Positions 1-49,290 of a stretch of DNA of 49,290 bases are shown here, one piece after another; positions within the stretch are counted from its first letter, which is position 1; every line of letters begins with the position of its first letter. The stretch is taken from the NCBI GenBank assembly GCA_003224235.1, contig QHYU01000162.1:1-49290 (forward strand). Reading direction: 5' to 3'. A program made the position numbers and the translations under genes. Below the pieces are notes generated by a model. It was not told where the DNA came from. It ran no database searches and saw only the letters and a program-made list of their open reading frames with translations. Origin of the DNA: Acidobacteriota bacterium (GTDB taxonomy: Bacteria > Acidobacteriota > Terriglobia > Acidiferrales > UBA7541).

Positions 1-3000
1 GCTGTGGGATCGCCGGAGTATGAGGAGCCTAAGAGACAGGCCCATCCACAGCCCAGCAATCCGGAATGGGCAGGCCGCTCCGCCAATCCTGTGCGGCCAT
101 ATACGAAATGGCTACGCGAAAACCGCGATTACATCCGTTTCGTCAATCCCGGTGACCTCCGTGTGGCCGGCCAGACCTGCGGCGTCTCGGGCTGCCACCC
201 GAAGGAAGTTCGCGCCGTGTCGACCAGCATGATGACCAATGGCGGGATGCTCTGGGGCGCGGCGCTCTATAACAACGGGGCATATCCTCTAAAGGACACG
301 CACTTCGCGGAGAGCTACTCTCCGGACGGTATCGCGCAGCGGCTGCGCACCGTGCCGCAACCCACGCCCGAGGAAACCAGGACGAAAGGCGTGCTGCCCG
401 AGCTCACGCCTTTACTGCGATGGGAAGTTTCGCAGCCCGGCAACGTGCTGCGCGTGTTCGAGCGCGGCGGCCGCAAAAAGGGCGAGGTCGGTAACCCCGA
501 GCGGGATGAAGATCCCGGCCGGCCGGAGGACAAGCTGGGCGAGCGCGGCTTCGGGACGCTCCTGCGGACCGACCCGGTCTTCCTAGGCTTGCAGAAGACG
601 CGCCTGCTCGATCCGCTTCTCTCCCTTCCAGGCACCAATGACCAGCCGGGCGACTTCCGCAACAGCGGCTGCACCGCCTGCCACGTTATCTATGCCAATG
701 ACCGCTCGTCAGTCCACTCCGGGCCGTACGCGCGCTTCGGCCACCTCGGGTACAGCGCCACGGTCGATCCCACGATTCCCAAGAATGAATCCGGCCACCC
801 TATCCGGCACACGTTCACGCGTGCCATTCCTTCGAGCCAGTGCATGGTCTGCCATGTCCACCCGGGCACAAATATGGTGGCCACCTACTTCGGATATACC
901 TGGTGGGACAACGAAGTCGATGGCGCGCCGATGTATCCGAAGCAGCAGCGCTATCCAAGCGAAGAGGAAAGATATCGGTCCATTGTGCGGAATCCGGAGG
1001 GCGCTGCGGTGCGCGGGCTTTGGTCCGACGCGAAGTTTCTGGAACAGGTGGGCAGCCCGGAGTTCAATCGGCAACTGAAATACACACAGTTTGCCGATTT
1101 CCATAGCCACGGCTGGATTTTCCGAGCCGTGTATAAGCGGGACCGCAAGGGCAACCTATCAGACGCCTCGGGGAAGATCCTCTCCTCCGTCGATTCCGAC
1201 AAGCTCCAGCAGGCCATCCAGTGGCAAGACCCACAGCGTAACGACCCGCCCGAGGGTATGCCTGTCCACCTGAAGGATATCCACCTGCAGAAAGGGATGC
1301 ACTGCGTGGACTGCCATTTCGAGCAGGACAGCCATGGCAACGGCAAACTTTACGGCGAGCCGCGCTCTGCCATCGAGATCGGTTGCACCGATTGCCATGG
1401 CACAATCCGCGAACGCGCCACGCTCGTCACTTCTGGCCCGGCCGCGCCTGCCCCGCCGAAGGCATCCCACACCAGGCTGGCAGCTTCCCAGCCGGCGCAG
1501 CAGGTCAGAGGCACTCGCTTCGACGGATTGCGCACGCCCTGGCAGCAGCGCAGGTTTGAATGGCGGGAAGGGAAACTCTACCAGCGCTCGATGGTCGAGC
1601 CAAACCTTAGCTGGGAAGTCGTGCAAGTAATGGATACGATCACGCCCGGGAATGCGCATTACAGCGAGAAATCCCACCGCGCCAAGACCTTGCTCCGCGA
1701 TAACCAGACCTGGGGCGACGTGCCTATTGACGACTCGCAGTTAGCCCACGCCGACAGCAAGATGACTTGCTATACCTGCCACACCTCTTGGACAACAAGC
1801 TGCTTCGGCTGCCACCTGCAAATGACCGCCAACCAGCGCCAGGACATGCTCCATAACGAAGGCCTGACGGCGCGCAACTACACTTCCTACAACTTCCAAG
1901 TCCTGCGCGACGACATCTTTATGCTCGCCAAGGATGGCACCGTAACCGGAAACAGAGTCGCCCCGGCGCGCTCCTCCTGCGCGGTGCTGGTCAGTTCGCA
2001 GAACCAGAATCGCGATTGGCTCTACTACATGCAGCAAACGGTTTCTGCCCCAGGCCTTAGCGGCACTGCTTTCAGCACGTTCGTCCCACACACTGTGCGC
2101 GCGAAGGAAACCAAGACATGCAGCGATTGCCACGTCTCCCAGGCAAACGATAATAATGCCTGGATGGCACAGGTCATACTCCAGGGCACCAACTTCCTGA
2201 ACTTTTTGGGGCGCTATATCTACCTCGCTGAGGGTGGGCACGGTTTTGAGGCCGTCGCCGTCGCCGAGCATGATGAGCCCCCGGCAATCATCGGCAGCGA
2301 CTTGCAGCACCTGGTTTATCCGGACAACTACAAGAAGCATCTCGCGCACGACCGCGAGCTCAAGCAAGCCTATCATCATCCCGGCAACGTGCTCGACGTG
2401 CAGCTCCGCGGCGAGTATCTCTACGCTGCGCTCGGAAAGGGCGGCTTCCGCGTCTACGATGTGGCCAACATCGACAATAAAGGCTTTTCGGAACGCATCG
2501 TCACTGCGCCGGTGTCCCCGTTGGGGCAGCGTTTCTACGTCAAAACGAAATACGCCACGGCGCTGGCCGCTCCCTCCACCCAGGCCGTGGATCCCTTGCG
2601 CGCACAACAGAAAGAAAACGAAGAGCAGAAGATCCACTTGCTATACGGGTTCCTCTATGTCGCGGACAAATACGAGGGCCTGGTGGTGATCGGCAATCCA
2701 GATCTGAGCAGCAAGAGCCCTGGCGCCGGCACGCTGCTGGACGGAGATCCCCGCAACAATTTCCTTAAGCGTGCTGCTACCTTCAACCCGAATGGGATTC
2801 TGAACGGCGCGCGCCGCATCACCATCGCCGGCACCTATGCCTACATCCTTTGCGACCGTGGCCTGGTGGTTGTGGACTTGGAGAACCCCCTCGAGCCGCG
2901 CATCGTCGCTGAGGTGGGCTCCCCCGAGTTGGTCGAGCCGCAGGCGATTGCCGTGCAGTTCCGGTACGCCTTTGTGGTGGACCGGCAGGGGCTGAAAGTG

Positions 3001-3621
3001 CTCGACGTGACCGCGCTTGATCGCCCGCGTGTTGTTCCGGGCGCGATGGTACCGGTTGAAGATGCACGGAACATCTACGTTGCGCGCACCTACGCCTATG
3101 TGGCTGCGGGAAAGCAGGGCTTGGTGATCGTGGATGTTGAAAGGCCCGAACAGCCGAAGCTCGATCAAGTCTTTACGGGCGAAGGAAAAATCACTGACGC
3201 GAATGACGTCAAAATCGGCATGGTGAACGCCAGCGTCTTCGCCTATGTGGCTGACGGGCACAATGGACTCCGCGTTCTGCAGCTAATCTCGCCCGACGAT
3301 ACGCCCAATCACTACGGCTTCAGCCCGCGCCCCACGCCAAAGCTGATCGCCACTTACCACACGCACGGGCCGACTCTGGCGATCTCGAAGGGCATTGATC
3401 GCGACCGCGCGGTGGATGAAAGCGGAAACCAAATCGCGGTTTTCGGTCGCCGTGGCGCGCGCCCCTTCAACCGCGAGGAGATGCAGCGGCTTTACATCCA
3501 TCCGCCCGACGGTAAGTTCTATGCCGTTACCGACGAAGCGCCCGAATCTCCCCGCCCGCCACAGAAGGCCAAGTCATTCCTGGATCGATGGCTCGACTTC
3601 TTGGTGGTCGCTTCCAGATAA
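1..3621 (+). CDS. Octaheme c-type cytochrome fused to an LVIVD beta-propeller (5' partial)
   Basis: The frame is open from the first base, so the true start and any signal peptide lie upstream of the window; the first possible start is a GTG at 4. Numbered from there, heme-binding motifs are CGVSGCH near residue 58 (a CX4CH type) and seven CxxCH motifs: CTACH near 223, CMVCH near 280, CVDCH near 434, CTDCH near 462, CYTCH near 589, CFGCH near 600 and CSDCH near 709. Residues about 790-1110 hold at least six repeats of the LVIVD kind, for example [32 protein letters not shown] and [15 protein letters not shown]. The protein should be periplasmic or surface-exposed, the heme part carrying electrons and the propeller binding a partner. 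It converges on the decaheme gene of the neighbouring operon, 47 bp away. Redox partner and substrate are unknown. The heme count is read directly; the role is inferred. Confidence 0.85.
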
Positions 3622-3668
3622 GGCTGCAGTCAGGCGGTGTGCTACGGCTGCATTCTCAGCGAGACTGC

Positions 3669-5087
3669 CTAGCGCTGGCCTGGCTCGGCGTCGCGAGGCT
3701 GAGGGAATGTGGCGATGCCGTGCAGGAGCTCCTGCGAAGTGAATCTGCCTTTGACCGGCTTCTCCTTGCTCCAGTCATGATAGGTGTGGCACTCGAAGCA
3801 GCGGGACTCGGCGGCGTCGAGCACCGGCCGATGGCACTGCCGGCAATTCTGAATGCCGGGCAGAAGGACGTCGGAGGTCAGCTGGCTGGTGGTGGCCCCC
3901 GCATGACAGCTCGTGCAGGTCATCATGCGGTGGGCGTTGTGATCGAAGGCGGCGTGCAACATCCATTTCACTGGAATATTTGGCGGGGCCACTTCCGGCA
4001 AGGAAGCACCCTTCGGAAAACTGAGTGTGTGGCACTGGTTGCAGGTCTTGCGCCACAGAATTTTCTCCGCTTCGGCAACTTGCTCATCCACCCACTGCGG
4101 AGGACTGAGATTTTGCGCCAAAGGTGAAGCGGGTTTTCCCGTCAAATTCTGATCGGGCATTGGTATCGTGCGCAGGTCAGCGGGATGATTTGCGATATGC
4201 CCTTGATACTTGTTCATCAGGAATTCATGAATCTCCCTGGGCTGCTTACCGTGTGGAACGCCTTCGGTGAATCGCTTCTTTGTGTCAAATTGGAGCAGGT
4301 GGCAGGCAGCGCAGTGTTTGGAGTAGTTGATCGGTGCCATGTAAGCCCGCGTGGGGTTGGGACGGAGGGGATCTGGCTTTTCCATGGCCGCCGTTCGCAA
4401 CTGTGCCTCGTCCCGGTCGGATGGCGTCTCGCCGAAGCGCCACGGTCGTTTGTCACCAGGAGTTCTGTGGCAGTCGTCGCAGTCAAGTTGTATTTCTTCA
4501 GGCCCGTTCGGGCTGACGCGGAGCTTTCTCAGGTGGACCGAATGGTTGAGTCTGATCGTGCCGGAGTCGCCCTTTCCGGAGCGCAGTGCCGCGAATTCGG
4601 GATGTCGGCTATGGAAACCCTCGATGTTGCGGTCAACCGCAAAGCTGAACGAACCACCCTTGGCCTGGAGGCTCCCATGACACTGCGTGCAGTTTGTGTC
4701 GCTGGTCGCAGCCAGCCGGACCGGTCCTCTATGTTCCACATGGCAGGAAGCGCAATCCGGTGCAAAAACTTGATTAGCGTGATGAAGCGGTCCGTCGTGG
4801 CACTCCAAGCAAGCCTGGTTAGTGGCATGCTCACGAAAGACCCCTGTCCGGCTGACGTGGCACGCGGCGCACTGTGTGGCCAGCAACGAGTGGGCGGTCG
4901 CCATCTGCCCGCTGCTGTAGGCCCTGTTGTTCCGGGCGAGCGTCTGCCAGGCAAGCCACACTACTGCCAGGGCCGTCAGGCCCACCGACAGCAGGAACCT
5001 CCAGCGCCGGAACGGGGATGACCGCTTGAAATACTGGAGGTCGATGCGCTGAGCGAGTTTTTTCGTTGTGCGCGTGAACCGCGCCAA
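3669..5087 (-). CDS. Membrane-anchored decaheme cytochrome c
   Basis: A 472-residue protein with a basic N-terminus and one uncleaved-looking membrane helix at residues 31-49, then ten CxxCH heme sites at about 73, 93, 112, 133, 203, 259, 349, 391, 415 and 430. This layout, an N-terminal anchor and a periplasmic multiheme domain, is typical of cytochromes that take electrons from or give them to a membrane cytochrome b. The gene is last in a minus-strand operon, 24 bp after the cytochrome b-like gene, which is its likely partner. The heme spacing resembles cytochrome c3/c7-type doubled CxxCH modules but I cannot assign a named family. No catalytic heme (CxxCK or lone CxxC) is visible, so I infer electron transfer rather than substrate reduction. 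Confidence 0.88.
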   Translation of the reverse strand: MARFTRTTKKLAQRIDLQYFKRSSPFRRWRFLLSVGLTALAVVWLAWQTLARNNRAYSSGQMATAHSLLATQCAACHVSRTGVFREHATNQACLECHDGPLHHANQVFAPDCASCHVEHRGPVRLAATSDTNCTQCHGSLQAKGGSFSFAVDRNIEGFHSRHPEFAALRSGKGDSGTIRLNHSVHLRKLRVSPNGPEEIQLDCDDCHRTPGDKRPWRFGETPSDRDEAQLRTAAMEKPDPLRPNPTRAYMAPINYSKHCAACHLLQFDTKKRFTEGVPHGKQPREIHEFLMNKYQGHIANHPADLRTIPMPDQNLTGKPASPLAQNLSPPQWVDEQVAEAEKILWRKTCNQCHTLSFPKGASLPEVAPPNIPVKWMLHAAFDHNAHRMMTCTSCHAGATTSQLTSDVLLPGIQNCRQCHRPVLDAAESRCFECHTYHDWSKEKPVKGRFTSQELLHGIATFPQPRDAEPGQR

Positions 5088-5111
5088 TGGCCTTCTCCTG
5101 ATTCCTTCAGT

Positions 5112-6041
5112 TTAGAAGCGAAGCGCTTTATAGGCGTGTACCGCTCCCAAGACCAGCAAAGCAAGCGACACCGGGATGTGCAGCAGCAGCCACCCGTGAA
5201 GCCAGTGGTGCAGACGCGCCTGGCGCCTCAACTGCCGCTCCTCTTCGCAGATGTCTTCCAGATCTTCCACGGTTTCTTGGACCATAGGCGGCACGCGCTT
5301 CCGCAGTTCCTCGAAGATTCCGCTCGCCTTGCCCGGATCGGCAAGGGGATGGTCACCCGCGCCGGGTTTCTCCAGATGAGGACGCATCTGGCGAAGATAG
5401 AAGCTGCGCAGCGGTGCGCTGTCCTCCTCGGTCAGGGCAAGAGCCGGGGTTGCCGCTGCCGCCGCAGCAGGCGTCGCCCCGCCGCGCTCGGAGTAACCTC
5501 CGGCGGGAAGCTTCCGCGACCCGACGGCCATAACGCCCAATGGGCCGCAGACCGCGGCGACGGATTTGTCGGCCTCTTCCAGCAGTTGCGCGCGCACGCT
5601 ATCGATTTGCTCGAAGATGGTTTCTAGCGGCACCTCGCGGGTCATCATCCGCGGCATGTAATGTTGCAGAACCGCGCCGAAGACTCCGCTCACAATTACG
5701 ATGACGAGCAACACCATCAGGACCGTCGTCAAGGTCCCGCCGAAACGGAATGCGCCGTGGAACAGGATCAAAGGAAGACTGAGCAGCCCGAGCCACAGAT
5801 GGCCGCGCATCCAGGTTTGCGCCGGCCCCAGCCGCCAGACCGGAAACTTCTTGCGCGCGCCGAGCAGCCCGGCGAACACCATAAACGCTGAGCCGATGAT
5901 GCCGAAGGCAATTCCCACGGCGCTACCGCCATTCCGCCCCTGCGGAGGTCGCATCGGGTACCAGCAATAGAACGCCGTCGCCACCAGCAGAAACACCAGC
6001 GAGAAATCCCGCCATTTCTTGTGCGTTTCGTCGATTAGCAC
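5112..6041 (-). CDS. Cytochrome b-like integral membrane protein, probable diheme
   Basis: A 309-residue protein with hydrophobic segments at about 13-28, 42-61, 82-98, 104-124 and 284-303, and a long polar region at about 130-275 rich in Glu, Arg and Ala. Two histidine pairs, H81/H95 and H288/H302, are each 14 residues apart at two helices. This is the usual ligand geometry for two stacked b hemes, so a transmembrane electron carrier between the cytoplasmic Fe-S proteins and the periplasmic decaheme protein is likely. The GTG at 6041 is used; it lies 44 bp after the upstream stop and has no good ribosome site. The frame is open further upstream, so the real start may overlap the preceding gene. 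I cannot place it in a named family with certainty. Confidence 0.75.
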   Translation of the reverse strand: MLIDETHKKWRDFSLVFLLVATAFYCWYPMRPPQGRNGGSAVGIAFGIIGSAFMVFAGLLGARKKFPVWRLGPAQTWMRGHLWLGLLSLPLILFHGAFRFGGTLTTVLMVLLVIVIVSGVFGAVLQHYMPRMMTREVPLETIFEQIDSVRAQLLEEADKSVAAVCGPLGVMAVGSRKLPAGGYSERGGATPAAAAAATPALALTEEDSAPLRSFYLRQMRPHLEKPGAGDHPLADPGKASGIFEELRKRVPPMVQETVEDLEDICEEERQLRRQARLHHWLHGWLLLHIPVSLALLVLGAVHAYKALRF

Positions 6042-6085
6042 GGTCTTGTGTTCGAACGCTCTCGCCTGCTCACGCGAAAATTTCG

Positions 6086-8263
6086 TCAGCGCTTCAGCGT
6101 CAATCCCGGGGCCTGTCCCAGCTTATCCGCAAAAAAGGTGGTCGGATCGACACGGTGAGCGGCGTCGTGCGGGCAGGCATAGACGCAACTGGGTTCCTTA
6201 TACTTTGTGTCACTACAGAGATCGCAGGAGGTAGCCTTTTGCTTGACCACAGCCATCTTCCGCCGCGGCTGGATGGGATCGTCCTCCATGACTTCGAATG
6301 GATGCAGGTTGATATTGCCGTACGGGCAATTCTTGGCGCAGAGGCCGCAGCCGATGCACCAGTCCTCGATGATCACCTCGAGCGAATTGCGCCGGCGGAT
6401 CGAACCCACCGGGCAGCCCACCATACACAACGGGTCTCTGCATTGGCGGCAGGACGTGGCCACCAGGTACTTGTCAAATCGGAGCCCCTCGCGCACCAGC
6501 CGCGTGACGCCGTTGTGGGCATCGGCGCAAGCGCGCACGCAAGCATCGCAGCGCGTGCACTTTTCCAGGTCCAGGATCAGCAGGCTCTGCGCTTCCATCA
6601 ATCCCTGCGCCAGGAAGTGGTCAAGCGGCACCGAGCGCACGATGGCGAGCCGATCGCGGTTCTGCTGCAAGCGCTCCTGCGCTGCCGCTTCCAGGCCCCG
6701 GCGGATCTGCGGGAACCGCTCGATCATCTGCTTGAAGTCTTCGCCGTTGATGCGAACCACTTCGACGTGATCGAGCGCGGTGCATGTGGCGGTGCGCATC
6801 CCGCCGCCCAGTAGACCGATCTCGCCGAAGTAATTTCCTCGGGAAAGGTAGGCCAGTACCAGCTCGCCACCGGGATAAGTTTCAGAGACCTTCACAAAGC
6901 CGATGCGGACCAGGTAGAAGCTGCGTGCCGGATCGTCCTGTTTGCAGATCACCTGCCCGGGCGCATAGCGGACCAACTCGACTGTTTTGCGCAGATGGTC
7001 CAAGAAGTCGTCGGTGATTTCGGCGAAAATGGGGACGCCCCGCAGATGATTGCTGAGCGCGCGTTCACGGTAGGTGCTGTCGAGTCTTTCTTTGAACGTC
7101 TTGTTCCTTTGCAGAATGTCGAGCACGTTGCGATTCATCTCGTACATCGTGCAGTCGGTCAGGGCGCGCACCGTTGCCGAGCGCGGGTAAAAACTCATGC
7201 AGGTCATTTCGCCGAATAAGTCGCCCGGTCCCATCTCCGCTACCGGGTTCTCATAAGCCAGGTCCGCCGGGGCATCGATCGGAATGTGCCGCCGGTTGGC
7301 CTCTTCTTCGCGCGGGTGTTCCTTGCGCCGCGCCAGGGTGCTCACCATCTTGCTCAGGAATCCTCGCGCGGTGTCCTGGGTTTTCACGTGGGCGATGGGA
7401 CTCCGAATCGAAACCTGGGACTTTCCTTCCAGAATGTAGAAGGCGGTTGAACCGTATTCGCCTTCCTTACAGATGATCTCGCCGCGCCTGAATTGCCGGC
7501 GTACAATGGCGCCTTTGTTCAACTCGAGGAAGGTGCCCGAAACGCCCTTGAAGACGGGCAACTGCAGCAACTCGTCCGGCTCGGCGATTTTCGCGCTGTG
7601 GTCGGGGCCCACATCTATGGGCAGTGTCTTCTTGTTGGTCAGCGCTCCGGTCGGGCAAGACACCATGCACTCCCCGCAGGAAACGCACGAGGAGTCGCCC
7701 ATCTGCAAGTTGTGATCGAAGGCAATGCCTGCCTGGGCGCCTTTGCCCATGCGCCCCAGGACGAAATTCCCGCGGACTTCATTGCAGCCGCGGATGCAGC
7801 GGTCGCAGAGAATGCAAGCATCGAAGTTCACCGCAATGGCGAGCGAGGAGTCGTCGTTCCCGTGGGCGACGGTGCGCCGCGCAAAACGGGGCTGCGTGAT
7901 GCCCGCCTGCTTCGCTAGCGCCTCGAGTTCGCAGTCGCGCGAGTGCTGCTGACGCAAGCAGGGAGTCGGATGGTCGGACATCAGCAATTCGAGAAGAGTT
8001 CGGCGCGCTTGAATTACTTTGTCGGAGTTCGTAGTGACCACCAGGCCGGGTTCAACCGGGCGCACGCACGAAGCGGCGTAGATAGGCCTTCCCACGTCCA
8101 CCACGCACACCCGACAGACTCCCACCGGCGTTTCATTTTGCTGGTGGCACAGCGTCGGGATGGAGATTCCATTCATCCGTGCCGCGTCAAACACGGTCGT
8201 GCCCGCGGGGACGCTGACCCTCTTGCCGTCAATCGTGAGCTCCACCAGGGCGTTGGGACTCAT
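6086..8263 (-). CDS. NuoG-like / dual cyclic-nucleotide-binding / DmsB-like Fe-S fusion protein
   Basis: The start at 8263 (725 aa) is chosen because its ATG overlaps the upstream stop as ATGA and a GGGAG ribosome site precedes it. In order: a [2Fe-2S] ferredoxin domain (C39, C50, C53, C66); a NuoG-type His-Cys motif (H98, C102, C111) in which the usual middle Cys is Gln105; two [4Fe-4S] motifs (C150-C160 and C193-C203); a first cNMP-binding domain at about 237-390 with FGEM at 350 and PRSA at 360, carrying an insert of about 50 residues; a second at about 406-530 with FGEI at 479 and a following R490-T-A-T; and a C-terminal four-cluster region of DmsB/NrfC type (C569-C579, C605-C617, C636-C646, C680-C697). 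It would carry seven or eight Fe-S clusters from the NADH module toward the membrane cytochrome, possibly gated by a cyclic nucleotide. Motifs are seen directly; gating is inference. Confidence 0.85.
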   Translation of the reverse strand: MSPNALVELTIDGKRVSVPAGTTVFDAARMNGISIPTLCHQQNETPVGVCRVCVVDVGRPIYAASCVRPVEPGLVVTTNSDKVIQARRTLLELLMSDHPTPCLRQQHSRDCELEALAKQAGITQPRFARRTVAHGNDDSSLAIAVNFDACILCDRCIRGCNEVRGNFVLGRMGKGAQAGIAFDHNLQMGDSSCVSCGECMVSCPTGALTNKKTLPIDVGPDHSAKIAEPDELLQLPVFKGVSGTFLELNKGAIVRRQFRRGEIICKEGEYGSTAFYILEGKSQVSIRSPIAHVKTQDTARGFLSKMVSTLARRKEHPREEEANRRHIPIDAPADLAYENPVAEMGPGDLFGEMTCMSFYPRSATVRALTDCTMYEMNRNVLDILQRNKTFKERLDSTYRERALSNHLRGVPIFAEITDDFLDHLRKTVELVRYAPGQVICKQDDPARSFYLVRIGFVKVSETYPGGELVLAYLSRGNYFGEIGLLGGGMRTATCTALDHVEVVRINGEDFKQMIERFPQIRRGLEAAAQERLQQNRDRLAIVRSVPLDHFLAQGLMEAQSLLILDLEKCTRCDACVRACADAHNGVTRLVREGLRFDKYLVATSCRQCRDPLCMVGCPVGSIRRRNSLEVIIEDWCIGCGLCAKNCPYGNINLHPFEVMEDDPIQPRRKMAVVKQKATSCDLCSDTKYKEPSCVYACPHDAAHRVDPTTFFADKLGQAPGLTLKR

Positions 8264-9939
8264 GCTATGCTCCCTACGCTCGCAAAGCAGACTCCAGACG
8301 GACACTCCCGGCGCGTGATGTGCGCCTCGACCTCTTCGCGGAAGTGCTTCAGCACCGAAGCGATCGGCGCCGGCACTACCTGCCCCAGCCCGCAGATCGA
8401 CGTCGCTCGCAGCGCGTGGGTCAGCTCCTCAATCAATTGATCGTCGGCCGGAGAGCTTTTGCCCTGCGTCCAGCCGGTGAGGATATCCACCAGCTTTTGA
8501 GAGCCCACGCGACAAGGCACGCACTTGCCGCACGATTCATTGCGGAAGAATCGCACTGCATTGAGCGCCATGTCCAGCATGCACGTGCCCTCGGCGCAGA
8601 CCACCAGCGCGCCCGAGCCAAGCATCGAGCCCGCCGCAGCCATGGACTTGAAGTCCAGCCGCACGTCCACCATGGAGGCCGGCAGGTATCCCCCCGAAGG
8701 ACCCGAAGGCGCGAACGCCTTGAGCCGCTTGCCATCCGGTAAGCCGCCGGCGTGTCGAAAAATCACCTCGGAGGTGGGAGTGCCCATGGGCACCTCATAC
8801 ACGCCGGGACGCAGCACGTCGCCGCTGATGCCGATGAACTTCAGGCCAGCGGCTCCGCCCAATCCCTGGGCTTTGAACCCCTCCAATCCCCGAACCAAAA
8901 TCTGCGGCACGTTGGCAAAAGTTTCGACATTATTAAGAACCGTAGGCTTATTCCAAAGGCCTTGCTGGGCGGGGAAGGGTGGTTTATTTCGCGGTTCGGC
9001 GCGTTTGCCTTCTATGGCTTCCAGCAGCGCGGTCTCTTCGCCGCAGATGTAGCCGCCCGGGCTGACGAAGATTTCGAGCTCAAAGCTTAGGTCGGTGCCC
9101 AAGATGCTTGGCCCAAGGAGGCCTTCGCGTCGGCACTGGTGAATCTCATCCGCGAGGATCTCTTCCTGCTCTTCGTACTCGTGGCGGATATAGAGGATGC
9201 CTTTGCGCGCGCCTGTCACCAGGCCTGCGATAATCATCCCTTCGATCACCAGGTGGGGAAGGTGGGTCATGATGAAGCGGTCTTTGATCGTGCCCGGTTC
9301 GCTCTCATCGGCGTTGCACACGGCGTACTTCTCTGGACCCGGCGCCTTGCGCGTCGCGCTCCACTTCATCTCCGCTAAAGCACCGGCGCCGCCCAAGCCG
9401 CGCAGGTCGCTCGCCTTAAGCTTCGCGAGAACACCATCCCAGTCGCGCGATTTCACCAATTCCCTGACCGCGCCGTATTTCTGGCCGCTCGGATAGGGAT
9501 CTGAAGCGCATTCCACACGTTTTTGTTCGCGCGGCGGATGCGGCAGATCTTCGCCCGAGAGCGCACTGCGGACCAATTCCTCCGCCTGCCGCTCGGTGAC
9601 GCGGCTGTAGATACGGTCGTTGACGGATATGGCAGGCGCGCCGTCGCACCGCCCCAGACAGGAGACGTCGCGGATCGTGACGTCTTTGTCGCTCATGCCC
9701 CGGAAGCGCTGTTCCAGGCTGGCTTTGAGCTCGCACGCCCCGCGCAGATGGCAGGACATGTCCGCACACACGCGCGCATCCGCTCTGGCCGGCGGGGTCA
9801 GATAAAAGTGCGGGTAAAAACTGGCCACACCGTGGACACGGTAGAGAGGAGTTTGGGTCCTCTTTGCCAGCGCCTCAAGTTGTTCGGCCGGGAGATACCC
9901 GTACTGGCGCTGGATAGCTTTGAGCTGCTCAAAAATCAA
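8260..9939 (-). CDS. NuoE-NuoF fusion: NAD(P)H-binding, FMN and Fe-S diaphorase subunit
   Basis: A 559-residue fusion. Residues 1-125 are NuoE-like (thioredoxin-like) with [2Fe-2S] ligands C58, C63, C94 and C98. Residues about 145-559 are NuoF-like, with the FMN/NADH glycine loop GLGGAG at 181-186, the NADESEPGT segment at 209-217, and a [4Fe-4S] site C470, C473, C476 and C516. The family oxidises NAD(P)H or reduces NAD(P)+, as in complex I, NAD-linked formate dehydrogenases and bifurcating hydrogenases. No complex I membrane subunit, formate dehydrogenase or hydrogenase is nearby. The start is TTG at 9939, with a GGAGGAGG site about 8 nt upstream; a promoter lies at 10010-10038. The ATGA overlap with the next gene implies coupled translation in a fixed ratio. 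Direction of electron flow cannot be read from sequence. Confidence 0.9.
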   Translation of the reverse strand: MIFEQLKAIQRQYGYLPAEQLEALAKRTQTPLYRVHGVASFYPHFYLTPPARADARVCADMSCHLRGACELKASLEQRFRGMSDKDVTIRDVSCLGRCDGAPAISVNDRIYSRVTERQAEELVRSALSGEDLPHPPREQKRVECASDPYPSGQKYGAVRELVKSRDWDGVLAKLKASDLRGLGGAGALAEMKWSATRKAPGPEKYAVCNADESEPGTIKDRFIMTHLPHLVIEGMIIAGLVTGARKGILYIRHEYEEQEEILADEIHQCRREGLLGPSILGTDLSFELEIFVSPGGYICGEETALLEAIEGKRAEPRNKPPFPAQQGLWNKPTVLNNVETFANVPQILVRGLEGFKAQGLGGAAGLKFIGISGDVLRPGVYEVPMGTPTSEVIFRHAGGLPDGKRLKAFAPSGPSGGYLPASMVDVRLDFKSMAAAGSMLGSGALVVCAEGTCMLDMALNAVRFFRNESCGKCVPCRVGSQKLVDILTGWTQGKSSPADDQLIEELTHALRATSICGLGQVVPAPIASVLKHFREEVEAHITRRECPSGVCFASVGSIA

Positions 9940-10009
9940 ACGCGGCCCTCCTCCACTCGGCCTCTCGGAGAGCTGGTGAGTTGGGTTGGCTGCTAAGTTC
10001 GAGCAGACT

Positions 10010-10038
10010 CATATAGCAAACCCTAGCCGCTCTGTCCA
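10010..10038 (-). promoter_or_regulatory. Sigma70-type promoter for the NuoEF operon
   Basis: Read on the minus strand, TGGACA (10038-10033) and TATATG (10015-10010) are separated by exactly 17 bp. The predicted transcript would start about 65 nt before the TTG of the NuoE-NuoF gene. Match is 5/6 at -35 and 4/6 at -10. Confidence 0.55.
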
Positions 10039-10091
10039 GAATAAGCGCTGCTATTCTGTGCCAGGTGGCCGAGAAGGTCGCGTCGATTTGA

Positions 10092-10120
10092 TTGACATCT
10101 GATGACCCTAGCAGTATAAG
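10092..10120 (+). promoter_or_regulatory. Near-consensus sigma70-type promoter for the pentaheme cytochrome
   Basis: TTGACA at 10092-10097 and TATAAG at 10115-10120 have a 17-bp spacer, which makes this the closest match to consensus seen in the window. Its -10 points toward the plus-strand cytochrome. The -35 elements of this promoter and of the opposing one are about 55 bp apart, so one regulator could act on both. Confidence 0.65.
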
Positions 10121-10284
10121 CAACGCGGCTTGTGGAGTCTTCCCGCCGGTGAACACACTACAAAGGGGCTGCGTCGATTTGCGCCGGTTTCCGGCCGGCC
10201 GGCAGAGCGCTGTAGCCCTCCGCGCCAGGGTGCTGCGGCACAACGTGGCGACCTTCCCGAGATGAAAAATGAAAATACAATTGG

Positions 10285-11616
10285 TTGGCGGGAGAAACCC
10301 GCCCGCAAAATCCTGCCGGGCGAACCGCTGCCGCTGGCGTTCCCGGCCAATACAACGGGCCGGGCTCCTGCAGTTCGACAAGTTGCCACGGCAGCCTGAC
10401 CCCGGTCAATGGCAGCCGCATCCTCCAGAACGAATTCAGTACTTGGGTGGCGAAGGATAAGCACTCCAAGGCCTACCGAGTCCTCACAGAGGATCTGGGC
10501 GTGCAGATGGCGCGCATCCTGCATTTGGACAAGGGCGCGGAGAATTCACCCAAATGCCTGGCATGCCATGCGCTGTACGTCGCCGATGAAAAGAAGCGCG
10601 CGAAGACTTTTGGCCAAAGCGAACAAGAAGGTGTGAGCTGCGAGAGCTGCCACGGTCCTGCTGCGGGATGGCTGGGCGAACACACGGCCCGCGACTGGCC
10701 ACACGACAGGTCGGTCGCCGCGGGGATGTATGACACGCGCGATCTAATCAAGCGCGCCGAGAAATGCCTCTCCTGCCATGTCGGTAGCCAGGAAAAATTT
10801 GTGGACCACGAAATGATTGCGGCCGGCCACCCTGATCTCCTTTTTGAGCTCGATACTTTCTCCACGGTCATGCCGCGGCATTGGAAAGAACCCCGGGAGA
10901 AAACCCCCGGAGTTCCCGAACGGAAGGATCCGTTGTACGGCGTGCGCGATTTGGCAGTGGGGCAAGCCGTACAGCTCCAGTCGGCCCTGCGGCGTCTTGC
11001 TGACCGCGCGCGCGACAAAGGGAAGCTCTGGCCCGAATATTCCGAGCTGCAGTGTTCTGCTTGCCACCACAGCCTCACCAACCCGGAGAATAGCTGGCGG
11101 CAGAAACGCGGGTATCCAGGTGGGCGTCCCGGCGACCCGCCGTGGAATGCTGCTCGCTACGCGGTGTTCCGCATACTGGTTCGCGAGGCGGATCCACAGG
11201 CCGAGGAACGCCTCACGACCGACCTCAAGAGGCTTTCGGAGTTAATGAGCAGGGTCAACTCTGACCGCGACGCGGTCGTTGCGGCGGCGGGGAATTGCGC
11301 TGGCTTGGCCGAAAATCTGGCGCCGCGGATGGTTACCTGGTCCTACGACCGGCCTCGGACCCTGCGGCTGTTGCAGCAGATTTCCGCAGACGCCGACTTC
11401 ATCGCGGCCCAGGGCGAAGGCGCGGCGGCGCAGGCGACCATGGCTCTGCAATCCCTTTTCACTGCCTATAACAATACCTCCGATACTAAGCCGGGGAACG
11501 CTCAAGAACTCCGCGAAGCTATCAGGGGTCTTTTTCCGCTGGTGGAAAATCCGTCCGCTTATGACGAGCGGCAGTTTGCCGTCCAGATGCGCAAAGTCAA
11601 TTCTCTCCTTCGCTAG
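10285..11616 (+). CDS. Pentaheme cytochrome c554/c-prime-like protein, N-terminus unresolved
   Basis: The frame holds CSSTSCH at residues 29-35 (CX4CH) and four CxxCH motifs: CLACH near 92, CESCH near 118, CLSCH near 161 and CSACH near 257. The opening CSSTSCHGS, and the spacing of the others, resemble the cytochrome c554/c-prime family, found in nitrifiers and many multiheme-rich bacteria. The C-terminal third is helical and has no heme sites. The first start available after an in-frame stop at 10270 is TTG at 10285, which gives no signal peptide although c-type hemes are attached outside the cytoplasm. No upstream frame supplies one either. The 5' end may be frameshifted, truncated or mis-sequenced, or the start may be unusual. 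It likely shares the periplasm with the decaheme and octaheme proteins next door. Confidence 0.75.
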   Translation: MAGETRPQNPAGRTAAAGVPGQYNGPGSCSSTSCHGSLTPVNGSRILQNEFSTWVAKDKHSKAYRVLTEDLGVQMARILHLDKGAENSPKCLACHALYVADEKKRAKTFGQSEQEGVSCESCHGPAAGWLGEHTARDWPHDRSVAAGMYDTRDLIKRAEKCLSCHVGSQEKFVDHEMIAAGHPDLLFELDTFSTVMPRHWKEPREKTPGVPERKDPLYGVRDLAVGQAVQLQSALRRLADRARDKGKLWPEYSELQCSACHHSLTNPENSWRQKRGYPGGRPGDPPWNAARYAVFRILVREADPQAEERLTTDLKRLSELMSRVNSDRDAVVAAAGNCAGLAENLAPRMVTWSYDRPRTLRLLQQISADADFIAAQGEGAAAQATMALQSLFTAYNNTSDTKPGNAQELREAIRGLFPLVENPSAYDERQFAVQMRKVNSLLR

Positions 11617-11649
11617 CCGCGGATTCCGGAAGCGGTTGCACATCTAACA

Positions 11650-12432
11650 GTGGGGAACAAAAGCGATTTCGACGACGCAAGGACCAGGGATCGCCTTTTG
11701 CCTTTTTCTCCCCTTGGGCGGGACGCCATGGTCCTTATGCTCACCTGGGCTGCTGGCAGCGTGGACGCAATAAGCTATCTGGCGCTCGATCACGTCTTCA
11801 CTGCCAACATGACCGGAAACACTGTGTTGCTCGGCCTAGCCATCGGACAGGGGCACGGTTGGGCGGCCTTGCGGTCGATTGTGGCCCTGGCAGGTTTTGC
11901 CCTGGGGGCGGCCCTGGGAGCAACGATCGTCGAGCGAGGCCCAAAACGCGGAGACTGGCCTGCTGCCGTCACAAGAGCTATTTTTCTTGAAGGAGTCATC
12001 CTGGGCATTTTCGCCGTTACCTGGCACTTTCCTGGAATCGCGCGAAGCGTATATGCGCTGATTGCGCTCTCAGCGGTAGCAATGGGGATGCAGAGCGCCG
12101 CGATCCGCCATCTCAATGTCCCAGGGGTAGCGACGACTTATATCACTGGCACTCTAACGAGCTTCATGGCGGGATTCGTTGGCTGGCTCGGCTCAGTAGA
12201 TCTCCTTTCCTCATCATCGAAATCAGCAAGCAACACCGCTGTTCCTGCATCGCCGGCGGCACAAAAGAAGCACGGCGCAAGACTTCAGGCTGCCGTGTTC
12301 TTCATCTACGGCCTTGCGGCGGTAGCCAGCGGCATTATTCAGGTTCGATGGCCGTCGTTCGTCACTTTGTCGCCTCTCGTCGCTGTGGCGTTGGTGGTGA
12401 TCAATGCATCTCTGCGCCAGCGGTATGAGTAG
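11650..12432 (+). CDS. DUF1275 (YoaK family) membrane protein
   Basis: A 260-residue hydrophobic protein with about six membrane segments. The opening WAAGSVDAISYLAL and the FTANMTGNTVLLG stretch are hallmarks of the YoaK/DUF1275 family. The function of the family is unknown; it is sometimes annotated as a transporter. It starts at GTG 11650, 33 bp after the cytochrome stop, with a poor ribosome site; an ATG at 11728 would remove the first 26 residues but keep the first helix. It lies 32 bp before the MFS gene, so the two may be co-transcribed. I see no link in function to the upstream cytochrome. Confidence 0.85.
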   Translation: MGNKSDFDDARTRDRLLPFSPLGRDAMVLMLTWAAGSVDAISYLALDHVFTANMTGNTVLLGLAIGQGHGWAALRSIVALAGFALGAALGATIVERGPKRGDWPAAVTRAIFLEGVILGIFAVTWHFPGIARSVYALIALSAVAMGMQSAAIRHLNVPGVATTYITGTLTSFMAGFVGWLGSVDLLSSSSKSASNTAVPASPAAQKKHGARLQAAVFFIYGLAAVASGIIQVRWPSFVTLSPLVAVALVVINASLRQRYE

Positions 12433-12464
12433 CCTCGCCTTTCCGCTCGCCAAGGAGACTTCTC

Positions 12465-13721
12465 ATGGAGACAAAACGCCGCGCCGCCCTGGGCTTCATC
12501 TTCGTTACGGTTCTGCTCGACATGCTGGCCTTCGGCATCATCGCCCCGGTGCTTCCGCGGCTCATCTCCGACTTCCTGCACGGCGACATGGCGCGCGCCT
12601 CGAAATACATGGGCTTGTTTGTCACTACCTGGGCGCTCATGCAGTTCTTCTTTTCTCCGATTCTCGGCATGCTCTCCGACCGTTACGGAAGGCGGCCGGT
12701 CATCCTGCTGTCGAACTTCGGCCTCGGCCTGGACTACATCGTGATGGCGCTCTCGCCCACCCTTGGGTGGCTCTTCCTGGGCCGCGTTCTATCGGGCATC
12801 ACCTCATCGAGTATCCCGACCGTGAACGCTTACATCAGCGACGTCACGCCGCCGGAAAAGCGCGCGCACGCCTTTGGCATTTTTGGCGCGGCGTTCGGCA
12901 TCGGGTTCGTACTCGGGCCGGCCATCGGAGGCTGGCTTGGCGCCGTCAATCCGCGCCTGCCGTTCTGGGTGGCCGGGGTCTTCAGTCTGCTCAACGCTCT
13001 CTACGGGCTGCTGGTTCTGCCGGAATCTCTTCCGGTGGACCGCCGCCAGGCGCGGCTCAATTGGAAGAACGCGAACCCAGTGGGCGCCCTGACCCTGCTT
13101 CGTTCGCACCGGGAACTGTTCGGGCTGGCCGTGGTGAACTTTCTCGCCTACCTCGCGCATGAGGTTTACGCCACCGTCTTCGTGCTCTACACAACCTTCC
13201 GCTATTCCTGGGATGAGAAGACGATCGGTGTAGCGCTGGCGGTCGTGGGCATCGCGTCGGTGTTTGCCTCGGCCGTCCTGGTCGGCCCATTCGTGAAGCG
13301 GTTCGGCGAGCGGCGATCGTTGTTCGCAGGTCTTCTTTTCGGCGCGGTCGGATTCGCCCTCTTTGGCTGGGCGCCCAAGGGATGGATTTTCATGGCGGCC
13401 ATCCCGATCAACTGCCTGTGGTCGCTGGCGGGGCCGCCCTCGCAGTCGCTCATGACGCAGCGCGTCTCCCCTTCGGAGCAAGGCGAGCTGCAGGGCGCGC
13501 TCGGCTCGCTGCGCGGCATTGCCATGGTGATCGGACCGGGAATGTTTTCCGGGACGTTCGCCCTCTTCATCGCACCCGGTAAATCTCTTCCCGGCGCGCC
13601 GTGGTATCTAGCCGCGTTCCTCTTAGTTGCTTCTCTTGTAGTCGCGTGGGTAGTTGCGCCCAAGGCGGACATAACCGCAAACGGCGAACTGGCCGAAGAC
13701 GGCTCTGTGTCACCCTCATGA
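12465..13721 (+). CDS. MFS transporter of the TetA/DHA1 type
   Basis: A 418-residue, 12-helix major facilitator. Motif A, GMLSDRYGRRPV, is at residues 68-79 between helices 2 and 3, and GPAIGGWLG follows in helix 5 as in drug/proton antiporters. The whole N-terminal half resembles TCR/Tet-family exporters, so proton-driven export of a small molecule is likely, but the substrate cannot be read from sequence and tetracycline resistance should not be assumed. The ATG at 12465 has an AAGGAG site 7-8 nt upstream. It follows the DUF1275 gene closely and ends just before the promoter of TonB receptor 1. Confidence 0.9.
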   Translation: METKRRAALGFIFVTVLLDMLAFGIIAPVLPRLISDFLHGDMARASKYMGLFVTTWALMQFFFSPILGMLSDRYGRRPVILLSNFGLGLDYIVMALSPTLGWLFLGRVLSGITSSSIPTVNAYISDVTPPEKRAHAFGIFGAAFGIGFVLGPAIGGWLGAVNPRLPFWVAGVFSLLNALYGLLVLPESLPVDRRQARLNWKNANPVGALTLLRSHRELFGLAVVNFLAYLAHEVYATVFVLYTTFRYSWDEKTIGVALAVVGIASVFASAVLVGPFVKRFGERRSLFAGLLFGAVGFALFGWAPKGWIFMAAIPINCLWSLAGPPSQSLMTQRVSPSEQGELQGALGSLRGIAMVIGPGMFSGTFALFIAPGKSLPGAPWYLAAFLLVASLVVAWVVAPKADITANGELAEDGSVSPS

Positions 13722-13734
13722 GCAGAAGTTTTCC

Positions 13735-13764
13735 TTGACACTGCTAAACCCCGTATGCTAATAG
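13735..13764 (+). promoter_or_regulatory. Candidate promoter for TonB receptor 1
   Basis: TTGACA at 13735-13740 and TAATAG at 13759-13764 with an 18-bp spacer. The predicted leader is about 210 nt long before the ATG at 13980, with no other gene in it. Confidence 0.45.
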
Positions 13765-13979
13765 CGCGGTCAAGTGGCTGTGGTGGGCCAAGTTGCGGTA
13801 TCCGGGGAAGAAGCTTTGGCCTGAGTGCTTAGGCTAAGTCGGTGGCGTGCTTTTGCAGAGTTCCCCTAGACGGCGGTGGAAACGCGTACCGCTGTCGAGA
13901 GTGAGCTCGGCCGATCTCTAGTGAAATGCTCAGGCGCGACTAGTGAAGACCCACCCAGTCCGTTAAGCGGGAGGCTGCC

Positions 13980-16900
13980 ATGAAAAGCAATGTGGGGCGG
14001 GGGTTTCTGTTGCTGTGTGTGCTCTTACTGGGCAGTGCGAATCTGTTTGGACAGGCGACGGCCAGCGCTACTTTGGAAGGTGCGATCCTGGACAAAACGC
14101 AAGCTGCGGTCGTCGGAGCTACGGTGACATTGAAGAACAAGGAGACTGGCGCGACCCGGACAACTTCCTCCAATGACATAGGAAGTTACCGCTTTGATCT
14201 GCTGCCAGGGGGAATCTATCAACTGAGAGTGAACATGAGGGGGTTCTCCGTTGCCAGCGCCGAAAATGTGCAAGCTCTGGTCGGTCAGACCACTACGCTG
14301 AACTTCACTCTCAGTCTCGGGGCGATCACTGAGACGGTGACCGTTACTTCTGAGCCGCCTATCGTCGACGTGGAAAAAACGAACGTCGGGCTGGCAATCA
14401 CTCCGAACGACATTGAAAGCATGCCATTGAATGGCCGGGACTTTGCCAACTTGGCCTACCTCGCGCCAGGAGCCTCGCCCGTAGACTCATACGACCCCAC
14501 GAAAAACCGCATTGCCATATTCGGGATCAATGGCTCGAGTGGCCGCAACGTGAACGTCACGGTGAACGGCATCGATAACAAAGACAACACTGTCGGCGGC
14601 CCGGTCATGCAGTTCCCACTGGGGGCTATTCAGGAATTCTATATCAGCACGCAGCGTTTCTCCGCGGCCAACGGGCGTAGCGAAGGCGCGGCCGTGAACG
14701 TAATCACCAAAAGCGGATCCAACAATTGGCACGGCTCTCTCTACTTCTTCGATACCGAAACCTCGATGAATGCAAACGATTTCATTTCAAAACAGAACGG
14801 GGAACCTACGCCTGAATTTAGCCGCCAGCAGTTTGGCGGGTCCATCGGCGGTCACCTCCGCAAGGATAAGGATTTCTTCTTCTTTACTTTGGAGCGCCAG
14901 CGCGAGAACACATCGATACCGGTGCCCACAGACGCGCTCACAGAATTGAATCTGGTGAAGAGTTTGGGCGCACAGCCGGCGGCAACCGTTCCCACGCCGT
15001 ATTTTGATTGGCGCTACACTGGCCGCTACGATCACCGGTTCAACTCGGCCCATAGCCTCTTTCTCACTTACAGTAGCCAAACGAACGATGGGCTAAATGA
15101 TCAATTTCTTGGTGTCGGCGGGCGGGCTGATCTCACCGCCGGCAACTTTACGACCAACAGCCTGATTCTCTCCAATTTGACTCTCAATTCTGTGTTCAGC
15201 CCCGCGGTCGTGAACGCGATCACTGTGGGTTACCAGTATTGGAACAATGTGATCGACACGAAGAACAAAGTGCCCACGTTCGTGTTTGCACCCGCCACGC
15301 CGACGACGCAAGTTACCTTCGGCACGAACACGAATGTGCCGCAGGAATCCATTCAGAAGAAATGGCAGTTCCGGGACGACCTATCCATCACGCATGGAAA
15401 ACATGCCTTTAAGACTGGGGTTGATTTTGTCTGGGAACCGCAACTGGGTGGTTTTTTCGAGTTTAACCCCACGCTGGAGATCGATTTCCTCGATTTGCCC
15501 ACCGTCATCTTGAGTAATCCCAAAACCTGCGGCCCCTTGAAGGATCAGCCCTGCTATCCACAGGGTTTCGCCAGTCCCGGAGCAGTCATAGGGATGTCCA
15601 ACACTTCGGGCGATCCAAACTTCGATCTTCCTGGCGGGGCGAAGATGTTGGGTCTGTACTTCCAAGATGACTGGAAGGTACGCCGCAACTTCACGTTGAA
15701 TCTCGGGTTGCGCTGGGATAAAGATTTTAACCTCATAGGGACTAACGCGCAGGCTAAGAATCGCACTTACCTGGCACTCAAAGCTATTGGGAGTCCCTTT
15801 GCTGCCAATCTACCGCACGATGACAATAGAGACTTCAGCCCGCGGATCGGCTTTGCGTGGGACGTCACGGGAAGCGGGAAGCACGTGGTGCGGGGCGGCT
15901 ATGGTCTCTACTTCGGGCAGACGTTTTTGAATATTCCCCTATTCATGATCCAGCAAATTCACGCCACACTCTTCGCCGCCACGCTGAGCATCAGCAGCGG
16001 GGGACCAGGAGATGCGACGGCCGATTTCGTGCCGGGAACGGGCATCCGTCTATCCAACTGGCGGTTCGGGATCGATCCGTTGCCAGTCAATCCTCCGCCT
16101 CCGACCCAGTTGCCTGCTGGCTCCACGGGTCGCTTGATGGATCCCAATTACCGCAACCCGTATTCCCAACAGTGGAATACTGGCTACTCGTTTTCCTTTA
16201 ATGCCTCCAACGTGATTGAAATCGACTACGTGCACGGGCTGGCGTTGCACGAATCTAAGACGATTAACATAAACCCCAAGCGCGTTTCCTTGGGTGGAGA
16301 TCGACCGTTGGATGCCGCTTTCAAGGCGGCCGGGCTACCTGTCCTGAGCCGCATTGACAATGAGGAAGCAATCGGGCGTTCGCGCTACGACGGATTGAAC
16401 ATTACATACCGCCGCCGCATGAGCAAGCGCATCAGCGCGAACACGAGCTATGTCTTATCGCGCGCGGTGGCCTACAACGGAAGCGCAGCAGCTTTTCGCA
16501 ACCGCCCTGTCAACCCCGATGATCCTTTCGCGTCCACGGACTTCGGACCCACGCCCAATGACGAACGCCACCGCTGGGTCTTGAACACCGTGCTTGACTT
16601 GCCGTGGGGCATCCAGATTTCGCCTATCATGCAGCTCGCTTCGGCTCGTCCCTACAATGGCATCCAGGGCAAGGATGTACTCGGCGTGGGAAGCGGTCGC
16701 GGCAACGCACACATCATCGTACCTACTAATGACCCGACGAACTTTCTGGCCCATAAGAAAGACAGCGCCGATATACTGCGGGCTTGTCTGGCAGCGGGCG
16801 CTTGTAAACAGCTCCCCTTCGACTTTTTCCGTGGCCAGACCTTTTTCCAGTTGGACCTGCGGGTCGGCAAGAATATTAAGTTCGGAGAGCGCGCGGGCCT

Positions 16901-17072
16901 CAGGTTGATCAGCCAGTTCTTCGACCTAACTAATCGGGCAAACTTCGGTAACAACTTTTTCGGTAGCATTCAGAATGCTAAATTCGGGAAACCCGCCGGG
17001 TATATTACGCCCAGTGGCACAATTGTCCCGAAATCGTTCCGAGCCGAATTCGGCGCTGAGTTCAGGTTCTAA
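13980..17072 (+). CDS. TonB-dependent receptor 1 with carboxypeptidase-regulatory-like domain
   Basis: A 1030-residue outer-membrane protein. Residues 1-25 are a signal peptide ending near LFGQA. Residues about 27-110 form a carboxypeptidase-regulatory-like (beta-sandwich) domain with the GSYRFDLLPGGIYQLRV core. A plug domain follows at about 115-245 (ITETVTVT, PLNGRDFANLAYLAPG), then the barrel, ending in a terminal Phe (FGAEFRF) as expected for BAM insertion. This Oar-like architecture is greatly expanded in Acidobacteriota and Bacteroidota. The substrate is unknown. The gene stands alone, with its own promoter candidate and a strong terminator; the next plus-strand gene is an unrelated DUF2235 hydrolase. 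Start ATG 13980 has a GGGAGG site upstream. Confidence 0.92.
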   Translation: MKSNVGRGFLLLCVLLLGSANLFGQATASATLEGAILDKTQAAVVGATVTLKNKETGATRTTSSNDIGSYRFDLLPGGIYQLRVNMRGFSVASAENVQALVGQTTTLNFTLSLGAITETVTVTSEPPIVDVEKTNVGLAITPNDIESMPLNGRDFANLAYLAPGASPVDSYDPTKNRIAIFGINGSSGRNVNVTVNGIDNKDNTVGGPVMQFPLGAIQEFYISTQRFSAANGRSEGAAVNVITKSGSNNWHGSLYFFDTETSMNANDFISKQNGEPTPEFSRQQFGGSIGGHLRKDKDFFFFTLERQRENTSIPVPTDALTELNLVKSLGAQPAATVPTPYFDWRYTGRYDHRFNSAHSLFLTYSSQTNDGLNDQFLGVGGRADLTAGNFTTNSLILSNLTLNSVFSPAVVNAITVGYQYWNNVIDTKNKVPTFVFAPATPTTQVTFGTNTNVPQESIQKKWQFRDDLSITHGKHAFKTGVDFVWEPQLGGFFEFNPTLEIDFLDLPTVILSNPKTCGPLKDQPCYPQGFASPGAVIGMSNTSGDPNFDLPGGAKMLGLYFQDDWKVRRNFTLNLGLRWDKDFNLIGTNAQAKNRTYLALKAIGSPFAANLPHDDNRDFSPRIGFAWDVTGSGKHVVRGGYGLYFGQTFLNIPLFMIQQIHATLFAATLSISSGGPGDATADFVPGTGIRLSNWRFGIDPLPVNPPPPTQLPAGSTGRLMDPNYRNPYSQQWNTGYSFSFNASNVIEIDYVHGLALHESKTININPKRVSLGGDRPLDAAFKAAGLPVLSRIDNEEAIGRSRYDGLNITYRRRMSKRISANTSYVLSRAVAYNGSAAAFRNRPVNPDDPFASTDFGPTPNDERHRWVLNTVLDLPWGIQISPIMQLASARPYNGIQGKDVLGVGSGRGNAHIIVPTNDPTNFLAHKKDSADILRACLAAGACKQLPFDFFRGQTFFQLDLRVGKNIKFGERAGLRLISQFFDLTNRANFGNNFFGSIQNAKFGKPAGYITPSGTIVPKSFRAEFGAEFRF

Positions 17073-17089
17073 CGCGAAACACAAGACAG

Positions 17090-17117
17090 GGCTGGCGGAA
17101 GGCCCGCCAGCCTTTTT
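17090..17117 (+). terminator. Intrinsic terminator of TonB receptor 1
   Basis: A perfect 9-bp GC-rich stem, GGCTGGCGG (17090-17098) with CCGCCAGCC (17104-17112), a 5-nt loop, and five T bases at 17113-17117. It lies 17 bp after the receptor stop codon. Confidence 0.9.
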
Positions 17118-17451
17118 GGTCACTGTTCGAGGGATTGCTTTTCGTCGCGGAGGACCAGGCCGCCAGCGCCATCCAGGCTGTGCGAAAAACGTTTCCTTCT
17201 TTTCCAAAGACGCTCATCACTTTACCCGTTGGTTCAGCAGAATTGTTCCTGTAAAACGTCCATCACACTAAATGGGGAATGCCCGCCGAATCATGGACGG
17301 TGCTTTTGACTTCAGGTTCGGCGGTCCAGAAATGCGGTTCGTCCCAGAAACGGAACTCATTAGAATCCATAAATTATCACCTTGTTAAATCACTTACGCT
17401 ATACTATCCTGCTTATGCAGGGCCTGAAATCCCGTCGAGTAGGAGTCGAAA
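17118..17451. other. Gene-free stretch before the DUF2235 gene
   Basis: No frame here has coding character. The last 80 bp are AT-rich compared with the surroundings and include TATACT at 17400-17405, a possible -10 element for the DUF2235 gene, but no -35 at good spacing is evident (TTGTTA at 17382-17387 is only 12 bp away). Confidence 0.4.
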
Positions 17452-18567
17452 ATGGCAAAAAACATAGTGATCTGCTGCGACGGTACTGGCAATCAGTTTG
17501 GCGAACAGAACTCTAATGTCGTGAAGCTCTACCAGACGCTGGTCAGCAATGCGTCTCAGATCCCCTACTACCACCCTGGCGTTGGCACAATGGGTACACG
17601 AAATGCGCTCACATCAATTGGCGAGTGGTGGACACGGAAAATCGGCCTCGCGTTCGGCTACGGAATTTCTGACAATATCGCAGACGCCTACCAGTTCCTG
17701 ATGCGCGCATTTGAGCCTGGTGACCAGGTTTACGTCTTCGGATTCAGCCGTGGGGCTTACACGGCCCGCGCCCTCTGCGGGATGCTTCACGTCGTTGGGC
17801 TGCTGACCGAGGGCAACGAAGGCCTGATCCCTTATGCCATCCGGATGATCAAGCGCAAGAAAATCGACTTCGCGGTCGCTGGCGACTTCAAAAAGACCTT
17901 TTCACGCGATTGCAAACCGCATTTCGTGGGCGTGTGGGATACCGTCAGTTCAGTGGGATGGGTCTACAACGCCGTTCATTTCCCATTCACCCGAGCCACA
18001 AAGAATCCGGATTTTCACATTGTCCGCCACGCGGTTTCCATTGATGAGCGCCGGGCATTTTTCCGCGAAAACTCGTTCGGTGCGCCGCACGACCCCCAAC
18101 AGGACATATTAGAGGTCTGGTTTGCGGGGGTGCATTCGGATGTGGGTGGCAGCTACCCGGAATCGGAGAGCCAACTCTCAGAGATTGCTTTGCGATGGAT
18201 GTTGGATGAGGCGGAGCTTGCGGGTCTGAAGGTTGACCCGTACCGGAAGGCTGACCTCCTCGGGGGCAAGCCGCCCAACGTTGCGCCCGATCCTTCTACG
18301 AAAAACCAGCACGAATCGCTTCACGGCTTGTGGTGGATCGCCGAGCTGTGGCCGAAGGTGGTTCACGTACAGACCCCTCAGGGGACGTGGAAGAAGTCGA
18401 TTGGCGCGAACTTTGCTCGGCGGCGCCGGATTTCACCCGACTCGCTCGTCCACGAATCCGTGGAGCAGCGACTGACGAGCGCCAGTCTTGCCTACAAGCC
18501 AAGCAATTTGCCTCCGCAGCTCCGCATCGTCAGAGACCGCCGCGCGAGCCGAGCCGCATCGGTGTGA
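17452..18567 (+). CDS. DUF2235 alpha/beta hydrolase (Tle1-like phospholipase fold)
   Basis: A 371-residue protein opening with IVICCDGTGNQFGEQNSNV, the DUF2235 signature. The nucleophile elbow GFSRG is at 97-101 with Ser99. Likely acid and base partners are D163 in VGVWDTVSSVG and H228 in GVHSDVGGSY. DUF2235 includes type VI secretion lipase effectors (Tle1) and many free-standing hydrolases of unknown substrate. No signal peptide is visible, so cytoplasmic or specially secreted. ATG 17452 has AGGAG 7 nt upstream. No type VI genes are in the window. It converges on a small lipoprotein gene 56 bp away; Tle effectors often have periplasmic immunity lipoproteins, but here the two are on opposite strands, so pairing is only a thought. 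Confidence 0.85.
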   Translation: MAKNIVICCDGTGNQFGEQNSNVVKLYQTLVSNASQIPYYHPGVGTMGTRNALTSIGEWWTRKIGLAFGYGISDNIADAYQFLMRAFEPGDQVYVFGFSRGAYTARALCGMLHVVGLLTEGNEGLIPYAIRMIKRKKIDFAVAGDFKKTFSRDCKPHFVGVWDTVSSVGWVYNAVHFPFTRATKNPDFHIVRHAVSIDERRAFFRENSFGAPHDPQQDILEVWFAGVHSDVGGSYPESESQLSEIALRWMLDEAELAGLKVDPYRKADLLGGKPPNVAPDPSTKNQHESLHGLWWIAELWPKVVHVQTPQGTWKKSIGANFARRRRISPDSLVHESVEQRLTSASLAYKPSNLPPQLRIVRDRRASRAASV

Positions 18568-18623
18568 CGACAACCGGTGGCATCGAGCCGGCGGAAGATG
18601 CCGAAGGCAGGAGCGTTCGAAGG

Positions 18624-19157
18624 TCACTGGATCAGATCCGCTTGATATTGCCAAGCTTCAATAGAATACTCCGACTCCGGAGTGTCTTTAAAAAGATGTA
18701 GTCTAATCAGCGCAGAATGTTTTTTTGAGAATTTGGCCTTGCAAACTATCTCAGCATGGGTTCCTACTAGACTAGCCAACCCCTGCATCTTGCCTGCTAC
18801 TAGCTCAGCCATTGTTATCGTTTTCACAGTCACACTTAACACGGAATAACTCTTAAAATCACCGAACTCTTTGGTCATCCGCTCAAAACCATCCGCGGCA
18901 AACTTTCTCTTGGTTTCACGCAGCATATCCGCGCTCCCCGCTGGCAGGTCCGCGCTGTCTGCAGGAGAGACATAAGAAGAGAATTCTTCTATTTTTCCAA
19001 CGTCCTTTGACTTGACGGCGTCGAAATATTTTTCAAGGAACTTCTGGCAATCGATGGGAACAGATGCGGCAGGCTCCGACGGGCTCTTGCCACAGCCAAA
19101 GCAAAACCATCCAAGGAATAGCGTAAGCATTGCGGCATGTTTAGTTCGGTTACTCAT
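18624..19157 (-). CDS. Small lipoprotein of unknown function
   Basis: A 177-residue protein with a lipoprotein signal peptide and lipobox Cys22 (GWFCFGC then GKSPSEP). The mature part begins with a Pro/Ser/Ala linker and a helical stretch (CQKFLEKYFDAVKSKD), then a mixed alpha/beta region, resembling small NTF2- or DUF4864-like lipoproteins in layout, though I cannot confirm the family. The ATG at 19157 has AGGGA about 6 nt upstream. It faces the DUF2235 hydrolase and lies downstream of the repeat element at 19286-19455 on the same side. Codon use is less GC-rich than its neighbours, which may mean recent acquisition. Confidence 0.7.
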   Translation of the reverse strand: MSNRTKHAAMLTLFLGWFCFGCGKSPSEPAASVPIDCQKFLEKYFDAVKSKDVGKIEEFSSYVSPADSADLPAGSADMLRETKRKFAADGFERMTKEFGDFKSYSVLSVTVKTITMAELVAGKMQGLASLVGTHAEIVCKAKFSKKHSALIRLHLFKDTPESEYSIEAWQYQADLIQ

Positions 19158-19285
19158 GATTTTCCCTAAAAGCTACATAACTATCCCGATCGTGGCCCGG
19201 AAGGCCTCATCTGTCAAGAGCACTTGAGCGCCTGGGTTCCTGGTCGCTGGCAGTAAGCTGAAGCGGGTGCTAAAAGTTCTTCTCT

Positions 19286-19455
19286 TAACGGCCTGCTGAA
19301 AAACTCATCATGTCGTCATTCCGAGGAGCCCCCTCGACTTCGCTCGGGACAGGCTCTGGCGACGAGGAATCTCTGTAAGTGCTTGATTTCGGGAGCAGAG
19401 AGACTCCTCGCTTCGCTCGGAATGACAGATTGAAACCTTTCTCAGCAACCTGTTA
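19286..19455. mobile_element. MITE-like element with terminal and nested inverted repeats
   Basis: The 170-bp unit is bounded by TAACGGCCTGCTGAAAAA (19286-19303) and TTTCTCAGCAACCTGTTA (19438-19455), imperfect inverted repeats matching at 14 of 18 positions. Inside is a second, perfect 11-bp pair: GTCATTCCGAG (19315-19325) and CTCGGAATGAC (19416-19426). It has no coding capacity and no clear target duplication. The inner motif recurs at 21.6 kb and in part at 26.9 kb. It fits a non-autonomous mobile repeat, although no transposase is in the window to mobilise it. The rest of 19158-19687 has no gene. Confidence 0.6.
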
Positions 19456-19687
19456 CAGTAAGTGACTCGGGAAGGTGGACAAAGACCTACCGACCAGTGA
19501 CATTCTTATGATAGATGAAGTTATTGCGGAAACGATTGTAGCGCCACGTCTCCGCACCATTGTACTGGTAGCGTCAAATCGGCGGATAGCCCGTTAATCG
19601 TCCAAGGGTCAGGTCTTCATAAGTGAAATGATGGTTTAACGATGATTGATAAGTGTTCATCGCATTCGTAGCGTATGGGCGAAGAAG

Positions 19688-20287
19688 CTACGGTCCGTCA
19701 AGTTTGAAAACATGACCTCCCACGCAATCTAGTGTGAACGGCTTTGACTTCCTCCAAGAACGAAGCGGAGGAAGGGCCGCAAGCTTGACGGAAACGAGGA
19801 CAGACTTGCCTTCCCAGACTTCGGTTTTGACGGTGTTAGGCGCAATTAACTGGAAGTCAGCCTTGGAAATCCCCGCCTCAAAGAAGTAGTCGTCAAGTGT
19901 GCGCACCGTTTTGTCCTTTCGGCTCAAAAACTGAGTGGGCGCATGCCACGCTTGGTGACCCCCCGAGCTGGTCAGGCTAAAGACGAAATATTGCGAGTCA
20001 GGTGTCCATTCAGCTTTCACAACTCCGAAACCGTGTTCGCTATCGGCCGAGGAGTAGTCAAGAGAACATGCAATCTTGCCGTCGTTGGACTGAAACTCAA
20101 TTCTGCTTTCATATTCGGCACGCCCAGCCTCTTTGCCAACGGGCACAATCACAACGCGCGCGCCGCCATCCGGGGCCTTATATTGTCGTTCTCTATCGGG
20201 GTGCTTGGCTAGTTGCGCGGTTTCTGCTGGCCCCTCAGCCGCCGCCACGGAAACCATAACAACAAAGAGTAAAAGGGATGTTTTCAT
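19688..20287 (-). CDS. Small exported protein of unknown function
   Basis: The ATG at 20287 is preferred over one at 20395 because it begins a signal peptide (MKTSLLLFVVMVSVAAAEGP); the longer version would bury it. The 199-residue product has a mature part of beta-strand character with KAPDGGARVVIVPVG and EWTPDSQYFVFSLTSSGG, the latter recalling a single beta-propeller-like blade found in WD40/PD40-type proteins. I do not recognise the family. It stands alone on the minus strand next to repeat-rich, gene-poor DNA. Confidence 0.65.
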   Translation of the reverse strand: MKTSLLLFVVMVSVAAAEGPAETAQLAKHPDRERQYKAPDGGARVVIVPVGKEAGRAEYESRIEFQSNDGKIACSLDYSSADSEHGFGVVKAEWTPDSQYFVFSLTSSGGHQAWHAPTQFLSRKDKTVRTLDDYFFEAGISKADFQLIAPNTVKTEVWEGKSVLVSVKLAALPPLRSWRKSKPFTLDCVGGHVFKLDGP

Positions 20288-21068
20288 TTTCGGCTGAACC
20301 CAGAGTATAAGCCAACAGGACGAGCGAGAGTAGCCCGAAGCACCCGCAGCTGCTTGTACGACGGCGTTGAGATTCAGGGAGGATATTGAAATCAAGTTTT
20401 AACGTCACGGGAGGAGACCCGTCTCCCCATAACGCAACCGCTTTCAATTGGTGGGTAAGTCGGCATCTCGTCCAAGTGCCTCAGCCACTGCCGGCAAACA
20501 CTCGGAGATGGAAGAGTAGCGTTACACAGTCATGTGGCTCTGACCCGCCTGATGGATTCCTAGTGTGAAGGTCCTGAACTGCAAGTATACGATTTTCTCG
20601 CGACTTCCTTGCGCGTTTTGCGCATTTTCTTTTGTCGTAGCGCAGTTTCCTGTTGACGACTACTCCTGGCGAGGTAACATGAGGTGCAAAGCCCGCCAAG
20701 AGCTTTGCAGAAGCGCGACTCTTACATCATGACGCTCTGCCTCGTCTCAGCGACCGACCCCTACGGCGTGACGGTTTCCTGCACGCCCGCGCTGGCAAGC
20801 TGTTTAGATTCCGCACTTGCGAAAAATGCTTCCGCAAACCCTGTGGAATCCGCAGTTACAAAATCATTGGACTTAAAGTCTCATGAAATCAACACTTGCA
20901 GAAAATGTGGGGGTTCCCCCCTCCTTTGCTTCCATCATCTCGTTTGCTTCCTTCGCTTCCGCTTTCTCTCCTTGGCCTCCTTCGCTTCCTGTTTATCGGT
21001 GTTCATCCGTGTTCATCTGTGGTTTCAACTATTGCCTTTTGCTTCTCACCTTTTGCCTGAGGTCTTCT
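20288..21068. other. Gene-poor stretch, no supported CDS
   Basis: About 780 bp with no frame that shows coding character. Open frames at 20684-21100 and the 5' part of 20883-21557 translate into low-complexity Phe/Ser/Ala-rich peptides and are not accepted. The segment about 20930-20990 is pyrimidine-rich with repeats of CTTCGCTTCC type, followed by a short tandem repeat (20999-21018). This looks like eroded intergenic or repeat DNA. Confidence 0.5.
20999..21018 (+). repeat. Short tandem repeat upstream of the Cys/His small protein
   Basis: Two adjacent 10-bp copies, GTGTTCATCC and GTGTTCATCT, differing at one base and followed by GTGG. It lies in the pyrimidine-rich tract 50 bp before the start of the next gene. 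Confidence 0.5.
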
Positions 21069-21557
21069 ATGTCACCCAAGCCCAAACAGAAACAAGATAA
21101 CCGCTGCCAACACACCACTGTCGACGGCCGCCGCTGCCGCATGCCTCGCCGGAACGACGACTCATCGCTCTGCCTCGATCACTGGCAGCGCGAGCAGCAG
21201 CTTTACGCTGGAAGCGTGGATGCCGAAACTCTCGCCGCCGAACTCCTCGGCTCGTTCAAGGACTTCAAGACCACCACGGCGGTCAATCATGCCCTGGGAA
21301 AACTCTTTGCTCTGCTGGCCAAGAATCTGATTCCCGTGCGCAACGCCGCTGTTCTCGCCTACATCGGCCAATTGCTTCTGCATAGCCTATCGGGCGTTAA
21401 GAACGAGACCATGCGGAGTCGTGGACCGGACGCCTGGCTGCAGATCATCCGGCGCGCGTTGCAGAATGAGCCGCGCAAGCCCGCAACGTCTCAATTAACA
21501 AAAACGATTCCCCAGGCAGCTACACCGCCTGAGGAGGAAACCAGTGTCCCGAGTTAG
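21069..21557 (+). CDS. Small protein with N-terminal Cys/His motif, unknown function
   Basis: Start ATG 21069 is chosen (162 aa): a GAGG site precedes it and the upstream extension of the frame is low-complexity repeat translation. Residues 13-38 contain C13, H15, C23, C35 and H38 in a basic context (CQHTTVDGRRCRMPRR), which could bind a metal ion. The rest is helical (NHALGKLFALLAKNLIPVRNAAVLAY region) and ends in a disordered Thr/Pro tail. I recall similar small hypothetical proteins from acidobacteria but know no function. The strong basic patch would suit nucleic acid binding; that is inference. Confidence 0.6.
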   Translation: MSPKPKQKQDNRCQHTTVDGRRCRMPRRNDDSSLCLDHWQREQQLYAGSVDAETLAAELLGSFKDFKTTTAVNHALGKLFALLAKNLIPVRNAAVLAYIGQLLLHSLSGVKNETMRSRGPDAWLQIIRRALQNEPRKPATSQLTKTIPQAATPPEEETSVPS

Positions 21558-21630
21558 AGAGGCGGCAGATGCCGGCCTGAAGGTCGGCGCTACATGTGCG
21601 CATCCGTGCGGTCAGAGGGATCTCTCTGAG

Positions 21631-21656
21631 AGATTCCTCGCTACGCTCGGAATGAC
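21631..21656 (+). repeat. Partial copy of the inner motif of the 19.3-kb element
   Basis: AGATTCCTCGCTACGCTCGG followed by AATGAC matches the right inner arm at 19402-19426 except at a few bases. The left arm is missing. It sits in the 190-bp gap before the amidase and, translated, gives the repeat peptide SERFLATLGMT, so the amidase frame should not be extended through it. Confidence 0.6.
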
Positions 21657-21747
21657 AATGGTCGAGCATAATTATGACAAGAAGGCGGTTGGCTCGAACG
21701 GATCGCCCGTTTGCCGTCTCGGCTCGGCGTGTTACACTCTGCCTCCG

Positions 21748-23229
21748 ATGCCGCAGCCTTCCAGAGGAGTGAGCGACTTGGTTTTTCTTTCCGCCGCTGA
21801 GTTGGGGGAAAGCATTCGACGCAAACGGGTTTCGCCGGTCGAGGTAGTGGAGGCCCACCTCGCTCAAATTGATCGGCTAAATCCGCAGCTCAACGCCATT
21901 GTGTCGCTCGACCGTGAGGGGGCACTTGCCGCGGCGCGACGGGCAGAGCTAGCAGTGATGCGCGGCGACGGGCTGGGGCCGCTGCACGGCGTCCCGGTGA
22001 CGATCAAAAGCTCGATTGACTCGGCAGGGTTGCGCTGCGAAGCGGGAACAAGACTGCGTGCCGGCTATGTGCCCGCTGGGGATGCGCCCGTAGTTGCGCG
22101 GCTAAAAGCCGCCGGCGCGATCGTCTTGGGGAACACCAACGTCCCTGAGCTGCTCATGGCCTGGGAAACCGACAATACTCTTTACGGCCGGACCAACAAT
22201 CCCTGGGACCTCGCGCGCACGCCTGGGGGTTCGAGCGGGGGTGAAGCGGCGGCGATTGCCGCGGGCTGCTCGGTGGCAGGCGTCGGCAGCGATGGTGGCG
22301 GCTCGATTCGTGTTCCCGCGCACTTCAGCGGCATCTGCGGGCTCAAGCCCACGCCCGGCCGCATTCCGTCCACCGGCCATTTCCCGCCCTCTCTTGGACC
22401 GTTTGCGCTGCTCGGAGTAGTGGGACCGATGGCGCGAACCGCGCATGACCTGAAAATCCTGTTCGAGGTGATGGCCGGTCCTGATGATGGCGATGTTTGC
22501 GCAGCGCCGGTACCCTTCCGCGCGGTGCAAGAGGCCGATTTGCGCCGCGTGCGAGTCGGCTATTTCGAGGACGATGGTATAACGCCAGTCACGCCCGAGA
22601 CGCGCGCGGCTGTCCGCGCCGCTGCCAAGGCTCTCGAGCAGCAGGGATTCAATGTACAGCCCTTCCGGCCGGAGGGACTTGAAGACATGCGGCATCTCTG
22701 GTGGACATTCTTTGGGCGAACTGGCCGGCTCCTGCTCGATCCCATGCTGGAAGGGCATGAGTCTGAATTGACCCCCATCTTGAAGGAATTCATTGAGGTT
22801 GTGGCCGCCGAGCCTCCGCTGACCCTGGAACGCTTGCTGCATACATGGCTGGAACGCGATCAGTGCCGCACCCGTCTACTGATGCAAATGCGGCAATTTC
22901 CGGTGTTGCTCTGCCCGGTTTGCTCGATTCCGGCGTTCCGCCATGGCGAGCGCGCCTGGAAAGTGGATGGCCAAAGCGTCGGGTATTTGGATGCCATGCG
23001 CTATGCGCAGTGGGTCAATCTTACGGGAAATCCCGCAGCGGTGGTCCCTGCGGGCCGGTCGCCGGAGGGCCTGCCCATCGGGGTGCAAATCGTTGGCAGG
23101 CCGCACGAGGAGGAAGTGATCCTCGCGATCGCGGAGAAAATCGAGTCGGCCCTGGGCGGCCGGCAGAGGCCGCCGTCAGCCACGGCGACCATTGACTCGC
23201 GCCGCTCGGATGCGCATCTTGGGAGGTAA
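21748..23229 (+). CDS. Amidase signature family hydrolase
   Basis: A 493-residue enzyme with the full amidase signature: Lys87 in VTIKSSID, the GGSSGG loop at 160-165 supplying the cis-Ser, and nucleophile Ser186 in SDGGGSIRVP. It should hydrolyse a carboxamide by the Ser-cisSer-Lys mechanism. The substrate is not predictable; GatA is a relative, but no gatB or gatC is nearby, so a catabolic amidase is more likely. No signal peptide. ATG 21748 is used; a TTG at 21778 has a better-spaced AGAGGAG site and would start just before VFLSAAELG, so the true start may be 10 residues further in. It is the first gene of a close plus-strand trio with phosphofructokinase (13-bp gap) and GH31. Confidence 0.88.
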   Translation: MPQPSRGVSDLVFLSAAELGESIRRKRVSPVEVVEAHLAQIDRLNPQLNAIVSLDREGALAAARRAELAVMRGDGLGPLHGVPVTIKSSIDSAGLRCEAGTRLRAGYVPAGDAPVVARLKAAGAIVLGNTNVPELLMAWETDNTLYGRTNNPWDLARTPGGSSGGEAAAIAAGCSVAGVGSDGGGSIRVPAHFSGICGLKPTPGRIPSTGHFPPSLGPFALLGVVGPMARTAHDLKILFEVMAGPDDGDVCAAPVPFRAVQEADLRRVRVGYFEDDGITPVTPETRAAVRAAAKALEQQGFNVQPFRPEGLEDMRHLWWTFFGRTGRLLLDPMLEGHESELTPILKEFIEVVAAEPPLTLERLLHTWLERDQCRTRLLMQMRQFPVLLCPVCSIPAFRHGERAWKVDGQSVGYLDAMRYAQWVNLTGNPAAVVPAGRSPEGLPIGVQIVGRPHEEEVILAIAEKIESALGGRQRPPSATATIDSRRSDAHLGR

Positions 23230-23242
23230 AAAAGAAGAGGTG

Positions 23243-24412
23243 ATGGCCACGGGAAAAACCATCGGGATTCTGACAGGTGGAGGGGACGTCCCCGGTCTGA
23301 ACTCAGTCATCAAGTCGGTGGTGTACCGCGCCACCGAGATGGGCTGGCGCGTGATCGGCATCCGCAAAGGCTGGGAAGGCCTGACGCACATGAATCCCGC
23401 GGCGGAGAATGACCAGACCTATCTCCGCCCGCTCACCCGCGAGAATACGCGCACCATCGACCGCACCGGCGGCACGGTCCTGCATACCTCGCGCACCAAC
23501 CCGAAACGCATAGCCAAAGACAAAGTCCCCGCGCACATATCGCCGGCGGAATTGGAAAAGCTGCCGTTCGACGGCAAGTACTACGACTTCACCTCGGTCG
23601 TGCTGCGGAATCTGCAGAAGCTGGAGATCGGCTGCCTGATCACCATCGGCGGGGACGATACTCTCAGTTTCTCGTCGCGGCTACACGCCGCCGGCATGCC
23701 GCTGATCGCCATCCCCAAGACGATGGACAACGATGTGCAAGGCACCGAGTATTGCATCGGTTTCTCTACGGCGATCACGCGCGCCAAGGAACTCATCACC
23801 CGGCAGCGCACTACCCTCGGCTCGCACGAACGCATCGGCATCTTCCGCATGTTCGGCCGGGACGCGGGCTTTACCGCCCTTTACACGGCCTACGTCACCT
23901 CCACGCGCTGCCTGATTCCCGAGTACCCGTTTGAGATGGACCGCCTGGTCAAGCTTCTGCTCGAAGACAAGCGCAACAATCTGAGCAATTATGCGCTGGT
24001 GGTGGTCTCCGAGGGAGCCATCTGGAAGGAAGGGCAGGTCGACGAGTATGGCGAGGCCGATGCCTACGGCCATCGCAAGAAAGTGGACATCGGCCACGCC
24101 CTGGCGGAAGAGATCCGCCGGAGGACGGGTGTGGAGACCATGTCCAGCGACCTGACCTACGACCTCCGCAGCGGTGACCCGGATGCGGTCGACCAGATGG
24201 TGGCCATCACGTTTGCCAATACCGCGCTCGACCTGGTTCGCGACGGCGTGACCGGCCGGATGGTGGGCGTGCGCAACGGCTGCTATGCCGAGATGCCGCT
24301 TCCCGACGCATCCCGCGGAGCTCGCAGGGTGGACGTCGCCCGCCTCTACAATACCGAGCGCTACCGCCCCAACTACGCTGCGAAGCTCGGCACGCCGCTC
24401 TTCTTCAGTTGA
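23243..24412 (+). CDS. Phosphofructokinase, probably pyrophosphate-dependent
   Basis: A 389-residue PFKA-superfamily enzyme that phosphorylates fructose 6-phosphate. GGGDVPGLN at 12-20 is the phosphate loop, PKTMDND at 158-164 holds the catalytic base Asp162, and FGRDAGFTALYTAY at 204-217 binds sugar phosphate. Two positions that separate phosphoryl donors read as the PPi type: the second Asp of GGDDT (136-140), where ATP enzymes have Gly, and Lys159, where they have Gly. PPi as donor, making the step reversible, is therefore likely. ATG 23243 has GAAGAGG upstream; an in-frame ATG at 23192 lies inside the amidase and is rejected. Glucose released by the adjacent alpha-glucosidase would feed this step. 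Confidence 0.88.
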   Translation: MATGKTIGILTGGGDVPGLNSVIKSVVYRATEMGWRVIGIRKGWEGLTHMNPAAENDQTYLRPLTRENTRTIDRTGGTVLHTSRTNPKRIAKDKVPAHISPAELEKLPFDGKYYDFTSVVLRNLQKLEIGCLITIGGDDTLSFSSRLHAAGMPLIAIPKTMDNDVQGTEYCIGFSTAITRAKELITRQRTTLGSHERIGIFRMFGRDAGFTALYTAYVTSTRCLIPEYPFEMDRLVKLLLEDKRNNLSNYALVVVSEGAIWKEGQVDEYGEADAYGHRKKVDIGHALAEEIRRRTGVETMSSDLTYDLRSGDPDAVDQMVAITFANTALDLVRDGVTGRMVGVRNGCYAEMPLPDASRGARRVDVARLYNTERYRPNYAAKLGTPLFFS

Positions 24413-24417
24413 GTCTG

Positions 24418-26871
24418 ATGCCCACTCACCAAGACAGCATGATGAGTTTAAACCGTTGTTTTCCGGGTGTAGTTCTGGCAGCACTGCTTGTTCAACTACC
24501 GGCTTCCGCAGCCGGCTGGCAGCACCTGGGCGCGGTGACGGGAGTCAAGGTTTTGCCAGATGGCGTGGAACTGGCGGCAGGCCAAGCCAGCGTTCGTGTG
24601 ACAGCAGTCAGCGAAGCGGTCATTCGGGTCCACCTTGCGCCGGAGGGCAAATTCCCTCCCGATCGTTCCTGGGCAGTTGTGCCGTCGAATGCGCCGGCCC
24701 CGCGCGTGACCGTGAAGGACTCGGTGAACACCGTCGAGTTGACCACTTCCCGCGGTAAAGTTCGCATCCAGAAGTCGCCGTTGCTCATCGCGTTTGCAGA
24801 CCCTTCAGGAAACGTGCTCCAACAAGACTATCCGAACCTGCCGATGGCCTGGGAAGGCCGCCAGGTGCGCGTTTGGAAGTCCATGCCTGCGGATGAGTAT
24901 TACTACGGCCTGGGAGACAAGGCGGGCCCAATGAACCGTCGCAACCAGGCTTTCACCATGTGGAACACCGATGCGTTCGGTTGGCAGGAGGCCACCGATC
25001 CACTCTATAAATCGATCCCTTTTTTCCTGGCGTTGCGGGGCGGCGTCGCTCACGGCGTTTTCTTCGACAACACCTACCTCAGCAGCTTTGATTTCGGAAA
25101 GGAGTCCGAAGCCTTCTACTCATTTGGCGCCGAGGGCGGGGAGCTGAACTACTACTTTTTCTACGGCCCTCGTCCTAAACAAGTGCTCGAGGAATTCACC
25201 GCGCTCACAGGGCGCGCGCCGCTGCCGCCACTCTGGTCGCTCGGCTACCAGCAGTGCCGGTACAGTTACTACCCAGAGTCGCGCGTACGTGAGGTGGCGC
25301 GGACATTCCGCGAAAAGCGAATCCCCGCCGACGTCATCTACCTCGACATCGACTACCAGGATGGCAACCGCCCTTTCACCATCGACCGCAAACGGTTTCC
25401 CAACTTTGAAGGCATGATTCGCGATCTGGGCGCGCAGGACTTTAAGGTGGTTGCCATCACCGACTTGCACATCAAGAAGGAGCCCGGCTACGCGCCCTAC
25501 GATTCGGGGATGGCTGGCGACCACTTTGTGAAGAACCCGGATGGATCACTCTACGTGGGAGTCGTCTGGCCCGGCGAGAGTGTCTTCCCGGAGTTCACCA
25601 GAAAGCAATCGCGCGAATGGTGGGGCACTCTTTACAAGGACTTCGCCGGCATGGGAATTGGCGGGTTCTGGAACGACATGAACGAGCCGGCGATCTTCCA
25701 GCGCGCGGACAAGACTATGCCGCTCGATACGCGGCACCGCCTCGACGGAGGGATCACCCTGGATCACCGCGCCATTCATAACGTCTACGGCATGCAGAAC
25801 GCGCGTGCCACTTACGAAGGACTGCTGCGACTCCGGCCGAATGAGCGGCCTTTTGTGCTGACTCGGGCCGCCTACGCCGGGACGCAACGCTACGCCGCAT
25901 CTTGGACAGGTGACAACACCAGCTCCTGGAATCACCTTCGCTTGAGTGTGCCGAATCTGCTCAGCCTGGGCATTTCCGGTTACGCTTTCGTAGGAGACGA
26001 TATCGGTGGGTACGACCGCAGTCCGCCCGCCGACCTGCTGACGCGGTGGATTGAACTGGGCGCGTTCAACCCCATTTACCGCAACCATACGGCGAAAGGC
26101 ACCGCCGATCAGGAGCCCTGGGTGCACGGGCCCGAGCACGAAGCCATCCGCCGGCGCTACATCGAGCTGCGCTATCAATTCATGCCCTACATCTACGGGA
26201 GCATGGAAGAGACCACGCGCACGGGCATCCCCCTGATGCGCCCCATCTTTGTGGAATACCCCGAGGCGAAGGAATTCTACAGCGAGGAGCGCGAGTTCCT
26301 TTTCGGACGCGATCTCCTGGTGGCGCCCCAAGTGGTGGAAATGCTGGACGCCTACGAGGTCAAACTGCCCCCGGGCCATTGGTATGACTACTGGACGGGA
26401 ACGAAGTTTCCCTCGGGTAAGCCGCTGCAGGTGCATCCGCCGCTCGACAGTGTGCCGCTCTACGTCCGTGCGGGTGCTATTCTGCCGCAGCAGCCGGTCG
26501 TTCAATACACCGACGAAAGGCCAAACGGGCCCCTGGAGCTGCGCGTCTATCCGGGAGACGACTGCCGCGGCTCGCTTTATCTGGACGACGGCAAGACGTT
26601 TGCCTACACGCACGGCGAGATTTTGCGCGTGGAGTACTCGTGCCAGCCGGCGCCCGAATCGCTCGCCGTCACCATTTCAGGGCACCAGGGCAGTTACAAG
26701 CCATGGTGGAAAGAAGTGCGCATGGAAGTCTTCGGCGTGGAAAAAGCACCCAAGGAGGTTCGTGAAGGCACCAACATTCTGACCGGCTGGAGCTACAGCG
26801 CCAACCAGCACAGCGTCACGCTCACCCTGCCGGATTCCGCCTCCGGCCGGCAAATCCGGCTGATCTACTGA
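24418..26871 (+). CDS. Exported GH31 alpha-glucosidase
   Basis: An 817-residue glycoside hydrolase of family 31. The nucleophile Asp420 lies in WNDMNEP and the acid/base Asp499 in TGDNTSSWNHL; GYAFVGDDIGGY follows as in the family. The order is N-terminal beta-sandwich, (beta/alpha)8 barrel at about 250-600, and C-terminal beta domains. It releases glucose from the non-reducing ends of alpha-glucans. An N-terminal signal sequence (VVLAALLVQLPASAAG) places it in the periplasm or outside. Starts at ATG 24418 or ATG 24439 both keep the signal; TTG 24409, overlapping the preceding stop, is less likely. It starts 5 bp after the phosphofructokinase stop, so the genes are co-transcribed. Confidence 0.92.
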   Translation: MPTHQDSMMSLNRCFPGVVLAALLVQLPASAAGWQHLGAVTGVKVLPDGVELAAGQASVRVTAVSEAVIRVHLAPEGKFPPDRSWAVVPSNAPAPRVTVKDSVNTVELTTSRGKVRIQKSPLLIAFADPSGNVLQQDYPNLPMAWEGRQVRVWKSMPADEYYYGLGDKAGPMNRRNQAFTMWNTDAFGWQEATDPLYKSIPFFLALRGGVAHGVFFDNTYLSSFDFGKESEAFYSFGAEGGELNYYFFYGPRPKQVLEEFTALTGRAPLPPLWSLGYQQCRYSYYPESRVREVARTFREKRIPADVIYLDIDYQDGNRPFTIDRKRFPNFEGMIRDLGAQDFKVVAITDLHIKKEPGYAPYDSGMAGDHFVKNPDGSLYVGVVWPGESVFPEFTRKQSREWWGTLYKDFAGMGIGGFWNDMNEPAIFQRADKTMPLDTRHRLDGGITLDHRAIHNVYGMQNARATYEGLLRLRPNERPFVLTRAAYAGTQRYAASWTGDNTSSWNHLRLSVPNLLSLGISGYAFVGDDIGGYDRSPPADLLTRWIELGAFNPIYRNHTAKGTADQEPWVHGPEHEAIRRRYIELRYQFMPYIYGSMEETTRTGIPLMRPIFVEYPEAKEFYSEEREFLFGRDLLVAPQVVEMLDAYEVKLPPGHWYDYWTGTKFPSGKPLQVHPPLDSVPLYVRAGAILPQQPVVQYTDERPNGPLELRVYPGDDCRGSLYLDDGKTFAYTHGEILRVEYSCQPAPESLAVTISGHQGSYKPWWKEVRMEVFGVEKAPKEVREGTNILTGWSYSANQHSVTLTLPDSASGRQIRLIY

Positions 26872-26900
26872 GACCTGATTATGGTGAGGAATCCGTTTGA

Positions 26901-26942
26901 GAGATTTCTCGCCGCCGGCCGCGGCGAGCTCCTCGGAATGAC
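26901..26942. repeat. Hairpin plus partial dispersed-repeat copy between convergent genes
   Basis: A perfect 8-bp stem, CTCGCCGC (26908-26915) and GCGGCGAG (26921-26928), with a 5-nt loop is followed by CTCCTCGGAATGAC, matching the right end of the inner repeat at 19426. It lies between the converging GH31 and hypothetical genes and may serve both as a transcription stop, though there is no T-run. Confidence 0.5.
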
Positions 26943-26956
26943 AGCGCGAAACGTTT

Positions 26957-27508
26957 TCAGCATCCCGCCAGCCAAGTTTCAAAAAAAGCGCGGGCCTTCG
27001 CGCCTTCAAACCGGCGCCGCACGGCGTCAAGGACGCGGAGGCGGACTGATTTCCCCGCATCATAGAACCCGATCCAATAGGGAACATGGAGATCGAGCGG
27101 CACCGGCTCGGCGCAAATGCGAAGATCGCGAATGCGGAAGAAGCCCTTCTGGAAGATCATTCGCCGCAACTTTTCTGCCAGCAACTCCTGTGCCTGCGCT
27201 TCCGGGAGGAGCGGCTCGGGCGAATTGCGCGTCTCAACCTCGACCAGCTCAGCTGGACCGGGCACGCGCTCAAACTCGTAGAGATCGAGCTGGCCGCGGA
27301 CCGCCTCTAGAGCGAACCAGCGCGTCTGGGGGTTGCCTCCATTTGAGATCTGCACCTGATAAAGACGAAAAGGCAAGTAGACATCCGCGACGCAGCGCAA
27401 TACTCCAGGCCGGGCGCGCTGCAGCAGTGCGGCAATGCCGCGGCTGCTGAATTGGCCGATGGCCTCCGCCTCGGTGACGTTAGGCTTCAGGCTGCGGATG
27501 ATGGTCAT
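26957..27508 (-). CDS. Conserved-looking protein of unknown function
   Basis: The start ATG at 27508 (183 aa) is preferred over 27553, which would overlap the symporter gene by 26 bp. The product is soluble with no signal peptide: an N-terminal alpha/beta part (PNVTEAEAIGQFSSRGIAAL), a beta-rich middle (ADVYLPFRLYQVQISNGG) and a basic helical C-terminus (VLDAVRRRFEGAKARAFFE). I do not recognise the family. It follows the symporter on the same strand with 19 bp between, so co-transcription is likely and a role near sugar uptake is possible. Confidence 0.65.
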   Translation of the reverse strand: MTIIRSLKPNVTEAEAIGQFSSRGIAALLQRARPGVLRCVADVYLPFRLYQVQISNGGNPQTRWFALEAVRGQLDLYEFERVPGPAELVEVETRNSPEPLLPEAQAQELLAEKLRRMIFQKGFFRIRDLRICAEPVPLDLHVPYWIGFYDAGKSVRLRVLDAVRRRFEGAKARAFFETWLAGC

Positions 27509-27527
27509 AGACGTACCGAGAACCGGC

Positions 27528-29213
27528 CTAGCGGAAATAGATCCACAGGCCAATCACCGCGGCGAGCAGCATGCCGGTGAACAGCACGTTCAGGCGACGC
27601 TCGAGCGCTGTTTCCCGGGCGAGCTGATGCGCTGGCAAACCCCTGGTGTCGATTTTTTCACCGACGGTGGCGAAGGTGAGGCCGGCGAGCTTCTCGCGTG
27701 AGGGCGCAGGAGTCATCAGGCTGACGAGAATCAAGACGCCAGCGCAAATCACGAACATCAAGATGGCGTAGTGGAGGAAGTTCATGTCCACCAACCAGCG
27801 AATCGCGGGCGAGGCGAAATGGCGGCTTTTGTCCAGGACCTCATAGATGAAGCGCACAGCCCCCATCACAAAGCCGGTGAGCAGCGAGCTGATGGCGCCG
27901 GCCCCGTTAACCCGCGGCCACAGGATGCCGAAGATGAAGCAGACAGCGATGGGCGGGCTGATGTAGGCCTGTACGCTTTGCAAATAGATGTAGAGCTGCG
28001 CGCTGAGCAGCCGGATGAACGGCACCCACAAAATGCCCAGGATGACCATAATCGCAGTGGCGATTCGGCCGAAGGTAACCAGTTGGCGTTCGGTGGCCGC
28101 TGGGCGCAGCTTCTTGTAGAAATCGAGCGTGACCAGCGTGGAGGCGGAGTTGAACACCGAGCTCATCGCGCCCATCAGCGCCGCAAGCAGCGCAGCAATC
28201 ATCAGACCGACCAGGCCGGTGGGCAGCAAGTTCACGATCAGCGTGGGGTAGGCGATGTCGCCGTTTGTCACCACGCCGTTCACCGTCCGGAACAGCGGTT
28301 GATACAAAGCGTAGGCGATCAGGCCCGGCAGCACCAGGATGAAGACGGGGAGAATCTTCAGGAAGCCGGCAAAAATCGTGCCTGCTTTGGCGTGGCCCTC
28401 ATCCTTGGCGGAAAGCACGCGCTGCACGATGACTTGGTCGGTGCACCAGTACCAGATGCCCAGAATTGGCGCGCCCAGGAAGATGCCGGTCCAGGGGAAC
28501 TCCGCGTTACTCATCGGCTTAATCATGTGGAAATAGCTGTGCGGCACGGCAGCGCGCAAGGCCGCAAAGCCTCCAACCTTGTCCAATCCGATCAAGGTGA
28601 GCACCACCGCGCCCGCGATGAGGATCAACGTCTGCACCAGATCGGTGTAAATCACCGCCGCCAGACCCCCGGCAATGGTGTAAATCCCAGTGGCCACGAC
28701 CAGGATGACCGCCGCCGTCAGCGGGCTCCAGCCCACCACACGTTCAAGGACCACAGCAGCGGCGTACAGGTGAACGGAAATTTTCGTAAAGATGTACGCC
28801 AGGATCGAAACACTCGCCAAATACGTGGCGCAGTGGCGGTTGAACCGCCGCTCGAGGAACTCGGGCATGGTGAAGACGTTTGAGCGCAGATAGAAGGGCA
28901 CGAAGACCCAGCCGAGGATCAGCACGATGATGCAGGCGAGCCACTCAAAATGGCCCACGGCAAGGCCCGAAGTTGCGCCCGAGCCTGCCAGCCCGATAAA
29001 GTGCTCCGTCGAAATGTTGGAGACGAAGAGCGAAGCGCCGATCGCGAACCAGCCAACATTGCGGCTGGCCAGGAAGTAATCCTCCGAGGTCCGCTCCTTG
29101 CGCGAGAAGTAGAAGCCAATCGCGAACACGACCAGGAAATAAACCGCGATGATTACCACGTCCACCGTCGCCAGAGTCCGGTGGGTGACTGTCACTCCGG
29201 AAGCGAGGAACAT
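27528..29213 (-). CDS. Sodium:solute symporter (SSS family, SGLT-like)
   Basis: A 561-residue inner-membrane transporter with about 13-14 helices. TSEDYFLASRNVGWFAIGAS and SNISTEHFIGLAGSGATSG mark the first core helices of the SSS family, and GGLAAVIYTDLVQTLILI is the family signature region. SGLT-like members import sugars with sodium; location between GH31 and GH13 enzymes suggests glucose or a small maltosaccharide, but this is context only. ATG 29213 is chosen because CAGGAGGAAGG lies directly upstream at ideal spacing; the frame opens 12 codons earlier. It is 251 bp after the ASPIC gene and may have its own promoter (TATAGA near 29388-29393 on the minus strand). Confidence 0.92.
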   Translation of the reverse strand: MFLASGVTVTHRTLATVDVVIIAVYFLVVFAIGFYFSRKERTSEDYFLASRNVGWFAIGASLFVSNISTEHFIGLAGSGATSGLAVGHFEWLACIIVLILGWVFVPFYLRSNVFTMPEFLERRFNRHCATYLASVSILAYIFTKISVHLYAAAVVLERVVGWSPLTAAVILVVATGIYTIAGGLAAVIYTDLVQTLILIAGAVVLTLIGLDKVGGFAALRAAVPHSYFHMIKPMSNAEFPWTGIFLGAPILGIWYWCTDQVIVQRVLSAKDEGHAKAGTIFAGFLKILPVFILVLPGLIAYALYQPLFRTVNGVVTNGDIAYPTLIVNLLPTGLVGLMIAALLAALMGAMSSVFNSASTLVTLDFYKKLRPAATERQLVTFGRIATAIMVILGILWVPFIRLLSAQLYIYLQSVQAYISPPIAVCFIFGILWPRVNGAGAISSLLTGFVMGAVRFIYEVLDKSRHFASPAIRWLVDMNFLHYAILMFVICAGVLILVSLMTPAPSREKLAGLTFATVGEKIDTRGLPAHQLARETALERRLNVLFTGMLLAAVIGLWIYFR

Positions 29214-29464
29214 TCCTTCCTCCTGTAGCGTGCCACAGCGTCTCAGCAACGGGACGCCGTGAATGACAGAACTGGAAAACTGAGATGAACAGCCAGCGAG
29301 CCCGCACTAGCAAGCGATGCGCTTTGCCTCACGTCCGGCGCTTCGCCCTGAGCCGCTGCTTGTTTGTCAGCGAGACGAAATGCGGAGTCTATAACACCCA
29401 AAATCCAATCTCAATGGCCGGAGTACATCGGGCCCGGCCCTGCCGAAGCCCCGGCCAAACCGAT

Positions 29465-31198
29465 TCAGTTGGGTTTTTTCGCTGCTTTCTTGATATCTCG
29501 GGCCGCGGGCTTCTCCTTTTCCGGCTCCTGGACGCGGTAGTAGCGCCGGGCAGCCAGATTCTCGAGCTGGCTGGTGACACCGCTGGGCCAGCGAATTTCG
29601 ACCTTCTCCACCTTTTCTACAGTGCCCAACCCGAAGAGCAGGCGCAGATCGTGCGCCGCGCAATAACTGGATCCGCCGACCAACTCGCGCACACGACGTC
29701 GGCCGCCCGCGGTTACGGTGACCAGGGCGCCAATGGCGTCGCGAGTGCTCGCTGTCCCGACCAGCTCGAAGCCGATCCAGGCATTGCGGTTGCCGCCGTC
29801 GTTGCGTAACAGGACGGGCGGGCCGCCATTGGTCACCCAGAGCAGGTCGATGTCTCCATCGTTATCGAAATCGCCGGTGGCCAAGGCCCGGCCCACGTAA
29901 GCCTTCTCGAATGCTGGGCCGTGCCTGGCGCCCACTTCCTGGAAGCGGCCGCCGGAGTTCCGCAGCAGAAAAGGCCGCTCGGCAAAGGTCACGCCTTCGC
30001 GGAACAGGTGGATGTTGTCGAGCACGTGGCCATTCAGCACGACCAGATCGAGGGCGCCGTCGTTGTCGTAGTCAATGAAGCGCGTCCCGAACGCGCTGAA
30101 CAACAGGGCCACCGAGCCCAGGTTGGCGCTAATAGTGACGTCGGTGAATGTCTCGTCGCCGCTGTTGCGGTACAGATTGTTGGGCTCGTAGTCGATGTTG
30201 GTGACGAACAGGTCCGGCCAGCCATCGCCATCGTAGTCGGCGGCATCCGTACCCATGCCGGATTGCGGTTTCCCCTGGAGGCCGTAGGCCACCTCGGCGA
30301 GCAGAGCCATCTCTGTGAAGGTGCCGTCGCCATTGTTGCGGAAAAGAAAATTGCGCACGGCGTCGTTTGCGACGTAAAGGTCCATCCAGCCGTCGCGGTT
30401 GAAATCGAACGCCACGACACCCAGCGCCTTGCCTTCATGCTTGGCGATCCCGGAGGCTTCGCTGACATCGGTGAAGGTGCCGTCGCCGTTGTTGCGGAAG
30501 AGCCGGCTCGAAATCGGGCGAAACTGATCCGGATGGCAATACGAGCGATAGCCCGGCCGGCGCTCGCCGCAAAAAACTTCCTTGCTGTAATCCCAGTCAA
30601 GGTAGCGCCCGACGAACAGGTCCAGATATCCGTCGCGGTTGTAATCGAAAAAGGCGGCGCTGGTGCTCCATCCGGAAGCCGCGACCCCGGCCTTGTCGGT
30701 TACATCGGCGAAGGTGCCGTCGCCGTTGTTGTGGTAAAGCGTGTTATGGGGAAAGCCGGTGACGTAGATATCCGGATAGCCGTCGTTATCGTAATCGCCC
30801 ACCGCCACGCCCATTCCATAGATGCCGCTGCTGGCAACGCCGGCCTGCTGGGCGACATCGGTGAAGGTGCCATCCGCATTCTGCCGGTAGAGCGCGTTCT
30901 TACCTGGAGTGCACTTGACAGAAAATTTGTGACAGCCGCTGTTGATCAGGAAGATGTCTAATCTGCCGTCGCGGTTATAATCCAAAAACGCTCCTCCGCC
31001 TCCCATCGTTTCGATCAGGTATTTGTCCTCCGTAGCGCCGTTCACATGGCGCCAGGTGATTCCCACCTGTCGCGTCACGTCCACAAACTGAACAGGAGGA
31101 ACCTCAGCGGGCGCGGGCTGTTGGCTCGAGGCGGCAGAGATGAGCAAGCCGAGGACCGAGACACCGCAGACCCACCAACTTGCTCGCGCGCGACTCAT
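29465..31198 (-). CDS. Secreted FG-GAP/VCBS protein with ASPIC-UnbV domain (CRTAC1-like), copy 1
   Basis: A 577-residue exported protein with signal peptide (residues 1-25). Seven Ca-binding loops of the FG-GAP/VCBS type follow, among them DYNRDGRLDIFL, DYDNDGYPDIYV, DFNRDGWMDLYV and DFDNDGDIDLLW, predicting a seven-bladed integrin-like propeller. Residues about 480-560 form the ASPIC/UnbV domain (RELVGGSSYCAAHD, LRLLFGLG, VEIRWPSG). The C-terminal tail is rich in Lys and Glu. The function of the family in bacteria is unknown; adhesion or glycan binding is often suggested. Its ATG overlaps the stop of the GH13 gene as ATGA, so it is translationally coupled to an alpha-glucan hydrolase. Last gene of a five-gene chain. 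Confidence 0.9.
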   Translation of the reverse strand: MSRARASWWVCGVSVLGLLISAASSQQPAPAEVPPVQFVDVTRQVGITWRHVNGATEDKYLIETMGGGGAFLDYNRDGRLDIFLINSGCHKFSVKCTPGKNALYRQNADGTFTDVAQQAGVASSGIYGMGVAVGDYDNDGYPDIYVTGFPHNTLYHNNGDGTFADVTDKAGVAASGWSTSAAFFDYNRDGYLDLFVGRYLDWDYSKEVFCGERRPGYRSYCHPDQFRPISSRLFRNNGDGTFTDVSEASGIAKHEGKALGVVAFDFNRDGWMDLYVANDAVRNFLFRNNGDGTFTEMALLAEVAYGLQGKPQSGMGTDAADYDGDGWPDLFVTNIDYEPNNLYRNSGDETFTDVTISANLGSVALLFSAFGTRFIDYDNDGALDLVVLNGHVLDNIHLFREGVTFAERPFLLRNSGGRFQEVGARHGPAFEKAYVGRALATGDFDNDGDIDLLWVTNGGPPVLLRNDGGNRNAWIGFELVGTASTRDAIGALVTVTAGGRRRVRELVGGSSYCAAHDLRLLFGLGTVEKVEKVEIRWPSGVTSQLENLAARRYYRVQEPEKEKPAARDIKKAAKKPN

Positions 31199-33075
31199 TT
31201 CACCGTGTAGATGGCCAGATTCCGCCCCGCCACCACCACCTCGGCATACGCGGCGCGGATAGCCGCGGGCTGGGCGGAAAAAAGTGGTTCGAGGGCTTGA
31301 GCCGAGGCGATTGGCGTATCGTTGAGGTTCAGTCGCAGCTTCGCAGGCTGGTCCGCATTGTTCAAGACGACTAAGAGCCGCTCCCCAGCCCCCTCGCGGA
31401 CGAAGGCATAGAAACTCTGATCCCAGGCAAGGTGCCAGTGGCGCCCGCCGCGCAGGGCTGGATGCTCGCGGCGCAGCCGCAGCAGCGCCTGGACGTGAGA
31501 GAAAATCTCCTGCTCGTCCGGGGTGCGACCCTGGGCGGTGAAGGCGTTGCGCGGGTCACCAGGAAACCCCCCGGGGAAATCGCGCCGGTTGTCGGGATCG
31601 TCTCCGCCTTGCATCCCCAATTCGTCGCCCGCGTAGAGCTGTGGAATGCCGCGCACGGTCAGGAGCAACGAAAACGCCAGTTTCAGCTTCTCTTTCGTTG
31701 CTCCAGGCTCGCTGATGAAGCGCTTCACATCGTGGTTGCCGAGGAAAGTAACCAGCTTCTCCGGCCTTGCGTAGAGCCAATCGCGCTGGAGCACCTCGGG
31801 CAATTGTCTAGCTGGCGCCCCGCGGAGGACCACGTTGCGCAGCGCGAAGAAGAAAGGAAAATCGAATACAGTGGTGACCCCGGAATCAATTCCGTCGAAC
31901 TGCGCGCGGCCGCCGGCAAAGAAAGCAGTGACGGTGGGATCCGCGTGGAATACTTCGCCGATGGTGGCAAATTGCGGGTAAGTCGCAAACAGCGCGCGGT
32001 GCCAATCCGACCAGAAGGGCCGCGCGATGTAGGGATAGGTATCCAGCCGGTAGCCGTCGAGCCCGGTCTGCTCGGCCCACCAGAGGGAGTTCTGCAGCAG
32101 GTACTGCGCCACGCGGGGATTTTCCTGATTCAGGTCAGGAAGCAGTCCCGCGAACCAGCCTTCCACCAAATCGCGCCAGAGCAGGGGAACCGCGTGCATG
32201 TCGGTGAGGTGATCTATGGGCGCCCGTGCCGTCAGGTGCTGCTCCGGGGTGCCGTGAAACCAGTGCTCCTGCGGCATCGCTTTCGCCCACGGGTGCCGTG
32301 GGCCCGTATGGTTCAACACTTGGTCGAGGAAAATCTTGATGCCGTGGGCATGAGCGGCAGCGACCAGTTCCTGAAATTTCTTGAGGCTGCCGAGGTGTTC
32401 GTCTACAGCGTAGTAGTCCACCGGGCCGTAGCCATGATAGTCCTGCGGCGAAGCGTTGTCGTTGTCATAGATGGGGTTCAGCCAGAGCGTGGTCACGCCG
32501 AGTTCGCGCAGATACGGCAGGTGGTCGCGAATCCCGCGCAGGTCCCCCCCGTGGTACGCGCGCGGTTTGCTGCGATCGTACGTGCCGGGAGATTGCGCGG
32601 GAGCGTCGTTGCTGGGGTCGCCGTCGGCAAACCGGTCGGGCATGATGAGATAAATGACGTCGCCTGCGCTCAACCCCTGGAAGTTGCCTTGCTGCGGGCG
32701 CCGCGGCAGCAAAGGGAATTCCACTGCTGTGCTGCCGTCAGCAGTGCGTAGGGTGAGGGTGACCTGGCCGGACTGCGTCTGCGGCGCCATTTGAAGCCAG
32801 ATAAAAACGTACCGGCCGCTTGGGGCCGCTTCTGTTTTGCTCACTTCCACCCCGGGGTAGGTCACTGTGACTCGGGCCCCGGTAAGATTCTCTCCCGTGA
32901 GCAGCAGCATCGGATCGGGCTTCAAGCCCACCCACCAATTCGGCGGTTCGAGCTTCTGAGCACGCGGCTCCCCCGCGGCCAGCGCCGGCCAAGCGCCCGA
33001 CAGGCACCAGCAGAGAAACAGCACAAATCGCAGCATGCTGTCCGCGCGGCGTCGCATCGTGTGCACGATTCTCAT
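31195..33075 (-). CDS. Exported GH13 neopullulanase/cyclomaltodextrinase-like alpha-glucan hydrolase
   Basis: Start ATG 33075 is set by an ATGA overlap with the upstream TPR gene and by the signal peptide that follows (VLFLCWCLSGAWPALAAGEP); the frame is open for another 104 codons upstream without coding sense. The 626-residue product has an N-terminal cyclomaltodextrinase-type beta domain (NWWVGLKPDPMLLLTGENL) and a GH13 barrel with catalytic Asp345 (GYRLDTYPY), Glu374 (TIGEVFH) and Asp449 (LGNHDVKRF). DFPFFFALR follows as in the neopullulanase/cyclomaltodextrinase subfamilies. It should cut maltodextrins, cyclodextrins or pullulan in the periplasm. Flanked by TPR and ASPIC genes with overlaps at both ends. 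Confidence 0.92.
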   Translation of the reverse strand: MRIVHTMRRRADSMLRFVLFLCWCLSGAWPALAAGEPRAQKLEPPNWWVGLKPDPMLLLTGENLTGARVTVTYPGVEVSKTEAAPSGRYVFIWLQMAPQTQSGQVTLTLRTADGSTAVEFPLLPRRPQQGNFQGLSAGDVIYLIMPDRFADGDPSNDAPAQSPGTYDRSKPRAYHGGDLRGIRDHLPYLRELGVTTLWLNPIYDNDNASPQDYHGYGPVDYYAVDEHLGSLKKFQELVAAAHAHGIKIFLDQVLNHTGPRHPWAKAMPQEHWFHGTPEQHLTARAPIDHLTDMHAVPLLWRDLVEGWFAGLLPDLNQENPRVAQYLLQNSLWWAEQTGLDGYRLDTYPYIARPFWSDWHRALFATYPQFATIGEVFHADPTVTAFFAGGRAQFDGIDSGVTTVFDFPFFFALRNVVLRGAPARQLPEVLQRDWLYARPEKLVTFLGNHDVKRFISEPGATKEKLKLAFSLLLTVRGIPQLYAGDELGMQGGDDPDNRRDFPGGFPGDPRNAFTAQGRTPDEQEIFSHVQALLRLRREHPALRGGRHWHLAWDQSFYAFVREGAGERLLVVLNNADQPAKLRLNLNDTPIASAQALEPLFSAQPAAIRAAYAEVVVAGRNLAIYTVK

Positions 33076-34808
33076 CGCCCACCTCCGCCCGGAGGGGGCG
33101 GCGCTGGGGGCCGACCCATGGCCGGTGGCTGCGCGATGTCCGGCTCGGAAACACCGGTCAAGCGCAGGCGGCGCGCTTTGTCGATCCGCGCCTCTTCCCG
33201 GCGCACTTGCTTGTCGAGTTCTTCGAGCTGCTTGAACTGGGCGAGCTCGGCCTGGGCCAGTTCGTTCTGCTTCGTGCGGGAGTAGAGCAGAAAAAGCTGG
33301 TAGTGTGCCTGCGTGTGGTCGGGACTGAGCTGGACCATGCGGCGCAGCGCCTGGATGGCGCGGTCGGATTGGCGCTGCTTCACCCAAAGGCGGCCCACGT
33401 CGTAGTTGGCGGCGATATGATCAGGCGCCAGCGCCAGGGCTTGCTCGAGGTATTTTTGCGCGTCCGCGTAGCGGCCCTGCTCGAGCGCCAGGTAGCCGAG
33501 ATGGGCGAGCGACTCGATGTGCTTCGGGTTGGTCGCCAATTGGCGCTCGAAATGGCCGCGGGCCTCCTCGAACTGCCCCTGGGCGCGGTACCCGTAGCCG
33601 ATCAGATACTCGATGTCTGATATTTTCGGATCGAGCTGCGCGGCTCGTTCGAAGGCTCGTGTGGACCGCGCGTAGTTGTTGCTGCGAAATAGCGCGTTGC
33701 CCAGACTCAAGAAGTAAAGCGCCTGGTTCGGGTCGAGCTCGGAGGCGCGCTGATAGCTGCTTGCCGCGCCATCCCAGTAGCCCGCGCGAAAGTACTCGCG
33801 ACCCAGCATGTAATGATACTCAGCGCGGTCGGGGGCGCGCTCAGTGGCGTGCTTGAACTCCAGCACGGCGTTCTCCTGGTCGCTGTGTTCGGAAGCGATC
33901 AGTCCGAGGCGGAAGTGCGTCTCCGGGGGCTGCGGATTCAGATCGGCGGCTTCGGCCAGCGCCTCGGCGGCTTCGGAGAGCTTCTTTAGGTTGTAGTACG
34001 AGAGGCCGAGGTTGTAGAGCACCTCGTAAGAATGGGGCACAAGCTGGTTGACGCGCTCGAACACCCGAGCAGCGCGCTCGTATTCCGCACTCTCAGCCAA
34101 GAGCACGGCCACGGTGAACAGGGCGCGCTGGTCGGTCGAACCCACCTGCTCAAGGTCGCCTGCCGCGCGCAACGCCGCTTCATGGAGTTCGGGCCGCTCG
34201 GCCTTGAGCGCCGCCTCGATGAGCGCCAGCAGCACGACCCGGTCATCGCCGCGCAGCTTGCGCGCCGCCTGGAAATGCTGGGCGGCCTCGGCAAACTTCC
34301 GCTCGGCCGCCAGGAGCCTGCCTAGGTTGAAGTGTGCCTGCGCGTGTTTAGGGTCCTGGCGCAGAACCTTCTCCAACTCCACGCGCGCCTGCTCGAGCTT
34401 TCCCTGCTGGAGAAGCAAACTCCCCAGGTTGTGCCGGGCGCTGACGTGTTTCGGATCCAAGCGCAGGGCCTCGCGGTACTCCTTCTCCGCTTCCGCGGCC
34501 CGGCCCAACTCGTCGTGTACCAGGCCCAGCAGGTTGTGGCCCTGCGCCGAAGCGGGCGCCAGCTCGACGGCGTGGCGCGCCGGCTCTTCAGCTTCCCGGA
34601 ATTTTCCTTGCTCGATCAGAGCCGCAGCGCGCCGGAGCGCCTGCTTTGCGGAAGACTCGACCGCGGCCTGCGAGGGGCGCGTTGCGGCGGGCTGCTGCGT
34701 TGCGGCAAGGGGGTCGAAGCTCAGGAGCGCCACCAGCAGGATACGAACCGGCCGGGTGGCTCCCTCTTTTGACCTGCGCGGACTCAGTAAGCGACACACG
34801 CCGCTCAT
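33072..34808 (-). CDS. Exported tetratricopeptide-repeat protein
   Basis: A 578-residue protein with an N-terminal signal or anchor (RILLVALLSFDPLAATQ) and about 12-14 TPR units from residue 55 to 530, with typical A-x-x-N-L-G and Y-x-x-A-x-x-x-P patterns (LGSLLLQQGKLEQARVELEK; LGRLLAAERKFAEAAQHFQA). The C-terminus ends in a Pro/Gly-rich tail. TPR arrays bind other proteins, so this could be a periplasmic scaffold for the ASPIC propellers or glucanase encoded around it. Both ends overlap neighbours by 4 bp as ATGA, with the ASPIC gene upstream and the GH13 gene downstream. Confidence 0.88.
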   Translation of the reverse strand: MSGVCRLLSPRRSKEGATRPVRILLVALLSFDPLAATQQPAATRPSQAAVESSAKQALRRAAALIEQGKFREAEEPARHAVELAPASAQGHNLLGLVHDELGRAAEAEKEYREALRLDPKHVSARHNLGSLLLQQGKLEQARVELEKVLRQDPKHAQAHFNLGRLLAAERKFAEAAQHFQAARKLRGDDRVVLLALIEAALKAERPELHEAALRAAGDLEQVGSTDQRALFTVAVLLAESAEYERAARVFERVNQLVPHSYEVLYNLGLSYYNLKKLSEAAEALAEAADLNPQPPETHFRLGLIASEHSDQENAVLEFKHATERAPDRAEYHYMLGREYFRAGYWDGAASSYQRASELDPNQALYFLSLGNALFRSNNYARSTRAFERAAQLDPKISDIEYLIGYGYRAQGQFEEARGHFERQLATNPKHIESLAHLGYLALEQGRYADAQKYLEQALALAPDHIAANYDVGRLWVKQRQSDRAIQALRRMVQLSPDHTQAHYQLFLLYSRTKQNELAQAELAQFKQLEELDKQVRREEARIDKARRLRLTGVSEPDIAQPPAMGRPPAPPPPGGGGR

Positions 34809-36709
34809 CGCTTTTTCTCTTCCTTCTTCTTCTCGGCCTTCTTGTCGTCTTTCTTCTTGTCGTCTACAACTCCCTTGCCTTCCACAATCGTGAGAATGCG
34901 GTCCACGCCAGGCACGTTTACGCTCTCCCGGAGGCCGCTGGGCCAGCGGATTTCAAGCTTCTCCACCTGGGTTGCTGTGCCTAACCCGAAGTGCAGCCGC
35001 TGATCGGAATGCGAGCTGTAGCTGCCGCCACCCAGCAAGTCGCCGCGCTGGCGCAGGCCTCCGGCGGTGAGAAATACCACGGCTCCGGTAGCGTCTCTGG
35101 GGCTCTTCGGGCCGCCGATCAGCTTCAGCAGCAGCCAGTGGTTGCCGTTGCGAACAACGTTGCGCAGCAGGGTGGGTGGCCCGTCGAGATTGTTCATCAC
35201 TACGTCGATGTGGCCGTCGTTGAAAATATCGCCGAAGGCGGCGCCACGGGCTGACGCCAGCACCGCCAAGCCGCTGCCCGTGGCGGGCGGAACCTCCTGG
35301 AAGCGCGCGCCGTTCAGGTTGCGGAAGAGCTGGGGCCGCTGCGCCCAGGTGGTGCCCCAGTCGGTTTTATCCACTGAGCGATAGACGTGCCCATTGGCCA
35401 CGAAGATGTCTTTTCTGCCGTCGTTGTCGTAGTCAATGAACCCGGTTCCCCAACCTAAGAACGGAATGGTGGGCTCGCCCAAACCGAGTTGAAAGGTAAT
35501 ATCCAGGAAATTGCCGCCGCCCTCGTTGTGGTAGAGGGTGTTGTAGTCATCCGAAAAATTCGTTATGTAGAGGTCCACCCGGCCGTCGTTGTCGTAATCG
35601 CCCACGGCGATGCCCATCGAAGCCTGCTCGCGCCCGTTTTCGTTCAGCGCGAAACCCGAGGCCAGGCTGACGTCCTCGAACGTGCCGTCGCCGCGATTGC
35701 GGTAGAGATAGTTCGGCGTCGAGTCGTTGGCCACGAGCAGGTCCAGCCAGCCGTCGTCGTCCACGTCCACCCACGCAGCCGCAAAGCCGTAGTAGCCGTT
35801 GGGGTCCGAGACGCCGGCTTTCTCCGCGACTTCAGTGAAGGTCCCGTCGCCGTTATTGTGGAAGAGAAAATCGCGCTCGCCCGGCAAGCCGCGAGGCCCG
35901 CACGGCGTGGTCTGTCCGCGATACTCGCAGAAGTTGCGACCGACATCGGGACTGCCAGGGACGGGGGGATGATCGGGGTCAAACTTCAGGTAGCCGGCGA
36001 CAAACAGATCGAGATAGCCGTCGCGATCATAGTCTCCAAACGCAGCGGCGGTCGTCCAGATCGGCGTCTTGCCGCTCACCGCGACGCCCGCCTGCTCGGC
36101 GACGTCGGTAAAAGTGCCGTCGCCGTTGTTGCGGTAGAGACGGTTCTTGCCGAAGTTGGTTACGTAGAGGTCAGGCCAGCCGTCGTTGTTGTAATCGCCC
36201 ACGGCGACGCCGAAGCCCCAGCGATCGTTCGACACACCGGCTTTCGCGGTTACGTCGGTGAAGGTGCCGTCGTGGTTGTTGTGGAAGAGCGCGGCGCGCG
36301 GCGCCGGCTCCAGGCCCTTCAGTGCGGCGTAGGTCGAACCATTCACCAGATAGACGTCCAGCCAACCATCGCCATCATAGTCAAACAGCGCCACTCCGCC
36401 CGTGGCAAGCTCGAGGATGTAGTTCTTCTCCGGCGTTCCGGTGCGATTGCGGAATGCGCCCAACCCGGAGCGCTGTGTCACGTCTTCAAATACCACCGGC
36501 GCGCCATCCACAAATCCGCCGGCGGTGATAGGCCGCGAGAGCGCGTCGCGCACCGGTGCGTAGATGCCCCCGGTGGAAACTCCTCCCGGCGGAGGCTGCT
36601 GCGGCTTCTGCTGGGGGGCCTGCGGCACTACGCCCGCGGGTTGCGAAAGCAACAAGAGCACCAGGAGAAGCCGCAGGATAAGCCTCTTCTGTGGCGAAAG
36701 GTTGGCCAT
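34805..36709 (-). CDS. Secreted FG-GAP/VCBS protein with ASPIC-UnbV domain (CRTAC1-like), copy 2
   Basis: A 634-residue paralogue of the 29465-31198 product. Signal peptide about 1-28 (LILRLLLVLLLLSQPAG), a Gln/Pro-rich linker, seven Ca-binding propeller loops (DYDGDGWLDVYL, DYNNDGWPDLYV, DYDRDGYLDLFV, DVDDDGWLDLLV, DYDNDGRVDLYI, DYDNDGRKDIFV, DIFNDGHIDVVM), then an ASPIC/UnbV domain (GDLLGGGSYSSHSDQRLHFG; LEIRWPSG). It ends in a very Lys/Asp/Glu-rich tail that could contact a charged surface. The genes for both copies are preceded by a partner gene on the same strand (TPR here, GH13 for copy 1). It starts 6 bp after the preceding TPR stop and ends in an ATGA overlap with the next TPR gene. 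Confidence 0.9.
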   Translation of the reverse strand: MANLSPQKRLILRLLLVLLLLSQPAGVVPQAPQQKPQQPPPGGVSTGGIYAPVRDALSRPITAGGFVDGAPVVFEDVTQRSGLGAFRNRTGTPEKNYILELATGGVALFDYDGDGWLDVYLVNGSTYAALKGLEPAPRAALFHNNHDGTFTDVTAKAGVSNDRWGFGVAVGDYNNDGWPDLYVTNFGKNRLYRNNGDGTFTDVAEQAGVAVSGKTPIWTTAAAFGDYDRDGYLDLFVAGYLKFDPDHPPVPGSPDVGRNFCEYRGQTTPCGPRGLPGERDFLFHNNGDGTFTEVAEKAGVSDPNGYYGFAAAWVDVDDDGWLDLLVANDSTPNYLYRNRGDGTFEDVSLASGFALNENGREQASMGIAVGDYDNDGRVDLYITNFSDDYNTLYHNEGGGNFLDITFQLGLGEPTIPFLGWGTGFIDYDNDGRKDIFVANGHVYRSVDKTDWGTTWAQRPQLFRNLNGARFQEVPPATGSGLAVLASARGAAFGDIFNDGHIDVVMNNLDGPPTLLRNVVRNGNHWLLLKLIGGPKSPRDATGAVVFLTAGGLRQRGDLLGGGSYSSHSDQRLHFGLGTATQVEKLEIRWPSGLRESVNVPGVDRILTIVEGKGVVDDKKKDDKKAEKKKEEKKR

Positions 36710-36715
36710 CGGCGG

Positions 36716-38284
36716 CTAGTTCCTCCCCGGGGGTGGCAGTGGCGGCTGCATGCTGCCGCTCCCGCCACGGTATTGTTGATTCAGGCGCTCCACGATGGCG
36801 AACTCCTTCTTCGCTTCCTGCTCGTGGCCGCCGCGCCGCAGCGCCAGTCCCAACTGGTAGTGAGCTTCCGCGCTCTCTGGCGCCATCTCGGCCGACTCGC
36901 GCAGCAGCGCGATAGCCGGCTCGAGCTGTCCGGCGCGGGCCAGCACCCGGCCCAGATTGAGAGTGGCTTCAAAGTTTTTCGGATCAAGCTCGTGTGCGCG
37001 CCGCAATGAGGCCATGGCTGCGTCGTTTCCCCCGTGTTTGGCCTGCAAGTTTCCCAAGCCGATGTAGCCCTGAGGGTCTTGGGGGTGTCGCTCAATCAGT
37101 TCGCGATACTGCGCCTGCGCCGCATCGCTTTCTCCAAGGCCTTCGAGCGCCGTGGCCAGGAAGAAACGCGCTTCGATGTCCTCCGGCTTGATGGAGGTGG
37201 CGGTGCGGAAGGCGTCGCGGGCTCGAGCGAGGTCGCGCAGGGCATAGCGCGCCCGGCCTAGATAGAACTGCGCATCGAAACTCTTCGGGTCGAGCCCGAT
37301 GGCAATCTCCAGCGCCGCCACAGCGTCAGTGTGCGCTCCGCGCGAGGCCAGTGTGATTCCGAGCAGCGTGTAGGCATCGGCTGATTTCGGCTCGAGAACG
37401 GTGGCGCGGCGAGCTTCCTTCTCGGCTTCGGCTCCGCGCTGCGAGTTTTGCAGGGCCAGGGCGTGAAGATAGGCCGCCGTGTAGGATTGCGGATACTCAT
37501 TCGCCAGGGGCTCCGCAACCTGCAGCGCTTCCTGCCAGCGCTCGGTCTGCACCAGGGCGCGAGCCAAATCGTACCGCGCGGGAACAAACCGGGGGTTCGC
37601 CTGCAACGCCCGGCGAAAGCGGTCCGTGGCGGTGGCCAATTGGCCGAGATCGGCGGCCAGCAATCCCTCAGCGTAAGGCACCCGCGGATCGCTGGGGGGA
37701 AGGGCAGTACGCAAGAGGCGCAGTTCCAGGCCTGCGCGCATCAGGTCGCCGCGGCGGCGATACGCGTTCAGCAGGTCAAACCGCAGGTCGATCTGGTCGG
37801 GATTGAGCTCCACAGCTCGTTGTAAATGCTTGAGCGCCTGTTCCGGGTCGCCTACGGTATCGAGAAGAATCCGTCCCGCGTAGTAGTGGGCCGAGGCATT
37901 GTCGGGGTTCAGAGCCAGTGCGGCGCGGGCAGCAACGAGAGCCTCCGGCAAGGCGCCGAGCAGCCACAGTCCATAAGCGAGTTGCGCGCGAGCCTCGGCC
38001 GATTTCGGATCCAGCTCGGCGGCTTCCCGGAGATCCGTGACAGCTTGTTTCAACTCACCCAGGCTCAAGCGTGCGACTCCTCTGTCCAGGAACGCACGGG
38101 CGTCTCGGGGATTCGAGTCCAAGCGCGCAGTGGCATCGCGCTCGGCGCGTTCGAGCTTAACCTTGGGATCAGTGAATCGTTCGACGTGGCTTAGCTCGCT
38201 TTCCTGGCCGGATGCAAGAGCGGCGGCGAAAACAAACACTACGATCGCGAAGCGACACAACCTCTCCAGGGCTCCCTCGAACAT
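36716..38284 (-). CDS. Exported tetratricopeptide-repeat protein, first gene of the GH13 operon
   Basis: A 522-residue protein with a signal peptide (FAIVVFVFAAALASGQ) and about 12 TPR units through residue 500, for example LGNLQAKHGGNDAAMASLRR and LGRVLARAGQLEPAIALLRE, ending in a Pro-rich tail (QPPLPPPGRN). It is the first gene after the hairpin terminator of TonB receptor 2, 116 bp downstream of that receptor's stop, and may be expressed by read-through or from a promoter in that gap that I could not identify. It resembles the TPR gene at 33072-34808 in layout. A scaffold role is inferred from the family. Confidence 0.87.
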   Translation of the reverse strand: MFEGALERLCRFAIVVFVFAAALASGQESELSHVERFTDPKVKLERAERDATARLDSNPRDARAFLDRGVARLSLGELKQAVTDLREAAELDPKSAEARAQLAYGLWLLGALPEALVAARAALALNPDNASAHYYAGRILLDTVGDPEQALKHLQRAVELNPDQIDLRFDLLNAYRRRGDLMRAGLELRLLRTALPPSDPRVPYAEGLLAADLGQLATATDRFRRALQANPRFVPARYDLARALVQTERWQEALQVAEPLANEYPQSYTAAYLHALALQNSQRGAEAEKEARRATVLEPKSADAYTLLGITLASRGAHTDAVAALEIAIGLDPKSFDAQFYLGRARYALRDLARARDAFRTATSIKPEDIEARFFLATALEGLGESDAAQAQYRELIERHPQDPQGYIGLGNLQAKHGGNDAAMASLRRAHELDPKNFEATLNLGRVLARAGQLEPAIALLRESAEMAPESAEAHYQLGLALRRGGHEQEAKKEFAIVERLNQQYRGGSGSMQPPLPPPGRN

Positions 38285-38335
38285 CGGCGTATTCTATACC
38301 AAGACCTCCGGAGGCTCGCGGAAGGCCGAACACTG

Positions 38336-38375
38336 AAAAAAGAAAGGCTGGAGCAGGTGGGAACCCGCTCCAGCC
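38336..38375 (-). terminator. Intrinsic terminator of TonB receptor 2
   Basis: Read on the minus strand, stem GGCTGGAGC (38375-38367) pairs with GCTCCAGCC (38354-38346) around a partly paired loop, followed by a T-rich run (TTTCTTTTTT) at 38345-38336. It lies 26 bp after the receptor stop and 51 bp before the TPR start. Confidence 0.85.
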
Positions 38376-38400
38376 AAAAGATCCAGGTCCGCGGCCCGGG

Positions 38401-41400
38401 TCAGAAGAAGATCTTCAACTGATACTGAATCTGCCGCGGGGGTAGCGCGGTTCTGAAGCGATCGAAGTTGCCGTCGCCGAGTTTGTTGACCGGTACCAAA
38501 AGATCGACTGAGTTGAAGAGGTTGAAGAACTCCAGGCCAAACCGCACCTTGTATCGTTCTCCGAAATTCGTGTTCTTGAAGATAGAAAAGTCGGTGCGGA
38601 AGTAATTCGGTCCCGTAAATTGGTTGCGCCCCGAGTTGCCGAAAATGATCGGATCGCCGACGTTTCCGAGGCAGTCCACCTTGCCGCTCAAGTTCCGCAC
38701 AAATCCGGCCGGCGCCACGGCACCCACCGTAGTCGTGCCACCACCCGGACATGGCGCCGTGACTGCCGTTGGAACCGAGAAGCAAGCTACGTTGAAGAAC
38801 TCGCCTGCGGGAACACCCTTAAGCGGATCGCACCCTGGAAGTACGTTGACGCGACCTCGACCAACATTGGAGTCAGCCACGACTCCAAAAGGCTGGCCAG
38901 ACCCGGCAGAGAGAATAAAGTTGGTTTGCCAGCCACCGATGAACTTGTTCGCGCCCTCGCTGACCCCACCTCCAATCCATCTGCCTTTGCCGATGGGGAG
39001 GTCCCAGATGCCGTTGGTGATAAAGACCTGCCGACGGTCCAACGATGAGTTGGATCTCTCGAGGTGAAAATCGAACGGGTTCACCGGCCCGCCATTCGAA
39101 CCGCGCGATTCACCGTAGCCGGTGAAGACTCCCGTGGAATCGTCGATGTTGTGGCTGAAGGTGTAGCTGGCGGTGAGTTGGAAACCGTAAGAGAAGCGCT
39201 TATCTGTTCGCAGTTGGAGCCCATCATAGTTGGAGGAGGAACGATCCTCGTAGGCGATCACCGTGCCGATCGGCGAGTTGGGCGTTGGATTTGTCAGCGT
39301 CGCCGCGCCCGTGGGTGTACGAGCGATTCCAAGCCCGTTGCCTCCGTTGCCCAGGTTTCGTGTAGACAGCAAATGACGTGCGCGTGTAGCGGCATATCCG
39401 ACGTCTATCATCCAATCGCGGGATAACTGCCACTGCAAGGAGAGATTAGACTCCTGGATCATTGGAGTGATCCCCTGCCGGGGCACTACGAAGAGCTTGG
39501 AATCAGTTGAGATCACTGGCGGATCTACGGGCGTTGTGTTCGGCGGCCCAGTGGTCAGGTTGACGTTCAAATTGGGGCCACCGAAGAAGCCTGCGTTGTT
39601 GGCGTCCACGGACCGCGTTAGGGGCGGATTGTTGATCAGGGGCGGGCTATCCACACCATCCGTGCTATAGAAGATGCCGTAACCACCCCGCAGCACATAC
39701 TGTTTTCGGGGGCCAAAGTTATAGGCAAAGCCGACGCGCGGAGCGAAGTTTCTCTTGGGGTCGTCCACCAGCGTTTGCTGGTTCGGACGGATGATCGAAC
39801 GGGTTGCTACATCATAATTGGCTTCGCGGTCGCTCTTCTCCGACATCGTTGGGAAGAAGTCCCAGCGCAGGCCGAGGTTGAGCGTCAAGCTGGGTGTTAT
39901 CTTCCAGTCGTCCTGAACAAAAGCCGCCCATTCGACTCCGCGCAAAAGGAATGGATTGCCTCCACCAAGAATGCTTCCCGCGCTGTAATGGATCACGGGC
40001 CGGCTCAACAGGAAATCCCCCTGCACGTTGCCGGTGGACTGCGGCTGCCCGGCGCCGTATTGCAGGTTTCCCTTCAAACCGCCGGCCCGCCCGCCGTCAA
40101 TCGTGTCGAGGAGCCGGGGGCGCACTTCAATGCCTGCTTTCCGAGTATGCTTCCCGGTGATGATGGTCACGTTGTCGTTCACGTAGTAGTTGTTGGATTT
40201 CACCAGAAACAATCCGCCGTCTCCGGTGAACTCAAATTCACCGGTGCCGAACCCGCCGGTCAAGATCCCACCGCTCGTGCCCAGCGTGCCTTTATTGCAA
40301 TTAGGAATCCCGAGGTCTTGACAGGTTGTCGGTGAAACGCCGCAAGCGCCGCCGACTCCGCAGTTGAAGATGCCGATTTCCACACGGGTCCAGCCGAAGC
40401 GCACTTCGTTCAGCAGAGTGGGCTTGAAAACGTGGGTATCGCTGACGGCGACTTGCCGGGTGTTGCCCACTTCGTCGCCGGCGCCAAATCCCGCCGTGGG
40501 TACATTGGGGAAGAAATTCGCGCGACTGCGGGCTTGGTTGCTCTGGGAGTAGCGGCCGAAAATGCTGTTCTTGTCGCTGAAGCGGTGGTCAATCTTGACA
40601 TCGCCAGCGTTTATGGTTTCTGTGTTGTTGCGTACGCCGAAGAAATTCGCGTGGTTACTGTTATTTGGGTCCGCCACGGTGGGTAGAGTGGGCGCCGGGT
40701 AAAGGGCCAGCAGCTTGAATGCCTGCGAGCTGAAGTCGGAGCGCGATTGGAGGCCTGTGATCTTATTCTGCGGAAAGCTTGAACATCCGCCAGAGCTGAT
40801 ATCTCCCGGAACCTTGCAAGTCAACGGGTCTGTGACCGGGGAACTGAACTCGGAAAAATCCCCTATTCTGGATTTGGCTGTCGGCACACCGGTCGAAAAA
40901 GCATTGGGGGTCGCGTTCCGCTGGCCGAGAAAGTCCACAAAGAAGAATGTCTTGTTCTTAATGATCGGCCCGCCAAACGTACCGCCGAATTCATTCACGC
41001 GAATGCGGGACTTGGGCACGTCTTTTTCCGCCTGAGCCGGGCTCACTCCGTTCTTGATTTCATCGTTGCGGAGCACGCCGATTCCCCAGTGGCTCGCATT
41101 CAAGGCGTCGTTCTGCCCGTAGTAAAAGGTGGAACCGTGAAAGCCATTGGTGCCGGACTGGTAGGTGGTATTGATGGTGGCGCCGCCGCGCCCCACCTCG
41201 GCCTTGGCAACACTCGTATCCACTTTGAACTCGGCGATGGCGTCGGGGTTGGGAAAGACGCCAATGGTGCCGAATTGCGGTTCGTTGTTGTCCACACCGT
41301 CGAGCGAGAAGTTGTTTGTCGTCGGGCGCAGGCCATTGACGGAGAGCGAAGCGCCGCCCGATCGGCTGAAACGAGAGGCTTCCGTTGAGCCCTGTTCGTT

Positions 41401-41991
41401 GGTCTGCCCCGAGATGTCGCCCCCGCTAATCCTCTTGTCGCCCTGGTTTAATGCCGTCTGATCGAACAAAGGGCCAACAATTGCTCGATTCACGCCGGGG
41501 GCCAACAACGCCAGTGAGGTGAAGTTGCGGTCCTTCAGAGGCAGCTCAGTGATTTGCCGGCCGGTGATGACTTCGCCTCGGCTGCTCGTCTCCGTTTCGA
41601 GCTGCTGTGTCTGCTCGCTCACGGTGACCGTCTGAGTGATGGCGCCTAATTCCAGAGGGATGTTGACTTCTTTCACGTCGCCGATATTGAGGACGATCTG
41701 GTCGACCAGTGCGGTCTTGAAGCCCTCTTTCGAGGCCTCCACCTTGTACGTCCCGGGCTTGAGGATGTTGGGGGTGACGTACCGCCCCTCCGCGTTGCTC
41801 TCCGTTTCAAACGTTTGCCCCGTGGCGACATGGGTGATCTTAATCTTGGCGTTGGGAATTGCCGCGCCACTCGCGTCTTTGGTGACGCCGACCATGCTCG
41901 CCCGGTCGCTCTGCGCCAGGCCTGGCAACACCAGTGTGCCTACCATCCCCGCCAGGAGGATGACCAGGATAACTCGCATCGACCGCCTCAT
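38401..41991 (-). CDS. TonB-dependent receptor 2 with carboxypeptidase-regulatory-like domain
   Basis: A 1196-residue outer-membrane protein: signal peptide (VILVILLAGMVGTLVLPGLA), regulatory-like domain at about 30-115 (EGRYVTPNILKPGTYKVEA), plug at about 120-260 (ITQTVTVSEQT; LPLKDRNFTSLALLAPG) and a barrel with terminal Phe (YQLKIFF). A loop near 560-600 has five Cys residues within about 28 positions (NCGVGGACGVSPTTCQ and after), probably external disulfides. It sits directly upstream of the TPR/ASPIC/GH13 chain on the same strand, so maltodextrin or another alpha-glucan is a plausible ligand, by context only. ATG 41991 is used; an ATG at 41979 would also keep the signal peptide. Promoter at 42211-42238. 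Confidence 0.92.
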   Translation of the reverse strand: MRRSMRVILVILLAGMVGTLVLPGLAQSDRASMVGVTKDASGAAIPNAKIKITHVATGQTFETESNAEGRYVTPNILKPGTYKVEASKEGFKTALVDQIVLNIGDVKEVNIPLELGAITQTVTVSEQTQQLETETSSRGEVITGRQITELPLKDRNFTSLALLAPGVNRAIVGPLFDQTALNQGDKRISGGDISGQTNEQGSTEASRFSRSGGASLSVNGLRPTTNNFSLDGVDNNEPQFGTIGVFPNPDAIAEFKVDTSVAKAEVGRGGATINTTYQSGTNGFHGSTFYYGQNDALNASHWGIGVLRNDEIKNGVSPAQAEKDVPKSRIRVNEFGGTFGGPIIKNKTFFFVDFLGQRNATPNAFSTGVPTAKSRIGDFSEFSSPVTDPLTCKVPGDISSGGCSSFPQNKITGLQSRSDFSSQAFKLLALYPAPTLPTVADPNNSNHANFFGVRNNTETINAGDVKIDHRFSDKNSIFGRYSQSNQARSRANFFPNVPTAGFGAGDEVGNTRQVAVSDTHVFKPTLLNEVRFGWTRVEIGIFNCGVGGACGVSPTTCQDLGIPNCNKGTLGTSGGILTGGFGTGEFEFTGDGGLFLVKSNNYYVNDNVTIITGKHTRKAGIEVRPRLLDTIDGGRAGGLKGNLQYGAGQPQSTGNVQGDFLLSRPVIHYSAGSILGGGNPFLLRGVEWAAFVQDDWKITPSLTLNLGLRWDFFPTMSEKSDREANYDVATRSIIRPNQQTLVDDPKRNFAPRVGFAYNFGPRKQYVLRGGYGIFYSTDGVDSPPLINNPPLTRSVDANNAGFFGGPNLNVNLTTGPPNTTPVDPPVISTDSKLFVVPRQGITPMIQESNLSLQWQLSRDWMIDVGYAATRARHLLSTRNLGNGGNGLGIARTPTGAATLTNPTPNSPIGTVIAYEDRSSSNYDGLQLRTDKRFSYGFQLTASYTFSHNIDDSTGVFTGYGESRGSNGGPVNPFDFHLERSNSSLDRRQVFITNGIWDLPIGKGRWIGGGVSEGANKFIGGWQTNFILSAGSGQPFGVVADSNVGRGRVNVLPGCDPLKGVPAGEFFNVACFSVPTAVTAPCPGGGTTTVGAVAPAGFVRNLSGKVDCLGNVGDPIIFGNSGRNQFTGPNYFRTDFSIFKNTNFGERYKVRFGLEFFNLFNSVDLLVPVNKLGDGNFDRFRTALPPRQIQYQLKIFF

Positions 41992-42455
41992 GGGACGCCC
42001 CCTAGACCAGAGTTTTTAGTTCTCGAAAGGCTGAGCCCGGTTGAACATGGACGCTTCTGGTAACGCAAAATGGATAGGCAACCAAATCCTTCGAGCTCGC
42101 CAACCTCCGCTGCTCCGAACGCAGGCGCGTCGGTTAAAGCGTTCGCAGCGGGTTCACCACGACTATGAGACCCAGAACAACTATGGAACTCACACCCCAA
42201 CGATGGCCGAATTCTATACGCGCCGAAGTTGATGTCAAGCCAAATCTGCCAGGAAATGATTGTCACTGTGGGACTTTGCCGCTGTGCCATCGGCTCTAGT
42301 GTTGCTGGCCGGTTTAAGCCCGCTTCACTGGCGCCCGAGGGCCTTGGCTGCGTCCTCGACCTTGTTGACGTCTTCGGGAGCAGCCCCGCTAGGGTGACCG
42401 GGATCGGGCACGGGTTGCAAAAGCGGCAGGAACGATAATATAGTTCCGCGAGCGA
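41992..42455. other. Divergent gene-free region between TonB receptor 2 and trehalase
   Basis: It contains the minus-strand promoter listed at 42211-42238 and a leader of about 215 nt for the receptor. Toward the trehalase, TAATAT at 42436-42441 with TTGCAA at 42416-42421 is a weak possible promoter only 15 bp from the start codon. No coding frame is supported. Close divergence suggests joint control of receptor and trehalase. Confidence 0.45.
42211..42238 (-). promoter_or_regulatory. Sigma70-type promoter for TonB receptor 2
   Basis: On the minus strand TTGACA (42238-42233) and TAGAAT (42216-42211) are separated by 16 bp. It gives a leader of about 215 nt before ATG 41991. Confidence 0.6.
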
Positions 42456-44153
42456 ATGACTAAGAAATGCTGCTTTGTCGTTTCCCTGGTCATCCTCAGC
42501 CTTTGGCTGGCACCCCCGAGTGTGTCTTCGGCCGCGGAGGATGACGCAAAAACCGAGAAACAGATGATGGGGGATATCCTGCAGTACATTTCCGCCGGCT
42601 GGGGTGCTCTAACGCGTTCGCTAGATAAGTGTGAAACTGTTTCCGATCCCAAGGCACCCGAGAAATCTGTACTGTATCTCCCCGCCGGCTTTGCAATCCC
42701 GGCCGCTGTACAGGAATTGCAGAAAAACTGTCCAGTTCGGGTGGAGCACTTGCCGGTAGTGATTGAAAAACTGGGAGCAATCGAAGTTGGCAAAATCCGT
42801 CAACACGGACTCCTCTACCTGGAGCACCCCTATGTTGTGCCTGGTGGAATGTTCAACGAGATGTATGGCTGGGACAGTTACTTCATCATGCGGGGGCTGC
42901 TGCGAGAAGGGAAACTCGAGCTGGCCCGAGGAATCGTGGAGAACTTTTTTTTCGAGATGGATCACTACGGCGCGGTTCTGAACGCCAATCGCACGTATTT
43001 TCTAACTCGCTCGCAGCCTCCTTTTCTCACCTCGATGATATTGGCTGTGTACGAGGCCGGGAAATCAAAAGGCCAGGAGGATTTAGCCTGGCTGGCGAAA
43101 GCCTATCCCTACGCTGTCAGAGATTACGAGCTGTGGACGCGCGAGCCCCACCTCGCGGGCGAGACCGGCCTTTCCCGCTACTATGACTTCGGCGACGGGC
43201 CCGCTCCGGAACTCTCCGAATCCGCGCTTTCCTATTATCGCTATGTGGTCCGATATTTCCTGCTTCATCCGGAGACTGCGCAGGCGTATCTCGCCCAAAC
43301 GGGCGAGAAGGAGCCTCCCTCGAGTCTCTCGGGGCCCATCTTTTCTGTCTACCTTTGTGCTCCAGGGGAGGAATCCTCACCGGGTAAGAACTGCGAACGC
43401 GTGGAAAATGTTGGCCTGACGCGGGACTTTTACAAGGGCGATCGCAGCATGCGGGAGTCCGGCTTTGACATCAGCTTCCGGTTCGAGCCGTTCAGTGCGG
43501 GCACCCACCACTACGCCGCGGTTTGCCTGAACAGCTTGCTCTACAAGTCCGAGGAAGATCTCAGCAGGATCAGCGCTCTGCTGGGCAAGGAGCCGGAATC
43601 GCGCCAGTGGCGGCAACGCGCGCTCGAACGCGGCGTAAGAATGCAGAAATATCTTTGGGACGAAGCGCGAGGTCTTTTTTTCGATTACAACTTCAAGACC
43701 AGCACGCGATCCACTTACACGTATGCGACCACTTTGTATCCGCTGTGGGCGGGCCTGGCTTCGCAGAAGCAAGCACAGGCGATCGTCCGCAATCTGAAGC
43801 TTTTCGAACAGCCCGGCGGGCTCGCGATGAGCCAGCAGGAGACCAAAGTGCAGTGGGATTATCCGTACGGGTGGGCTCCGATTCAACTCCTTGCGGTAGA
43901 AGGGCTGCGCCGCTACGGGTACGAGGCGGAGGCGAATCGCATCGCGTTCAATTTTCTCTCCATGGTCCTGCAAAACTTCCGGCGCGATAAGACCATTCGG
44001 GAAAAATACAATGTGGTGACGCGCTCGTCGGAGACACAGGTTGAAGCTGGCTACAAAGAAAACGTCATCGGGTTCGGATGGACAAACGGTGTGTTCCTGG
44101 AACTACTGCATGGCTTGCCTCGGGAGCTGGCGGCCCGCTTGGCGGCCGAGTAG
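42456..44153 (+). CDS. treA: Periplasmic trehalase, GH37
   Basis: A 565-residue enzyme with signal peptide (VVSLVILSLWLAPPSVSSA). Trehalase signature 1 reads PGGMFNEMYGWDSY at 129-142 and signature 2 is QWDYPYGWAP in the C-terminal part. The catalytic acid is Asp338 in RESGFDIS. The base should be Glu530 or Glu535 in the segment before GFGWTNGV; the glycine-rich lid loop found there in the E. coli periplasmic enzyme is absent and replaced by a different sequence. It splits trehalose into two glucose molecules. It is transcribed away from TonB receptor 2 and faces a TPR gene 17 bp beyond its end. The ribosome site of ATG 42456 is weak. Confidence 0.9.
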   Translation: MTKKCCFVVSLVILSLWLAPPSVSSAAEDDAKTEKQMMGDILQYISAGWGALTRSLDKCETVSDPKAPEKSVLYLPAGFAIPAAVQELQKNCPVRVEHLPVVIEKLGAIEVGKIRQHGLLYLEHPYVVPGGMFNEMYGWDSYFIMRGLLREGKLELARGIVENFFFEMDHYGAVLNANRTYFLTRSQPPFLTSMILAVYEAGKSKGQEDLAWLAKAYPYAVRDYELWTREPHLAGETGLSRYYDFGDGPAPELSESALSYYRYVVRYFLLHPETAQAYLAQTGEKEPPSSLSGPIFSVYLCAPGEESSPGKNCERVENVGLTRDFYKGDRSMRESGFDISFRFEPFSAGTHHYAAVCLNSLLYKSEEDLSRISALLGKEPESRQWRQRALERGVRMQKYLWDEARGLFFDYNFKTSTRSTYTYATTLYPLWAGLASQKQAQAIVRNLKLFEQPGGLAMSQQETKVQWDYPYGWAPIQLLAVEGLRRYGYEAEANRIAFNFLSMVLQNFRRDKTIREKYNVVTRSSETQVEAGYKENVIGFGWTNGVFLELLHGLPRELAARLAAE

Positions 44154-44170
44154 TCGGGCGGAACAGGTGC

Positions 44171-45187
44171 TTAGGGCTTGGGCTTCGCCAACTCCTGAAG
44201 CTCCTGGGCGCGTTTGAGTTCGCGTTCGGCTTCCTCGGTTTTGCCGAGCTTTCGGTAGGCTTGCCCCAGCAAGTGGTGTCCCATAAAGTTGTTGGGGTCC
44301 ATCTGCAGCGCCCGCTGTAGCATGCGGACAGCAAGCTCTGATTCCCCCTTGTTCAGGAGCACTTTCCCCATGAGAACGTAGGGCCCACTGGCCGTCGAGT
44401 CCAGCCAGATCGACCGTTGGAGCAGCCTCTGGGCCTCCTCAAACTTCATTAAATGCGAATAGGCATCGGCCAGCTTGTAGTAGGTGGCCGCGTGCGCCGG
44501 GTTGATTCGCAGCTCTTTCTCGAATTCCGCGATAGCCTCCGGGACTTTCGATTTGTATATGTATAGCTCTCCCAAAAGGAAATGGGCCAGCGGAAGCTTC
44601 GGGTCGAGCGCGACCGCCTTTTGCGCATGTTCCTCGGCCACCGGATCGAATTCCTGCCGAAGAAGCATCCTCGCCAGGAAAAGGTGGCTCGCTGCGGAAT
44701 CCGCGTGGACGCTGTACATAGTCGCGAAAGCCTTTTGGGCCTGAGAGTAGTCCTTGGTTTGGATGTAGGACATTCCTAGGACGTAGGACGCGTCTACATT
44801 CGCCGACGGATACCAACCTTGGATTTTCTCCAACAGGGGAATGGCTTCCGCCGGCTTGCCCATAAGGTAATTCGAGAGACCCAAGAGCTGAATAGCCTCT
44901 TTGTCGTCGGGATTTTCTCCCAGCGCTCGCTTCAGGTAGGACGCAGCCTGTACGAAGTCACTCTTCTTGTAGTAGGCGAGCCCCAACTGATGGGCTACGC
45001 CCTTCAGCGTAGGCTCGCGGGCTTCCAGGGCCTTGAGCACTGCGATACCCTCATCGAGTCTCCCGGCCTGAACTAGCGACGCGGCCTCGCTCAACTCTTT
45101 GTCCTGCTGCCGGGGCGTGGCGTTCAGGTCCAGACTTGAGCAGAGCAGAAAGATACAGGTGAGTCGTCCCAGGGTTCTAGCAGCCAT
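44171..45187 (-). CDS. Exported tetratricopeptide-repeat protein
   Basis: A 338-residue protein with signal peptide (LTCIFLLCSSLDLNA) and about eight TPR units from residue 30 to 335, for example LGLAYYKKSDFVQAASYLKR, LGELYIYKSKVPEAIAEFEK and LGQAYRKLGKTEEAERELKR. It follows TonB receptor 3 on the same strand across a hairpin, exactly the arrangement seen for receptor 2 and its TPR gene. Convergent with trehalase. A periplasmic scaffold or assembly role is inferred from the family. Confidence 0.88.
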   Translation of the reverse strand: MAARTLGRLTCIFLLCSSLDLNATPRQQDKELSEAASLVQAGRLDEGIAVLKALEAREPTLKGVAHQLGLAYYKKSDFVQAASYLKRALGENPDDKEAIQLLGLSNYLMGKPAEAIPLLEKIQGWYPSANVDASYVLGMSYIQTKDYSQAQKAFATMYSVHADSAASHLFLARMLLRQEFDPVAEEHAQKAVALDPKLPLAHFLLGELYIYKSKVPEAIAEFEKELRINPAHAATYYKLADAYSHLMKFEEAQRLLQRSIWLDSTASGPYVLMGKVLLNKGESELAVRMLQRALQMDPNNFMGHHLLGQAYRKLGKTEEAERELKRAQELQELAKPKP

Positions 45188-45215
45188 GCGAGACCTGCCC
45201 TTCGATGAAAATGAA

Positions 45216-45243
45216 AAGAGGGAGCCGCTTGGGGCTCCCTCTT
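45216..45243 (-). terminator. Hairpin terminator of TonB receptor 3
   Basis: A perfect 11-bp stem, AAGAGGGAGCC with GGCTCCCTCTT, around a 6-nt loop, 28 bp after the receptor stop. On the minus strand it is followed by TTCATTTTC, a weak T-tract, so some read-through into the TPR gene is possible. Confidence 0.75.
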
Positions 45244-45271
45244 GAACTTACAGGACCTTCTTGACTTCAGC

Positions 45272-48200
45272 TCAGAACCCGAACTTCAAACCAAACTGGA
45301 GTTGCCGCAACGGTGCGGCGGTCGATGTGATTTTGCCGCCGTCGCTGCAGTCAACGCAGTTGCTGGGGGTCCCCAGGTTAACGTGATTGAAGAAGTTGAA
45401 GGCTTCAAAACGGAACTGACCGCGGACTCTCTCCGTGATCACGAAGTTCTTGAAGAGCGACATGTCTGTGTTGAAGAAGCGCGGCCCATAAAGCGAGTTG
45501 CGACCGGCAGTACCGAACTGGCCGACTTGAGGCCGCCGCCAGGGTCCGGAAGTAGTTCCGTTCGTAGCCAACGGCCCAGAGGTGATCGTAAACCAGCCGT
45601 TCTTGCTGATTCCCGATTGGACGTTTCCAACTATATCCGGGCGACACGGTCCCGTGTCGCGGTCGTTTCCGCACTCATTGTAGCTCGGCGAGAATGGCAA
45701 TCCGCTGCTCCAATTGGTTACGGCATTGACTTGCCAACCGCCAATGAGGTAGTCAGCCATTCGGGAAATGTTGCCGGCGAATCGCTTTCCCTTGCCAACA
45801 GGAAGTTCCCACAGATTGACCAAGACGAAGACGTGAGCTCGGTTAAAGTCATTCGGCCCGCGGTTCACCTTGGGGTCGGTGTTGTAGTAGTCGCCATCGA
45901 AATTGATCGCTTTCGCCCAGGTGTAGTGGGCCAAGAACTGGTAGCCATGCGAAAAGCGTTTTTCGACCTTGGTTTGCAGCGCGTGGTAATTGTTGGACGC
46001 ATCTTCCAAGTGGCAGCGGAGGTCCTGAGTCCACCCGAACTTGGGAAAGAAGGGCCTCCGCGCACTGTTGGATACCCCCGTCGCGAACCCGACCACACTG
46101 GGCTGATTGCAATTATAATCCGGACCATTGCCGGCGAATACGTGGGTACCTTTGTTGCCCACATATCCGATTTCGGCAGTCAAACTAGGGGTAACCTCAC
46201 GTTGCACAGTGAGATTCCAGGCATCCACGGTTGGGAGCCGCATCCTCTTCGTCTGGACAAATTGATTGACTCCGTCAGGCAAGGGGAACTGTCCCGAGCT
46301 TGGCACCGTGGGAAAAACGAAGCCCGGAGCCCCAGGCGGTGCCAGGCTAAAGGCTGAAAGAAACTTATCCGCGCCTTGAACCTGTTGTCTCGCCAGCACG
46401 GGCAGGTTCTGGGTCACGCTGTGTCCAAAGATCGAGCCAAAGACGCCGATATCGAAGCTGCGGCCATAGCCCATGCGAATCACGGTCTTCTGCCGCCACC
46501 GATAAGCAACGCCCAGCCGCGGCGCGAAATTCTTGAGGCTGTTCTCGACGTTCATCGACGAGTCGATGCCACCGACGCCGGCTACCAGGACGTTCCCGGT
46601 TGCCACGTCTACGAACCCGCCCGCGCCAGTCGACGTTACGGTCTGCGGGAAATAAATCTCCCAGCGCAAGCCATAATTAAACGTCAGGTTAGGCGTAACA
46701 CGCCAAGTATCCTGGCCATAGAAGAACCACCGCTTCTGTCGCTCGCCCGCGTTGCTTGTAGTGCTCACATAACGCTGCAGCTGGCCGACGTCGCTGAGCA
46801 AGAAGGAAGCCAATGGTACTCCGCCGTTGGCGCTGAACGTGCCATCCGGGTTCTGGACGCGCTGCTCGGTGCGTTCCTTATAGAATGACAACTCGCCAGC
46901 GCGATGCGCGTCGCTGGGCACGCGCAGGTTTCTCGCATAACGAATGTCGGCGCCGAGTTTGAAGTTGTGGTTGGAGACGATCTTGCTCCAGTTGTTCACC
47001 ACCTGAAATTGGTCCTCGTTCTCGATGAGGGGGCAATTGCATCGGGCCAGACGATCCGAGAGGCCGTAACCGAATGCTATGTCCCCGCCGGCCTGCCCGC
47101 CATCGCCGATAAAGAATGCCGGCATGCCTCCAGTCAAGGGATCCGATGTGTTCAACCCCAGGATCCCGACGTCCTTCGCCGGCGTACTCCCAAGGCCGTT
47201 GGGGTTCACGGTTACATGGTATTTGAAATAACCGAATCGGAAGTCGGTGTACAGCGATGAACCGACGGCGTAATCGAAGCCGCTTGCGAGGCTGTGGTTG
47301 CGTGTCTTCGACTCGCCGGCAAAGCCGTCCAAGCCCAGGCCATGCCCGCCTACGAAAATCGAGCCCGTGTCAAAGGCGCCGCGTCCCGTCAGCCGGAAAT
47401 CCGCTAAGCTATAGCGTCCAAATGTGTGCATCTTGCTCGTAGTGGAATGGTCGACGCGAACGTCGAAGACGTCATTATCGAAGCCACCGGTGCCGCTCGC
47501 CACGAAATTCCCGATCGTGCCGTTCTGGCTTGTGCCGGTGGTGGTGTTGGGGGCAGGCAATAGCTTCAATAGCGCCACAGCCTGGGGCGAAAGGGGACGC
47601 GTTGCCACTGGAATGATATTGCCGTTAAAGGCGGTGCGCCCCGTGCCGTTGACCTGATTGCCTGAGTTTGGGTCGTAGATCTGTCCCGCGCCGAGGTATT
47701 CACTGAGATTGCAATCCAGACCCGCCAGACAGGTGTTGCGGACCAACAACGTAGGTACGCTAAGCCGCTGCGAGTTCCCGACCTTCTGGCGTGTTCCCTG
47801 GTAGTCTCCGAACGCGAACAGTTTGTTCTTGAGAATCGGCCCGCCGACGGACCCGCCGTATTGGTTCCACAGGGAGTCGGGGATGAATTTCCCCGTCAGG
47901 GAATTTTGGGTGGACTGGGTAAATGGATCGCGCGCCTGCAACTGGTCGCTGCGGCGGAACCAGAAGGCGCTGCCATGTATCTCATTGGTGCCGGACCTGG
48001 TCTGCGCCGTTATGACCGCCGCGAGGGCCTGTCCGAATTCCGCGTCATAGTTTTGCGTGGCGATCTTGGTTTCCGTCACCGATTCCAGGTTGGGGTTGAT
48101 GACGATGATGCCCAGAATCGGGTCCCGGTTATCGGTGCCATCGAGCTGGAAGGAACTGCCGCTGAAGTGTTGCCCGTTGACGTTAATCTGAAGGCTGCCC

Positions 48201-48745
48201 TGAGGATTCTCGCTCGCGGCGTGCGACCACCCCAGCTTTTGGGTGCCCGGGGTAAGGAGCTGAAAATCAGTGAAGTTTCGGTTGAAGATAGGTAGCTCAG
48301 TGACGACCTTCTCCGTGAAAAGCGTGGCGACGTCGGCCCGGTCGGTCTTTAGCATTGGCGTTTCTTCCGCCGTGACCGTGACCGTTTCGGTGACCGCGCC
48401 TACCTGAATCTTAGCGTCTAGGGGTGTGGCCGTATCGGCGAACACGTCGATCGCCTTCACCTCGAAAGCCTTGAACCCGGCCAACTCCGCCCGAACGTCA
48501 TATTTGCCCGGGATCAGGTGCGTCACGACGTAGTTGCCCGTGTCGTTGGTTGTCGTTTCTACTTTCGTTCCTTTCCCGAGAGACGTAACAGTCACTTTGG
48601 CTCCAGACACAGCCGCGCCTGATGTGTCGGTGACTATCCCGAAGATGCTGCCGTAGACAGCCTGGGCGAATCCCGCTGTCGGCGCAAGCGCCAAATAGCC
48701 TAGACACAACACAACCAGCACCACTGCGATGGACGATTTCTTCAT
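45272..48745 (-). CDS. TonB-dependent receptor 3 with carboxypeptidase-regulatory-like domain
   Basis: A 1157-residue outer-membrane protein with signal peptide (VLVVLCLGYLALAPTAGFAQ), regulatory-like domain at about 30-115 (TGNYVVTHLIPGKYDVRAEL), plug at about 120-260 (VTETVTVTAEETP; LPIFNRNFTDFQLLTPG), barrel, and terminal Phe (QFGLKFGF). Late extracellular loops carry paired Cys (ECGNDRDTGPC; NCVDC). The ligand is unknown. It lies between a TPR gene on each side, all minus strand. The ATG at 48745 is preceded by a G-rich AGGGGGAGGGGG tract that may act as the ribosome site; receptor 2 also has TCTAGGGGG before its start. Confidence 0.92.
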   Translation of the reverse strand: MKKSSIAVVLVVLCLGYLALAPTAGFAQAVYGSIFGIVTDTSGAAVSGAKVTVTSLGKGTKVETTTNDTGNYVVTHLIPGKYDVRAELAGFKAFEVKAIDVFADTATPLDAKIQVGAVTETVTVTAEETPMLKTDRADVATLFTEKVVTELPIFNRNFTDFQLLTPGTQKLGWSHAASENPQGSLQINVNGQHFSGSSFQLDGTDNRDPILGIIVINPNLESVTETKIATQNYDAEFGQALAAVITAQTRSGTNEIHGSAFWFRRSDQLQARDPFTQSTQNSLTGKFIPDSLWNQYGGSVGGPILKNKLFAFGDYQGTRQKVGNSQRLSVPTLLVRNTCLAGLDCNLSEYLGAGQIYDPNSGNQVNGTGRTAFNGNIIPVATRPLSPQAVALLKLLPAPNTTTGTSQNGTIGNFVASGTGGFDNDVFDVRVDHSTTSKMHTFGRYSLADFRLTGRGAFDTGSIFVGGHGLGLDGFAGESKTRNHSLASGFDYAVGSSLYTDFRFGYFKYHVTVNPNGLGSTPAKDVGILGLNTSDPLTGGMPAFFIGDGGQAGGDIAFGYGLSDRLARCNCPLIENEDQFQVVNNWSKIVSNHNFKLGADIRYARNLRVPSDAHRAGELSFYKERTEQRVQNPDGTFSANGGVPLASFLLSDVGQLQRYVSTTSNAGERQKRWFFYGQDTWRVTPNLTFNYGLRWEIYFPQTVTSTGAGGFVDVATGNVLVAGVGGIDSSMNVENSLKNFAPRLGVAYRWRQKTVIRMGYGRSFDIGVFGSIFGHSVTQNLPVLARQQVQGADKFLSAFSLAPPGAPGFVFPTVPSSGQFPLPDGVNQFVQTKRMRLPTVDAWNLTVQREVTPSLTAEIGYVGNKGTHVFAGNGPDYNCNQPSVVGFATGVSNSARRPFFPKFGWTQDLRCHLEDASNNYHALQTKVEKRFSHGYQFLAHYTWAKAINFDGDYYNTDPKVNRGPNDFNRAHVFVLVNLWELPVGKGKRFAGNISRMADYLIGGWQVNAVTNWSSGLPFSPSYNECGNDRDTGPCRPDIVGNVQSGISKNGWFTITSGPLATNGTTSGPWRRPQVGQFGTAGRNSLYGPRFFNTDMSLFKNFVITERVRGQFRFEAFNFFNHVNLGTPSNCVDCSDGGKITSTAAPLRQLQFGLKFGF

Positions 48746-48912
48746 TGCCCCCTCCCCCTAGCGATAGAATCCGAGGCAACCCTTATGGGCTAGCCTGCTT
48801 CCCGAAGGCCACAGGTAGAAGCAAATCCGACCGTGCGCCTCCACCGCGTCTCCGTTCTGCCTATTCGGACTCGACGGAATCTGCACCCCTTTGGCCTGAA
48901 AGTGATGAGGGC

Positions 48913-48941
48913 AAAATGCCAAAGAAATTCTTATTTGTCAA
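48913..48941 (-). promoter_or_regulatory. Weak promoter candidate for TonB receptor 3
   Basis: On the minus strand TTGACA (48941-48936) is followed after 17 bp by CATTTT (48918-48913), a poor -10. The leader would be about 160-170 nt, long as for the other two receptors. The -35 match is perfect, the -10 is doubtful. Confidence 0.3.
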
Positions 48942-48978
48942 ATAGTTTTTACTTTTTGCAGCGGCTCCGGACGCCGCG

Positions 48979-49290
48979 TCATTTGGGGGCTGGGGGCTTA
49001 AGTCGAGGATCCAACTCGGCCGCTTTCTGGAACTCCCCCTGGGCCTCTTTGTGCTGGCCTTTTCTTTGTAGCGCCACGGCAAGATGGTAGTGAGCGGGAG
49101 CGTAGGTCGGGACGAGCTTGATGGCGGCTTGAAATTGGCCAATGGCGCCTTCCAGGTCGCCCGCGTTGAGAAGCCTTGCGCCAGAATTTGTGGCGAACGT
49201 TGCCGCTTGCAGGCTCGTTTTACTCTTGGTGATTTCCTCGGCCGCAAGCGTTTCTGCCTTGGCCCCGGCCGTGTCTCCTTGCTGGCGCAG
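48979..49290 (-). CDS. TPR protein, C-terminal fragment (5' beyond the window edge)
   Basis: The frame is open from the right edge to a TGA at 48981-48979 and gives 103 residues with no start codon needed inside the window. It contains clear TPR sequence, NSGARLLNAGDLEGAIGQFQ then LAVALQRKGQHKEAQGEFQK and AAELDPRLKPP, and ends shortly after. A competing open frame at 48861-49247 gives a peptide of no TPR character and is rejected. It precedes TonB receptor 3 on the same strand, so this receptor has a TPR gene on both sides. Confidence 0.8.
   Translation of the reverse strand: MRQQGDTAGAKAETLAAEEITKSKTSLQAATFATNSGARLLNAGDLEGAIGQFQAAIKLVPTYAPAHYHLAVALQRKGQHKEAQGEFQKAAELDPRLKPPAPK

Follow-up and report, generated by a model that had tools for sequence, protein, structure and literature searches.

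A conserved Acidobacteriota gene cluster suggests a modular route from NADH to the cell envelope, with a detachable NADH module and cyclic-nucleotide-binding domains

Among the systems reviewed in PMC6295460, the characterised inner-membrane entry points of bacterial extracellular electron transfer, CymA, CbcL–MtrH–MtoC and ImcH, use the quinone pool. In these systems, membrane proteins with b- and/or c-type hemes pass electrons to periplasmic multiheme cytochromes. In the Ext, OmcB and MtrCAB conduits of Geobacter and Shewanella, periplasmic multiheme cytochromes occur beside an outer-membrane barrel and a lipoprotein, and ExtB of a Geobacter conduit has 18 transmembrane segments (PMC6148476). 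Among NAD(H)-linked enzymes, HydABC and HoxFU contain a NuoE–NuoF part with FMN, an NAD(H) site and an N3 cluster, together with a NuoG-like part that holds one [2Fe–2S] and two [4Fe–4S] clusters. The C-terminal domain of HydB holds two further [4Fe–4S] clusters (PMC9499530). We analysed a 49,290-nucleotide stretch of DNA (the window; contig C191 of a 4.57 Mb genome in 237 contigs) that bears likenesses to each of these systems. It differs from the CymA, CbcL–MtrH–MtoC and ImcH systems in that an NAD(H)/Fe–S module with cyclic-nucleotide-binding (cNMP) domains is encoded alongside the membrane cytochrome. We found no description of this gene set in the full-text literature searched, in which few subscription papers figure.

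The original prediction for this DNA described a four-gene operon, and an open reading frame check found all four genes in place, all on the minus strand:

3669..5087, minus strand: decaheme cytochrome c, 472 aa, with 10 CxxCH motifs and an N-terminal membrane anchor
5112..6041, minus strand: predicted diheme cytochrome b, b561-like, 309 aa, with invariant H81, H95, H288 and H302
6086..8263, minus strand: fusion of a NuoG/HoxU-like part, two cNMP-binding domains and a HydN/DmsB-like set of four [4Fe–4S] clusters, 725 aa
8260..9939, minus strand: NuoE–NuoF fusion (NuoEF), 559 aa, with a TTG start and GGAGG upstream

We scanned 84,980 species genomes, obtained 154 relatives and compared the neighbourhoods of the best 80, with flanks of up to 10 kb. 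The order NuoEF, fusion protein, cytochrome b, decaheme cytochrome c was complete in 70 of these 80 loci. Of the other ten, contig ends truncate five, L102 is odd, and the NADH part is missing from four. The four genes are thus syntenic in relatives and form a conserved unit, as had been predicted. Within 61 related genomes, the window's own counted, the full-length fusion occurs in nine and a shortened one in three, with gene order unchanged; because all full-length relatives keep this order, the operon is not a chance arrangement. Judged by record titles, the loci belong mostly to Acidobacteriota, which are also the nearest relatives of the window locus, and extend to Rokubacteria, Methylomirabilota and Wallbacteria. 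One named isolate, Granulicella aggregans M8UP14, carries the locus. Two loci, L102 and L105, titled Actinobacteria and Rhodanobacteraceae, were placed inside Rokubacteria and Acidobacteriota clades, pointing to misbinning or transfer.

The locus shares the NuoE, NuoF and N-terminal NuoG families with complex I, and differs from it in lacking NuoB, NuoC, NuoD, NuoI and the membrane arm. Scores against complex I equivalog models were all well below the cut-offs (NuoF, 433.5 against 558.65; NuoE, 92 against 142.4; NuoG, 121.4 against 470.05). Looking beyond the window upheld the earlier claim that no complex I membrane arm, hydrogenase or formate dehydrogenase subunit accompanies the operon: the conserved neighbours of the 80 loci (best of 154; flanks of up to 10 kb) included no hydrogenase gene for an H-cluster or NiFe catalytic subunit, no NuoB, NuoC, NuoD, NuoI or membrane-arm gene, and no molybdopterin catalytic subunit of the kind found in NAD-dependent formate dehydrogenase. 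We therefore rejected the idea of a standard hydrogenase or formate dehydrogenase that merely falls short of its catalytic gene. Compared with HydABC and HoxFU, the locus lacks a hydrogenase domain and the HydB C-terminal ferredoxin domain, its N5-type site is degenerate, and its NuoG-like part is fused to cNMP and DmsB/HydN-like domains.

The NuoE–NuoF fusion matched the Pfam families 2Fe-2S_thioredx, Complex1_51K, SLBB and NADH_4Fe-4S. It contains the cysteines of a [2Fe–2S] site (C58-x4-C63 and C94-x3-C98) together with FMN, NAD(H) and N3-type [4Fe–4S] motifs. Residues of the FMN and NAD(H) pocket are nearly invariant across 46 NuoEF sequences, in agreement with the sites originally proposed. 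The closest solved structures are HydB subunits, and NuoEF stops right behind CPSGVC, with the HydB-type C-terminal domain missing. In the window's NuoF, the FMN loop (residues 187–189 of NuoEF) reads GAGALAEMKW where relatives have GAGFPT; GAGF is present in 45 of the 46 sequences. This deviant loop was found in the window genome alone and may represent real divergence or a sequence error.

For the fusion protein, Pfam detected Fer2_4, NADH-G_4Fe-4S_3 (slightly below cut-off), cNMP_binding and several Fer4 domains. Its start is most likely the ATG at ~8263, adjoining the NuoEF stop, which gives 725 rather than 739 aa; the open reading frame beginning at 8305 includes 14 surplus residues. The protein contains one [2Fe–2S] site, two CxxCxxCxxxC sites and the HydN/DmsB-like set of four [4Fe–4S] clusters. 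In 44 of 45 relatives, the second cysteine of the N5-type motif, H-x3-C-x2-C-x5-C, is no longer present, so that of the nine or ten Fe–S clusters first counted for the chain, nine are canonical and the tenth is doubtful. In the hydrogenase subunit HydA, the N5-equivalent cluster is a side entry off the main electron path, and the electron chain is therefore not necessarily interrupted. HydA1 is the nearest solved structure to the NuoG-like part, in a match that covers the N-terminal cluster region of HydA only.

The predicted all-helical cytochrome b contains two histidine pairs, H81/H95 and H288/H302, that are invariant in 45 sequences. The partners of each pair lie 14 residues apart, and the pairs sit in two predicted helices. 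A match to prokaryotic cytochrome b561 (PF01292) was weak (E 0.0013, below cut-off), and cytochrome b561 structures appeared only among generic helical matches (Z ~7). A Foldseek search gave no match below E 0.001, VIA returned generic helical bundles, and a PDB profile search gave nothing meaningful. Because fold searches returned no specific match, the diheme assignment rests on the invariant histidines, whose pattern fits the two b hemes predicted earlier. The decaheme protein has exactly 10 CxxCH motifs, again as predicted, as well as an N-terminal hydrophobic anchor and matches to c7/c3-type heme families in Pfam.

We also found that the conserved neighbourhood extends beyond these four genes. 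A c554-like cytochrome, a cytochrome with an LVIVD propeller, an outer-membrane barrel and an HbpS-like lipoprotein were conserved neighbours among the 80 loci (best of 154), and two of them flank the operon in the window:

4..3621, plus strand: LVIVD-propeller multiheme cytochrome, convergent with the operon, its 5′ end cut by the contig start
10285..11616, plus strand: c554-like pentaheme cytochrome with four CxxCH and one Cx4CH, divergent from NuoEF and kept beside it

The original parts list had missed both cytochromes, the barrel and the lipoprotein as well as the nearby cyclases described below; the genes at 3669–9939 form a conserved unit, but one that reaches further on both sides. The c554-like gene was found in 68 loci of the best 80 of 154 relatives. 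The LVIVD cytochrome has seven CxxCH and one Cx4CH in the window copy and mostly nine plus one in full-length relatives; it adjoins the barrel gene in many clades. All eight genes lie side by side in two Rokubacteria-named contigs (L094 and L107). Both cytochromes bear signal-like N-termini in L060. Within the window, the c554-like reading frame lacks an in-frame upstream signal peptide (9960–10330) where the L060 relative has one, and its 5′ end may be frameshifted or damaged.

In the window's genome, the barrel gene runs off the start of another contig, C203, and the HbpS-like gene is its neighbour. This arrangement is what one would expect on the far side of the break at window position 1, and it is whole in L073, L082 and L097. 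The assembly is thus interrupted between two genes, that for the barrel (L123:3-1733) and that for the LVIVD cytochrome (window 1–3621). An end-overlap join of C203 and C191 showed that the ends share nothing, so we take their adjacency from the relatives alone. The barrel was modelled with 18 strands, at middling confidence (pLDDT 68), and ends in Phe, which is typical of outer-membrane barrels. The predicted strand number equals the segment number of ExtB. By contrast with the barrels of the Ext, OmcB and MtrCAB systems, its modelled fold is AlgE-like and probably not MtrB-like (the best matches were AlgE alginate exporters, E 7e-16), and it carries a CarboxypepD_reg domain. The lipoprotein, which has a lipobox-like LAGC in L036, is likewise HbpS-like and not a c-type cytochrome. 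We rejected the 1205-aa LVIVD cytochrome as an ExtM, to which its similarity is confined to short stretches and falls far below the cut-off (68.5 bits against 800). Two features expected of a conduit are thus predicted here: multiheme c cytochromes that appear to be exported, judging by the L060 N-termini, and a modelled outer-membrane barrel within the cluster.

Some relatives keep the core (the cNMP/Fe–S part of the fusion protein), cytochrome b, decaheme cytochrome c and c554, with NuoEF and the NuoG part missing. We refer to core, diheme cytochrome b and decaheme cytochrome c together as the core-only version. The shortened protein of the Candidatus Acidiferrum clade starts LIFEELKDIARQ, which matches the NuoE start LIFEQLKAIQRQ and continues into the tail end of the NuoG linker. 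This protein reflects an in-frame loss of the entire NADH module, common to four genomes. A relic of the NuoE N terminus joined to the NuoG tail is visible in the shortened proteins of L159–L161, L068, L076 and L080. Of 396 genomes sampled from the whole phylum, 18 encoded a core with an E value of 1e-100 or better; ten of these cores are near and eight distant, and five of the ten near core proteins are fused to a NuoG part. In distant Acidobacteriota (L153–L156), the core, cytochrome b and decaheme cytochrome c are immediately preceded by an eight-heme c554-like protein, and there is no NADH module. Tree fits suggest that an older core gained the NADH module, in one or more events, and then lost it at least once; a single origin (strict monophyly) of the NADH-bearing form is weakly disfavoured (p-AU 0.096). 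The NADH part is therefore a dispensable plug-in module, and its natural loss reveals which part is the core. The original prediction had treated the chain from NADH to cytochrome as one set, which holds in most loci; that the NADH part can be dispensed with was invisible to its reader. Since NADH-free versions exist, the core is functional in its own right, with NADH among its electron sources.

We tentatively favour, at somewhat less than even confidence, a modular conduit from NADH to the periplasm that would feed an envelope-crossing cytochrome chain, outward to an acceptor located at the outer membrane or outside it. The proteins would assemble so that NADH gives up its electrons to the FMN in NuoEF; these would travel via N3 and then, within the fusion protein, via the NuoG-like clusters and the four ferredoxin-type clusters before reaching the diheme cytochrome b. 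Cytochrome b would carry them across the inner membrane to the anchored decaheme cytochrome c, from which they may proceed to the pentaheme c554-like protein, then to the LVIVD decaheme cytochrome and the 18-strand barrel, and so to the acceptor. Transfer from NADH (~−320 mV) to multiheme c cytochromes is downhill, and the membrane potential also favours outward electron flow; for these reasons, the outward direction is the most likely one. We identified no terminal acceptor gene, which counts against the conduit reading, as do the atypical FMN loop of the window (GAGALAEMKW against GAGFPT), the barrel's lack of likeness to MtrB, the no more than putative redox role of the lipoprotein and a possible quinone site in cytochrome b. 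Granulicella aggregans is an aerobe and the window genome holds a heme-copper oxidase, which leaves no obvious need for extracellular respiration. The window genome also encodes another NuoF/NuoG pair, on contig C99. Given this second pair and the oxidase, the conduit would supplement them, perhaps when oxygen is low or NADH in excess.

The core-only versions, which need an electron source other than NADH, lend some weight to a different arrangement, in which a non-pumping NADH dehydrogenase delivers electrons to a quinone site in cytochrome b and the decaheme cytochrome c acts as a separate quinol oxidase, the two meeting at the pool. Against this, nearly all NADH-bearing relatives have the NADH module fused to the Fe–S protein and cytochrome b or coupled to them in translation, and we saw no quinone-site signature in cytochrome b, although such signatures are of little diagnostic use here. 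We consider this arrangement unlikely, while taking it seriously. NADH electrons might instead end at a periplasmic reductase or detoxifying enzyme, possibly the c554-like or LVIVD cytochrome itself, with no extracellular acceptor. Co-conservation of these two cytochromes fits such an endpoint, as does the finding of no outer-surface cytochrome lipoprotein among the conserved neighbours; the co-conserved outer-membrane barrel adjoining the LVIVD cytochrome argues the other way, and we judge a purely periplasmic endpoint improbable.

Electrons could also move inward, from the periplasm or from outside the cell through the chain to reduce NAD+, given that NuoEF-type modules work in both directions. 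Such uptake would be redox-uphill and against the membrane potential, with a pumping or bifurcating partner absent, and the hosts are mostly soil Acidobacteriota, which are mostly heterotrophs; we regard it as very unlikely. An enzyme similar to HydABC/Stn that bifurcates or confurcates electrons, coupling NADH, ferredoxin and cytochromes jointly, is least probable of all, since the structural proximity of NuoEF to HydB and of the NuoG-like part to HydA1 is offset by the absence from NuoEF of the HydB C-terminal domain with its two [4Fe–4S] clusters and by the lack of both an H-cluster domain and a separate HydC.

Returning to the conduit, we found that its central protein contains two cNMP domains (PF00027, E 4e-40) rather than the one first reported. 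The phosphate-binding cassettes of both domains contain invariant FGE and Arg in an alignment of 12 close relatives, and both cassettes (FGE...R[AST]A) were recognised in 87 of 100 core proteins, distant ones included. Located between the clusters on the NADH side and those on the membrane side, the two domains could switch or tune electron flow. In 22 of the 80 loci (best 80 of 154 relatives), the fusion gene has a class III nucleotide cyclase no more than 10 kb away, against ~1.6 expected from the cyclase density of the window genome, which has six class III cyclases; the loci are kin, so this excess does not translate into a formal probability. Most of these cyclases have a CHASE2 domain. 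Their positions vary: some converge on the decaheme gene, whereas others lie past the barrel gene, next to the HbpS-like gene or, in L077, in the gap separating c554 from NuoEF. This clustering near the loci in several arrangements supports cNMP control, and the conduit is probably regulated in this way, to judge from its domains and gene neighbours.

The fullest version of the conduit reading, a quinone-independent, cNMP-gated export of cytosolic NADH electrons to extracellular acceptors, in which an older NADH-free core acquired a hydrogenase-type diaphorase in soil Acidobacteriota, is possible and in our view doubtful. If it is correct, cells would discharge NADH without proton pumping, and a second messenger would switch that discharge; a route beginning at NADH, equipped with cNMP sensors of its own and terminating in an outer-membrane barrel, would be undescribed. 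The presence of the locus in many uncultured soil Acidobacteriota and in the isolate Granulicella aggregans makes the proposal testable. Elsewhere in the window, two regions (13980–17072 and 38401–41991) encode large proteins with N termini of carboxypeptidase-regulatory type, possibly TonB-dependent or Oar-like.
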